Below, in pieces: positions 1-64,000 of a DNA stretch of 64,000 nucleotides; the stretch's first letter is position 1, and every line of letters begins with the position of its first letter. The position numbers and the translations under genes were made by a program. The notes beneath the pieces were generated by a model. That model did not search any database. It had not been told where the DNA came from and saw nothing but the letters and a program-made list of their open reading frames with translations. The stretch lies in NCBI RefSeq assembly GCF_028389875.1, contig NC_084665.1, positions 126,147,602 to 126,211,601 on the forward strand. Reading direction: 5' to 3'. This DNA comes from Rhea pennata (Eukaryota; Chordata; Aves; Rheiformes; Rheidae).

Positions 1-709
1 GGCATCCTGCTTCGGGCCTCTCGTGCCAGGCAGCACGGCCAGCTCTTGTGCTGGGCTCTCCGGAGGGGGGCGGTTTGGGGGTTCCCCCTCCACACGCACT
101 GCCGACATGCAAAGCCTGCAGGCCAGGTCCCGTGCCAGGTGGGAACGGGGGCCAGCTCTGCGGATTTGGTCCAGCCCACGTCTCTTCTGAGGGAAGCACC
201 TTCTGAGTAGAGAAAAGCCCGGAGCAAGAGTAGGGGGGGGGCCGATCTGCTCCTGATGGTGGGCGCTTGTGGTGTGACAGGAGTCACTGGACGGAATCTT
301 TCAGCAGCAGAAACATGCCGGGGTTCAGCCGTGGACTGGCCATGACAAAGAGCTGATCGTTCTCGTGGGGCTGAAGATGCTCTTGTGACAGCTCCCCCGC
401 AGAGGTGGCTTTCCCGGCAGAGGCTTTTTTCTCTTCCAAGCTGTCTCTGCCGGACTTCAGGCTGGCTTGGGAAGGAGGGCATTCAAACACAGTGGCTTCA
501 CCTGTCCCTCGCTTCCTTCTGGAAGAGAGCAGGCACGACTCCGCTCAAGTCAAGTCAGGGGGGTCCGCAGGGCTAAAAGTGGGGGTGCGTTAGGAACTAG
601 CAGGTTGCTACCAGTAACTGCCGGTTGCTACGTGGAGCAACAGTGAGATCCTGAGGCAAGCAAAGCAGAGGGCGCGTCCGAGTCAGAAGTGGTCCGATTC
701 TTTGTGCAG
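1..709. other. No recognisable exon; region 5' of the TAGAP-like exons
   Basis: GC-rich sequence immediately before the first recognisable RhoGAP exon. TAGAP proteins have an N-terminal region before the RhoGAP domain, and I looked for it here on the plus strand. None of the open frames resembles it, so the earlier exons probably lie outside the window or are lost. Short open frames are present on both strands but show no family signature. Confidence 0.5.
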
Positions 710-2793
710 GATCTCCTGGCTGTATTGTACGGGAAAGGGCCCGCCACTGAGGGCGTCTTCAGGAAAAAGGCCAATGAGAAGGCTGGCCAGGAGCTAAAGG
801 AGGTCCTAAGCCAGGGCGAGAACGCCGATCTGGACAGCAGACCCGTGCCCCTCGTGGCGGTGGTGCTGAAGGTGAATTCCTCTGACTCCCCGAGCACACG
901 GCTCCCCGAGCACGAGGCTAATCTGCAGGGGCCCCTCGCAGTGCCTCCACTGAGCTCGGTGCCGCTCAGAGCTCAAAGCGTGCCGAAGCCAAACTCAGTG
1001 GCGCAGGCTCAGGACACTCTGGCATTTTTCCTCTCCCTCAGGTTTTCCTGAGCTCCCCAAGTTCGGCCCCTGATTCTCTGCATGCCCATGGGAAACTCAC
1101 TTCCTCCACCGCCTCCTCAGCCTCCTGCTCTCCTCAGAGAGGGCTGCTGAGACAGAGGCCTGCACCAAAGGCTCACAGATGAGCTCGCTCCCGCTCCTGC
1201 ACTAACACCAGTGCCCTTGGCACACACTCACACAGCCCCCTGCACGCTCAGAGCTCAGCAGCACCTTTGGGAGCACGTAGCATGAAGCAAGCTGCCTGCT
1301 CATGAGCTCAGGTCACGGCGATACTCCCTCTCTGCTCAATGCCAGTGTTGAGAGCATCATCTAAGTAGCTTGGCCTTGCAGGACTTCCTCCGCAGCATCC
1401 CCTCCAAACTTCTCTCGGACCACCTCTACGACGACTGGATGCTAGCGCTGGAGAAGCCAAGTCAGCAGGCCAAAATTGACAGCCTGAAAGAGTAAGCTTT
1501 TGAACCACTCCCGCTCTTTGGGAGAGAACTAAGGCTTACTCCAACAAGGAAGGAGTGGTCCCTGCACCCTGCAGTGTTAACGTTGCGTTTTCCTTGTGTT
1601 CCCTAGGGTAGCTGGCAGCCTGCCCACAGCAAACCTCCTCTTGCTCCAGCGTTTATTCGCTGTGCTCCACCACATTAGTGAGAACGTGGAGACCAGTGGA
1701 ATGGATGCAAGCAACCTCGCTGTCTGTGTGGGGCCCAGCATGCTGAGCCCCGGGGCGGACAACGCGCTCTCGCTGGCAGCGCAGGAGAGGAGCGACAAGG
1801 TCTCTTGAACTCCTTCCATCCCTACCGCCTTGGGGGCAGCTCAGGGCCATCCACACAGATCCCCCTGCCCTTGCAAAAGCTCAGGGAAGCAGCACCTCTG
1901 GTCATCGGGGGTGCCCCTTGCTGGGGCTCTCTGCTCCAGGACCAGCAGATCTCTGAAATCAGGGGTTTTGTGTGTGCAGGTGACAGCCTTGGTAGAATTC
2001 CTCATAGACAACTGCCGAGCAATATTTGGAGAGGACATCAGCTTGCCTTTCAGTCGCTCGGCCGAGGAATCACCGGAGGACACAGGCAGCTCCACAGGTA
2101 GGAGGGTGGACTGAGGACGGTTACAGGCCAGGGCTGCTGCCTGACGTTCTTGAACTGGAGGTCGGAAGTCATCTGTGGAAGTGCAGGGAGCTGCAGAGGG
2201 TTTACTATGGCATTGCAGTGTTTTCCCCTAGAACACTTTCCAGGAGTCCAGAAGGACAGCGCTCACAGACAGCATTCATTCCAGGTGGCAAACGCCTGTG
2301 CAGCTCTGCCCCTCACCTCGTTGCTAGCTATGGTGGAGGCTGCACTCTCGCAGGAACCTGCCCTTTGCGCTGCCTTAGCTTCTCCTCTAGCACACAGCAG
2401 GAAGGTTGTCCTTAGCCAAGTGCGTGGTTCCGCAGGGGAAGTCGCCTTGTGTCTTCAGACAGGGCCTGAAAACCACCTAACCGTCTCTTTCTCTGCCCAG
2501 AACACGCAGGGGCTCCCGAGCACAGTGATTCTGCCTGGGAGAGGCCAGAGCCGGGAGCTGTCGGCAGCCGCCCGGCCCTGGAGATGGAGCAGCCCAGCGG
2601 GAGGAGCAGCAGTGCTAACAGGCCCTGTCCAAGCTGTGCCTCAGCCCCTCCCCTCAGCCCTTTTACAAGTGGCATCAGCAGCGTGGACAGGAGGTTCTCG
2701 GAGCCGCGCCTGTCCTTCCACAGCCGCTGTGAAGGGAGGCCGAGGGAGCAGGAGCCGAGCAAACGTGCGGGCAACTTCCCCATTCGGCAGTAA
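710..2793 (+). CDS. TAGAP: TAGAP-like RhoGAP gene, five 3' exons, short C-terminus
   Basis: RhoGAP-domain protein that would speed GTP hydrolysis on Rho-family GTPases; TAGAP is a T-cell activation gene. Exons are 710-871, 1382-1491, 1607-1799, 1980-2097 and 2501-2793; the reading phases join correctly throughout. Exon 1 carries GPATEGVFRKKANEK, which holds the candidate arginine-finger R. Exon 3 carries MDASNLAVCVGPSML and exon 4 LVEFLIDNC, both RhoGAP/TAGAP hallmarks. The last exon keeps the RRFSEP stretch seen in mammalian TAGAP, then stops about 20 codons later, whereas human TAGAP continues for several hundred residues. The donor after exon 3 is AAG|GTCTCT, which is weak. The start and N-terminal exons are not visible. 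A lineage-specific TAGAP paralogue, or a truncated copy on its way to a pseudogene, fits as well as the orthologue. GC content is much higher than in the defensin block downstream. Confidence 0.75.
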
Positions 2794-3635
2794 CAGCTCA
2801 GCTTGGAGAAGGAGGCACTGGGAAAACACCGTTCAGCATCGCCTTCGCAATTATCACGCGGCCCTCCACACACCAAACATCCTCCCGCTGCTCCCGGAGA
2901 GCTCCTCCTCTGCTCGCATGCCTCCGTCTTCACCAGCCACACACTACTTTCACCCTCTACTCCTCAAAAAAAAAAAAAAAAAAAACTTCTAAAATTGTCA
3001 CCAGGCTTTTTCCACCAAGTGCCCAGAGGACAGCAGGACATCTAGCAGAGCAGCCTAAAAGCATTGCCTGTCATGGTCTTTGGCAAGCTGCAGGAAAAGG
3101 TGTGCAAACAGCCCCAGAGCTGGGGGCCTGGGAAAACGTGAGTGTTCAGAGAGACAGCCAATTCTGAAGAGAGACAACCAATTCTCCTGCGCAACTGTCC
3201 AGCAGCCCAGGCCCGACAAGGAAAGCCATTGCCTGTGGCTTATCAGCCATGGCCCCGTCTCAAGTCAACTGAGGAAGTGTTTAGAGAGGACAGTGGACCA
3301 CTGGAATCCTGGAGGACCACCACCACTTATGAAGAGCCTCCCAAAACCTGCCTGACCACAAGAGTTCCCTGCTACAGCCTCACAGTGCCCGCCGTGAGAT
3401 CCATGATGTCCAAGTGGGACCCTCTGCCACCCTGCCCATGCACCAACCCTGCACAGGACACAGCAGAGGTGGCTCCAAGGCATGTGCTCAGGCACAGAGG
3501 TTCTGCCCTGAAAGTCTCTCAGGTGGAAACTGCAACCTGCAAGGCTCCTGCTGCAACAAACTCCCTCCCCACAGAGGTTTCCCTCACCTTCCGATCAAAA
3601 GAAGTGTAGGAAGAACTGTTTGGGCTTGGGAGGTC
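2794..3635. other. No gene seen; A20 tract
   Basis: Sequence after the TAGAP-like stop. It has a run of about 20 A at 2966-2985 but no clear AATAAA just before it. A 155-codon open frame at 3142-3609 has low-complexity composition and no domain I recognise; I treat it as chance or as distant 3' untranslated sequence. Confidence 0.4.
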
Positions 3636-3639
3636 ACAC

Positions 3640-4160
3640 TTCCCTGGATTCCGTATTCAAGTAGGGCCTCTGCGTCATTTGCTGAAGAAAAGCTCCATAT
3701 GGAAATGGGAACCTCAGTATCATGCAGCATCAAGTGCTTTAAAGAATGAAATGCTTGCTGAACTATGGAGAGGACCACGCCCTCCACCCTCCATGCCCTT
3801 TACACTGCAGGCAGGCCTAGAGGATCAGGGATGTCAGGAGGGATTATGGCAACCAGACGTGCAAGGCGGAAAGGATTATGCCGTGGCCATGGGCTCTACA
3901 TTTTGGCAAGGGTCCCGGGAGCAGCACGCTTCCCTGGAGAAAGTGCTGTGAGCTGCATAAGAAGGGCAGCTAACATCTGAGCCATGAACCCAAGGAGGGG
4001 AAAAAGCTGTGTGTGCTGAAAGGTACTGAAGGCCCTCAGAAAGCCACCACAGAAGAAGTGTTGTTCCGGTTGCTAGGGCCCGGGCACGTCCGGGACGCTC
4101 GTACAAAAGGAAGGACTTGTGGCCGATGTGCTGTCACTCCTGGTGTGTTCAGGGGGAATA
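3640..4160 (+). repeat. Diverged dispersed repeat, copy A
   Basis: This segment aligns with 5985-6900 at roughly two thirds identity. Shared landmarks are ATGCCCNTTNACACT, the GGATGTCAG/GGACGTCAG stretch, AAGAAGGGCNGCTAAC and the ACAAAAG stretch near 4104/6852. It does not look like CR1. I cannot name the family, and I see no convincing terminal repeats or coding domain. Confidence 0.5.
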
Positions 4161-4164
4161 TGTG

Positions 4165-5975
4165 GGTACCTACATGCAGAAGATGATTTGCATTGCAGTG
4201 CTCCTGGCACTTAAGAGACTAGTCAGCGCTGCAGCTCCTGGCTATGCAGGCCAGGATAGACCTGTCCTACCACGCCCAGAGCTCTGGAATTATGCCGGAG
4301 GAAACACTCAGGTGGTACCTGCGCCTGGCACCTTGCCCCTGCTCCTGAGACATGGCGAGCAGGGGACAACTCTTTGGGAGGCATCCATGTAGGCACCTTC
4401 AACGCTAGCCACTGCAAAGGTGATGAAAATTGTTGAAGCTGCCAACATTAGCCAACGTGACATATGCTTCTGATGACATCCCCCCAGAGAATTTCTGCTT
4501 CCCTTCTCCGGTGACTGCACAAAAGATGTCTTCTCTGGCACCGTTTTGTACATCAGTAACACTTGGGGTGACCTCCCGTCAGCTAGGCACCTTTCTCAAG
4601 CAAACCCATCAAGGTTACTAAACGCCACCCCAGAACTGGAAAACACTGAGAAGAAAGGGGAGGAAAAACAAGGTGTGATCAGGCTACTGATTCCAGGAGC
4701 ACAAGTGGAAACCAGCCTGACTGAACGTCACCGGGATGATATCTTGAAAGGCTGCTCCCCAAAAGCTGTCAGTGCCTTGCGAATGGTGTTACATCCTGTG
4801 CCCCATGCTGTTAATAAACATCGTATTGTTATTTGTTGTCAGCTTGGCCTTGACCTGTCAATTGAAAGCTTGAGTAGTTTGGCTCCCAGGCGTGGAACTT
4901 CTAGGGGGATCTGGTCAGAGAGAACGGGCCCCTGGCACACCTCCCTTTGGAGAAGGTCTGCTTCCCCTCTGCTCTGCAGACCCACAGAGAGCTGTGCAAA
5001 GCAAGCACAGAATGCTGCTTTATTGGTCCACATTCCCTCTGCATGGCTGAATGGCCCTGTCTCGCATGGGCAGCACTGAAACTCGGCCATGCCCTTCCCT
5101 TGGAACCGCAGCCATGAAGATAAGCCAGGTAACTCTTATGGCAACTAGCTTAGTTCTCCGACAAACAAGTGTTTCAATGTCCATAACGGACCATGTCCAG
5201 TTGCAAAACTCCAAGAAAGATAATTTACTGCTACTCTGCTGGCGTTAGCCAGGGAGCAGTACCTGCAGCTATCATGTGCCTCTCCCCCAAGACAAGCTCT
5301 GCCTCTGGTTCTGTTGCACAAAACCCTGACTTCACACAACACCTGCAGCTGACCAGCTTTTTCTGGCATTCCCCAGGATGCTCTGTCTAGTACAACTGCT
5401 TAGGAGGTAAGCAAGGGACCGCAGGGTCATTCAAGAGCCTAAATGGTACATCTGATTCGTGTCAATGGAGTGAAGATGATAATGTGGCTGCATGGCACAG
5501 CCTACCAGTTTTTGAGGTAGACTAGATCCAGGAGGCAAAACAATCATATGTTTAAATAGCCTGTTTCTCCTTTGGGCACTCTACAAAGTAAAGACTGTAA
5601 GAACAATGTCTTGTTTATCCTTTGAAATATTTTACTTTGAATGGACAAAGAATAAGCCAGCTCTGCGTGAACATTTTTTTCTTTAATGACTCTGCTGAAG
5701 TCGTCATCAGCTTGAGATGTCACGTTCTTCCACCAGAAGAGATGAGGTAGACAGACTTTTGTATGATTCTGTAAAAATAGATGTGAACATGTTGTCTATA
5801 ATTTATTGTGTGGGAAAACTAGGCAGTGGTTGATCAACACTGTTCCACTATTCCAAAAAAGGATAATTTCCAAGCTGGTAGCTCCAAAACTTGTCCCTCC
5901 TTCCCTATGCGCTTTTCTAGCATTTACCAGAATTGAATAATATCATTCCTGGTGTGAAATTGCAAAGACCAAGTC
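4165..5975. other. No gene seen
   Basis: Unique-looking sequence between the two repeat copies. There is an AATAAA at about 4812 and a 177-codon open frame at 4546-5079 without a recognisable motif. No splice-flanked exon pattern and no RNA gene is evident. Confidence 0.4.
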
Positions 5976-5984
5976 AAGATATGA

Positions 5985-6900
5985 AATTCCTATGGCAGCT
6001 GATGGATAAGATGACAGAAAACTATGCCAGAATCTATATGAGCAGTGATACCATATTCAATACGGACCTCAGAACAAAAACTTCGTGCAGCTATAAATGT
6101 TTTAAAAAAATAAAATGTTTGCTTTCACATCTGTGGAACCAACATTCATGCCCATTCACACTACATATAGGCATTGGGGATGAGGGACGTCAGTAGCAAT
6201 CATGGAAATAAGATCCACAGGATACAAAGGATTAAACCATGTTGCCTTTTCCCAAAATCCTAGTAAGACTCTGTAGTGAGAACACTTGCAAAAGATCTGG
6301 TGAGGAGTCAGTGACTGCAGAGTACATGGTAGTAGCCCAGCATGCGAAACTGCATATTGACCGAATTCCCATCACGGCCAGGCATGCATATTCCATTTTT
6401 ATCAACAATGTCTGACTGCTTCCCATACAGCAGTTTCTCAAGGTTAGCACAGCTGAGATAAGGAAATAGTTCTAGGAGATTTAAAGGGCCCTTCAGATAC
6501 AATGAGTCGAGTCTCACCTGAGCGTCCAACCGTGAGTCTGACCCATGTGTCCAGCCCCGGCTCCTGGGTCTCCCCACACAGCTTAGACTGTAAATCTTTT
6601 ATTAAATCTATCCGACTTAACTCCTTATGAACATTGAGTGTCTCTCTACACTGATATCTGACCCTCTTTTGCCTGCCTGGTGGTCACAGGCTCTCAGTAA
6701 AACTCCACTCCCTTATAGAAAGTACTATTAGGTGCACAAGAAGGGCTGCTAACTACCAAGTCATTAACTCAAGAAAGGAAATCAAGTTGCATGTGTCAAT
6801 TCTCATTTAAAAACTGATTGTAACTGGTAAGCCCTTAGCCCTTAAGGGTAGCACAAAAGACTACTGTGTGGTGATGGGCTTTGTACATATATTACCAGGT
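5985..6900 (+). repeat. Diverged dispersed repeat, copy B, interrupted at about 6250-6700
   Basis: Second copy of the 3640-4160 repeat. Similarity runs from about 5985 to 6250, is lost for about 450 bases, then resumes near 6705 with GAAAGTACTATTAGG against GAAAGTGCTGTGAGC in copy A and continues to about 6890. The central block is therefore an insertion into copy B or a deletion from copy A. It ends in AT-rich sequence resembling a polyadenylation region (about 6590-6625), and its identity is open. Confidence 0.45.
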
Positions 6901-6984
6901 AAAGAGTAATGTGTTAGTGGTCCCCGTGGACAGCACATCCCCACAACCCAGGGCACGGTCTGTGCCTGGATGCTGCATCCCTTC

Positions 6985-7055
6985 AACCTTGTGGTTCAAA
7001 GGCAGTGTGTCTGACTCTAGATCAGAAACTCTTTGGTCAACTCACATCAGTGTCA
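6985..7055 (+). pseudogene. Decayed tRNA-Trp copy with CTA anticodon
   Basis: A 71-base stretch aligns along its whole length with the tRNA-Trp at 9545-9616, including the anticodon arm CTGACTCTAGATCAGA, where the anticodon reads CTA instead of CCA. The acceptor, D and T arms carry many mismatches and the T-loop TTCGA is lost, so it should not fold. About 25 bases of 5' flank (CCTGGATGCTGCATCCC) also match the flank of the intact gene, which shows a DNA-level duplication of the unit in the opposite orientation. Confidence 0.75.
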
Positions 7056-7124
7056 AGCTCGGTTAAATATCTAGCACCAATCGTATTACCTCTGCTTCTC
7101 TGCAGGGCTAGTCTGTGTTAGGTG

Positions 7125-7870
7125 CAGGACTTTCCAAGGTATTGACAAGCTGAAGCAAATCCAGTGCAAAGTCAAAAGGATCATCAGGGGCCTGGAGCAC
7201 ATTATGTGTGAAGACAGCCTGAGGTAGCAGGGCTTTGCTGAAAAGGGCCTGGGGGTCATGGAGAACATGTTCAAGATGATTCAACAGTGTACCTTGTGAC
7301 AAAGAAGGCCAACTGCATCATGGGTTGCATTAGGAAGGATATTGCCAGGAGATCCAGGGGAGTGACCTTTCCCCTTTAATCAGCACTGGTGAGGCCACAT
7401 GTGCAGTGCTGGGTTCAGCTTTGCACTCCCCAGTATAAGGAAGACACAGACCTACTGGAGCGAGTCCAGCAAAGGGCCACACAGATGATGAAGGGACTGG
7501 AGCATCTCTCATACCAGGAGGGGCTAAGAGAACTGAACCTCTTCTGCCTGGAGAAGAGAAAGCACAGGGTGGATACTATCAGTGTGTATAAATATCTGAA
7601 GAGAGCATGTAAGGAAGACAAACGTTCCTTTTGGTGGTACCTAGTGACAAGACGAGGCAACAGGCACAAACTGCAATACAATAAATTCTGTTTAAATATA
7701 AGAAAAAAACTTCTTTTATTGTAAGGGTTATAGAACACTGGGACAGGTTGCCCAAAGAGATTTTGCAGTCTCTGTCCTTGGACCTATCTGCTGGAGATGA
7801 CCCTAAGAGGGTTGGACTAGACAGTCTCCAGAGATGACTAGACAATCTCCAACCTCAGTGACTCTGTGTT
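7125..7870 (+). mobile_element. CR1 LINE, 3' fragments, mosaic
   Basis: Plus-strand CR1 sequence from the end of ORF2 to the 3' end. The 7389-7724 frame reads like CR1 ORF2 tail (LLERVQQRATQMMKGLEHL), followed by the familiar GGTTGGACTAGA and CTCCAGAG stretch. The first 100 bases (7130-7228) match a more 3' part of CR1 than the bases that follow, so two fragments are joined or one is rearranged. Old copy with many substitutions. Confidence 0.85.
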
Positions 7871-7879
7871 CAGGCTTCT

Positions 7880-8172
7880 GTCTACAGCTAGTAATGACTA
7901 GCTGTAGAGTAGCTGGAGAGAGATTCTTCTCATAGGTGCACAACAAAGTGATGAGTGGAAAAAATGACATTCTATGGAAGAAAATTCCAACTAAATATAA
8001 GAAAATTTCACTGTGAAGGTGACTTAGGGTGGGAGTTGAGAGGGACTCTTCATCCTTGGAGAAATTCAAAACTCCTTAAACAGGCCTTGAGCAATCTGAT
8101 CCTTATCTGACATTGAAAATAATTGCACTTTGAGCTGGAGGTTGGACCAGAGATCTCTTACATTTTTTTTTT
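7880..8172 (+). mobile_element. CR1 LINE 3'-end fragment, older
   Basis: Diverged CR1 3' region: ATAAGAAAATTTCACTGTG, then the CTTGGAGAAATTCAAAACTC and GGAGGTTGGACCAGAGATCTC stretches typical of CR1 3' ends, closing at a run of 11 T (8163-8173). It lies directly behind the previous CR1 piece but repeats part of its extent, so it is a separate insertion. Confidence 0.75.
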
Positions 8173-8278
8173 TCTTAATGCATTGACCAACTCAGATTCT
8201 AACCCCACATTGCTCCTGTGTCAGCATCACCGTGCCTCAGCATGCCACATGTAGACCATCAGGATGCCAGGCTGGCCA

Positions 8279-8351
8279 GGGCCAGTGGCGCAATGGACAA
8301 CGCGCCTGACTACGGATCAGGAGATTGCAGGTTCGACTCCTGCCTGGTTCG
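8279..8351 (+). tRNA. tRNA-Arg (anticodon ACG)
   Basis: 73-base cloverleaf starting GGGCCAGTGGCGCAATGGA. The anticodon arm is CCTGA-CTACGGA-TCAGG with ACG; the T arm is GCAGG-TTCGACT-CCTGC. The acceptor stem closes GGGCCAG with CTGGTTC using two G-T wobbles at pairs 2-71 and 3-70, and the discriminator is G. A and B boxes are intact. It is close to vertebrate tRNA-Arg-ACG, which reads CGU (and CGC/CGA through inosine). Confidence 0.95.
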
Positions 8352-8354
8352 ACC

Positions 8355-8358
8355 TTTT
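8355..8358 (+). terminator. Pol III T4 terminator of tRNA-Arg
   Basis: Four T residues begin four bases after the tRNA 3' end, the usual place for a Pol III stop. The second tRNA-Arg lacks such a close T run. Confidence 0.7.
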
Positions 8359-8359
8359 C

Positions 8360-9185
8360 CTTTGTACAGCTTGGCCACAGTGGAGATGGCCCTGGATTCT
8401 CCTTGGTGGCCACCATTGCCTGGTGTTTCTCCCAGTCAGCTGGCAGACAATTATGGCATCAAGCAACAGACTCTGGAGGAGTGGAGTCTTACCCACAGTA
8501 GAGGACAGTCGGGGACCACTGCATTTGAGACCATTACATCTGCTCTCATTCTGGACACACAGAAGGACTGCTGCTTTGGTAGGCTGTGTGTCCCATGTGC
8601 AAATACTGGTAGGAAGGGTGAGGCACTAAAGGAGGAGCACAGGAGGGAGAGAGGAATGAAGAAGGAGAGAAGGAGGCTGTAGGCATGAGTTGCAAAGAGA
8701 AGCCTGACAGATAACACAGTCTTTAGCACATAGCAGAGTTTTAGAAGACCGTGAGAAACCATAGGGGGCTATGAGAACTGATGTAGAAATAGTGTGGATG
8801 TTCTAAACATAACAAATCCTGTCATCTGTTGGAACAACCCCTCCCAGCTTCTCAATAGTCTTGACCTAGCTGGATCCCCTGAGGAGAGATGCAGCCATTC
8901 AGGTGTGAGGTATGGGAGTACCTGGTGCCTCTCTTCCACATCAGATAAAGGAAAGGAGTAAAGGTGTCCTCTGCTGTAAAAGGTGTATCTGCTCAAGCTG
9001 CTGAAGATGTAGGACAAAGTGAGCAGTTTGGTGCTATCAGAGAGGACAAACAGGAGAGCAGCAAGATTTTTGCAGGAACCCTGCAGAACCAGGGCATAAG
9101 CATAGGACAGAGAAAGAGTAAGGCTGTGTGTGGGGAAGCAAGAGACTCCCTTAGTGATGGAGGCAGGAAGCCTGTGACATGCCCC
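8360..9185. other. No gene seen between tRNA-Arg and CR1 ORF1 remnant
   Basis: The long open frame on the minus strand over 8769-9335 overlaps recognisable CR1 sequence at its upstream end and shows no domain, so I do not call it a gene. Part of this stretch may be more decayed CR1 5' sequence leading into the ORF1 remnant. Confidence 0.4.
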
Positions 9186-9189
9186 AAGA

Positions 9190-9475
9190 GGCAGAAGGCT
9201 CTTTCTGGACCTATATAGAGGTGATTTACAGGGAGGGGATTTGGTCTGGGTGAGATTAGGAGGAGGATGGTTCACCAGGGAAGTACCTGGGTGTGCCTGA
9301 CTTGTTGTACAGCAAGATAAGACAGTGGGTGGCAATTGTTGGAGACTCCTTTTAGCATGGAACAGAGGCCCAGTACCCTGACCTGTAATGCTGGGTAGAG
9401 ACTACTGGGGCTCATTGGCTTCCAGACTATTCCCAGTTGGTTCACGTTCACATGGGCACCAGGGATGCTGTACTG
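9190..9475 (+). mobile_element. CR1 LINE ORF1 (5'-region) remnant
   Basis: Bases 9330-9370 decode as VAIVGDS followed by a stop and HGTEA, and 9420-9470 decode as FPDYSQLVHVHMGT. These match the esterase-like part of CR1 ORF1 (VAIVGDSLLRGTEA and the later HVGTNDA region). It has stop codons and gaps, and breaks off at about 9475. Most genomic CR1 copies keep only the 3' end, so a 5' piece is less common. It lies between tRNA genes. Confidence 0.7.
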
Positions 9476-9544
9476 TACCTAACACAGGCTAGCTCAAAGG
9501 AAAAGCACAGGCAATACAGAGGAAACTCAGTGCAGCCATAAGTC

Positions 9545-9616
9545 TGACCCCGGTGTGATTCGAACACACAACCTTCTGATCTGGAGTCAGACGCGCTGCC
9601 CTTGCGCCACGAGGTC
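9545..9616 (-). tRNA. tRNA-Trp (anticodon CCA)
   Basis: 72-base cloverleaf on the minus strand, 5' end at 9616, starting GACCTCGTGGCGCAAGGG. The anticodon arm is TCTGA-CTCCAGA-TCAGA; the T arm is GTGTG-TTCGAAT-CACAC; the acceptor GACCTCG pairs with CGGGGTC (one wobble); the discriminator is A. It is nearly identical to vertebrate tRNA-Trp-CCA and is the only intact tRNA-Trp in the window. Confidence 0.95.
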
Positions 9617-9724
9617 AGGGGTGGAGGGATGCAGCACCCAGGCATGGACCACAATGTGAGTGACGGGGAAGTGCTTACCATGGGCACCACCCCAGAGGTG
9701 TCTGGATGCCCCCCAACAGAGTTG

Positions 9725-9781
9725 CAGTGACATGCTGGAGGAAGCTTACTGTGGTGCAGGACTGGGAGGGAGAAGGGACAT
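9725..9781 (+). repeat. 57-base direct repeat, copy 1
   Basis: Begins CAGTGACATGCTGGAGGAAG and recurs at 10783 with about one mismatch. This copy lies 30 bases before the second tRNA-Arg, so the repeat marks the edge of a duplicated tRNA unit. Confidence 0.9.
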
Positions 9782-9810
9782 GCTGGGAGCATCAGACTCT
9801 GTGGTGGCCA

Positions 9811-9883
9811 GGGCCAGTGGCGCAATGGATAACGCGCCTGACTACGGATCAGGAGACTGCAGGTTCGACTCCTGCCTGGCTCG
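9811..9883 (+). tRNA. tRNA-Arg (anticodon ACG), second copy
   Basis: 73 bases, four differences from the copy at 8279. All four arms pair; the acceptor GGGCCAG/CTGGCTC is fully Watson-Crick, unlike the first copy. The flanks GGCCA immediately before and a CAGC-TGG stretch after it also resemble the first copy, which indicates duplication of a longer unit. The nearest T4 on the plus strand is about 60 bases downstream. Confidence 0.95.
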
Positions 9884-10782
9884 CTCTGTTCCTGCTCGCA
9901 GCCTGGATGTGGTGGAGGCTGATGGGAATGGGGCTGTGCTGATGAGCTTTTGGAAGTGGTGGGGCTCCAGCACTAATCCTTCTCTGGCTATTGCCTCTCT
10001 TTCTCATATGTTCTGCCAACAAGACCTTTACCTGTTGGAAATCCATCAATTGTTTTCTCAAAAGTAGCTATTGCCACATTTTTCATTAATGTGGTATTTC
10101 ATCTGAGTTTCTTTTAGGACCAGGTACAGGCAGGGTAGCAGGGCCTTTCTGACTCCCATTTCCTTTCCCTTTCAATCCGGTGTTTTCTACTCAACCTATC
10201 TCTGGTTTTGCTCCACCTCCATTTCATCTTTCATCATTCCTTTCTGCTCTATTTTCCATCTAGTGTCACAAATTCTGACATGTTTGCACATAATTCCTGC
10301 TTGTCTCAGAGAGCATGTTAAAGACCTTAGAATGAGAGCTCTGACACCATCACCTAGTATGGCTCTTTTCTTCTTAAGAAAATAAACAGTTTAATATAAA
10401 TATGCAACACTTGCAATACAGAATTTATTGTTCTTGCTATCTTTACTGAAAGAAGATAAAAATACGAAATAATCATTAATAAATGTAAATAAAAATATAG
10501 TGTACAAATAAGGAATGTTATTAGTGCTAGTTCAATAAATGTAAATATTTTCTGCAGTGGATATACTTATAGTTATGCTTAAGATGGTTGACCTTGACTG
10601 CATAGACAATGAGCAAGTCTGAAGGTGTAGAAAAGAGCCAGGCACCTATTTTTTCTTCCCTCTGAGCAACCACTGTCCACAAGAATGACCTTACAGCCTC
10701 TTCCTCTGCCAATATTTCCCATTTCAAGCCTCCCACAAGAGGGAGCCATGAACTAGCTCATGGACTGCAGAGGCTGCAAAGC

Positions 10783-10839
10783 CAGTGACATGCTGGAGGA
10801 AGCTTACTGTGGTGCAGGACTAGGAGGGAGAAGGGACAT
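10783..10839 (+). repeat. 57-base direct repeat, copy 2
   Basis: Same 57 bases as at 9725-9781. The expected tRNA does not follow; at 10848 only a short stretch (GTCAGGAGATGCA) recalls the middle of tRNA-Arg. This suggests a third unit whose tRNA was lost. The high identity points to a recent event or gene conversion. Confidence 0.85.
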
Positions 10840-10844
10840 AATGG

Positions 10845-12190
10845 GGGTCAGGAGATGCATTTAGCATTGTGAGAGACCATCCATCCCTAGGTCGGGCTGG
10901 AAATACAGATTATTTCCTTCCTGGAAGGGGCAGCGTCATCGTGAGATGGTTGGCAGCTCTTCCACTGCAGTGGAGGAGGCAGCCTGGGAAAGGGTCTGCT
11001 AGGTGATGCTGAGCAATTGGTATTTCCAGCCTTAGGGCAAAATCAGCTGAACCCTGCAAGCTGTTTGCTCCACAGTCTGTTTTTAAGGCCTCCAGTGGTA
11101 AAGATGTCTCTCTGCTCCCCACAACAACAACAAAAAATATCCCTACATTTCATAGTCTTCACCTCATGTGCATTGTTTTTGTGTATTTTAAGCTTTTTTC
11201 ACCCCACCTAGCTCGCAGCGGACATACAGAAGCCATTTTTCAGCTTTTATGTGCTTGAAAAGTGTTACTATATCTCCCTTCAATCTTCACAACAGAAAAG
11301 CAATTCTATCTTTTCTTTTTTGTTTGGGGGGGGGGAGGCTATTCAATTTCAAGTTTCTCCAACAGTTTTCTGGAAATACGGCCTCAGATCTGATCACATA
11401 CAGCTTCTCCTTCTGAATATCTGTACTCTATGCTGAGTACTTAGCCAAGTGCACCTCTCTCCATCACTTCTGATCTGGTACTTGCCCTGTTTGCAATCAC
11501 ATGACATTATGGGAGAGATCCAGCTGTCTAAACACAGGCATTCAGTGATATTTTCTGGGATATTCTGCCTGGTCTCTATTTGCTCCTCCAGAAGGGTCTG
11601 AGTATCCCATAGATCTGTGTCCCGTGCAGATATCTTGGATGCCCTAGGGCATGTTCAGGCAACTGAATCCTTCCTAAGGGTGAGAGCCAGCTCAAAGATT
11701 TAATATAGATGTCTCCATACATGGATATATCTGTGTATCATTTGACACAACAGGAAGGTGATGGGGTGTCTTGAAAAGACGCACATAGAAAAATAACATA
11801 ACCATGTAGTTTAATAGTGTTACAACATATATGTAAAGCAAGGTCATGTAGCTATCTTACATTATTCTGGACCTCGCCTTATCATTTTCATTATCAATTT
11901 CAAGCAGAATGTGTCCGTATCTGTATGATATCATAGTTTGATAGATACTGAAAATTTCAAATCTCTCAGTGAAACATGTCATTTCCTTCCCAACATCCCT
12001 TTCCAAACTCTCATAATGTTAAAAATAGAGCCAGATTTTCAGCTAGTTTGGAAGACATTGCACCCCAATCGTAATCAAATTCTATTAATGTACATTACCA
12101 TAACACAAATCTGGATCAGTGCTTGGGGAAAGCAACCAATTCCCATTTCACGCAATGGTAGAAGGAAGGTTCTCCCTCATCGCTGTCTGC
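10845..12190. other. No gene seen
   Basis: AT-rich intergenic sequence with a G run near 11326-11336. I see no cysteine exon, signal-peptide exon or RNA gene, and no poly(A) signal that clearly serves the minus-strand defensin ending at 12194. Confidence 0.4.
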
Positions 12191-12193
12191 TGC

Positions 12194-13777
12194 TCAGACA
12201 GCTCTAGCTCTTCTGTAGCATGTCCTTGCTCCAGGACATGTAGCCACAGTGATTTCATAGGGCAAACGTTTCTCAGGAGGACACATGCCAGAACCTCTCC
12301 TAAAGGTGAAGTACAGGATTCCTTGGCTGTTTTTTCTCTCTGTTGGAAAGAAAACAGGTGCTGAAATGATTTGTTTGTATCCCACACCTTCCCTCAGCAA
12401 ATTCACTTCTGCAGCTGAACAACATTGCTTTTGCACACAGTGATATCTGCCATCACTGTGATTTCAAGGTGAGAACTGGCTAGTAGAGACCTCTAAGGTT
12501 GCCAGGCCCAAGGCTGAGGAGGTGACTGTGACACTTCAGGGCTCTCCTACCACCAGACCCTCTACAACTTGAGGAGAAATCAGTCTGTTTGAGAAATTAG
12601 TTTCCACCCCCATAACTGATGTTTTCTGCATGATTATTCCTGAGAAACTGCAGCACGGATGCAGGCAGCTCCTGGGAATACTTGGAAATACCCAGTGCTT
12701 TCAATGCTTCCTTCAGAAGAGATGGCCCAGCTTACAAGCTGGTAAGGTTGATATCCATATAGTACATTTTTAAAGTTATGGCTTTTGTTAATTTAGGTCA
12801 TAAGTAAAGCAAGTGGGTAAGGACACTAGTGTATGGGAAATCGCTATTAGCATAGGGAAAAAAAATCACTGAAGGGTTTGTCTATATCCTTTAGAGTAAG
12901 AAAGAGATACAACCATCTTCCAAAGACTGACTATCCCACCTACCTCAGACACATACCTCGGGACAAGATTGAATTCTCCTCTAGAAGCCCCCGTGTTTCC
13001 ACTGACTCTAAAGGGAAACTAGATGATGTTAGATTAGACAGCTGAGAATGGTTTCATCCTACCTCTCTTAGAGGTCAACAGTACAAATCTCTTCATCTGA
13101 ACTAGTCCTCTGTATTCTCTGCCAGAACATCTTTCTCTGGAGCTAACACTGACTACATAGCTGGCTCAGATATAGGCTCTAAACTGTATATATCTCAGGT
13201 GGGGTGAGTGGAATCTTGCATGTCATTTTCATGCATCTAAAGTGAGATGTACTCCATTAGAAGTCACAAAAGAAGATCCTGATCATGAGCATTTTATCTT
13301 AACAAGGCTAATGACTAAAACAGGGATTAAAATGACCCTGCTCAAAATCACAGAATCATAGAATTGGTAAGGTTGGAAGGGATCTCTGGAGATCATCTAG
13401 TCCAACCCTCAAGCGAGTGGCCCATATGGGGATCTAAGCCATGACCTTGGCATTACTAGCACCATGCTCTAACTGAGCTAAATTCATCAAAGAATCTCCA
13501 TCACTCCTGTCTACTGGTAAACTGAATGAACTGGAAACAGTCTTTCCCCTTGACTGCTGCAATACTGAGTATGAAGAGTTACTGAACATACAGAGGGTAA
13601 CTGACTTTCTTCAGTCTCAGTCACAGATTAGCTGCAGAACTGGTTATTGGACAGGGGGCGTAGCTTCCCACACATTTGTAAATATTTCTTCTCTGATACG
13701 TATAAAACATCTTTCTTACCTAGAACAGTCTGAGAGAGGAGGGGAAGAACAAAGAAGAATAAATGAAGGCTCCTCAT
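12194..13777 (-). CDS. Beta-defensin-like gene missing three of six cysteines
   Basis: Two exons on the minus strand: signal peptide 13777-13720 (MRSLHLFFFVLPLLSQTVL, donor G|GTAAGA, phase 1) and domain exon 12339-12194, behind a strong acceptor (TTTTCTTTCCAACAG). The joined frame is open for 67 residues to TGA. Spacing fits beta-defensin 6-4-9-5, but three cysteine positions now read F (TTT), R (CGT) and Y (TAC), each reachable from a Cys codon by one base change. With the usual C1-C5, C2-C4, C3-C6 pairing, only C2-C4 remains intact, with C5 alone. A splice acceptor lies upstream of the ATG (about 13797), so a leader exon is expected further out. The intron contains a CR1 piece. It may be a young pseudogene with no stop yet, or a peptide under new constraint. 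Spacing matches AvBD4/AvBD5; orthology is not resolved. Confidence 0.65.
13345..13480 (-). mobile_element. CR1 LINE 3' end, minus strand
   Basis: Contains ATCATAGAATTGGTAAGG, TTGGAAGGGATCTCTGGAGA and TCATCTAGTCCAACCCTC, the reverse complement of the CR1 3' end. It is followed by ACCATGCTCTAACTGAGCTA, a variant tail seen in some avian CR1 families. It lies inside the intron of the minus-strand defensin gene. Confidence 0.85.
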
Positions 13778-13799
13778 GGCAAAAAGCAAGGGAACTCAG

Positions 13800-16700
13800 C
13801 CTTACTGCAGAGGCACCAAGGTAGAATGAGATGGCAACTCGTTGCCAGATGGTTCAGTATTGGTAGGGCTTCAAGGACCAAGAAGAACTGGAAGCAGGTT
13901 TTTTGCTTTAATGTATACAGCGTAACCTCTGGCCAAAATTGTCAACAAATGCTTCTGTGCATCACTTCCCCTGAACAATCACAGGGCTGTTTACAAGTCA
14001 GGAGAGGTGGTTAGACCTCTCTGGAAAATTACAGAGCCTCCACTGAAGCTGCTGTATAAGCGACCAAGATCTCTGTCGTTAAGGTTTGATACTCTGGAGA
14101 GAAGACCTTTTCCGAAGTGAGTATATCCACAAATGCAAAGATTTTTTCTGGTCTAGGATAAAATTTCTGATAATAATTTGAAGGGGATTATGATCCTAGA
14201 AACACTAATGGCCTGACAGTGAAGGCATTCATGTGCAATGGAATGATAGAGAACGATTTTGAATATAAGGTTCTTGGGAAAGCGTGCTTGCCCCATCAGG
14301 TTGTCAACACATTTGAAGTGCTAGTTTTCTCCTTCATTTCCCATGAAAAAAAGGAAAACACTTCCAGTTCATCATTAAACACAACAGGGCCGTATTTTGC
14401 TATCTTAAATTTAAGTTTGCAGAATTAGAAAGCTGTTTCCTGCTCCAGTCTAACAGTATACAGTTGGATCCTGTCTAAGAGCTGAAACATTCCCCTTGGC
14501 TTCAGTGGGAATTTGAGTCAGCTTAAGTTTTGTTGTCAACATCTTTATTACATCCATTTCCCTGGAATGCCTGAAAGTGGACATAAACAGTGTTCCTGCC
14601 ACATGGCTGCCCAGGAGACTCAATGGCGCCTACAAATTTGAAATGAAAAGCTAACAAAGAAACCAGATAGGCAGAGAACAATGCACACGGACTGAAGGGA
14701 AGGTTTGTATTGTTGATATCAAGGCCACTGGGTCAGAACAACATCAATAAATATCATGTATGGAGACAGGAGCATAAATAAATGACACTGGTTTCTTCTG
14801 CTCCAAAGGAGAAACTATGTTGCTAGCTGCCATTTCTGTATGACTGCTGGTCAATTCAAACTCTATGTAGACAAATCTTTTTGAAAACTAGCTGTGTCGT
14901 CAATCTCCCTTGTCCTCAGCTCTATATACAGCTGCAAAACTGGGGGTGCTGGTCACTAATCTATAAGCTTTGACTATCTGTACCTAACGTGTCTCCCTGA
15001 TCCTATCATATACTCTATGGTGAAACACAGGTTCTCCAAAAAAGCAGAAGCAGGAGATAGAGGGTATCCCATCCACAAGGGCAGTAAACAACAGATATAT
15101 TTTGTACTGTGGATGAGGTGCTTTGAATAAACATGTTTGTCAGTCCATCACAGAAAAGCCAAAGAAGAGAAAAAAGTCTTCGCTAGAGTTATGTCTAGTT
15201 TAAGGCAACTGAAAATAAAGGCAGCAATGTTTTGAAGTTATTTAAAACTATGGGGCAGGGAGGAGCATCTGAAACGCATTTCTAGGCAGATAAGCAGTGT
15301 AAAGGGATTAGAAAAATGAGCAGAGATTATTATAATGTAACTGATTTTAGAAGAACGCCCATAATTGTACTGAAAAGAACGATCAGAAATGGATAGTCAG
15401 GCTTCTATCTCCATCGCAGTCACCTCAGATGTGTTAGTGTTTAGACACAAGAGGATATCCTTCTTTCTTCCCTGTGTCTTACACTCACACTCAGGAAAAC
15501 AAATACACAACCATGAGACAAATGCAGTTATATACACTTCACTAAGGAGTGTTATGCATTAGAAAGAGTAGAGCAAATGTTACTTTTAACCCACGCAAGG
15601 CTAAGTAGACTCTGTGGCTTTCGTAGCCTGTCAAACAGCGCAATATTTTAGCAATTTCTGGTGGGACATACCTTTCCTGAGGATCTAAGTAGTGACTTCT
15701 GAACCCAGTGTGAGGAATGCCTGCCTCTAGACCAAACACGCATATTAAAAAAAGCTCTTAAAAATATGTTTGCACCTATGCAGAGAACTGAGCAGTAGCT
15801 CTAGTTCAGCTGGAGATCTCCCAACATCAGTAAAGGCACAGCAAAGAGTTCAGCTAAAGTATTCGAAGACAAATCTTTCACTGTCATCTATCAGCAAATT
15901 GTCCTTTCATAACTGCATTTTGGTTTCTATCACAGTTTTACTAACTACCTGAAGCAGAGGCATTTGTGCTGGTGTGCCTGAAACAGATATTTTTGTGTTG
16001 TGATGCCCAGAAATACTGCACCCAGAGCAGTCTCTGTTAAAATTGGGAGCAGACACCAATTGTAACATCTATAAAAAGGGATGAGAATTTTCTACTGGCT
16101 ACTTCCAAATAAAATGCTCTAGGTACACAACCTAGAATGAAAGTCTTTGAAGTTCATCTTCCATAGCTGTCACTGAGGGGAGTGACAGCTTCCACTGCTG
16201 CGCTCTTTTGATCAGTCCCATACTGCTGGGACTCAGGGGATCCTCAGCTCAGATCTCAAACAAGAGGAAGATAAAGAGACTCGTAAAACACAATGCTGTA
16301 AAACCAACAGTTGAACACAGTCACTGCTGTGAAGATTTCACTGTCCAGACTGGCAGGCCTGGTGAGCTGAGATGCCACAATCAAGAGATGCCAGCACCTG
16401 AGCTACAGAACATAACATTCTTGACTGTCAACTACTCTTTTAAAAACAGTGAGTGTTGTGAGGTTCCCTGAAAAAACAGGCTTGGAATTGGTCTCTCAGC
16501 ATATATTTAAGAACGTAAATTGGGTCACCCACATGGGAAAAGGTTGCCCTTTCCTGCTTAGCTTTCAGTGGTGGGATTTGGAACTGCAGCTTTAGAGCAT
16601 AGACTCACAAACTGCTTGTAAATTAGAAAGTCCTCTCCTGGACAGTGGACACTCAACCTTGTTCTCTAATCATCTTTCCAAGCAATAACATCTTTTTGGT

Positions 16701-18900
16701 GGTTATTGAGGCCTGACTGTTATAAGTTCTTTTTGCCAGATAAAATATGAGCTGTCATTTAAGTCTTGATGGTCTGGGAGAGCAAGCCAACCCATGGGAT
16801 CTGCTCGCTAACTTCCTTATATATACCTCCCACCAGCTCAGATCCAATTCAACGCTGGCTGGTGCTTAGATTTATCCACAGTAGAAGACTCTTTCCCTGC
16901 TTGCTCCACATCCTTTACCAACAGCTATTTCAGGACAAGAACATGAGAATGGCTGCACTCGCTCACATGAAAGGTTTATTTAGCTCGATAGCCAGTCTCC
17001 AAGAGTGATCAGTCACAGTTACGCAGGGAAGAGTTTAGGAACATGGAAACTTGTAGCAATGTTTCTTTGGTATATTCTCCCACCCTCTAGTGATTTGGAG
17101 GAAATCCTTAGCTGGAGGAAGATATTGAAGTATAATAGCTCTAGACTACACAGAAACAAAGGAGTCTAGGACTCCTTGGAGGAGAGACTGGACAAATACT
17201 CATTTCTATTTTATGGGCATCCCTCAAGCATTTGACCTGTTGAAAAAAAACAGAATGAGCATTCTGAATTTGAACAATGGATTCAAGCAAAGGTATAAGA
17301 ACTCATAGTGCTGGCCTTTGCTAAGACAGCAAGGTCTTACTTTTTTAGTAGCAAAATGGTATTTTTAATAATTCAGTAAGTTCCAAGAATATGAAGTCCT
17401 GGCGCCTATAACACAAAATAAGTCAATCAGTTCCAGATTGCTGTAACACATTGTTCTTCAGAGAAGTTTATAACATTGAAGAATTGAGGCGTGGGAGAAC
17501 AGTGGGACTAGCTCAGCCCTGGAAAGACCTTCTGGAAATTTTCACATACATTTGTTTAAATGCTTCATAAAGCCAAATGACCTTTCTTTAAAGAATTTCA
17601 GGTTCATGAGTTCTGATTGATGCATATGTTTTTCATTAGATGCATGACACATTCAAAATAGAACCATGTGAGAAGAATTAATGAGCATAATTTTCCTTAA
17701 TAATCTGCTACTTTTCCTCTGAGGCATGAGTTCTTCATAGCAGTATCATTTGTATTCTGCTGACAGGCAGATGCTTGCTCTCAGGGACATAAGAGTAGGG
17801 ATGGAAAATGACCTGTGATCTGTACTGGCTTGACTTGAATGGGTTCACTAACCACCTGGATATTTTCCAGGGTGTCTGAAAATAAAATGAGCAAGTTCAG
17901 GGTCTGGGAGACACACTTACCTAGCCACTGCCAAGACCTGTACTTTCAACTGCAGACTGAAGATCAGGTCCAAGGCAGATTTGGCTTGCGAGGTAGGAAG
18001 GTGGGGAGAGCAAGGTGGGACAGGTACAGGGTGTGAGTTTGGGCCATATTTCTGTTGATGCAGGGGATGAATTAGGAAGATCGTAAATTTGGATTCAGAG
18101 GTGGAAAGGCGTGCATAAGAAAAGAGAAGATCTGAAGGAAAACAGAGACAAGGCCCCAGGAGAAGAGTGGGGAAAGGAAAACCCCTTTCCCTCACTCTCA
18201 GGCATCCAAGTGGGTGGCTGAGGCTCCCTTCAATACCCCCCTACCTCTCTCTATAAGATGATGCTCTGTGACACCCCTGCCAGCCCTTCGGGTACATGAC
18301 TCCATGTACCTCCCTTATCATCTGCCATTCAGATAGGATGGTGGATTCGCAGAGTCCCTAATCAGACAGAGGTGTTATTAGTAGTGCCCTTAACAGCCCG
18401 TGACTGGGCATCCTAAAACAAGAGCTCAGCAAGGTAGGCTTCTCCTCTCCTACTGGAGGTGGATGGGTCTTACAGGGTCAACCCACTGCATAGCCCTCTC
18501 CTCCTGAGACAGAGGGTTGTTTTCCTTTCCCTTCTTCCAACATCATCTCAGAGCATCAGCAATGCTTCAAGGCTGCCCTGACCCTCGAGAGATGGAGCAC
18601 TCCCAAAGAGAAGGTTTTCGCTCACAATACTGGTAGCTTCCCACCTTTACTCACCTGAATAAGAGAAAAGAGATTTTTCATACATACAAATCATTAGCAT
18701 AAAAAGGGGTTTCTAGAGATATTTCTATCTCACCCTAATTTAGAACCACTCCTTCCTCTTCCACTACCCACATCACACGCTACAGACAGGATTTTTAAGG
18801 ATTCATGGAGAATCCTTTGCTATCATGTCCCACAAAAGCACAGTGTGAGCTAATGAGTTAGGGCAACTTTATGGAACTATTGATTTTACAGAGACATTCT
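13800..18900. other. About 5 kb with no gene recognised
   Basis: AT-rich sequence between the divergently oriented defensin genes at 12-14 kb and 19-21 kb. I scanned both strands for six-cysteine exons and for signal-peptide exons ending in G|GTAAG and found none. AvBD8, AvBD9 and AvBD10 precede AvBD11 in chicken, but none is visible here. Confidence 0.4.
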
Positions 18901-18922
18901 GTCATTTTTATTTGCCTGCTTA

Positions 18923-18928
18923 CATAAA
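18923..18928 (+). promoter_or_regulatory. TATA-like box of the 19 kb defensin gene
   Basis: CATAAA lies 87 bases before the ATG at 19010. AvBD11 and AvBD13 have TATAAA 86 and 83 bases before their ATGs, so the spacing supports a shared core-promoter layout. The box itself is non-consensus at its first base. Confidence 0.45.
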
Positions 18929-19009
18929 CACAGGGAATCCTGACTGCTCAGTAAAGACGTTTTTTCTGTGTATCTTCCCTGAGACTGAGACCAGACTTCA
19001 GCTGTGAGG

Positions 19010-21029
19010 ATGTCCTCATACCTTCTGATTGCTCTTCTCTTCCTGATTTTCCAGCATTTTCCAGGTAAATAAGGGAGGGTGTAAGGAACCAATCCTGACA
19101 TTTCAGGAAAACTGTCCAAAAATGCCTGAACTTAGGAGCTTGTGAAAATATAGGTACAAGTCTTCAGTGTGCAAACTATAAAAACTCCTCTGACTCCTTC
19201 GAAAATGAAGAGCAACCTATATAATGGAATGATAAAGACTGGGAGCCAGGGAGTTTGAAGGTCACCATAAGCAGGCAGCATATTGGTTTAGGAAGCACAC
19301 TCTTATCCTGTAAACTTTCTCTTTGACAATAGACTGTTCTGTTTACCCCTTAAAATAAGTCGGTCTGTAGCATGGCCTGACTATTTTTTTTCTAAACTCA
19401 CCTTTGCACTTCTGCAAACAGGACCAGTTTTCCAGGATCCAGGTATAAGAGTCTTTCACCTTCTCCCTGAAGGCTAACCCTTTACTATGGTACAATGTTG
19501 CATCTAATCCCCAGTAACGTGCTCCTCTTTACACAGATTCTCAGTCCGGGATGTAGATTCCATCAGGAATATCTTCTAGGTTCCAGGAGAACTTCCTATT
19601 CAAAGTTAGGCAGGAGAGGAAAGTGCTCTGGAATAAACAGTACCTCCATACTTGGGGAACCCACATGTTAAGTGAAAGACTGAGGACAGGATTACAGTCT
19701 CTGGAGTTTCACAGCCTAATATAGGCACCTACAACCTTTGAGATGTGCTGGCATGCCTGAGATAACCTCACCAGGTGGCAGATGCAAAACAGACCCAGCA
19801 GGAGATCTGTGTCCTTCTGGATGAGCAGCTGGGGGCTCAGAAGCATACCATACCCCATCCCGCATGGCTCTATGATCCTATATGCAGGTATCTCAGTGGA
19901 GACCAGAGGTAATGCAGTCTGTGGAGTCTGACAACCTATTCAGCTGCTTACACGGACATGTCTAATTAGAGGCGAGTTGAATTGCAGTCCAGGCTCCACT
20001 GACTGCCCTGACTAGCCATGGCAAGGTTAGTCTGCCTAGCAACAGGCACTTATCTATTAGCAAACTCTGAGCTATCTGGAGTAATCAAGACGTCTGCAGG
20101 GCAAGTAGGTGTGAGACTGGCCAAACTTCATACCCAACAGGGCCTGATAAGGCACTAGATGACTACCTTGTGGCTGCAGAAACCCTACACCCGCTAATAA
20201 AATCAGGAGCTCAGCCATCCACCTCACATGGAAACACCTACTATCACATGGCTGAAACCCACTCCTGCTTTCACAGCCTTGCCCTGCAATTTAATTGTTT
20301 AATCCAAAAGGAACAATAGGGAAGATCATGAGAGACTTTCTCTGAAGACCCTGCTGTTGGCTACAGCAGTGTCAAAGACCAGCAGAAGAGAGTTATAGAC
20401 CTACTTTTGTAGGCCATTAGCCACCCCAGAGTAGACCTAGAATCTTATAGTTAAAAAATAATAATTTGATGATTGTATGACGTCTGTAGCAACTTGGCCC
20501 TGAAGTTGTATCTTCCAACATCCTGAAATCGTTTGCAGATATTGGTTACATTTGTTGAATAATTCTGGATGGAAAACAATGTGGGCAATATTTCTGTTGG
20601 AGATGCTGATTGTTCCTCAGTTGTTTTCTAGACACAAAACATAGGCTGAAATTTGACCTTTTCCGCTACTTGAAAGTTGTGATAAAACTAAGGCAGCACA
20701 ACTTCTCGAAGGGTTCCTAAAGACTCAACTTTTATTTTCTCTGTGTCTTGCACCTGCAGAGTACACGAAGTTCCATTTCAACATGTGAGTAGAAATTTTC
20801 ATATTGAGTCAAATAAATTCATTTTGTTTTTTTTCAACTCACGGCAAACTCTTGGAAAAGTCCCAGTTCACTTCAGTCCAAATCAAAGCTGTCTCTGTTT
20901 TCCAGTTTGATGAGTCATCCAGAAATTCAATTATGCATGAAGCACAGGTTTTAGATTACTTGCTGGCAACCTAACCGGTAACTCATTGATCCGATAATAT
21001 TTTACGCCTATCCTTTCTCATCTACATTT

Positions 21030-21060
<31 letters not shown>

Positions 21061-21231
21061 TGTGCAGACAGCGGGACTTTCCATGTAATGGACACTATCC
21101 AGTGTGGTTTGAGAAGAGGCAGCTGCAGACATTACTGCCATGTAAATGAGTATCTGACTGGAAGCTGCTTCTATAAAAAATACAAGTGCTGTAAGAGATA
21201 CTCAGAAATATTCTATATTCCTAAAAGCTAA
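19010..21231 (+). CDS. Unassigned cationic beta-defensin
   Basis: Signal exon 19010-19064 (MSSYLLIALLFLIFQHFP, donor GTAAAT, phase 1) and cysteine exon 21068-21231 (acceptor TATGTGCAG). The mature core has spacing 6-3-9-6: CGLRRGSC, RHY, C, nine residues, C, FYKKYK, CC. Net charge is about +5. AvBD13 has the same spacing, but its orthologue is at 47.5 kb and the residues differ. Two small in-frame exons may lie in the intron: 19422-19442 (21 bases, phase 1 to 1, GPVFQDP) and 20760-20784 (25 bases, strong sites). The 25-base exon keeps frame only if the last exon starts at 21072, a second acceptor four bases downstream. Polyadenylation signal at 21611. Secreted antimicrobial peptide by family; I cannot equate it with any of AvBD1-14. 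Confidence 0.8.
21026..21060 (+). repeat. (TTTA)n microsatellite
   Basis: About eight TTTA units immediately before the acceptor of the cysteine exon at 21068, where they serve as most of its pyrimidine-rich tract. Confidence 0.9.
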
Positions 21232-21320
21232 AGAAATGGAAAAGAAGGAGTGTTCTTAGCAACAAAGAATTCTCTGCTCTTTAACTTAGGGTCATTTATG
21301 ATGCCTCAGTAATATATATC

Positions 21321-21341
21321 TTTTTTTTTTTTTTTTTTTTT
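21321..21341 (+). repeat. T21 tract in 3' untranslated region
   Basis: Run of 21 T between the stop codon at 21231 and the AATAAA at 21611. Confidence 0.9.
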
Positions 21342-21610
21342 GCTTTGAATTTCTGATGATGAATGTATATTTTTCTTGTTATTCTTCTAAAATAATTTCT
21401 CTTGCTGTTAGATGGAGCAACTTGTTTTGGGAAAAAAATCCTTTTTTAACCACTACAAGTACTAATAGCTAATTAAATCATGTTGCTCTGAGAATGTGCA
21501 AGATTTCTGTTTCTCACACAAAAGAGGATTCATATTTTATAAAGATTGTATTTTATTTTAATTAATATTTTATTAAACCTGCTGTAATTTATCAGTTGTC
21601 ATGATGACTC

Positions 21611-21616
21611 AATAAA
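21611..21616 (+). promoter_or_regulatory. Polyadenylation signal of the 19-21 kb defensin
   Basis: AATAAA 380 bases after the stop codon, the first canonical signal downstream in this orientation. Confidence 0.6.
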
Positions 21617-21619
21617 AGT

Positions 21620-24289
21620 ATAGAAAAATCATTTATAAAATATTCCTAGCTTGTCCAAAGTCACAGATGTGGATGATTTAATTATTTTGATTTACAGAAA
21701 ATATGAAGAATTAGAAAAAAAGTAGCTTCTACTCTTTGCTTTACTGCATTTCAATGGTATGTTAGCTTAGTCTCAAAAAAGAAAAAAAATATCAAGATAC
21801 CCCAAGCTAGATTTTTAAGTCCATATGTATCTGGCCATCTGAAAAGAAATAACTGAGCATGAAAATTAGGGCTAGGTTTGTTCTTCACCAAAAATAAGAT
21901 TTTTGTTACAACAAGGCAAATTGTAAATGCAACTTTCATTCACTAAAAGAACAGCAACATGGCAATTCATATGTAAGAAACAATTTTCAGGGAGGTATTA
22001 CTTTTTCTCTCTGATAGCTCTGTAGCCGGGATGTGAGAGACCTGGCTTCAGTTCTCCGGGGTGTTTAAATCTATCATTACTCCTTTTCAGACTATCAGCT
22101 ACTGAAGAAAAACGCTTGTTTACCTTCTTGACCCAGTTGTATTTGATATAAAAAATCACGCACCCAGTAAAATAAGGACAGCAATCCAGGTCTCCTGGCT
22201 TCCAGAAAGAGCAACCTAGCTGGCAAGGAAGTATTTTTGGTCAGGATTCCTTGCTAGCAGAAGTACTTTATTTTGTATAATTGCATCATCATCATTGCAA
22301 CACAAGGCAGGAGCTTATGGATCATTCTATTTTTTCCTTGTTTTCCTACAAAATGATCACAATTAGAAGTTCAGGGTTGAGCAGGACATTTGGGAATTTA
22401 TCCAGTTGCCCCCACACAGTCATTTGAGAGGCCCTGTAATATCAAAGGTGTTGACATCCACCTTGGGCTGACAGATACCACACAGAGATATGGGAGATTT
22501 GCACCTTTATGGAGCAGGAACTAGAAGTAAATGGGATCCTTGGAGCATCACTAATGATAGTAGATGCCTTTAGCTCTGGACTTGGCCAGCTAAATATATC
22601 TACAGTGTAGTTTTCTACATATATGCATGGCCGTTCATATGGTCCCAGCATAGTCAATCAAGTGATCTGAGTCCTGGAACCATTCATTAAATATCTTACA
22701 TCCAGGCAGACACATCCATTGTGTAGGCCTACATCTTGATATCCAAGTCTGGAGCTGAATATCACAGCTGGTCTTGAGTCAGGTGCCCACACATAGGTGT
22801 CTACTATCATTTTAAATATGCTGGACCATGTGCATGGCATCCAGCTGACCCTCTAGACACATATAGCCTGTTCCAGATGTCCTATGTCATATCTGCTTGT
22901 CCCACGAGATGTTTTGGGTGCCCTAGGGCAGCGCAAAGGAGTTTGGCATATATATTTGGGTAACTGAATTGAGTTCCTCATATCAAATCAACTAATATTT
23001 TCAGAAAGAAAAACAGTTGTTTACTTAGATTGAAGTTTTAACCTAGGGTCTGGCAAAAAAAACAGTTATTTGCACTAATGAATAAAGTATATCCAAACAT
23101 ACTTTAAATCAATGGTGGGGCAAAGTAATTAACATAGCTGAGGAATTGTCCTTTTGATTTTAACATCTCTCTACCCTTCCCTCTTCCTTCCTCTCTACTC
23201 TCACTTCACTCCTCTAGAATTCATCTATTCCCGCCCTTGCTGGCATAGTGATGATGTGCTGAAGCTGAAAACTGCAGCTGGGAAAGAATTCAAGCACAAC
23301 TTTGAATGGAGTTTAGGAGTCCAAGCAATAATTGCCTTGAAGAGTCTTCCAGCTTCCCAAGATCCATCTCCAAGGGATTTCCTAGGTCAAAGACAGTGTC
23401 TTTGCAAATCATAACTCTCAAATGATTTTCTTCTTCCTTGAATTCATCAAGTCAGTTTTGGCTAACACACAAAGAGAGCTGCAAGAACTGAGAGGAGAAC
23501 CAGATTTCCCATCCAATATGAGGCCTCTAACAACTCCACTCTAGAGATGTTCTCTTCCCTGGCTTCTAAAAGATACAGCTTCAGCAGGAGGGTGGTGTAC
23601 AGTCCCCTGCTCTTTTCCACTAGGCTGAAGTAACCTAATGTGGTGGCTGGCAGGAAGTTATTCTCTTTTGACCTGAGGAGCACTGAGTATGCAGTCAGTA
23701 ACGATGTAACAATTTGGTGAGGCTGATGCAATGAACAAGCTCACAAAGACATCTCAGGCTACTAAATGTAATTAATGCACCAGTTAACAAAACCCTTGCC
23801 TCCCACCCCAGAAACCACAAATGTCTAGGTTTTCATTGCAGCTGTTTCTTGAACCCCAAACTTCTGCTGCTGCTGTGCCCTGACACATCACTGAGTACAT
23901 CACTCTGGCTGAACTGAGCAGCAGGACTCTCCCACTGAAGCCCCATCAGGCATCCCACAATGAGATATTCTGACTCCATCCACTGATTCCCTCTAAGCAT
24001 GCTCCACAGACACAAGCAGGACTGAATTTACCACAAAAATCATAGCTATGTCAATTTAATGACGTTCAAAAGAGGTGGCAGTCTCGACAGTGGCCACTCT
24101 ATGATACAATAGTCTATAAGTCATAGTGATGCAGAGGAAAATTTTAGCTTCCTTTATTATTTGAAAGGTTTCCATCCAACATGTGTTCTAGCAGGAGAAT
24201 GACCCACTCGGTCCAGCAGCCCAGCTGAGATAGGTCCACTCCTGACACTTTGTGGATGTGCTAAAACCTCTTGCTTTCCAAGATCAGGG

Positions 24290-24324
<35 letters not shown>

Positions 24325-24985
24325 TGAGAGGGAGTTTGACTCTGTAGAAAAGTGAACATGGACTGTCCTGGAAGTCCTGGTAAAAGAATTTACGCTCTAT
24401 TGTACTATGTCAAATTCCTTCATGAAGCAGCACAAGTCCCTTTTTGAAGGGGAGTCCAGCTGCCTTTTCTGCTGGGGCATGATGATAGCTTTATTAATGT
24501 CTCCTAAACCAGCAGATTCAATGCTTTGTTGTGGTTTACCACAAGATATACATCAGAGACAATCACACCTGAACTCCATACAGCAAGGGATATACAAAGA
24601 CTGCGAACATTTCAACAGTAACTTACACCCTTTGCTAACTCAACCTCACCAAGAATCTTCGGTTATTACTAGATGACAAATCTTTGCCTTCTCTCCCATC
24701 AAAACCATGGCTGATTTTCCCCAAGTTGTCCATTACCAACCATCTTGAGTAAGCTGATTTTGAAGTTTACAAGTAATGAAGGTCTCCAGATGGGTCAGTA
24801 TTGAGAAGTAAAGCCTTCCCAGTGGCTGGGCAGGGAGGTAAAGTTACCTCTTTGCTTGCTTTTGTGACCTTCTGCCATTGTTCAGGCTTAACTGTGTGCA
24901 GCAGTCAAAATGTACTCATTGCTCCATGGCCTGCTTTCCACACTCACCACTGCCAAGGTCCCCCATATCGCCAGGTCAGTTCCCA
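21620..24985. other. No gene recognised; A33 tract inside
   Basis: AT-rich spacer between two defensin genes. A run of about 33 A lies at 24290-24322. One open frame at 23218-23414 follows a good acceptor (CACTTCACTCCTCTAG) and starts in phase 1, but it has no defensin cysteine pattern and no identifiable partner exon. Confidence 0.4.
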
Positions 24986-24991
24986 CAGACC

Positions 24992-24997
24992 TATAAA
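24992..24997 (+). promoter_or_regulatory. TATA box of AvBD11
   Basis: TATAAA in the context GACCTATAAATGCAAGA, 86 bases before the ATG. AvBD13 has the same stretch with a single changed base (GACCTATAAATCCAAGA), which supports both as real and related promoters. Confidence 0.75.
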
Positions 24998-25077
24998 TGC
25001 AAGAGTGCTCCCTTCTTCACCAATCAAAGCTTCTGGCATTGTGGCCTGTCTCCACACTGCAGCTGAGACCTTCTACC

Positions 25078-26353
25078 ATGAAGCTCTCTTCCCACCTCAT
25101 GACTGTTCTCCTCTTCCTCCTTCAGGCTGTTTCAGGTAAGAGACAAGACCCACACCAGTGTCTGTCCATGTGAGGCAGTGAATCTTGTTGCATAGGAAGC
25201 ACAATGGTGCAGTCTACACTTCTCCATGCTCCTTACATGAAAGCTGTTTCCTATTTCTCAGTGCAAAACCAGAAATGAGCAGTCAACCTGCAGTGGCTAG
25301 AGGTTAAACCAGAACTGTCTCACAGAAAGCAGTACAGGGTGCTGGCTCTTATGACTCTGAAGTCTCTTTATGCCACTTTATGGCACTGATGAAAGAAGGC
25401 ACCACAGAAATGATCTGCTTCTTCTTATCCTAAGGTCACAAGTCCTTTCCTTTGTGTATGGTAGGAGAGGGGTAGAAGTGTTTTCCTGCATTGCTCAAGT
25501 TAAACAACACCGGTGAAGCTGTCTTTAGTTTGCTGAGTACGCTGGTTCCACTTTACCAGCCCTCCTGTTGACGCTGATTCATTTACTAACTGTGCTTTTA
25601 GCCCAGCTTTTCTTCATACCCAATGAAATACTATGTCTTGGAGAAAGGCTTTTGGGAAGGAAGGAACTAGACAAATATGTTGTCCCTGCTAACTTGGCCA
25701 AATACCAACATTTGATCTTAAGTCATAGGTAGATCTCTGGGTGTAGGAAAACCTTACTGTTCACTTGCATGACCTGCCCGCTGCATTGCAGCCCTGTTCC
25801 TACCCATCACAACATGAATATAATCAGAAACTCTCCATCAATAGCTACCTTTTTCTCTAGTTGTACAAAGAACTTCCTTGGAGTCCTATGAAGTTCCATG
25901 AGGCTTCTGAAAATCATTGGAAAGGCTGCCTTTGGCTTTGGGAGCATTTGTAACAGAGCTCTGACTGGAGTCCATGGGTTTCAGCAGGGAGAAAAACATG
26001 AGAAATGGACTGAATCCCATTCTTTCTATAGGTCTTGGCTTGCCTAAAGACACCTTACATTGTGTTGCCTACCATGGTTTCTGTTTCCATTCAAAAGCCT
26101 GCCCAGAGCCTTTTATTGCATTTGGAACTTGCTCTCGGCATCAGAAAACTTGCTGCATAGGTATGTATGTGTGGAAACCCTGTCTGAGCAGGCAATGTTT
26201 GGAAAGACAATTAGAAAAGTTAGGGAAAACATTCTTACTCTATTTGTCTGCAAATACTCTAAGCAATCTCCTTCCACCTACACAGATGGATCAGACTGTT
26301 TCTGCACTAATGGCAGCACGGAGCACAAGAACATAATTATCATTCTGTGCTGA
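25078..26353 (+). CDS. AvBD11: AvBD11, first defensin domain with alternative terminal exon
   Basis: Secreted avian beta-defensin 11, an egg-associated antimicrobial peptide that normally has two defensin domains in tandem. Signal exon 25078-25135 (MKLSSHLMTVLLFLLQAVS, phase 1). Domain-1 exon 26032-26160: LGLPKDTLHC leads into spacing 6-5-9-6, with FIAFGTCSRHQKTCC close to chicken AvBD11. The exon ends in phase 1 (ATA G|GTATGT). The next acceptor that keeps frame is 26286-26353, which adds about 22 residues (DGSDCFCTNGSTEHKNIIII, then LC) and stops; AATAAA follows at 26386. The expected domain-2 exon is at 27220 but begins in phase 0. As drawn the protein is 84 residues with one full domain. 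Whether the second domain is ever joined depends on splicing that I cannot see. Confidence 0.85.
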
Positions 26354-26385
26354 ACAAATGCCACGTAGCCCAACATCCTGTCTCC

Positions 26386-26391
26386 AATAAA
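26386..26391 (+). promoter_or_regulatory. Polyadenylation signal after the alternative AvBD11 exon
   Basis: AATAAA 33 bases past the TGA at 26351-26353. Its presence makes the short terminal exon a plausible 3' end for AvBD11. Confidence 0.55.
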
Positions 26392-27219
26392 ACAGATATG
26401 CAGGGAAAAAATAAAAAAAATCAGGGCCCCACAGACTGATCCCTCCTTGATACATCTTTCCAGTTTTCTATAATCATCTCTTGGGAGACTTCTAATTGCA
26501 TCCACACTGAGGTGTTTACAAAGCTCCAACCGACCTTTACCCTGTGAATTCGTCTAATCCTATTTTGGATTATTTTTGGAGCTCCTCAATAGTCAACAAA
26601 TTCTACAGTTTCATTACATGTTTTATGCAAACTGTGTTAATCAGACCTAAAGTTCATCTAATACAGCATCCTACATCTGACCATGGTCAGAACTGGATGT
26701 TCCTGTATGATTACTGGCATGTTTGTGTGAGTGTGTGTGAGTGCACGTGTAAAATGAATATAATAAACATCACAGCTATATAATCATGCAACCTGATATA
26801 GTCTCCTTGCTTTCAAGAATTTAAAGGTCAGGACTTCAAGACTCTGGTATCTTTGTGTTTAAAAGTTCTCACTGGCTTTTTCCTTCTTAAATTAGGTATT
26901 GTTTGTTTTAAAACCTTTTGTCTCATAACTTCATTCATTTCTATCTACTTAGATATTGCCAATATAATGAGTAATCATGCCCCATCTAGCTTTTTCAGAT
27001 TTTTATAATATCCCTCCTTCAGTTGTTTCTTTTCTAAACTATTAAGTCACAAATTCCTTTTCTTAAAGGAGATTTGGTTATCCATATGATCCTTCCTTGT
27101 GTCCTTTTGGAGACAGAGTAACCAGAACTTCATGAAACTTTCCATGTATGAGTGTACGACTGCTTCAAATGTTGATGTAATGATGTTTTCTGTTTAGACT
27201 TCAATCTTTTTCATTCCAG

Positions 27220-27348
27220 ACTACATCAAACTTCCATATTTGTAAAGATGAAGGGGGTCATTGCATACCTCCAGAAATCAAATGTCTGCAAGAACAGCTG
27301 GGACTTTGTCCTCACAAAGAATGGAAATGCTGCAAAGAAATGCAATAA
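27220..27348 (+). pseudogene. AvBD11: AvBD11 second defensin domain exon, out of phase
   Basis: After the acceptor TTTTTCATTCCAG the frame starting ACT reads TTSNFHICKDEGGHC, then a domain with spacing 6-6-7-6 ending KCCKEMQ and TAA, a clear match to the second domain of AvBD11. This frame begins in phase 0, but the domain-1 donor at 26160 leaves phase 1; direct joining gives nine codons ending in TAA. A two-base loss at the exon start would explain it. A weak phase-0 donor (GTGTGG, at about 26169) could rescue the join. AATAAA overlaps the stop codon. The domain residues themselves look well kept, so the break is recent or splicing is unusual. Confidence 0.7.
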
Positions 27349-27349
27349 A

Positions 27350-30300
27350 AACTTCAGTGAGTTGCAGAAACCCACAGAAATTCATGCATGAGAAGACAAG
27401 CAAGTTTTCTTCCTGGTGTTGTAAAGAAGCTGTCTACCTTTCCCAACATATAATGTAATTTACTTGAGACAGCATGCTTCTTCCTCTACATAACCAAAAC
27501 AATAAATACTAAATAAACAAGTATAGCAAAAAATATATATGGAAAGAGGCAGAATGTCTTTCTCTTGCAACTCCCTTCAGAAATCCACAGAAACATAGCT
27601 ATAATATTCCTGGAAACCACATCCCCTTGTAATCTATACTTTACCTCCCTTCCTTTTTTGTCCTGCTATGTGGTTTATACTGTGCTACTTTGGCTTCATG
27701 CCTATTTAAACTTTACAGTGTTCTGGGAGGTGGTTGTCATCACTCTGCCCTTGGCATTTGAGGCCCCTGAGGCTGCTGGTGCACACTGCAATGCTCAGCA
27801 TTACAGCCATGTTCCTTCAACAACCCCAGCGATGGAAGTGGGCTGTGGTGGGAAAGCCCTGGTGCCTTCCAACTGGAAATCTTTAACTGACCTCTTCCTT
27901 CAGATCACAGTCTTTGTTCACCTTCCTCAGACACAGTAAGACAAATTCCAGGAAATTCTGAATGTGCTCGACTCTTCCTTACCTGTTTATCAGCAAAAAG
28001 AGTCTCCTGGGGAGCTGAGCACCTCTCAAGATGTGTTTCCTCTGTCTGCAGTACAAAGATCTCAGTCATTTTTGGTTATTACAGTCATTTGTGCAAAGCT
28101 AGACCAGCAGACACAAGCCTTATTTATTTGCTTGTTTATTTATTTATTTGTGGAGAAAGCTATTCTTGAGAAAAACTTCTATGAGATCATCCCACACTTA
28201 CTCCAAAATAGGCTTAAATCAAACCACCCTGGATAATTCTGGATGAGGAAAAACAAGACCGTTTTGTAAAATGATGTCTTTTTCTTCTATCAAAGTGATA
28301 GAAACAGTGTGTTTTTTATAACTACCCCTCCCTGGTGTTACTGTTGAATAGCTGTACTTGTTACTGGCCTTGCAGCTGGATTTAGAGGCCTAAACATCTC
28401 TGTGCTGAACTTAACAAAAATGCATAATCTGTGTAACAAAGTGTTTGTGTAAGTGTATCTAAAAAGGCACACAACTACTACAGTTTTGGAAATGGTAGAA
28501 GAGAATCATGATTTCTTTGAATGCTGTCCACTTCATACAGGTGTAGATTATGAGCTGCTTCAGCTGGAGGGAATATTCCAGCTGTATCAAATACCTATCA
28601 TATTGCACATCTTACCTGACTGGCTGAGAGCTCAAGCATTTCCAGGCTACTGTTGATTGTTAACAAGTTTATGTTTGCGTAAATGTTTGAACATATGTTC
28701 TTGTTGTGTGAATACTTTCATGAGTAAAGCTCAGTCACAGTAACGTTTCAGGCAAAAGAAATGCTGAAAAGGCTCATATATGGCTACCTCAAACATGTGA
28801 TGTGTTGTAATTCCATAAACTTTTTTTTTTTCAGTAAACATGTTTCATCCCTATAAGTGAATGAACTATTGCTTCTCTGCTATAAAACCACTTGATTATG
28901 ACTAGCAATATGCCAGTCCTGAATGTTTATTTGATTGGCATTTCTTTCCTGTCAAATTTGTCTGAGTTGAGGTAAATGAGGAAGATTTGAATCAAGATAT
29001 ATTTTGGAATTATATGATTATATATAGTAAGCATTTGACAAGACGATGCATAACACCTACTTCTGCTGCTCACACTCCCCGGGTAGTTATGGAAGGGAAG
29101 GCATATCCTTTTGAGGGGCTAAGCTGTCTTCTTCTCTCCTTCACTGGACAGCAAGCATCAGCTATCCTTGTGTCAGTGCCCAAAGAAAACTTGTAGCTGT
29201 TGCCAGAGTCTAAATGTACTGGCAAGGAAAGGCTTGAGGAGGGAGGAGGATCTTTTTAATTAGGCCAACGGATAGAGGTGAGAAAAACCAACACATTTTC
29301 AGACACACAAAAGCCTTTCTGGAGGTCAGAAGGCTTGGATAGACCCTCCTTGGCCAAATGTCACTATTCATATCTTCTGACCCCAACAAACATGGATTTA
29401 TGAGACATATGCAGTAGTCTAAGGGTCTGCTTCAACAAAGGAGACATGCAAACCTGTTGCTCTGGCATGTGGAAATGCTTAAAAAAAAACAAAAATAAAA
29501 AACAAAAACAAAAAAAAAACAAGGAGAACATTCATGATTTATGAGCTCAAATGGGAAGTAAAAGCCTGGAAGCAGAAAAGTTTACATCTGAAGGATGAAG
29601 AAGTCTTCTTCTTGTCCTATATTAAATACAGCCATATAACTCGATCTCCTTTGACCAAAAATGCGTATGATAGAGCTGAGTGTCTTGGTCTGTTCTGGTA
29701 ACAGTTTGGTGGATGAGTCCCAAATCTGGAAGTCGAAGCAAAAGAAGGACCTTTTAAAGGTCAGTGCAAGCTGAGAAAAATACCTTGTCAACATGTACTT
29801 CATAATCTGGAAGACAGAGGTATCAAGGGGAGAGAAAAAGGAAAGACAATGTAATGTACCAGGAACCACATTTCCACTGAGCCATGGATTCTGATAATCA
29901 CCAGTTATGAATTTTAGTTCCCTGTCCCACCACCCCATAGTTAGCAAAAGCACAACCAAGGCATCAGATGTGGTCCACAAAAGTACTGAAGGTTGACAGT
30001 ATCCAGCTCCTCTCCTCCAGCAGACTCAACAGAGTCCTACAAGGACTCTGACTTCCCTCCTTGGGGCAAGGGGAAAGATAGGGTCTGCATCAGCTTGAGT
30101 GCTCAGGAGAGGGAAATCCTTCTTGGGAGAATGCTGTGGGACGAGGGGTTCTTCTCTCCAGACATGTTATGGGCACTGTGTGGTGTTGAGGAGACATGCT
30201 GCAGCTAGTTTGGGATTCAGAGCATTAGCACATTAGCACAGAAAGAGCAACCTTGAAATACAAGGAATTAGTCCAGAAAGATTCATTATACTAACGAGGT

Positions 30301-30825
30301 AGAAACACTACCAGTACCCAAAACCAATTGTGCAGCAAGAGTATTTGTAAAGTTTCCTTGCCATACATCTGTTGTAGCCAATAAAACGAGAAGCCATATG
30401 CACCTGCTCTTCTTGCTGTGTCTAGTTCACAAAATTAGCTGAAACTTTAGAGGTCTTTGAGATCACTCTCTATCCATCACATGCAATCATACTCATTCAA
30501 AAGCTGCCAGAGCTGTCATCTAGGGACAGATACACCTTCATGCTCATTCATCTGCAAGTGGCACACATGTATGTGCACACACACACACACACACACACGT
30601 GCAGAATTTTCTTGGAAAATCGGCATGAAAATCCATATTCTGTGTCTAAGAGTCCAGATAAACAAATGTTTAATCCCACTAAATAGAACAAAGATGAGAA
30701 ATGGAGGCTCCTTCTCTGCTAATGAACAAAGATGTCTATGGACACAGACTGCCCATGTCCATCCCTTTCAGCACTTTTGGCCTCCTGAACATGGTAACTA
30801 GGTAACTGTGGTAAACAAAAGGCTT
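27350..30825. other. No gene recognised
   Basis: AT-rich spacer. It holds an open frame of 132 codons on the minus strand at 29582-29980 without a recognised domain, an A-rich stretch near 29480-29520, and a possible ancient interspersed repeat near 29260-29340 (AATTAGGCCAACGGATAGAG, then CAGACACACAAAAGCC) that I cannot name with certainty. Confidence 0.35.
30575..30598 (+). repeat. (CA)n microsatellite
   Basis: About 11 CA units, preceded by imperfect GCACACATGTATGTG. Confidence 0.9.
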
Positions 30826-30829
30826 GACA

Positions 30830-30995
30830 CATGCCTCACAGGTTGTCCAGAAAGGTCATGTAGTCTCCATCCTTGGAGATACTCAAAAGTCATTTGGACA
30901 GGATCCTGGGCAACCTGTTCTAGGTGACCCTGCCTGAGTGGATGGTCTCCAGAGGTCTCTTCCAACCTTGACCATTCTGTGATTCTATGGCTCTT
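30830..30995 (+). mobile_element. CR1 LINE 3' end
   Basis: Plus-strand CR1 tail: TCTCCATCCTTGGAGATACT, CTGGGCAACCTGTTCTAGGT, TGGTCTCCAGAGGTCTCTTC and the terminal ATTCTGTGATTCTATGG. The 5' end is truncated, as usual. Confidence 0.9.
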
Positions 30996-31200
30996 CCCAG
31001 CCAATAGCGAGAGGAAGAAGTATTCTCTGCAATAATTGAGTTCTGGGGGAGGATGGACATACGGGGTGGCATTGCAGGCAGCACTACTCTGGGGAACAGA
31101 AATGACATTGGGTAACCGGGCCAAAGGCTGTTGTCCTCTCCCTGCTCTGCCCCTTCCTCTCACTGACCTGGTTCTTCACTCTTGTGTGTCTTCCTGACAG

Positions 31201-31237
31201 TACTCGAAGGAAATGGATAAGCTTCTAGGAGAAGCTG
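31201..31237 (+). other. Exon-like 37-base segment with strong splice sites
   Basis: The acceptor CTTGTGTGTCTTCCTGACAG and donor CTG|GTAAGTG enclose 37 bases. One frame is open ([12 protein letters not shown] plus one base, phase 1). It lies 1.9 kb before the signal exon of the acidic defensin and could be one of its leader exons, part of an unknown transcript, or chance. A CR1 copy starts about 50 bases downstream. Confidence 0.3.
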
Positions 31238-31284
31238 GTAAGTGACCTTTTGCTACAGAGGATGCATTGGGTGGCAAAGCTCCT

Positions 31285-31672
31285 CATAGGTCTTAAAGTC
31301 AGCCTGGGGAAGAGAAGACTGAGAGGGGATCTTATCAATGTGTACAAGCACCTGAAGGGAGGGTGTCAAGGGGACGGGGCCAAACTCTTTTCAGTTGTCC
31401 CATGTGACAGGACAAGAGGCAATGGGCAGAAATCGAAGCACAGGAAGTTCCTCCAGAACGTGAGGGGGAATTTCTTCCCTGGGAGAGTGACAGAGCACTG
31501 GCACAGGTTGCCCAGAGAGGTTGTGGAGTCTCCTTCTCTGGAGATCTTCAAGGCCTGCCTGGATGCAACCCTGTCTAACATGTCTAGGTGACCCTGCTGT
31601 GCGGGGAGGTTGGACTAGATGATCTCCAGAGGTCCCTTCCAACCTTACTGATTCTATGATTCTACTATGTAC
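31285..31672 (+). mobile_element. CR1 LINE, ORF2 tail and 3' end
   Basis: Plus-strand CR1 with AATGTGTACAAGCACCTGAA, GACAGAGCACTGGCACAGGT and the terminal GATTCTATGATTCTA. It is well preserved compared with the copies at 7-8 kb, so it is younger. Confidence 0.95.
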
Positions 31673-32082
31673 CTCCAGCTTGGTAACTCTCATTCATTGG
31701 TATCAGTTTCCATGTTGGACACCTCTATATCCTCTACATGTACATGAAATACCTCTTATCACGAAAGATCCCAATTCAGGCTTATCCTGGACAGAAAAAG
31801 TGATAGTAATAAAGGTCAGGGTACATTAAATGCAGAGGATAAGGCTTACCACAATAAACCTCAGCTGGAGAGTAAATAACATTACATATAAAGACATAAA
31901 GACATAAATAACATTACATATAAAGACATAAATATGTTTATAAATGTGTTATGTAACAAAATACATAATATAAAATCGACAGATATAAAACCAAGAGATA
32001 TGAATATCACTCTGTTTATACTTGTCTAGAACACCATAGCAGAAACACTAGGGATTCAATAAAGAAAAAATCGTAGAGTCTG

Positions 32083-32232
32083 GGGACTCTCCACTTTGGA
32101 GATGGTCAAAACTCAGCTGAACAATACACTGAGCAACTTGATCCATTGCCAAAACTGGACCTACTTTCAGACTAAGTGAGGTCAAACCAGAGATCTCCGG
32201 AGGCCCCATTTGAGCAAAGTTATTCTATGATC
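32083..32232 (+). mobile_element. CR1 LINE 3' fragment, old
   Basis: CCACTTTGGAGATGGTCAAA, TGAGCAACTTGATCC, AAACCAGAGATCTCCGGAGG and TTATTCTATGATC follow the CR1 3' consensus with many changes. Confidence 0.75.
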
Positions 32233-33118
32233 TAAAGTTATAGCTAAGTGGTCTTTCAGTAGACTTCCAAATGGTCTGTTTTTCACAAGATAAAGTAACT
32301 TTTGAAGTTCTTGTCTTTATCTTTTTTTAAAAAATATTAATTTTATATTATACCTACCTAAATTTCAGGGGTTTCTTTCATAAAAATGCTGATTTGTTGA
32401 AATTAAAAAATGGACAATATGTTTGGAAGGCCCAGAATAAGAATCCTAGTCAAAACAGAAGAGATGATGCCAATAACACTCAGCAGCATGTGAGAAGGAC
32501 AGGTTGACTTCTGTACTTTACCTGACTTGGAGCAAGTAGAAAACTTGTCTGTTTTATGTGTAATCCTGCAAGTCTGATAAAACAGGTTTTAACCCAAGTC
32601 CCATCAGCACCAGAATATAATCAGACTTAAAGCTATTCAGCCGTCTTCTTTTTGTGGAATGAGAGAGTTTTGAAGGAGTGAGGAGGTTGACAGACACATT
32701 TAACTAATTTCAGACCAATACATAGTGGATGCATTTTGGAAGCCTTAACATTTTGCAAGATGAAACTTCCTGTTTCCCCAATAGCTCTTTCCCAGTCACT
32801 CCTCTGCAGCTATGCACTCATGGGATGGACTTCATTGCAAATGTCTTGCACATAAGTGTCTGTGCATAAGCATCTGGCTCCTCTTACAAGAGGCAAATGG
32901 ACTCTCTAAGTGCAGCTCACCTGATCCGGCTGAGACATTGCCTTTAGGATAAGGTGAAATACGCCCCAGAAGTGTCTACTCCTCTCCAGTGACCACAGAA
33001 AGACCCTCCACAAGTAGCTCAGAGGAAAATGTAGAACTGAACAGCAAATACATCTCATCTCATTCATCAGCATGCTAACGGATTGTCTTTATCTCCCCTT
33101 ACTAGGTGGTCTCTAGCC

Positions 33119-34514
33119 ATGAAAATCTTCTACCTTCTACTTGTTCTCTTTGAGACCTTTCTGGTCATGGCAGGTAAGCAAGAGCTGTCACTGCAGGTTT
33201 ACTTCCTGGTGGCTGAGAGAAAGAAGAAAAAGATTATCTTGATCTTCACCCTAAGATGCAGTTCCTATCACAACTGTAAAGTGAATCACAGTGAAATTTC
33301 AAGATAAAATCCTGGCTAGGGCAATGTCAGTAGCAAAATGCCTTCTACTACGGGTGAGAAGGTAGAAGGGGAGAACTGTCATCCTCTGTCCAGTCTCTAG
33401 TCATGGTTGCTGAAGAGCGACACTGTTTTAACCAGAACTAACTAGAAGCAGAACAGTCTCTCCCCTAAACTTCTGTGAAGAGATGCAGACAGATGATAGG
33501 CGGCAGAATGAAGAGTGGGAAGGGAAGTCATTTGCAAATCAATCTCAGAGGACCCTTGGACAAACAGTTGGTCCCTGCTTGAACAAAGCATTTGAGCACA
33601 TTTGGCTCTAAGTACCTGAGTTTTGTTGGTGACTTCAGAGCCCATCACAGTGCCAGCCAGAGCAATCTGAGAAGGAGAGAGGCCGGGTCTTTGCTGACCC
33701 TTACATCTTCTAAATTTGCCTATTCAGTGTTGGAAAGACTGTATCTATACTAGTAAACTAAGTAGTCCCAGAGCCTCTTCTCTAGCTCTAATGGGAAAAT
33801 GTCACAATCTGATGGTGTCTGCCCTATTAAACTCTCTTCTCCTCCAGAACAGACGTCCAAAGTGCCTTTTGGAAGCAATTTCTGATCTATGCCAGCTCCC
33901 CAGTTGTACTTGGGAACTGTTTGGGAGAGCAGCAGTTAGCCTGGACCAAAACCATCCAAGAGATGTGCTAGGAATTTCACACTGAGGGTGATGAAGTTCC
34001 AGTGTTTGTGCCCTGGTCCTGCTCTTTTCAGTAATTCTATTTTACTAGCATAGATATGCTCAAAAAGTTCAGATTTTGATAAAGGGAAAAGATGGGAGAA
34101 GAGATTAATATGTTCTTTTTCTCATTAGAAAAAAATGTTTTTTTAATGAAATATCTTGATTTATGTTCTACTCTGAGGTCCACTCAAATAGAGTAGAAGA
34201 AGTATAAACGGGCTGCAGTCTCTGCTCCTACTGAGTTTTCCCACACACAAATGCACCCCCACTATCACACCTGAATCAGTCTTTCTTGTGCTATGATATG
34301 ATATCACGGCAGTATCTCAATAAACCTATTTCCCAACTCACTGTGTTTTTTTTTTTTTTTTTTTTGAGAAGTGATAGGTGTGCCCCTGACTTGGTACACG
34401 TCCTGGTGCCTGGCAAGAGGCGGGATATGCCGATATGATGACTGTGGTGTCACGGAAGAAGAGATCGGGACTTGCCAACATTACATCATGCTCTGCTGCC
34501 GGTATATAGACTAA
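33119..34514 (+). CDS. Unassigned acidic beta-defensin
   Basis: Signal exon 33119-33173 (MKIFYLLLVLFETFLVMA, donor GTAAGC, phase 1) follows an acceptor (CCCCTTACTAG, exon start 33106), so an upstream leader exon is expected. Cysteine exon 34369-34514, after a T20 tract and GAG acceptor, has spacing 6-4-9-6: CLARGGIC, RYDD, C, nine residues with three consecutive E, C, QHYIML, CC, then RYID and stop. The protein has 66 residues. After signal removal it carries about seven acidic and three basic residues, a net charge near -4, which is unusual for a beta-defensin. GGIC and the CCR-x-x-D end recall AvBD8, whose middle spacing is 10 and last spacing 5, so orthology is doubtful. It lies between AvBD11 and AvBD12, where chicken has no further gene that I know of. 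Polyadenylation signal at 34611. Confidence 0.8.
34346..34365 (+). repeat. T20 tract at the acceptor of the acidic defensin
   Basis: Twenty T immediately before GAG|AA form the polypyrimidine tract of the cysteine exon. Length slippage here could alter splicing strength. Confidence 0.9.
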
Positions 34515-34610
34515 AAGGGAACTGGCAAAGATGTAGTGTCCTGAAAATGTCTTGGGATCTTCTTCCTTAATTGCTTCCTTGTCTGTAATAAGCATTATAA
34601 TGACAGTGAT

Positions 34611-34616
34611 AATAAA
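34611..34616 (+). promoter_or_regulatory. Polyadenylation signal of the acidic defensin
   Basis: AATAAA 97 bases after the stop codon at 34514. Confidence 0.75.
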
Positions 34617-34619
34617 ATT

Positions 34620-37600
34620 GCTTTCTTACATTGGCATGTCTTGTTTGTTTTTCATTCACTTCTAAAGAGCACTTTCTTGTCTGGAACTTAAAAGTGAATC
34701 GAACTGGATCAAAGTGTGATTTATTATCATACTGAGCCCACTTTCCATGAGAAAAATTGTAAAAAGTAGCTGACCCTTATGACCTTCAACTCTGTACCAC
34801 AGGTACCTCCTGATGCTCATCACTTCAATACCTGTGTATCTCACAACACCACTGTGTCCTCACTCATAGCCTTCTCAGGAAGAAAGCTTGTTCATCTCCA
34901 TTTCACTGGAATTAAATGGAAATTTATAAGTCTATACCAGTGAATTAAATAGTGCCAGAGCAAGGACATAGCTACGCAGACACAATCCTTCCTAGTGTTT
35001 AACTGTCAGCTTTGTGTCTGGCACACTCTCTGTTGGCTCAGACCACCAGTATTGTCCCAATCCCTCTCTCCTGTTCTGGAGAAAAGGAGAATTGAATGAG
35101 CCTTGGTACTATTTGATTTACTGATACAGAGATACAACCAGAGTCAGAGGGACATCCCAAGAACACATAAGGGACATGCCTACACTAATCTCAGAATTCC
35201 CTAAAGACTGATCCAAGGGGGAAAAAAACAAAAACAAAAACAAACAAAAAAAAACAGATATGAGCACCTCCTCTACTTCTCTAGATCTTAGGGCACACCA
35301 TACAGCATCAAAGGAACAATCCTCTTCAGGTCTACCCAAGCCCACAAGTTATTCAGCTGGCTGACTTTTCCACACCATGCTCAGCCCATGGAGTCAAAAG
35401 CAGTGCCCTGACCAATTGATCAGTACCCTGCAAAAAAAATGAGAGCAGGAACGTGGTTGGAGCACAGTCTTTCCACTTCTATCCCAGGGAGTTAAGTCAA
35501 GTCAGGTCAAGTCACAGGTTTGCTAGAGGTGCCATAGTTTGCTAGAGGCATTGAGGTGCCATAAGATACAATTAGTAAAGTATAAAGAGTCTCCTTATCA
35601 GCCCCAAATCAGGGCTTGTGTGCAGACAAGGCACACAATAAATGCTTGCAAGGTCCTTAGAGTTCCCAGAGAAACCCATCAAGGAACTAGCAGGTCACTG
35701 TAACCAGTGATGAAAGGCCTCCTATGAAAGCAGTTAACCTACCCACAAAAGCACATTGTAAACCTGAAATGCAGAATGATCTGAGCATATAAAAGGAACC
35801 GATGGAAACCTGCCTGCAGGCACCCACTGCTCAGCAAGCACACTAGCTGATGGAGGATACGGCCCAGTGGTGGGGCTTTCCAGTCAAGCATTTTTCACTT
35901 CTAAGAGGACCCTAGATCAATGCTAAGTGCACAGAGCTGCACTCAGATTTGCGGTCAGGGGCATCAAGTAACCACTATGTCACAAGGCACTTCTAATGCC
36001 AGCACTATATTCCTAACATGCACACAACCATCACTGAGCCACAGGCTGCTGTCAATGGACCTGGGTTATCCAGATCTGAAAGGCAGTGGCAGCAGCTTGC
36101 AAAAAGGAAGGTGTACTCCGCAGGTCTGCCAAAGAGTGAAAAGGATCTTGCTTATCCAAGACCTATCCCCATCAAAAACCTGAACATTTTTTGTCAATGT
36201 ATTTGTAAAGAACTGTCCAGCTAAAAAAATCAGGATTAGTAACCCCCAGTGGCTAATGCAATTGTGCATCTGTATTAACAAGTTGATTCATCCTTTGTTT
36301 TGCATTGAGGGTCAATGCAAAACAGTGGGCCAGCATGTCAGGGGTCCTGGCCTTCAAGTGTGTGATGCCTTCCAGGCTCAGAGACAGCAAGGACAACAAC
36401 TCATTCAAGACAGGGTGCATCTCACCCTTGCAAGGGAGGCTGAGATACTCACACAGCCACATGTGGGACCTGCTAAACCAAGACTGGAGAGCTTTGCTAT
36501 CTGTTATAAGGCACAAAGAGGATGTGAAAAGGGGGAGTGACATTGCTTGGGGAATCAGTAGCAAGAAAATATTGCTTCCACTACTGCTTTCCAATAAGAA
36601 ATAAACTGTTGAAGAATCGTGTCCCTTAAAAAGCAGAAGATCACTCCTTCCTCTTTTTCAGGCTATTTTGTTATGCACTTGTCTTCATAGTTGATATGCT
36701 TTTCACTCCTGCTATGGCTTTGTAGTAAATGCCATAACTAAGCTAGAAATATGTAAAATACCTTGCAGTTTGGGTTAGCCACGTGTTGGTACCCGGTGAT
36801 CACAGACCGCATGCAGACTTGAATTCTGTCAGAGTGGGCAGCTGAGATCTAGATAGCATTTGCGTTGTGATCTAGCTGTGTTTAATTCACTAGTATGTAC
36901 GCAGCCACAGTCCTTGTCTCCCTCAGTAAGGCAGATTATAAGTGCCTATGTACCACCAAAGGCCTCTGAGCCTCAGTTCCTGAAAAGTAGTATTTGTTTC
37001 AGGGGTGTTGGCAGAGCCAATAATCCCAGGAGTACAGGCCTCTCCTGATGGGGTTACAAACCTCCACTGCCTTTGCTCTGTCTGTATGTCTGCCCCCATC
37101 TGACTAGCTGGTCATGGGCCTGGAGGATACTGGATGGGCAATGAGGGATGCAGTAGTTCTCTTGCAGCCACATGGGCTCCCTCGGTGCTACACATTTCAC
37201 TTGATAGGCTATAGAGCATGCAAGGAAATCTCTGTCTTTTGATTTCCCTCACTTTAAAGTCAGACTCAGTTGCCCACATATAGGCATCTGGTGAACCTTG
37301 AGTTGACCCAGGGTGTCATGCCTGGCTAACAGAATGGGATGCCCAGTCTCTTATCTGCCACTCTTATCTCCAATGACTAGGCATCTCAAGCAACACAAGA
37401 TGCCCCTGTGAATCAAGATCCTCATGGCTGCAAATCTATAAGATCAAATGACTTTATCAAGTGCATTTGAACAACTTTTTTACAGAAAGAAGGGAATTTT
37501 TCACCTGGATCTTTCAGCTATCCAGTTTAGGAAGTATCCACAGAAATAACTGCATTAACACAGCTAAAGGATCAGCAAACAACAGGGACAGCAGCCAAGT

Positions 37601-38285
37601 GAGGGTAGCTGGAATATCTGATGCTGATTTTACAGCAAAAGCTACTTATTTATCACATAATTACTGCCCACTGGTGTGCTGCTGAGCTCACTGGCTACCT
37701 CCTCCACCAGTGTTGTGAAGAAGCACTGTGTGGTCATCATGCTCAAGAATGAGGCCTCCCAAATTCCTTGGAAGCCAAAGCTAGAATGGCTTTTTGGCAG
37801 GAAAATCAGATCCAGGTTTCAGCTGGAAGAAAAATTCACAGAAGCTCAGGCAAAAATGAATCACTCCTAGTCTGTGTGGTTCTCCTCACTGCAGCTCCTC
37901 AGGAGTCTGTCTCTGCAGGTTGCCACCCTTCGGTTCATCAGCTCCCCAGGCACTTTGCTGGCTGCAAGTGAAGGGCAGAGGGATCTTCTGCACCTCTCTG
38001 CCCACTGAGCTGTCTACAGTTGGCAATCTACCAGTCAAAAATGCCAACTGCCAGGAACAGGAAGCGGGGAAGCCGATAATCAGTGAACGTGAAACGAGTC
38101 GACATTGTTTGGAACGGCAGCACTGGGTCAGAACGACATAGAGCAGAATTTCTGAGCAGCGAATGTTACACTGGAGACTGGATTATAACTAATTTCTGCC
38201 TGCACCCTCCCTCTTCCAGGATGCTATCTAACATGCCAACAGCATACAGAGGCTTCTGCAAAATCTCACTCTCAGCCTTGCTGTT
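34620..38285. other. Spacer; holds a possible AvBD12 promoter
   Basis: No coding exon recognised. A TATA box at 35788 is the main feature. Overlapping open frames on both strands at 36253-36604 have no recognisable domain. Confidence 0.4.
35788..35794 (+). promoter_or_regulatory. TATA box, candidate AvBD12 leader promoter
   Basis: TATAAAA in GAGCATATAAAAGGAACC. AvBD12 has a splice acceptor just before its ATG, so its transcription start must lie upstream; this is the clearest TATA box in the 3.7 kb before it. The leader exon and its donor were not identified. Confidence 0.35.
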
Positions 38286-38304
38286 TTCCAGCAGAACTAA
38301 AGCA

Positions 38305-39198
38305 ATGAGGATCCTTTGGTTCATTTTAATTTTCATCTCTCTGGCTACTCACGGTAAGACCAGGAAGGCCAAGGGTGGTAAACAGAGGCAGCTAGGAATA
38401 GGAATAAGTTTTCACAGCTGAGTAATCAAATCAAAGTATTATAGGTACTGGGGGGGGGGGGGGAGAGGTGTCCTTAGATTTCTGGATGAAAAAATGGGTC
38501 AGGCACTTCAGCAAAATGTGTAATTACATCCCTAGGGGTAATGCAGGAATGAGGAGGGAAATAGCTGTGAAAATGGGACATTGCTCTGCCTATCTAGGAA
38601 TAGAGTGTTTGGGCAAACCTTAGAGGATATATCTTTTATCTCTGCTCTGGTGCTCATTTTTAGAGGTTCTGGAAAACTGTTTCTTCCTTTTCTCAGACTG
38701 CAGTTGTTTCTTTGATAGGGTGAGAACAACTGTTCTGACATCCAGTGTCTTTAACAATATCCTGAAAAAATGATTGCATGACAAAATGCTGAGTGAGACT
38801 GGGTCTGAATGTTGGGGGGTGGGGTGGAGTGGTTTTTTTTTTTTTTTTTTTTTTTTTTTGACAAAAACAGGTATATGAAGCTGTTTTCAGATATCTGATA
38901 TCCCTTTGAGATAGGGATCCTGAGCGTGCTCTTTGAGATTTGCAGCTCAAGCTCCATGCGTGCTCACAGTCTTGCTTTGGCAGACTAGACACACTGTGTC
39001 AGAGAAACTCCATGTATTTTATCTACCAATTTGCTGCTTCTTTGTACAGGAAATGCTCATGGACCAGATAGCTGTAACCACGAAGGGGGCTTGTGCAGAG
39101 TTGGAAACTGCGTTGCTGGTGAATATCTGGCTAGTTACTGCTTTGAACCTATCATTCTGTGTTGTAAAAGTTTGTCACTGACTACTGCAAAGAGCTGA
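38305..39198 (+). CDS. AvBD12: AvBD12
   Basis: Secreted avian beta-defensin 12. Signal exon 38305-38353 (MRILWFILIFISLATH, phase 1) in an exon starting at 38292 after TGCTGTTTTCCAG. Cysteine exon 39050-39198: GPDSCNHEGGLCRVGNC and CFEPIILCCK match chicken AvBD12 at most positions, spacing 6-4-9-6. The protein has 65 residues. The mature peptide is near neutral, as is typical of AvBD12, which is known more for chemotactic than for strong killing activity. AATAAA at 39520. The intron contains a G14 run (38450-38463) and a T27 run (38833-38859). I see no damage. Confidence 0.95.
38450..38463 (+). repeat. G14 homopolymer
   Basis: Fourteen G in the AvBD12 intron; a likely polymorphic tract, or a base-calling risk. 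Confidence 0.85.
38833..38859 (+). repeat. T27 homopolymer
   Basis: Poly(T) in the AvBD12 intron, about 190 bases before the cysteine exon. Confidence 0.9.
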
Positions 39199-39519
39199 AG
39201 ATTTCCGAAGGAGCAAACTGCAGCACATGGGATCTGCAGACTCCTCTAAGAAGGAACAGGCTGCAACTGAATTTATCTCTTGAGAAGGAATGTTTTGTCT
39301 TTCTATGACTGTTGCTCCCCTGGGACAACTTTTGCTCCAATCATCAGAGGCTGTGGATTTACTGATGGACTTTTGAACATGTTGCTTTTTGCTTTTGTTG
39401 TGACTTTCTAGAAGATGCTGCAACAGGAAGAAATTGGGGCCTTCCATTAGCTTATGTATTGCCCCTTTTGGCACTTGTTATGTCCAGATGAGAAATTGCC
39501 TTTCTCCTTACCTGAAAGC

Positions 39520-39525
39520 AATAAA
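39520..39525 (+). promoter_or_regulatory. Polyadenylation signal of AvBD12
   Basis: AATAAA 322 bases after the AvBD12 stop codon. Confidence 0.7.
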
Positions 39526-39687
39526 CCTGAAGTTCATCAGAATAGCAAGTGCCATTCTGTGACTCCTGCTTACTCTCAGCAAAATTGCTGGTGATGGGAT
39601 GCGCTGTCTGCCATTAACCAGAAGTGAACATAGAGATCCATTTCTCAGCAGAGTGAGTTGGCTCTGTGTCTTCCTTTCCCTTCCCAG

Positions 39688-39765
39688 GAAAAAACAGTTG
39701 CAATGGAGGAGCCCTCTTTACCATCATTTGTGATCCAAAAGCTATCATCTGTTTTGATGTAAAGC
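39688..39765 (+). pseudogene. Decayed AvBD12-like cysteine exon
   Basis: After the strong acceptor CTTCCTTTCCCTTCCCAG a phase-1 frame reads GKNSCNGGALFTIICDPKAI, then ICFDVK. NSCN-GG-L aligns with AvBD12 DSCNHEGGL, and C-six residues-CF aligns with its C-FEPIIL-CC. About 12 codons holding the second and third cysteines are absent, and the last cysteine reads TTT. It lies about 490 bases behind the AvBD12 stop. A partial duplicate that lost function is the simplest reading. Confidence 0.4.
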
Positions 39766-39769
39766 CAGG

Positions 39770-42150
39770 TGTAGCCCATGAGTCTCAGGCAGGCCCCGAG
39801 CACATATCTACTCTTCCTTTCCAGGCTGTGCCAGATACTTACAGGCACTTGGAAAGGCTGGCTGAAGGGTTAAGACATGGAGAGAGAGCAGGAATTCCCC
39901 ACATGCATACTTTTGGGCTTACCCACACCTACCCTGTCCACGGGCAGGGTTTATAGCAGCAGTGAATGTGCTGTCAGTCAGTTATACCTCCCACAGCTAG
40001 ACCAGGCAATGCGAAGCCCCGTAGGGCAGTCCCCAGTGCATTCTTCTTCCATAGCATAGCGAGAAGAAGGAAGAGCCCAGGGTCATTTGTTTTAAACTAG
40101 GGGAAGCATATGAAGGCTGTGTAAATATTCCCCTTGACAGCCTGCTCTCTTCATCCTTGGGCTGCATTTCTGGTGCTTCTCTGTTCTCTACAATCACCAG
40201 GCAATAAACTCAACGTAATTAGCACGTTTGCTCCTAGTAGCTTTCTGCCTATGCGATGTCTCAGCCTAATCCAATTGGTAGCCCTACTACGTTTCTTTCT
40301 CCTCCTTTAATCTTTTAGCCTGAAGATTTTTGATGCCCCCTACACCACTTCTCAGTTTGCTCTTGGTGTCCCCATTCCAGTAAAATACCTCTCTCCAGGG
40401 CAATCACATCTGTATAAGCAAGAAAACAATGATCTAATGAGAGAGTTATGCCAATTAGCTCACACATTGGTCAGAGCCAGGGAAAAGTCCTCCCCAGGAG
40501 ATGAAATTCTTTCTCTGGTGAATCAAACAGGAAAGTTCCCATTGACTTCACTAGGGTCAGTACCCATCGTGAGAGGTTCAAAGATGAACTCATTTGACTA
40601 ACTTGATTCTCTGGATGATTCTGAGGCCGCGCACGAGCAGCCCAGCTATTTTCTTTGGGTTATCATAACACACACACAGCACAGTCTGAGACTCAAATGC
40701 ACACAGGGAGATAGCAGCACTTCAGTGGAGATCCTCTGCCACGAGATGAGCTGACAGGAGAGCCTGATTACACAGACCTGGCCGTTGGCTTGGGAACCGC
40801 GACTGAAAACAGAGATGGGCCTCAGTCCAGAGCCAAATTCCTCCCCATATCATAAGGACTCCAGGCTAACTCTCCAACGCACGTTGATACAGGAACTCAG
40901 CACAGACAGGCCTGTAAATCAAGGAGCATTTCCAAATCAAACAGTTTATTTCTCACATTCATCCACAAAGTTCATGATTCACACCTCTTATCTGGATGAC
41001 TGCTAGCCACTACATTTAGAGGCTTCTTTCCTAAGAAAGTGAAGTATATGAGCTCATGCAGCTCATCTTGTAAATCTCTCTGCCAGTTGTTGGACCTTCT
41101 GCGCCCTACGTGTTTTGAACCTGTTGGGCAGCTGAGTTTTGATTGGGATAAGGTGGAAATGCTCAACCAATTTGTATGTAACTAATTGTCTGGCAGTTTC
41201 ACATTGTCCCTCTGGCAGTAACATGGCAGCAAGTGCTAGCTGCTGCTGCAAGACACTGTCCCACATCCCCCTGGTTACGTGTTCCCTTGCTTAGCAAGCT
41301 GGCTGAAAAAGAAAAAGAACAAAATCCATTATGATTTCTGCCAGATTAGCGAGATGAACTGATTTCCCTTCTGGCTACCTGATCACTCACTCTGACACAT
41401 GGAGAAGAGAGAGAAGGCACACATATGGAGGGTAGAGAACTGTACTTCTTGATACATAGAGTTTACTGTCTCCTGTTGTTTCTTGACCCGGAAACCCACG
41501 TGGAGTCTGGGGTGCAGTGCCCAGTTACCAGAACCGCTCTTTTAAAGCTGGTGTCCCTGCTCTCTGAAAGAAACAGGCTTTTGCTCCGCTCTCACTCTGA
41601 CTTTTCAATCACTGCTATTTTGCTGCAGTCCTCTGAGCTCTCGGCTAGGTTTTGATTTGTTTCCATTTGCCAGCTGCCCAAGCTGTCTCCCTCAAAAACT
41701 GTTCATCCTTATTCCCTCTCCATGGCAAAGAGGAGCTGTTCTTAGTTAGGACCATGTTTTCTGTTCAGCAAATCTGTGTCTCCTGTGTAGCTCTGTATTT
41801 GCCTAAGATAAGTCCCCTCTCTTAGGCAGAGGCTATATCCACTAAGTCAATACCTGCTGCTTGAATGAAACAATAGGATAACAGCAGTATAAGATGTTTT
41901 GGTGTAATTATATAATAGAGGATGCTGCTTCCATAGGAACCATGGAAATCCAGGCAAATACAAGCAGTGTTGAGATAAATTAGTTATGCTCAAGGTGGTG
42001 CATCATGTATCCCTAGGGAGGAAGAAGTGCTTGACAACTCTTGCTGGGTAATCTCTTCCACTCAACCCAGGTCTGTTCACTTGTGTGTTTTCTTTGACAT
42101 GGGACGAGACTCAAACACCATCTTCCACCCCTTATATCCAAAAGCCAAAT
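39770..42150. other. No gene seen
   Basis: Unremarkable spacer; small open frames only, none with a signal peptide plus donor or with a cysteine pattern. Confidence 0.4.
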
Positions 42151-42154
42151 AATC

Positions 42155-42470
42155 CCAGAATCACAGAATGGTTGAGGTTGGAAGGGACCTCTGGAGATTA
42201 TCTAGTCCAACCTCCTGCTCAAGCAGGGTCACCTAGAGCACCTTGCACAGGACCACGTCCAGGAAAGTTTTGAATATCTCCAGAGAAGGAGACTCCACAA
42301 CCTCTCTGGGCAACCTGTTCCAGTCCTCTGTCACTCTCACAGTAAAGAAGTTCTTCTTTATATTCAGGCAGAACTTCCTGTGTTTCAGTTTGTGCCCATT
42401 TTCTCTTGTCCTGTCTCATGGCAACACTGAAAAGAGCCTGGGCTCATCCCCTTGATACCACGCCCACCCC
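42155..42470 (-). mobile_element. CR1 LINE, minus strand
   Basis: Reverse complement of a CR1 3' end: CAGAATCACAGAATGGTTGA, TTGGAAGGGACCTCTGGAGA, CTGGGCAACCTGTTCCAGTC and CAGGCAGAACTTCCTGTGTT. Well preserved, 5' truncated. Confidence 0.95.
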
Positions 42471-42479
42471 CCCATTTTC

Positions 42480-44310
42480 AATTTGTAGACATAGAAATAT
42501 TTCTCATTAGGGACTATTTCTCATTAGAGGCACTCAGCAAAGGACATCTCCAGCCTAACGCTATGCTCTATCTGGAGGAATTCTTTCCATGGAGAGCAAA
42601 CCAACCCTGCCTGCTCTGCACCATTTCCATAAGTGCAAACCCCAGTGGAGTCAGTGGAGATACTCTGAACTCCTCTTGACACCGCACTCACATTATTGCA
42701 TGTAGAAATAGAGTGGACAGTTAGACAAGCTAAAGGGGAATCCAGAAGAGTAGAAGAAATAAGAAGATGAAGTCTATCATCCTTTAGGAGATGTAGGCTG
42801 ATGAGAATTTAAAACAGATTAGAGGATTGTTCTGAAAAGAGATTAAGTTGAGTTTCTTGACTTAATTGGAAAAAATCAAATGAGGAAGATGACACTAGCA
42901 GGAAAGGCTTGGGAGATCCCTTACTTTAGCTACCCATCGCTATCAGATCTCATATGGCTACAGACAGAGAGGTTCCACAATATGACCCCAGCTGTCCTAT
43001 GCTGGCTTCTGAAGGAGACATAAAAACATTCAGACCTTTTGGGAGATATATTTGGGGCCTCTGTAGCCATTTCAGCTCTCTTAGCTACAGCAACAACCAA
43101 AGGATTCAGGCAGGCTACAGACCTGCCCTCCTGTCTAGTCTGTTGATCAGCACAAGCCTCATGAATAACTAGAGATGTTAGCTCATCAAAACAAGACCTG
43201 AATGTCCCCCTCGCTGGAATTTGTTTGCTGTTCCCAGGCAACAGGCCAGTGTTTGTTTGGCAGAGATAGCCAGACTAAAATGAAATCCTCTGCTTGTGGT
43301 CTATAAACACCAACGTAAGCTGAGCTGTATGATCAGAACTGGAATGACGATCGAACAAGCTCCTCTTCAAGGAAGCTGAGCTCTCATAATCTTGGACAAA
43401 CCTCTTTGTCCCTTACATCTGCAGCAATCCCATGCAAAAGCAGTGCGGTTACTTGTACGCATGACTCTTCCTTCAGCTCAGGAGAAAGCGTCTCATATTC
43501 AGTCTTTGCACTTGGCTGCTCTTTCCACTAGTCAGGCTGAGTGAAGGAAACAGCCATCCTGCAACAGCCCAGATACAGGAGCATATTAGAAGGCTAAAAT
43601 TGTCTGGACTCAGAGGCTGTATCTACACAAATAAGTCAAACACTGTGAGGCTCATGCTCAAATATTGGCAGATGCCCATCCATGCTATTGAATTACTAGC
43701 ACTATCCCTGGCACAGATTCGACTTGGGGCAACTAGCACTTTCCCAGACAATTGTTTGGCACAGTTTGGAGCTTTGCACATGCCAGAGAACGTTTGTAAT
43801 GGACATCTGGATGTGGCCCTGCAGCCACGGAGGGGAGGGAAGTGTTTAACTGTGCAGACAAGAATTGTGCTGTGTCTGTTTGCCATGAGCCAAAGAGCAG
43901 CATTTTGCAAAAACTGGGGAGAAAGGACAGACTTGCAGATTCACACCACAGAGAAGGAAATCTTTTTGCACTCTGAGAAGTTGAGAGGAGGCACAGCAGA
44001 GCATGCTGAGCAGAGCTTCACTCCAGAGGATCTCTTTCAAAGTAGCACTGGCATCAAGTGATTTAGGGGCACATGACAGAAGTCTAGAGGATCATGAAAG
44101 CCTGCAGAATTGTGCTGAGGGTGAACGGGGGGCTGACTGTTTATAGGCTCTTCCTGCACAAGAGCTATTGGGAAACTAGGGGGATCCTCATTAAAGGAAT
44201 GAAAGTTGTTCCTCTATGTAGAAACATACCTGTGGAACATCTTGTCAAAGAATATTACCATGTAAAACTTGTAAACAGTTTCAAAGAGAGATTGGACATG
44301 TGCTTGGAAG
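42480..44310. other. No gene seen
   Basis: Spacer between two CR1 copies. The 153-codon open frame at 43600-44061 has no recognisable domain and no supporting splice context. Confidence 0.4.
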
Positions 44311-44314
44311 GGAA

Positions 44315-45720
44315 ATTTGCCAATGTCACTCCAGTCTTCAAGAAGGGCAAAAAGGAAGACCCAGGTAACTATAGGCCAGTCAGCCTCACTTCCATCCCTG
44401 GAAAGGGGATGGAACAGCTCATTCTGGATGCCATCTCCAGGCATGTGGAGGAAAAGAAGATGATCAGGAGTAGCCAGCATGGATTCACAAAGGGGAAATC
44501 CTGCTTAACCAATCTGATAGCCTTCTATGATGGAGTGACTGGCTGGGTAGAGGAGGGGAGAGCAGTGGACGTTGTGTACGTTGACTTCAGCAAGGCTTTT
44601 GACACTGTCTCCCATAACATCCTCCTAGGCAAGCTCAGGAAGTGTGGGTTAGACAAGCGGACAGTGAGGTGGATTGAGAACTGGCTGAAAGGCAGAGCTC
44701 AGAGGGTCGTCATCAGTGGTGTGGAGTCTAGTTGGAGGCCTGTGGCTAGTGGCATCCCCCAGGGCTCAGTACTGGGTCCCATCTGTTCAACTTCTTCATC
44801 AATGACCTGGATGAGGGGTCAGAGTGCCTCCTCAGCAAGTTTGCTGATGATGCCAAGCTGGGAGGAGGCTGATACAGCTGAGGGCTGTGTGGCCATTCAG
44901 AGAGACCTGGTCAGGCTGGAGAGTTGGGCGGAGAGGAACCTCATGCGGTTCAACAAGGGCTAGTGCAGAGTCCTACACCTAGGGAAAGATAACCCTAGGC
45001 ATCAGTACAAAGTGGGGGCTGACCTTCTGGGGAACAACTCTGCAGAGAAGGAGCTGGGAGTGCTGGTGGATGACAAGTTGACCATGAGCCAGCAATGTGC
45101 CCTTTTGGCCAAGAAGGACAATGGTCTCCTGGGGTGCATTAGGAAGACTGTTGCCAGCAGGTGGAGGGAGGTGATCCTGCCCCTCTACTCAGCCCTGCAG
45201 AGGCCTCATCTTGAGTACTGTGTCCAGCTCTGGGCTCCCCAGTCCAAGAGAGATGTGGAGCTACTGGAGAGAGTCCAGCGTAGGGCTACAAAGATGATCA
45301 GAGGGCTGGAGCACCTGCCCTATGAGGAATGGCTGCGAGAGCTGGGCCTCTTCAGCCTGGGGAAGAGCAGACTGAGGGGGGATCTGATCAATGTGTATAA
45401 GTATCTGAAGGGAGGGTGAGAAGGGGATGAGGCCAAACTCTTTTCAGTTATCCCATGTGACAGGACAAAAAGTAATGGGCAGAAATTGAAGCACAGGAAG
45501 TTCTGCCTGAACTTGAGGAGGAATTTCTTCCCTGTGAGAGTGACAGAGCACTGGCACATGTTTCCCAGAGAGGTTGTGGAGTCTCCTTCTCTGGAGATCT
45601 TCAAGGCCCACCTGGATGCAACCCTGTCTAACATGGTCTAGGTGACCCTGCTGAGCAGGGGTGTTGGACTAGATGATCTCCAGAGGTCCTTTCCAACTTT
45701 ACTGATTGTATGATTCTGTG
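44315..45720 (+). mobile_element. CR1 LINE with reverse-transcriptase region of ORF2
   Basis: Longest CR1 copy here, about 1.4 kb. It starts within the reverse transcriptase: GNYRPVSLTS, SQHGFTKGKSCLTNL, VDFSKAFDTVSHNIL and [10 protein letters not shown] are in the 44094 frame. The segment with the catalytic FADD (about 44830-44845) is read in another frame between two compensating indels; the frame then returns. A TAG at 44961 and a TGA at 45418 interrupt the ORF2 tail, which otherwise stays recognisable ([19 protein letters not shown]) to the 3' end with GATTGTATGATTCTG. It cannot make an active protein. The 5' part, ORF1 and the endonuclease are absent. Confidence 0.95.
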
Positions 45721-46189
45721 AGTTGCAGTGATGTGCAGGATGCATCCTGGCCATCTTTGTGTCTGTCTCTGTGCAGCCTGCAGCATTTGCACTGATCAAG
45801 ATACAGCTCATCCTTTGAGCAATGGCTGCTGTTCCCAGGAAGGGAGAGCAACTGAGCTAGAGATAAAACATGGCTTTTTGCTATCCATCAGCAGCACCTG
45901 GAATCCTGGCTCTAGACCTAGACTCTAGAGAATATTCAGCTGCCTTCACAGACATGTTCAGACCCACTAGGACACATGGTTGCAGCAGGACACTCATATG
46001 AGTGACCCCCACAGTACATTCCTCCCTGCTAGAGTTGTACCGCAGGACTGCTGCCCGTCCCCATATCCTGGACATGATGGGGCAGACTGAAACATGAGAC
46101 AGCGTCTTGGATACAGCACAATGAGAACCAACATGCAAGATATGCCCTGTTAACAAGTCACCCCCAATGCATCATCTCTCACATTGAAC

Positions 46190-46854
46190 ATGCAGATCCT
46201 CAGCAATACGTGGTGGGTTATGGTCTTCTGCCAACCACACAAAGTGGTTTTGCTAGGTAGGCAAAACACAGGAGCCTCTACATACATCCTTGAAACCATC
46301 CCGCCCACAGATAGGGTTACGACCCCATCTTCTTTCCCTAGGTTGTGTGTTGTTTCTGTGCCCAACGTGCTGTTTAACTGTGTGCACAACACCCTGTTTA
46401 ATGCTCAGCGTCCTGTGATCCAAAGTCCAGCTGGTGAAGGGCCCCTTATCTGCACTGTTTGATGAAGCTGATCCTTGCTCTGTTCAAGCATCCTGAAGGC
46501 CAGTGGTTTTACTTTTTTCAGTACTGGCTGGCATCCAGCTTGCAAATAAAAGGCCAGCTAGGTGAGTTTCAATGGGAAAACAAAAAACGTGATGACGTCC
46601 TTTGCTGCTTCGCTGCTGTAAAAATAAATCTTTAGGTTTCTATTTCCTCATGCACGATTCACTGTTGTTTGAGAGAGATTTCTATTTGTTATTTGTTTTG
46701 TGTTGTCTTCCAACATTTAAACTCAGGTCCCACCTTTTCTGATTTCCTGGAACTGAGCTGGAGAACTAATACAAAGCACAGAGCTTGCCAGCTTTCTTTT
46801 GAGATCTGTAACAAACAAGTTTTTCCTAAAGCTCCTGCTTGTGATAATTGCTAG
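46190..46854 (+). pseudogene. Possible decayed defensin copy upstream of AvBD13
   Basis: Two phase-compatible segments: 46190-46256 (MQILSNTWWVMVF..., donor G|GTAGGC, phase 1) and 46727-46854 (acceptor ACTCAG, GPTFSDFLEL, cysteines spaced 6-10-2, TAG), with AATAAA at 46878. The start ATGCAGATCCTC differs by one base from AvBD13 ATGCGGATCCTC, and a later ATGGTC also aligns, but the signal peptide is not clearly hydrophobic and the cysteine pattern is not that of a defensin. A relic of an AvBD13 duplicate is possible; chance is not excluded. Confidence 0.25.
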
Positions 46855-47047
46855 GAGGTATCCCTACTTTCCTACTTAATAAACACATAAACAAGATGTT
46901 GAGTTACATTTTTCCTGACAGTTGTAAATAAAAGCTTGGAAAATGATCTCTTGGCAAGTCAGAAGTTGGAAAATACAAACATAGTTTTAATTTTAATGAT
47001 TTTTAAGCCTACTTTGTGATGTTTGGGTGTGCTGAGGAGGAGATATT

Positions 47048-47050
<3 letters not shown>

Positions 47051-47081
<31 letters not shown>
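47051..47081 (+). repeat. T31 homopolymer
   Basis: Poly(T) about 330 bases before the AvBD13 TATA box; could be the reverse-oriented tail of a retroposed sequence, though none is recognised. Confidence 0.9.
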
Positions 47082-47084
<3 letters not shown>

Positions 47085-47411
47085 TGAGCTTATCAAGGCT
47101 AAGCACAGAGAATGGGAGCTGGAAATAAAAACCTTGGACAGGCTTTTAACATCATGCATTCAAGCCTACAAGCCTACAAGCACCAAAACAGACAGACTGG
47201 TCAGCCCCAACGTCCTGCCTCCAGTAGCAACCGGTAGCAGACTCCTCAATGTTCAGTGCAATTTGTTGACAAAACCTTGCTTTTTTTTCCTGTAACACGG
47301 TGTATTTAAGATTGGGAACATCCCAGTGCAACTGTTTGCTGGAATGTTGAAATGTATCTGAGATTGACAAAGTTCCCTCCAATCCAGGAACGTTACACAA
47401 CCTTTGGGACC

Positions 47412-47417
47412 TATAAA
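47412..47417 (+). promoter_or_regulatory. TATA box of AvBD13
   Basis: TATAAA in GACCTATAAATCCAAGA, 83 bases before the ATG, matching the AvBD11 promoter over 17 bases with one difference. Confidence 0.75.
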
Positions 47418-47494
47418 TCCAAGATTTCCCTGTTGCCCATCTCTTTATGGCCCTTCGCTCCTCCTCACGGTGGAATTTCTATCAAGGCTCAGCC

Positions 47495-49213
47495 ATGCGG
47501 ATCCTCCAGATGCTCTTTGCAATCATGGTCATGCTCCTCGTCCAGAACGTTCCTGGTAAGGATAAAATACTTCAGGAGTTTCTGAGGAAAAGAGACAAGA
47601 CAGGCTCCCACCCCAAAGTGTGCAAGGACAAGACAGGGCCCTCAAGTCAAGCCAAGGCTGACCTGACTCTTGCTTCCAAGGAACAAATACCTTCTGAAAT
47701 GTAGTCTTTAAGGAGTTCCTGGATGCAGAGCCTTGGCAGGAAGAGAAGGTTTTCCAGGCTCCCAGACAGTATATCCGCTTCTCTCCCTTGTCCCAAAAGC
47801 CACAAAGAGATGTAGAGTCTGAGCCAGGAGCCCAAGCTCTAACCCTGACCAGGATGCAAGTCTCTTCTCCAAAACAAGGAGAACCCCCTGAATTCTAAAG
47901 GCCTTTGCAGTCAACATGTTTAGAGGATAGTCTTTGGGGCTACCAAGGGTGACAGTACAATATTGCCTGGCAGCCTTTTCCTGATGATAGGGGTGGGGGA
48001 GGGGGTTGTTTTAGAAACCTTATGCACACGCTTTCTGGCAGAAACAAATACAGTTTTGGGGTGTGCATCAGCTGCTACTTCATGTCACAGGACATATGTG
48101 CACTACAAGGAACAGAAATTGCCAGTGAGCTGCAAAGCCAGGTAGAAAATTAAGCTCCATTCAGCTTGATTAACCTTAGCAGCCAGATTCAAATTAAACT
48201 GGCTCAAGCTATTAAATAAGACACAAGCTTGTGATGACCTTATGCCTGACTGCTTTTTAGACCAAATTTAGACACAGAATAGCACACCTGTATCTTTTGT
48301 ATAAAGCAACTAAAATTAATTCTGTAACAGGGGGTGAGCTTTGGGGAAAGGTGGGAGGAAGGACTGTTAGGTTGTTGCAGTTTTGTTTGGTCTGTCTCTT
48401 TTCTTCTGGGGTTCTGTTTCAATAGAAATGTCACATTTGTCATGGCTTTTTCACTGGCTGCTTGCACATATATTGGGAATTTAGGTGTCATCCAGCTGTA
48501 AGGTCATTATGATGTTATTAGGACTATGGTAGTGTAACTACAATGGGAATCAACCCTGACAAACAAGGGGAGACTTTCCTACTCAGCTTATTTATGTTCT
48601 TTTCTAGTTAACTCAAGTCCTAGGGACAAATGTAGGAGAGAGAAGAGTTTGCTCACTCCACTGATGGTGACTAATATTGCACTGCTATGCCTTTGAACCT
48701 TCCAAAAAAAAACCCCAAACTTCATCTTCCTGCTATGGTTAAAGAAAAACAGTACACTGAGTTTTTAGCAAGTTAAGAAAATTAAGATGACTATGTAATA
48801 AATAAAACACCTGCCTCTAAAAAGACCCTTTTCTAACTTTTGATCTTACCCAAGGGTAAGATCTTACCCATCTCACCTGACTCAGCCATCCCAAAATCTG
48901 CCATCTCATCTAGACTGGTTGTTGAGAGACACTCAGCGCTTAGTGGGAGGAGGTGCTCCTCTCAAGCACATCTGACCTTTACCATGAAGGCAACTGAATT
49001 TCCTTGTTGCCAACTGCAAGTGTTTCATTGCTCAGGCAGTGATGACACGCTGAATGGGTTCCCACATCTCCTGTCTCTTTTCCCTGTGCAGCCAGAGGTC
49101 TTTCGGACAGCCAGCAGTGCTGGAATAACCATGGCCACTGCCGGAGGCTTTGCTTCCACATGGAGCGCTGGGCAGGGAGCTGCAGCAACGGTCGCCAGCG
49201 CTGCTGCAGATGA
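47495..49213 (+). CDS. AvBD13: AvBD13
   Basis: Secreted avian beta-defensin 13. Signal exon 47495-47555 (MRILQMLFAIMVMLL..., phase 1) closely matches chicken MRILQLLFAIVVILL. Cysteine exon 49092-49213: RGLSDSQQCWNNHGHCRRLC, FHMERWAGSC and QRCCR, spacing 6-3-9-6, net charge about +5. The protein has 60 residues. TGA follows directly after CCR, whereas the chicken protein, as I remember it, continues for more than 20 residues. The first exon contains both leader and signal peptide, with the TATA box 83 bases before the ATG. AATAAA at 49332. No damage seen. Confidence 0.95.
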
Positions 49214-49331
49214 AAGCAGCTGTGCAATGCGGGACCACTCCAAGAAGACCAGCCTGCAATGAGAACTATACATTGGAGTGGCTTTCAAACACCGCTTACG
49301 TCTACACCCACAGCTCAGCTTGTCCATCACC

Positions 49332-49337
49332 AATAAA
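49332..49337 (+). promoter_or_regulatory. Polyadenylation signal of AvBD13
   Basis: AATAAA 119 bases after the AvBD13 stop codon. Confidence 0.8.
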
Positions 49338-49945
49338 CCTGGTGGTTTTATGTATCTTACTGAATCCAGATGCAGCCACATTTCCCCATGAAGTAGACCA
49401 TCCTCCCTGACATTTGGGATTTGATTCACTTTGCACAGAATCATTTAGAGCTTCTTGAGGTGCACCCAAACATCTACACAGATCAGGCAGATGTGGAGAC
49501 CTGTGCCTGTCCAGAGTAGTAGCCAGAGAGGGATCTGCTGTGCTTGTCTGAGCAATTGTGCAAGCTCCCTTCTAGCCCATCTGTCTGCCTATCTCTAGCT
49601 CTATCTACAGAAAACACCACAGCAGGAAACCACCTTCCTCTCGTAAGAGATGTATCCAAGAGAGATGGGAGATTTGCCCTCTGGAAGTGCCTTTTCTTCC
49701 CCAGTAACTAACTGCAAGGCGAACCTAGGTGAGTGGCTCAGCTTAGCCACATCCTTTTGAGATGAAGCAAAGGGGAGTAAGGCAGAGAAATCCCACTCCC
49801 GTGTGCAGAATGGTTCATCACGTAGTCACACAGCACGTGGGGTGTAGTGTGCCCTTGCCTAATTTCCTGCATAGAGCTATTCTTGACCTCTTGCTTGCAC
49901 AGTGGGAGGTATAAAGAAAAAGAGAAACACCTCACGCGGCCTCAT

Positions 49946-51325
49946 ATGATGATAAAAGCTTTAAGAGTTTTTACGGCCTTGCTGCTACTTGCTGGTAAGG
50001 GATACTCAGAGATGAGTGTGATTGCAGGTATGGGGACAGAAGAAGAGGATTCACGCAGCTGATGTGACTTTGGAAGTGTTCTGAGCAATTGCTTTTGAGG
50101 TGGTTGTAAAACAGATGAATAAATGTTGCATTAAAAAAAGAGAGAGAGAGAGAGAGAGAAAATTCTTGCCAGAGGAGATATGATGAAGGAGGAGAAAGAT
50201 GTTACAGCCAAGAAACCGCCATCCTGGCTCAGAGCCGAGAAGAGACTCTGGCTGTATCAGGCTTTGAGACGGCAGGTGGCAGTCCCAGACTGCTTCCACA
50301 GCTTTACAAAGGCCGAAACTGAAGCGTGAAGATCCCTCTTGAAAACCCTGCTATCCTGAGATCCCCTCCATGAGGAGGTCTGGCGTTTGTGTCATCGCAC
50401 ACACACACACACACACACTTCTCTCATGTCAGGCGCATTCACAACACTGGTCAGAGACCAGCTTTGTAAATATAGGGGATGTGCAATGAGGAGAACTGCA
50501 GTCTCACCTGCCACGTGTTTAAAATCATAAATCGACAGAATTTTTTTGATAGAAGTTACAAAACTGACTTAAAAACTGGGCAGAGCGGGAAGGGAAGGGA
50601 AGGGAAGGGAAGGGAAGGGAAGGGAAGGGAAGGGAAGGGAAGGGAAGGGAAGGGAAGGGAAGGGAAGGGAAGGGAAGGGAAGCGACAGAATTACAGAATA
50701 GTAAGACTAGGTGCTGAGGCTTACAGTGGCTGAATATTAAATCCTAAATATTAGGGTATCTTACAACCTTCCTATGAGCTGGCAGTGTTTGTATCTTGCT
50801 AATATTCCAGCCTTCCATCAGTGAGTGATTTCAATGAAAGAAAAGCTTTGCAAGTTCTTGGTTGAGCCAGAGCAAAAGGGTTCTCAAAGCACCTCAGGCA
50901 TAAATTTTCTGAAGAGCTTAGACAGTAGGCAGGCTCAGCTATTCCAAAACCCAAGAAAGATTTAGATGTTTGATCCCACACTCTTCTTTTTCTTTATGTT
51001 CTCCTTCTGCTTCTCAGTTACGGCAGAGGTAATATTTCCTGTGCCCCTTGCAAGGCTGCACTGTAGACCAGCAAAACCAGTAGATGAAAGCCAGATGTCT
51101 AGGGGCAGACCATTTTCCACCAGAAAAACACAAGTGCATGCCCACATTGTTCCAATTGGGGATCCTGCAGAAAATCACCATGTGAGGCTGACATGGTGCT
51201 GGAGCTGGTCACCCTGGGATCTTTCCATCGTCTTTGGAAACAGACACTTTGAAGATGTGATTCATTTTTTTGTCTTGTGTTTTAGAACTTCATGCATTTT
51301 AGAACTCTATTTTAGGATGAAGTGA
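49946..51325 (+). CDS. Possible two-exon secreted protein, unknown family
   Basis: Signal-like exon 49946-49994 (MMIKALRVFTALLLLA, donor G|GTAAGG, phase 1), preceded by an acceptor (CTCTTGCTTGCACAG, exon start 49903), the same layout as AvBD12. The nearest phase-compatible exon is 51018-51325 (acceptor TTCTGCTTCTCAG), open for 102 codons and starting TAEVIFPVPLARLHC; AATAAA follows the TGA by seven bases. Joined length is 118 residues. It has only a few scattered cysteines and no domain that I know, and it is not a defensin. The intron contains simple repeats, including the GGGAA array. The first exon is the stronger half; its true partner could be elsewhere. Confidence 0.25.
50139..50160 (+). 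repeat. (GA)n microsatellite
   Basis: About 11 GA units after a short A run. Confidence 0.85.
50398..50418 (+). repeat. (CA)n microsatellite
   Basis: About 10 CA units. Confidence 0.9.
50587..50682 (+). repeat. (GGGAA)n pentamer array
   Basis: About 19 perfect GGGAA units over 96 bases, strictly purine on the plus strand. Perfect units imply a young or fast-evolving array. The open frame across it is a by-product of the repeat. Confidence 0.95.
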
Positions 51326-51339
51326 GCCAGAAATAAAAC

Positions 51340-53410
51340 AAACCAGGGCTTTGGCTGGCCTGGAAGTCAAACAAGGGCTAGGGCTTGCACCAACACAATG
51401 CAGGCGGCTAAACTCTCCCTCACCCCACCATAAAGCAAGATGTCTGAATGCAAACTGCCTGATGAGTCCCTGGGCTACTCTGCCCCTGATCTATGCCAGA
51501 GTAGTGTCTAGAGGAGGGACAGCTGACACAAATCAAAAGCTTCCAATGAGCGCAATAACTTAACATATGTGGGTGAGGAAGTGCCAGCTACCAATCTTGC
51601 ACCCGAGGGGTGTTAAGATGCAGCTTGGAGACTGTTTCATACGTGCCTCATCCATGCATTTGGGAGGTGAAACAGGATAAATTCTGATATTGCAGAGCAT
51701 ATCCCCAAATCACCTAAGAGTATCACTACCTTTTCTTCCTCATTTGCTGACGTATTAGGTGCAATTCTGAGTGATGTCCCTTTTTCAGATGGGAATGGGC
51801 CAAGCCAAGCATCATTCAAACTACTTCCTTCCCAAAGTGTAAATGCGGGAAGACTCTGAAGCTAAGAAAGAAGGGGAATTGCCCACCACAATGTACACAA
51901 GGGCAGGACACACAGAAACAGCGTATCTCCCAGAAAGGGAGATGATGTAGGGTGAGCAGGAATGGAAATGTCTGGAGGGTGTAAGACCCTGTAGCGGGCA
52001 AGAGGGATATGAAAGTCTCCTTGAAAGAAAAGATGGAAGGTTCATCTCTTGAGAAAATCAAGCATATGGGGTAGCAAGGAGGTGACCAAAATTCCCAACC
52101 CTACAAACTGCATCCCTAAAGCAGTGAGACCTCTAGGTACACAGCACAGACAGAGCCATAACAGGAGGAGGCAACATCCACCACTCTTCCTTGGGTATGA
52201 GGATGTCTGATCTCATCCTCTGCTGCTGCCTGATGCCACAGGATCATAGGGAGAGGATGTCAACCTTGATGACCCAGGAAAGGGATGAGTGAACCACCAT
52301 CAGTGCCAAAAATCACTGGAGAACTCCCCGAATCCCTGAGAAGCTGAACATTATAGGAGACCCAGTAGCCAGCTGTAGCCAGAGAGGACAAGAAACTATT
52401 CCCTCTGCTACCCATGCAAAGGCCTGTTCTCCAGCTCTGGCCTTGTCTGGTCCTGTTTATATAATTTAATTATCTTGGTCTCCAAAACAGGGTGGCTGCA
52501 TGCAAACTGCCTCCAGAGAGCAGAGTCTTGTGGATCTGGGTCACTCACTGCTCATGCCAACATAGCTCTGTTCTTCACCAGGTGCAACTCGGTTGAGACC
52601 TGGCTGCAACTTAAACTGGAAAACCAGTTTGGCTTCCCTTCCCAGAGGAAGTAGTCTTGTCCTAAAGTGAAAACAGGGAAAGAAGGGATTTCTGGGCCAC
52701 TACCGGGCAAACTGCCTTCCCTGCAGCTGCCAAAGCAGCCAAGAGATGCCTTGTAGGGAGCCAGCAATTTAGCTGGATTTATACCAAGCAGTGGGTTAAC
52801 TTCACTCCAGTGACTCAACAGTGGGGGTTGACACCCAGCGAAGATCAGCCCCCTTTTCCTCCTTGCCCTTCTGTCTAGATTCCTCTTGAAACTCCTGAGC
52901 TGAGAGGGAAGAAATTCCCCCGATCTTCCTACCACCATGGATCAACTCAGTGAGGCATCTGGCCCCAGTAAGCTCCTGGGCTGGGAATATTCCCAGCTTT
53001 GCTCCTCTCACTCTACAAGGCTGGAAATAACATGGCAGCGCCTTCACACAGTCTGTTCTCCTGGATGCTGCTCCCCTCCTTTGAGTGGCAGTCCAGCTCC
53101 TTGGGGGCCTCAGAAAGCTCAGCCAGGGGTTAGCAGCCACTCCGGCTCGCTTGAATTATCAGTCCCATCGAGCAGATAAGGCTCCCCTTGATAATAAGAC
53201 CTGTCAGAAACAAGCCTTCAGTTTTCCACCTTTTTGAAGTCTGGCTGGTGAAGTTTTGCAGAACTTTGTCTTACTGCCAAAGTAACCAACTTCCAGTCCC
53301 AGCTTGCTTCTTCCCTTCTTCTCCCCATCGTCCTATACTCCCCCTGCCTCCTTCTCCCCCTTCCCTCTTCCTCCATGCACACACCTCTCTGTGGGGCTGA
53401 TACAGATGCT
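51340..53410. other. No gene seen
   Basis: Spacer of mixed composition, rising in GC towards 53.3 kb, where a CT-rich stretch (53320-53390) begins. No exon with supported splice sites was identified. Confidence 0.35.
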
Positions 53411-53419
53411 GGGGGGGTG

Positions 53420-53760
53420 GTGGTGGGTGATGTCATCTGTTTTTGACCCTGTGGAGGAGAAAAGCACTGCCGAAGAAGGCAAGGGTTTGACACGTCTGCC
53501 TCTACCCAGTCTGGCGCCGGGAGCAACTAGGAGCCTTCCTTTTGCAGCTGCCTCTGCACCTTATCAGAGGCAGAGTGACATCTTCGGGACCACGCCGAGC
53601 CAAGCGGGCTGCTGGGGTTGCGAGAGAGAGGAGGCTGCGTGCTCGGAGCTCCTGAATGCGAGCCTTGTGAGAAGCACACACGCCTCTGTGTGTCTGTGCT
53701 GTGTGTTTGCTGCAAAGAGTTTCTGGCAGCAGACGTAGAGGGAAATTGCTCCCAGCGCAA
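53420..53760. promoter_or_regulatory. GC-rich, promoter-like segment
   Basis: Locally raised GC and CpG (CTGGCGCCGGGAG, CGGGACCACGCCGAGCC, GGGTTGCGAGAG) in an otherwise AT-rich region. A plus-strand ORF begins at its end (ATG at 53760, MEPAISSCGEENVS), but no good donor ends it. It could be the 5' end of a gene continuing to the right; unproven. Confidence 0.3.
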
Positions 53761-54069
53761 TGGAGCCAGCTATCAGCAGCTGTGGAGAAGAAAACGTCTC
53801 TATGCTGCAGTCCAGCCAGAGTCAGCAAGTTGAGGAAGGATGGGCAATGCTGTCGCCTCACTCTGCTCCTGCTGAGGCCGGTGGGAGTTTAACCTCTCAC
53901 ATCCCAGGCAAGCAGTCTGCAACATCCTGCATGACAGTCTGCAAAGGGTTAAAATGCCCCCCTTTCCATTTAAGGGGGAAGTCAGGACTTGGGGTTGGAG
54001 GGAGGGAGGTGATTGCTTTTGCCCTCCACACAAAGCTCGGGGTGAAAAGTGCTTTCAAGTAGGGCTGGC

Positions 54070-57000
54070 TACAGATTTACTGTGGGTACAGTTTTGAGAT
54101 GGAGCATTGTATCCTCAGCTAAATGTTCTTGGGATTTTTTTTTCCGTCTTCAAATGGAAAATCTTCATTTTCAATAAAACAGTAATAGCCCATAATGCCA
54201 CCTCCCTTCCAAAAATACTGTTTGGTCAGAAAAGAATGAAATATTTTTGGATAAAGCTGGAAACAAACTGTGCTTCCTCTTTCTTACAACACAGCTCCTA
54301 GGAAGGTAAATCCTTATGGAACATGTGAGGCCAAGGAGAGATGCAGCTCTCTAGAGGAGATATGACCATCAAGGACAGGAACCACAGCCCCTGTGAGGAG
54401 TGGAGCAAAAAATTTAAACACAGAGTGTTTCTATTTCCCACTAGAAAATTTGTAGACTTCATTTTTGGAGTGGAAAAATAACGTTTTCTGTAAACAACAT
54501 TCTTACTTGCTGCAATTACAGTGGCAAAATAGCATAAAGTAGATAGTGAGATGTCAGGAGTGCTTTAAAATCTGGGTCACCTTCAGGGAATCTTTCACAC
54601 CTAACTCCCATTTCAGTGCCCAAGCCCCTCTGATCTCAGGCAAAATCAAATCCTCAAGCTGATGGTAAGTGATTTGAATGTCTCCAAAGCAGAGGTCTCC
54701 ATTTCCTCCGTGGCTGACCCGAGAGCCAAAGGAATGGGTTCTCATACTGTGAGGAATAATGTCTTAGAAAAACTTTCTTATCCTAGCAGACTGTGAAGGG
54801 AGCCTAGTGTGACCAGCCACCACAGAGATATTTATATTGGTCAGATGAATCCTACACCTATATCAGCAAAACCCTGGCCCCTTTTTACATTAAGAAATGA
54901 GCATTCTGTTTGGATGCCCCTGCAAGGAGACTAAGAGAAGTTGCAGACGCAGAGACAGCTCAGTGTTGCCCTTGACTTTCCAAGTCAGAGCAAAAACGTG
55001 TCAGTTGGTCAGTGTTAATGTCTCAGAAGTCACATAATAAAGTACATTTTTTCGGCACAAATAAATGACTTAATTCTTCTGGCGAGGTGTTCTGGGCTCT
55101 TTCAGGAACACTACATAGAATAATAACAGAACTGGAGCAGTGAAACCCCTATTTCTCGCAGGATGCAGCACTGGCTGGTGGGAAGACTCCAAAACAAACA
55201 TCCAAGCAAACAGCTGCCGGATTGTTCTGCAATGTGTCCGCAAAACCAGGACTGTTGCTCACTTGTTGGGCTTTCAGGTCGGCTTCAAGCATACATTGCC
55301 AAAAGATTGTGGTTCTTTTTCAGACGGGAGTAAGAGGAGACACCTTGGGATGAGAAGCAATCCCAATTGTGGGGAAGATGCAGGGTAAAGGCTTTCCATC
55401 CCAGGGGAGAGCAAATAAATGAACATCTTCCCCTCTCTGTTGTCCTTTTCCAGGCACACTCCTGGCCACGGGCTGTGGGTTCATGAGACAGAAGAGCTCT
55501 CTGCTGTCTCCTGGGGCCACCTGGATGCTATTACAGGAGCCAGGCCACCTTGCCAGGCAGCACTTTTGTAACCACGAGCATTCAAAGCTGCAGAGCCATC
55601 AGGCAAGACCCTTCCTCAAGCACTGCAAGCTTGCAGCCCATCCTATGGGCTGCTGGCGCAAGGACCCAGATCCCCGTGCCTGGGACTGACACGAAAGCTG
55701 TCAGGAGGCTTCATTGTCCAGATCTTCACACTGTTATCAACAACTCCCACACACTGGAAGTGAGATATGTGTGACAACATTTTTTCCATTGGTGAGCTTA
55801 TCGTTGCTGAAAAGAGGAGAAGGGGCTGGAGAGGGCAATGGGGAGGAGCTGGAAAGGAGGAGAGACACATGGGCACAAATTCCCGCCCACCATGTCCTTT
55901 CACACACCCCATGCTCCCCACATCTGTGAAAGAAAGAGAAGAAGGGTTTTGAAGGAATGTGTTGGCAAAACAGTTGTATCAGACCTACAGCCTCCTGGGC
56001 CAGTAGGGACAGTCCTAAATTCCTTGGGTGTATTCCCAAAATCCTCTTCCTGAAATCATATCTCTTAATTTGTATGGGTGTATATAGAAATGGAGAGACT
56101 TTCTGCAGTGATATTGACTGGGTTAGAAAGACCTCAAGAGAAATGATGCCTCCATGCGTCAGACTGACCTTTCCCAGAACAGTTGGAAAGCTTGAATTAG
56201 CAGAAAAAATATCGATACTGAGTTTTTACCCTAAGCCACTAGGTTTATTCCAAGGTGGGCAAGTTCAAACGTACCATAAGTCTACCATTAGTCCCTCTCC
56301 TTCCAAATGATAGCTTTCTGCTTGGCTGATAGGAGCCCTCTGAAGCAGCCACAGGCTGTCCCACCTCAAATAAGACATGGTTTCTGGTAAAAAAAAAAAA
56401 AAAAATCAAAATGCTGCTTCCAAGGAAAGTCAGAGACAGCGTTGCACTGGTTTGAGTTTAAGACAAGCAGTTTGGCAGTGCTATCTTGAGGCTACTGGGA
56501 GTAAGTTGCCTAAAGGAGCAGTGCTCTGAACACAGAGGCGAAGTTGGGGTCCCCCTCTCTGGAACATTAATAGGTTTATCCTCCTGGGGAGGACAGTTAT
56601 GGATATGCTCCCCCAAAAAAGAGTAACACTTGTTAAGTGCATTATGGACTGGGCTTGTGTTTCTGAGGATGTGGCTATAGCCCAGCCTGGATGACAATAT
56701 CATATTTAATATATGGTCCACAGTCAAGGGGCAGCCCATTCTGAGCACCAGACATCTCCTGATACTGAACACATGGAAGGGAATACCCATGAGAGCACAT
56801 GCGGGGAACAAGAGTACATGAAGGGGGATGTTTTATTTGTTCAGTGAAATGATTATTTCTGTTAGCTGGTCCGGGAGGTGATGGCTGTGTTTCTGTGATT
56901 AATGGGAGATTTCACCAGGAGCACCATTACTCTCCAACTGCTCATTCCTTGGGGCAGCTGCTATCTGCTGGAGGATGATGGTCTTCAAGTACAGTTCGTT

Positions 57001-57775
57001 AGTACAGTTCCCTGGAGGGGGAATAACAGTGATGGGTTAAGCACAGGTTGGAAAAGAATCCTTTGAATTTTGTGAGCTGACACAGTGGGTCAGAAACAAG
57101 GTCTCTCAGAATGTGCACAGAAGCAGCTTTGGCTTGAGCTACTCCAACTATCACCCTCCCACAACAGCCCTGTCACTCCCCAGAATTATGTGTTGAAAGT
57201 CTTCAAAATCCCTTCAGAGGCCAGGCAGAATCATCTCACCAGTCATTTCCAGCCCCCAAGCCACCAACCAGACCATCCTGAGAAAAAAATAACTCTCCAA
57301 ATATTGTGGAGTGCTTCTGTGATTCAAGCATGGGACACGGATGAGTGAGTTTTGCAGGTGTGAGTCTCTTTGCATCAGTAATGTTCTCATGAGTGCAGTG
57401 GTGTATGGATGTAAATGAGGTTGGTGAAAGAAGATGGTGTCATAATACCAACAAACATCCCTGAGTAGGATTGGTGAAGAAGAAGGTGCCTTGTTTTTCT
57501 GGAAGCTCTCTTGTATTTGTTCATAAGCACAACACATCCCTATATTGTGCTATCTTGGGAATAGAAGACTATGCCAGCAGATCCTTTTACTGTCTAGTCA
57601 ATTGAAAGGGTGTAGAGTTTTCTTTAGGGCCCCTGAAAGTCTTTCAAATTTGACCAGGCAAATTACAGGTGCTGCCAGCTGATAAGGAGTCCAGCTGGAT
57701 GGTGGCAACCTGGAAAAGGTCAGATATACCTCCAGTTATTTCCTCGTGCAGGTGGGTTCTTTGTTGCTTTCTGTC
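54070..57775. other. No gene recognised
   Basis: Open frames at 55140-55388 and 55483-55689 follow usable acceptors, but their cysteines do not fit any defensin spacing and they have no clear signal exon. An A17 tract lies at 56389-56405. Confidence 0.35.
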
Positions 57776-57782
57776 TTTATAG

Positions 57783-57849
57783 TTTGTGGGTCATCAAAGT
57801 GATGGGAGAGACTTCCTCTGGAAGAGTGGAATCTACATCAGACAAGAAG
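57783..57849 (+). other. Exon-like 67-base segment with strong splice sites
   Basis: The acceptor TTGTTGCTTTCTGTCTTTATAG and donor GAAG|GTGAGCT enclose 67 bases. Two frames are open; one contains an ATG (MGETSSGRVESTSDKK, ending in phase 0). It could be a leader or first coding exon of a gene continuing to the right, or a noncoding-RNA exon. No partner was identified. Confidence 0.35.
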
Positions 57850-57859
57850 GTGAGCTAAT

Positions 57860-59770
57860 GGTGCTGGAGGTAGGGACTCTATTGCTGGAGTCATAGGCTG
57901 GATAACATATGTGAAGCATGGACTAAGGCCATGCTACACACCCCTACTACAAAACTTTTCAAATTCACCTTCACATAATCTCCTGTTTCAGATGATAACA
58001 AATAGCTCTTTACATACAAAGGCACAGCTGTCCCTTATCTGTGAAAAAACACAAGGAATTAGGAGTAGGACAGAAATATATCAGCCAAGTGTCAGAAGAA
58101 AAACCACCACAGGCTATCAGGAGCAGAAAGAAGCCAGGTCTCACACACCAAGCAGCAGAGCAATCCTATTTACTAGAAACTATGGTGTTTTTCAACTTAG
58201 CATGTGCATGCGTCTATGTAAGATCCTTGCTCTCCCCCAGTAGCCCAGCCCAGAAGCCAGTGCTGGGTTACAGGCTTCACTCACTGCACCTGGAACTGCT
58301 CCTGGAGCTCAGGAGGTCAAATGCAGAGACTCAGTGTATGGGGCTCAGGCTGAAGTCTAGCACACCTGCTCACTGCATGGCTCTGCACACCCCATATACG
58401 GGCAGACATCTGGAGTGCACAGAAAGTGATGGAAGGAGGAGTCTGCAGATCTTTCTTTTCTTTCCCTTTTTCTGTTCCAGCCTCAAAGTAAAACTATAAA
58501 TGCAAAACAAGCTCTGTGTTGACAAAGCTGGAGCTGAAAATTGGATCTCCATCTCTAAGAGCATCATGCAACGTGACACAACAGCAAGCTTCCGGGCTTA
58601 GCCATATTAATAACAAACCTTTTCATGACTTAGGCTGTGTCTGTTCTAGCTAATTAAGAAATGCCGAGATTGTTCTCTAGCCCTGAGGTCTGGTACAGTC
58701 TGGTAATGTTTAATACTATTAAATCCTCTTCCTCCTCCAACGCTAGGGACAATTTAACAGCAAAGACTACCAAGCTCCGACAAGCAGGTCTGTGCCCTGG
58801 CACTGCTTCGCCACTCAATACAGACACAACCATGCATAGCGTACAGAAAACAGTGTCAAGACAAAGAATCTGGACTGTCCATGTCATTATTTTTCCAAAA
58901 TCACATAGGGTAATGTTGGCTGACCCTGCTGATAGTTTTCTGAAGGCAAGCAGACCTCAGGTTAGCACCCAGCCACGTGCTGACTAGCTGGGGGAATCGT
59001 TTGCACAAGCAACAAGGAAAGCTTATTCATTCACTCTGAGCCCAGCCTCGCCGCCCTCCTACGTCTCGCGATGCACCAGAACTACGATGGTGGCTGAAAC
59101 CAGGCTGTGCTGCGCTGGGTGCTGCACAAGAAATAGGAGAGGCATTCCTGGATCCTTCAGCACAAAAAAAGCTGGACACAGAGAGAATGGGGGCAAAACC
59201 AACAACAACACTCCCACTTCGCTGCGGAGAGGAGCATTCCCCTGTGGTTTGTCAACTGGGAGAAGTCTCAGGACTAAACCAGATCCTTTTTGACTCATTT
59301 GGCCCCACTTTCGATAGATGCATGCAGCAAACCAGCTGCCAATAACATTTGTTGTCGAGAGTGGTTCTGTTTGGATTCATGATAACTACATGTGTTGGTC
59401 CAGAAACGTCCCTGGTGCCGGCTGTACCTCCCAGACAGTGAAACAAACCCTGAAGTCGAAGGAGATCAGTGTTTTTTCTCAGGGCTGAGCCTGCCTGAGC
59501 CAGTGTCCTGGCAAACAGGAATTCAGTAGAGGCTCACTGTGGGAAATGTCGACTAGCTGGGCAGCTTTATTTACGGCTTGGCACTCGTTCAGCTTCAGGG
59601 CAGAGTTTTTCCTACAGCGCGTGATCTGGCACTTAGAGAGATGGTTTCTGTTCCTGCCCCTGTGCGTCTCTGAAAGCTTTTCTGCCTCATTTTACCCATC
59701 TGTACGAAGGGGACTAAGATAATGCTGTTTTCCAGAGATGAACGCTGGAGGACTACTCATGAAGTCCCTG
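57860..59770. other. No gene seen
   Basis: Spacer with short open frames only. Confidence 0.35.
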
Positions 59771-59773
59771 AGT

Positions 59774-59860
59774 AAATGAGGTTGGGAGGGACCTCAGAAG
59801 GTCTCTGATCCACCTTCTGCTCTAAGCAGGGCCGACCTAGATCAGCTTGTTTTCAGGGAA
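59774..59860 (-). mobile_element. CR1 LINE 3' fragment, minus strand
   Basis: GAGGTTGGGAGGGACCTCAG and GCTCTAAGCAGGGCCGACCT correspond to the reverse complement of a CR1 3' end; short and diverged. Confidence 0.7.
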
Positions 59861-60206
59861 AGCTGAAGGAGGAGCCCCAGGATGTCAAACTCTTTTAATT
59901 AGATTTTTAAGATAGCGTAAGGGTAAGGGACATAGTACTCATACATATAGTATACTCATAATACAAGAAATACTCATAGTACAAGAAAAATGTACTGAAA
60001 AAAGTGATTTGTGACAGAATTAAACTTCCTGCAGAAACATCCTGTGATGGATGGATCAAAGAAATTTTTTAAAAGTAAAACCTTTCAGCATGAAAATTCC
60101 TCAGTTTGCAGTCACTGTTTGGGGAAGTCTTCTCCCCTGAAATCCCCAAATTATAAGTAAAAGGATTTTGGTTTTCACTTTTTACTACAAAACTTTCCTT
60201 CTGGTG

Positions 60207-60232
60207 AAAAAAAAAAAAAAAAAAAAAAAAAA
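60207..60232 (+). repeat. A26 homopolymer
   Basis: Poly(A) immediately before the CpG-rich block at 60.25 kb. Confidence 0.9.
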
Positions 60233-60244
60233 GCTGCTTTTTTC

Positions 60245-60560
60245 CCGAGCAGTTCTGAGAAGGAACCTCCTCCCCACTCGCCCACCCACGCCATCCCCGG
60301 GGAAGACAGATCGGCAGAGGGTCACGCAGCCACCATCAGCAAGGCCACACGAAGCCGGCGGCAGCGGTCTCCCGGGCGCGAGCGCCTCAGCCAGCCTCTC
60401 CCCCTCCGTCGGTCTCCAGGGTGCCCAGCGGTGCCTGAAGAGGCCGTGGGAGTTTGGCTACCGTTATCCTGCTCTTATCAGCACTAATGCACAGCCTGTC
60501 ACTGATCCCACTTAGCTCGATGACCAAGTGCCGACCCCGGGGTGAGCCCTGTCTCCAGAG
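60245..60560. promoter_or_regulatory. Small CpG-rich block
   Basis: The densest CpG cluster in the right half of the window (GAAGCCGGCGGCAGCGG, CCCGGGCGCGAGCGCC, CCGTCGG). It may be a promoter or distal regulatory island. No exon is recognised on either side. A stretch inside it (60440-60500) loosely resembles 61975-62045. Confidence 0.3.
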
Positions 60561-60599
60561 GAGCCGTGCTATCTCCAGGACTGGCTGAAACCTTGGCAG

Positions 60600-63500
60600 G
60601 AGCTCACATTTTCTGACGACAGAGGAGCTGCCCCATCTCCCAGCTCTCCCCATTGACTCTTTTGCTCCCCTCCCAGCCCGTGTCCTGTGTCTGGCATGGG
60701 CTTGGGGAAGGCTTCGCTCTTGCTGACTGAAATAGCAACACTGATAACGTAACCCCAGACAGGGCTACAGCAACAAATTTCCATTCAGAAAACCAGCCTC
60801 TCCACCACCCCCCGGGAGGACAACCCGGATACCATCACCCCTCATCTCCCCCAGGGCAGGATGGAGCCCAAGCAGTGGCTTTTCTCCCATGTATCTCTGG
60901 CACCTTCATCTCCTGGCTGTCCATTCTGGCCTTGGAGATAGGGAAAGGGAGGTGCAGTGATGTGACCAAGGCCGCACAGACGGCCAGTGGCAGAGCGGGA
61001 GGTTGTGGTATTACAAAGATCTCTCCCAAACACAAATGGGTCATTGTTTGTAACAGTTGGTGCTGAGGCAGACGGTATTGTACTTTGTTTGGTGGTATGG
61101 TATTTTGTAGGAGGAAGCAAAACTTCTACAAGAAGAATGTGTCTCATGAACAGTCCTTTGCTTCTTTCTCTCTTAGGGTGGTACTGCCCTTTTGGTGGTT
61201 TAGCAAAGGAGGCAAATCCAGTCCTGGGCTCAGAAGTTCCCAGACTGCAATCTTGGAGTTGCCCCAGCTTTGGGAATTGCTGCTTTCACATGAGGAGTTA
61301 GACTTTCTTTTAGGAGGCGTTCTACCTTCTAACAAACCATGAGGGAGCTCAGCCTTCCCTCCAGAGTCTCTCTGGCTTTCTGATCAGGCCTGGAGAAGCT
61401 GATCGGGCCTCTTAGGCCAGAACACTCCAGCACCAGCATGATGGAGCATTGTATAGCACTCACTCTCTTTTTTTTTTGTTGTTGTTGGAAAGGAAAATAG
61501 AGGTATGCTCATGCAGCACACACTCAAAGGACTCACTCAGCTGTCTTTGGTTCACTAGGTGCAGTTGAAGAGTACAGTTCTTCCTTGTCATGACCCATCA
61601 GGCACAACCTTTTCATAACCTCTTCCTCCAGAGCCACTTTCGGCCCTATCAGACAAGGGTGCACGGTACTCATTCCTAAAACATCCTTGGAGATACCTGC
61701 AATGGTAGTAGGGTGCTGAGGGACAGATTGCACAGTCCCCCAGAGTTCCCTCCTTGCCTTCCCCACAAGGTCTAACTGGGCTCCACCACCAAATGTCTGT
61801 GGTCTGACCCTGTCTCACTGATGCCAGCTGGAAACTTGTCAGTAGCTCCATGAGCACCAGCTCAGCTTCAGCATATTGCTGATACTAGTGCTGGGACAAG
61901 ATGGACTGTCTTAGAAAGAGTCTATGGCCAAACTCTTCCCTTGTGCCCTCCTCTCAAGGCTGTCCAAAATATGTCTGGAAAGACCAGGGGAGTTCAGCTA
62001 CAATTACCAGCTGTTATCATCACACAGTGTCCCATCCTGTGTCACACAGATTGGGAGCCCACAGGCAAAAGTAAAGAAAAGAATGACGTGGTCATGGCCA
62101 CACTTTGGAAGATGACCTGGTAGCATGGATGGCGAGATTCAGTATTCAGACACTTCATCTCCTTTCCTTTTGGTCCACATCCCACTTCCCAGGAGGAAGA
62201 GGAACTGGTACTGGCTTTGGTGAGGACCATTGCCTGTGGACACCAGCCACATTCCAGCCAATTGGCCATGTCCGTGAGCTCATGGTTGTCAGCTAGGCTG
62301 TTAGTTTCCATCAGTGACACCTCTTGGATCAGGTTACCAAAGCAATTCTGCTTGACCTTGTCTGGCTGCATCCCACGTCTGACAGTGTGGGCAGACATGC
62401 TTCATCTCATCTCATCACTGGGCAGGCTACAGTTGCCCAGTAGGTCTCTTCACTCTGGTATATCTGAAGGATTAACCTCTTGGCTTCTGGGGTTATCATC
62501 TACTAGACCCTAACTGTTGGCAGCATAAGCTGGCAGGCCCCCATGATCCCTCCTGCCACAGAGGGAATTAAATAACTTCCCTTGTTTACACTGTTAAATT
62601 ACTAGGTCCTTGCTTTTGCCCTGACCAGCAAGAATTTATTCAAACAACTCCAGGGCATAGTTTGGGAGTCAATACATGCTACAGACCATTCCCAACAAGC
62701 AACATGGGTATGGCCACTTCACTTCAGAGGCTGGGAGAGTTTGGTAGTATAGATAAGTCAGACAAGGCCAGGAGATCTCAGGGCAAGAAAAAGGGCCTTC
62801 AGACTAGTTCCTTTCCTAGTATAGATGCAGTCGCTGTTGCCCGGATGTTCAGACCCATCAAAGCCTTCCTATTTCACACTTTCATGGCCCCTTTCTCATC
62901 TCCTCTTGACCCAGCAGCATCCACCTGCATATCTTTTTCCTGGAACCTATGCTTGTCTTTTCCAGGTGGCATGGCCATTACTCCTCTGGAACAAAGTGGG
63001 CTCAGACCTCACACTAGTATAAAAGAAAGGCTATATTTTAGAGAAAATATGCAGACTGACAGGATTTCCACGTGGCATGAGAGAGAGAAACCTTCTCAAA
63101 CATGATAGTGGGAGCATAAAGGTCTAAAGGATCACCAAGGAAATGGCGGTGTCAGTAGAAATTAATAAGGAAACACACAGTTATGTTATTCTAGCACATG
63201 ACAGAGTAAAACATTAGGATATATGCAAAGGGAACTCTGAGAAAAGACAGACCTGGGACATGGACACAAATTCTCTTCCTGCACTGCTGATATATAACGT
63301 TGAGGGATATTTCAACCTGCAGGATAATAAAAGGTTCTCATCAAGTCCTATTCTGAAGATATGCCTTCTCTAGCACTGTCTATCTCCAGAGCAAGGCAGT
63401 GACTCAGTTACAACACTATGGGAAACAAGTCATTAACAGATTAATTCACAGAGTTTCACAACATAGTTTCACATCGGGTTGCCCTTGGAGTCTCCTGGCC

Positions 63501-64000
63501 AGGTGTTACTCAGGAAGTATGTGACAAGCTTTCCAGATACCTGCTGGAAGGTCCCCAGCTCCTTCCTCCCCATGGAAGCTGAGACTCAGGTACCTGATTT
63601 TGAGTGCTGTTTTTCTAATATGACAAAAAAAAAAAAAAAAAAAAAAAAGAAAGAAAAAAAAAGAAAAAAAAATCTGGCTGCCTTTGTCTTGGCAGCTTCC
63701 TTTCACGACAGAATGTCTGCTGCAGGAGAAGCCAGGATTTTCGTTTCCCTCCTTCCCTCCATTATTCCTGCATATTCCTCTTCCAGGGCCTTTTCCTTAT
63801 CTGTTACCACTTTCCTGTTTTTCTTCCTCACCCAGCACCCTCCAGCCTCCCCGGCTCCTTAATGATTGGCTCATGTCGAAGCGCTTCCTCCTTCAACTAA
63901 TGTCTTCCCAGATATAGCCCCAGACATGGAGTCTGAGGCCAGACATCCAGGGATAGTGCTGTGTCGCACGGGCAGTCCACAGGGCCCTCTCAGAAGAGGG
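60600..64000. other. No gene recognised
   Basis: Spacer to the window end. It contains an A-rich tract at 63625-63672 and overlapping minus-strand open frames near 61.5-62.4 kb that I cannot assign. Confidence 0.35.
63625..63672 (+). repeat. A-rich tract
   Basis: Poly(A) broken by a few G residues over 48 bases. Confidence 0.9.

Follow-up and report, generated by a model that had tools for sequence, protein, structure and literature searches.

AvBD11 is regarded as the only double defensin of birds and has been identified in at least 69 species, with the role of its second domain described as elusive (PMC9138766). In the chicken protein (gallinacin-11, VMO-II; PDB 6QEU, 6QES, 6QET), domain 1 carries most of the activities, while antiviral activity needs both domains (Guyot and others, PMC9138766). 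The gene is given with three coding exons (PMC4571063 Table 2), a nine-residue CC-C linker separates the two domains in birds (PMC4571063 Table 2; PMC9138766), and gene spans of 1200 and 1095 are listed for chicken and zebra finch, respectively (PMC3161384 Table 1). Loss of the gene is also on record: among 53 birds, AvBD11 is a pseudogene in two, the rifleman and the chimney swift, and was not found in two, Anna’s hummingbird and the great cormorant (Cheng and others, PMC4571063 Table 1). Outside birds, homologues from turtles carry a gap that separates C2 from C3, and the search in PMC9138766 gave no match in crocodile.

Layout of AvBD11 and the reading frame between its domains

We examined the AvBD11 locus of Rhea pennata within a window of 64,000 nucleotides, the whole stretch of DNA analyzed here (Table 1). 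All three coding exons, for signal, domain 1 and domain 2, are present with their splice sites and span 2271 nt from signal start to domain-2 stop (25078-27348). Domain 1 is identical to its chicken counterpart (PDB 6qes) at 27 of 40 positions (E 1.2e-17), and domain 2 is identical to that in PDB 6qet at 28 of 41 (E 9.5e-19); turtle-to-chicken values of 2e-6 to 8e-4, from a different search and hence only roughly comparable, have been reported (PMC9138766). A motif scan recovered the spacing Cx6Cx5Cx9Cx6CC in domain 1 and Cx6Cx6Cx7Cx6CC in domain 2, both of which are shared with chicken and reported for birds (PMC9138766). The Pfam beta-defensin profile (PF00711) detects domain 1 with an E value of 4.6e-6 and scores domain 2 at 12.9 bits, below the cut-off of 21. 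Splice sites were scored with a rough matrix of vertebrate site frequencies, and all bit scores serve only to rank sites; by this measure the canonical donor after domain 1 and the acceptor of domain 2 (10.41 bits) lie at the 98.1 and 99.3 percentiles, respectively, among the GT and AG sites that the window contains.

Table 1. Features of the AvBD11 locus and its surroundings in the 64-kb window
Feature	Position	Strand	Remarks
RhoGAP-domain fragment	647-1048	+	GC-rich stretch; Pfam PF00620, E 2.6e-6
Defensin exon	21082-21231	+	C6C3C9C6CC; Pfam E 3.6e-6
TATA-box-like TATAAA	24992..24997	+	some 80 nt before the start codon of AvBD11; putative promoter element
AvBD11 signal-peptide exon (coding part)	25078..25135	+	58 nt; ends in phase 1; donor GTAAGA; MKLSSHLMTVLLFLLQAVS plus split Gly
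AvBD11 domain-1 exon	26032..26160	+	129 nt; phase 1 in and out; six-cysteine beta-defensin motif intact
Canonical donor GTATGT after domain 1	26161..26166	+	7.85 bits
Weak in-frame donor GTGTGG	26169..26174	+	exon end 26168; 3.23 bits; rejoins domain 2 with an 11-residue linker
Candidate alternative terminal exon	26286..26353	+	22 codons plus stop, DGSDCFCTNGSTEHKNIIIILC; acceptor 9.84 bits, 99.1 percentile
AATAAA after candidate exon	26386..26391	+	32 nt past the stop; A-rich downstream context
AvBD11 domain-2 exon (coding part)	27220..27348	+	six cysteines intact; starts in phase 0; preceded by CAG
TAA in shifted frame after canonical splicing	27243..27245	+	read from sequence
Predicted 3' UTR contiguous with domain-2 exon, as in chicken mRNA	27349..27624	+	partial chicken primer matches
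Two-exon defensin gene, complete	33119-33173 + 34378-34513	+	signal MKIFYLLLVLFETFLVMA, mature ...SWCLARGGICRYDDCGVTEEEIGTCQHYIMLCCRYID then stop; Pfam beta-defensin E 1.1e-7
AvBD12-like gene	38305-39198	+	signal exon and single-exon mature domain with its own stop
AvBD13-like gene	47495-49213	+	signal exon and single-exon mature domain with its own stop

The domain-1 exon ends in ...TGC TGC ATA G, followed by GTATGT, and the frame of domain 2 (TTSNFHIC...CCKEMQ, then stop) opens at the first base of its exon. The exon phases and the translation thus bear out the preliminary description, according to which domain 1 ends in phase 1 and domain 2 begins in phase 0; the stop that it placed after nine codons is likewise present but is itself the ninth codon, the canonical junction (26160 to 27220) reading D-Y-I-K-L-P-Y-L-stop. 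By frame arithmetic, the product of canonical splicing is a 70-residue precursor composed of the signal, domain 1 and the tail DYIKLPYL. Relative to the phase-1 start that the chicken protein implies, the domain-2 exon is shorter by two bases, and the canonical sites do not place both domains in a single frame separated by a nine-residue linker. The chicken sequence in the PDB, ...QKTCCV-D-TTSDFH..., has a D at the domain border; given this residue and a domain-1 exon that ends in phase 1, two bases are expected before ACT, which are absent in Rhea pennata, the ancestral presence of these bases being deduced from the chicken protein.

The position of the break within the transcript was addressed with chicken AvBD11 mRNA primers (PMC7787727, PMC7769465, PMC6770741, PMC11987731), of which seven strings out of eight were tested. 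Five of the seven match the locus, beating all or nearly all of 200 shuffles, and the two that fail overlap each other. Partial matches of two primers fall at 27364-27379 and 27611-27624, both 3' of domain 2, indicating that the domain-2 exon runs directly into the 3' UTR and is the last exon of the gene.

Taking these findings together, we propose that a two-base deletion occurred at, or just after, the acceptor of the last exon of AvBD11, perhaps by slippage in an AC-AC run that formerly encoded the D-T of the interdomain linker. In the default mRNA, the domain-2 exon would then follow domain 1 in a shifted frame, giving the 70-residue precursor. With the early stop in the final exon, nonsense-mediated decay would not be expected; the mRNA would be stable, and a single-domain AvBD11 would be secreted. 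On balance, and only just, we favor this reading, i.e., a double-beta-defensin gene with a real last-exon deletion whose default splicing yields a one-domain peptide. It presupposes a genuine deletion, use of the default sites, an mRNA that is not degraded and a peptide able to fold, all of which we infer.

Candidate alternative exons and splice sites between the domains

A different source for the tail of a one-domain AvBD11 had been put forward in the preliminary description, namely, an exon in the intron between the domains that is in phase, ends in a stop and is followed by AATAAA. All of these elements exist in the sequence, and the sequence as given does predict a one-domain product with a new tail. 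This prediction holds without the alternative exon, since the normal domain-2 acceptor sits at the exon border implied by chicken and the frameshift itself supplies an eight-residue tail. We therefore regard the frameshifted domain-2 exon as the likelier source of the tail. That the intronic exon should be the main terminal exon, with the bird making domain 1 followed by DGSDCFCTNGSTEHKNIIIILC, appears very improbable, even though its in-phase acceptor is strong and two AATAAA signals lie behind its stop, the second (at 26410, 56 nt past the stop) in an ordinary downstream context (T 30%, G+T 42%, within the range of the other signals). The first of these signals has the poorest downstream context of the nine in the window (T 10%, G+T 30%), and the same intron holds rival acceptors at 26896, with a higher score (10.03 bits), and at 26999, with a slightly lower one (9.07 bits). 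Further, all 13 intron acceptors of at least 3 bits run into a stop, 10 of them within 37 codons and three at 63-64, so that an in-phase stop in this exon means little. The tail would carry three extra cysteines and a hydrophobic end (IIIIL), which is not defensin-like, and matches of the exon elsewhere in the window are confined to its A-rich part.

A strong acceptor coupled with a nearby poly(A) signal is a moderately rare combination. Overlapping windows of the same length, drawn from both strands of the whole 64-kb window with the intron included, contain an equal or better candidate in 16 of 476 cases, and dinucleotide-shuffled versions of the intron do so in 70 of 3000; with looser acceptor cut-offs, the proportion rises to between 8 and 21% for the windows and between 11 and 32% for the shuffles. 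As the exon was picked after the sequence had been seen, this rarity is a weak statistic.

A further possibility is that the deletion is real but that splicing at the weak donor (exon end 26168) puts a meaningful fraction of the mRNA back in frame, such that a double defensin persists with the linker CCIGMYTTSNFHIC of 11 residues instead of nine. Of 11 direct joins that stay in frame and retain domain 2's first cysteine (donors 26156-26499), the one from 26168 to the normal acceptor scores highest, and in rice, frame-restoring isoforms after indels are common, being seen at most loci (PMC8893660). Yet this donor lies 8 nt downstream of the strong one, its join reaches a summed 13.6 bits against 18.3 for the canonical pair, and a frame-fixing neighbor of this kind is ordinary, being found within about 60 nt at 22 of 92 strong GT sites; the rice isoforms, moreover, are low in abundance (PMC8893660). 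We accordingly deem a substantial rescue improbable, and a minor double-domain product via this donor possible. Three cassette exons that would fix the frame (both sites of at least 3 bits) were rejected as weak, the best reaching a summed 9.8 bits. The acceptor at 27198 is in the wrong phase for the canonical donor, and that at 27248 is in phase but weak (1.7 bits) and loses the first cysteine of domain 2. A strict scan of the intron for a signal exon that might mark a separate domain-2 gene found none; this negative is weak, because the same strict scan also missed the signal exon at 47495, which was recovered by a relaxed one.

Age of the break and the fate of the second domain

The domain-2 exon was originally described as well preserved, and this holds: its six cysteines are kept, it contains no stop, and its divergence from chicken is no greater than that of domain 1. 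In neutral simulations starting from the present domain 2, 14% of runs retained all six cysteines and no stop after 12 substitutions in 126 bases, as did 4% after 20, which renders a long-dead domain 2 unlikely. An intact second domain without excess divergence implies that the break is recent, that domain 2 is still being made, or that the apparent two-base loss is an error.

The last of these, in which a fault of sequencing, assembly or haplotype merging removed the two bases and the species makes an ordinary double-domain AvBD11, we consider unlikely but well worth bearing in mind. In its favor, the signal, both domains, the canonical sites and the final stop show no damage, domain 2 is as similar to chicken (28/41) as domain 1 is (27/40), and the simulations speak against a long-dead domain. 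Set against it are the losses of AvBD11 reported in other birds and the consideration that accurate reads do not typically drop two bases within a short AC-AC run that has no long homopolymer. The intact remainder of the gene and the undiverged domain 2 also fit an allele of one individual as well as a sequencing error; the sequence alone fits a real mutation and an assembly error alike. Should the shortfall of two bases prove to be an assembly error, the observation would lead to a corrected gene model and carry no further biological meaning.

Returning to a real last-exon deletion, the Rhea pennata gene would, like the AvBD11 pseudogenes of the rifleman and the chimney swift, be unable to make the full double defensin, but here only domain 2 is cut off. 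Domain 1 is intact and readable, which bears on whether the label of pseudogene is apt for this AvBD11. An intact domain 1 with a cut-off domain 2 in a bird would be a new form of the already known loss of this gene. It also resembles the state of the painted turtle homologue ENSCPBG00000020216, whose gene model has one domain and is followed by an unannotated domain-2-like exon (PMC9138766); the turtle arrangement may be ancestral or an annotation gap, whereas the Rhea pennata gene has the bird spacing and a cause at the level of the reading frame. That the locus is instead of turtle or crocodile type, with a second domain that was never joined, appears very improbable: domain 1 has the avian spacing and both domains match chicken strongly, although two defensin exons flanking AvBD11 (21082-21231 and 34378-34513) fall outside the published bird order. 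No published report of this lesion was found in the literature on AvBD11 and pseudogenes, a scope that lies largely outside subscription papers. A scan of viral contigs and genome contigs with the domain-2 pattern gave 95 and 227 pattern matches, respectively, none confirmed as a relative, and phage records gave none.

As most activities of the chicken protein reside in domain 1, a one-domain product may retain antibacterial function in Rhea pennata. A stronger version, which we hold to be doubtful, is that the frameshift turned AvBD11 back into a working single-domain defensin, with the dead domain 2 persisting as 3' untranslated sequence. In its boldest form, the intronic exon at 26286 would be the terminal exon that domain 1 possessed before two ancestral genes fused, now put to use again. 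Were the single-domain state true, it would amount to a natural removal of domain 2, and the eggs of this bird should show which functions need that domain.

The surrounding defensin cluster

A six-frame scan of the 64-kb window for cysteine motifs recovered six defensin exons, all on the forward strand, at 21103, 26061, 27241, 34407, 39073 and 49118, and the window looks like a stretch of the bird beta-defensin cluster. Those at 26061 and 27241 are the two AvBD11 domains, and those at 39073 and 49118 have cysteine spacing of the AvBD12 and AvBD13 types, respectively; the corresponding genes are putatively AvBD12 and AvBD13. A profile built from the six exons found no convincing seventh in the window, the next best hit having an E value of 0.12.

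AvBD11 and the AvBD12-like gene are separated by a complete two-exon defensin gene (33119-34513), for which the bird gene order published in PMC4571063 has no entry. In the painted turtle, the identifier of the defensin ENSCPBG00000020214 falls between the ones given to the AvBD12 and AvBD11 homologues (PMC9138766); as a counterpart of this gene it is a lead only. The exon at 21082-21231 occupies the position expected of AvBD10, and its arrangement of cysteines is listed in Table 1; the published bird order has no such gene there. Between 12000 and 21060, a relaxed scan detected no accompanying signal exon, and over 1-21000 the profile gave nothing better than an E value of 0.12, except for the start of the exon’s own reading frame.

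Toward the beginning of the window, the GC-rich RhoGAP-domain fragment is probably a copy or remnant of a RhoGAP gene. Between it and the first defensin exon, two tRNA-Arg(ACG) and one tRNA-Trp(CCA) lie within 1.6 kb (8279-9884), the two tRNA-Arg copies being 93% alike, a few flanking bases included.
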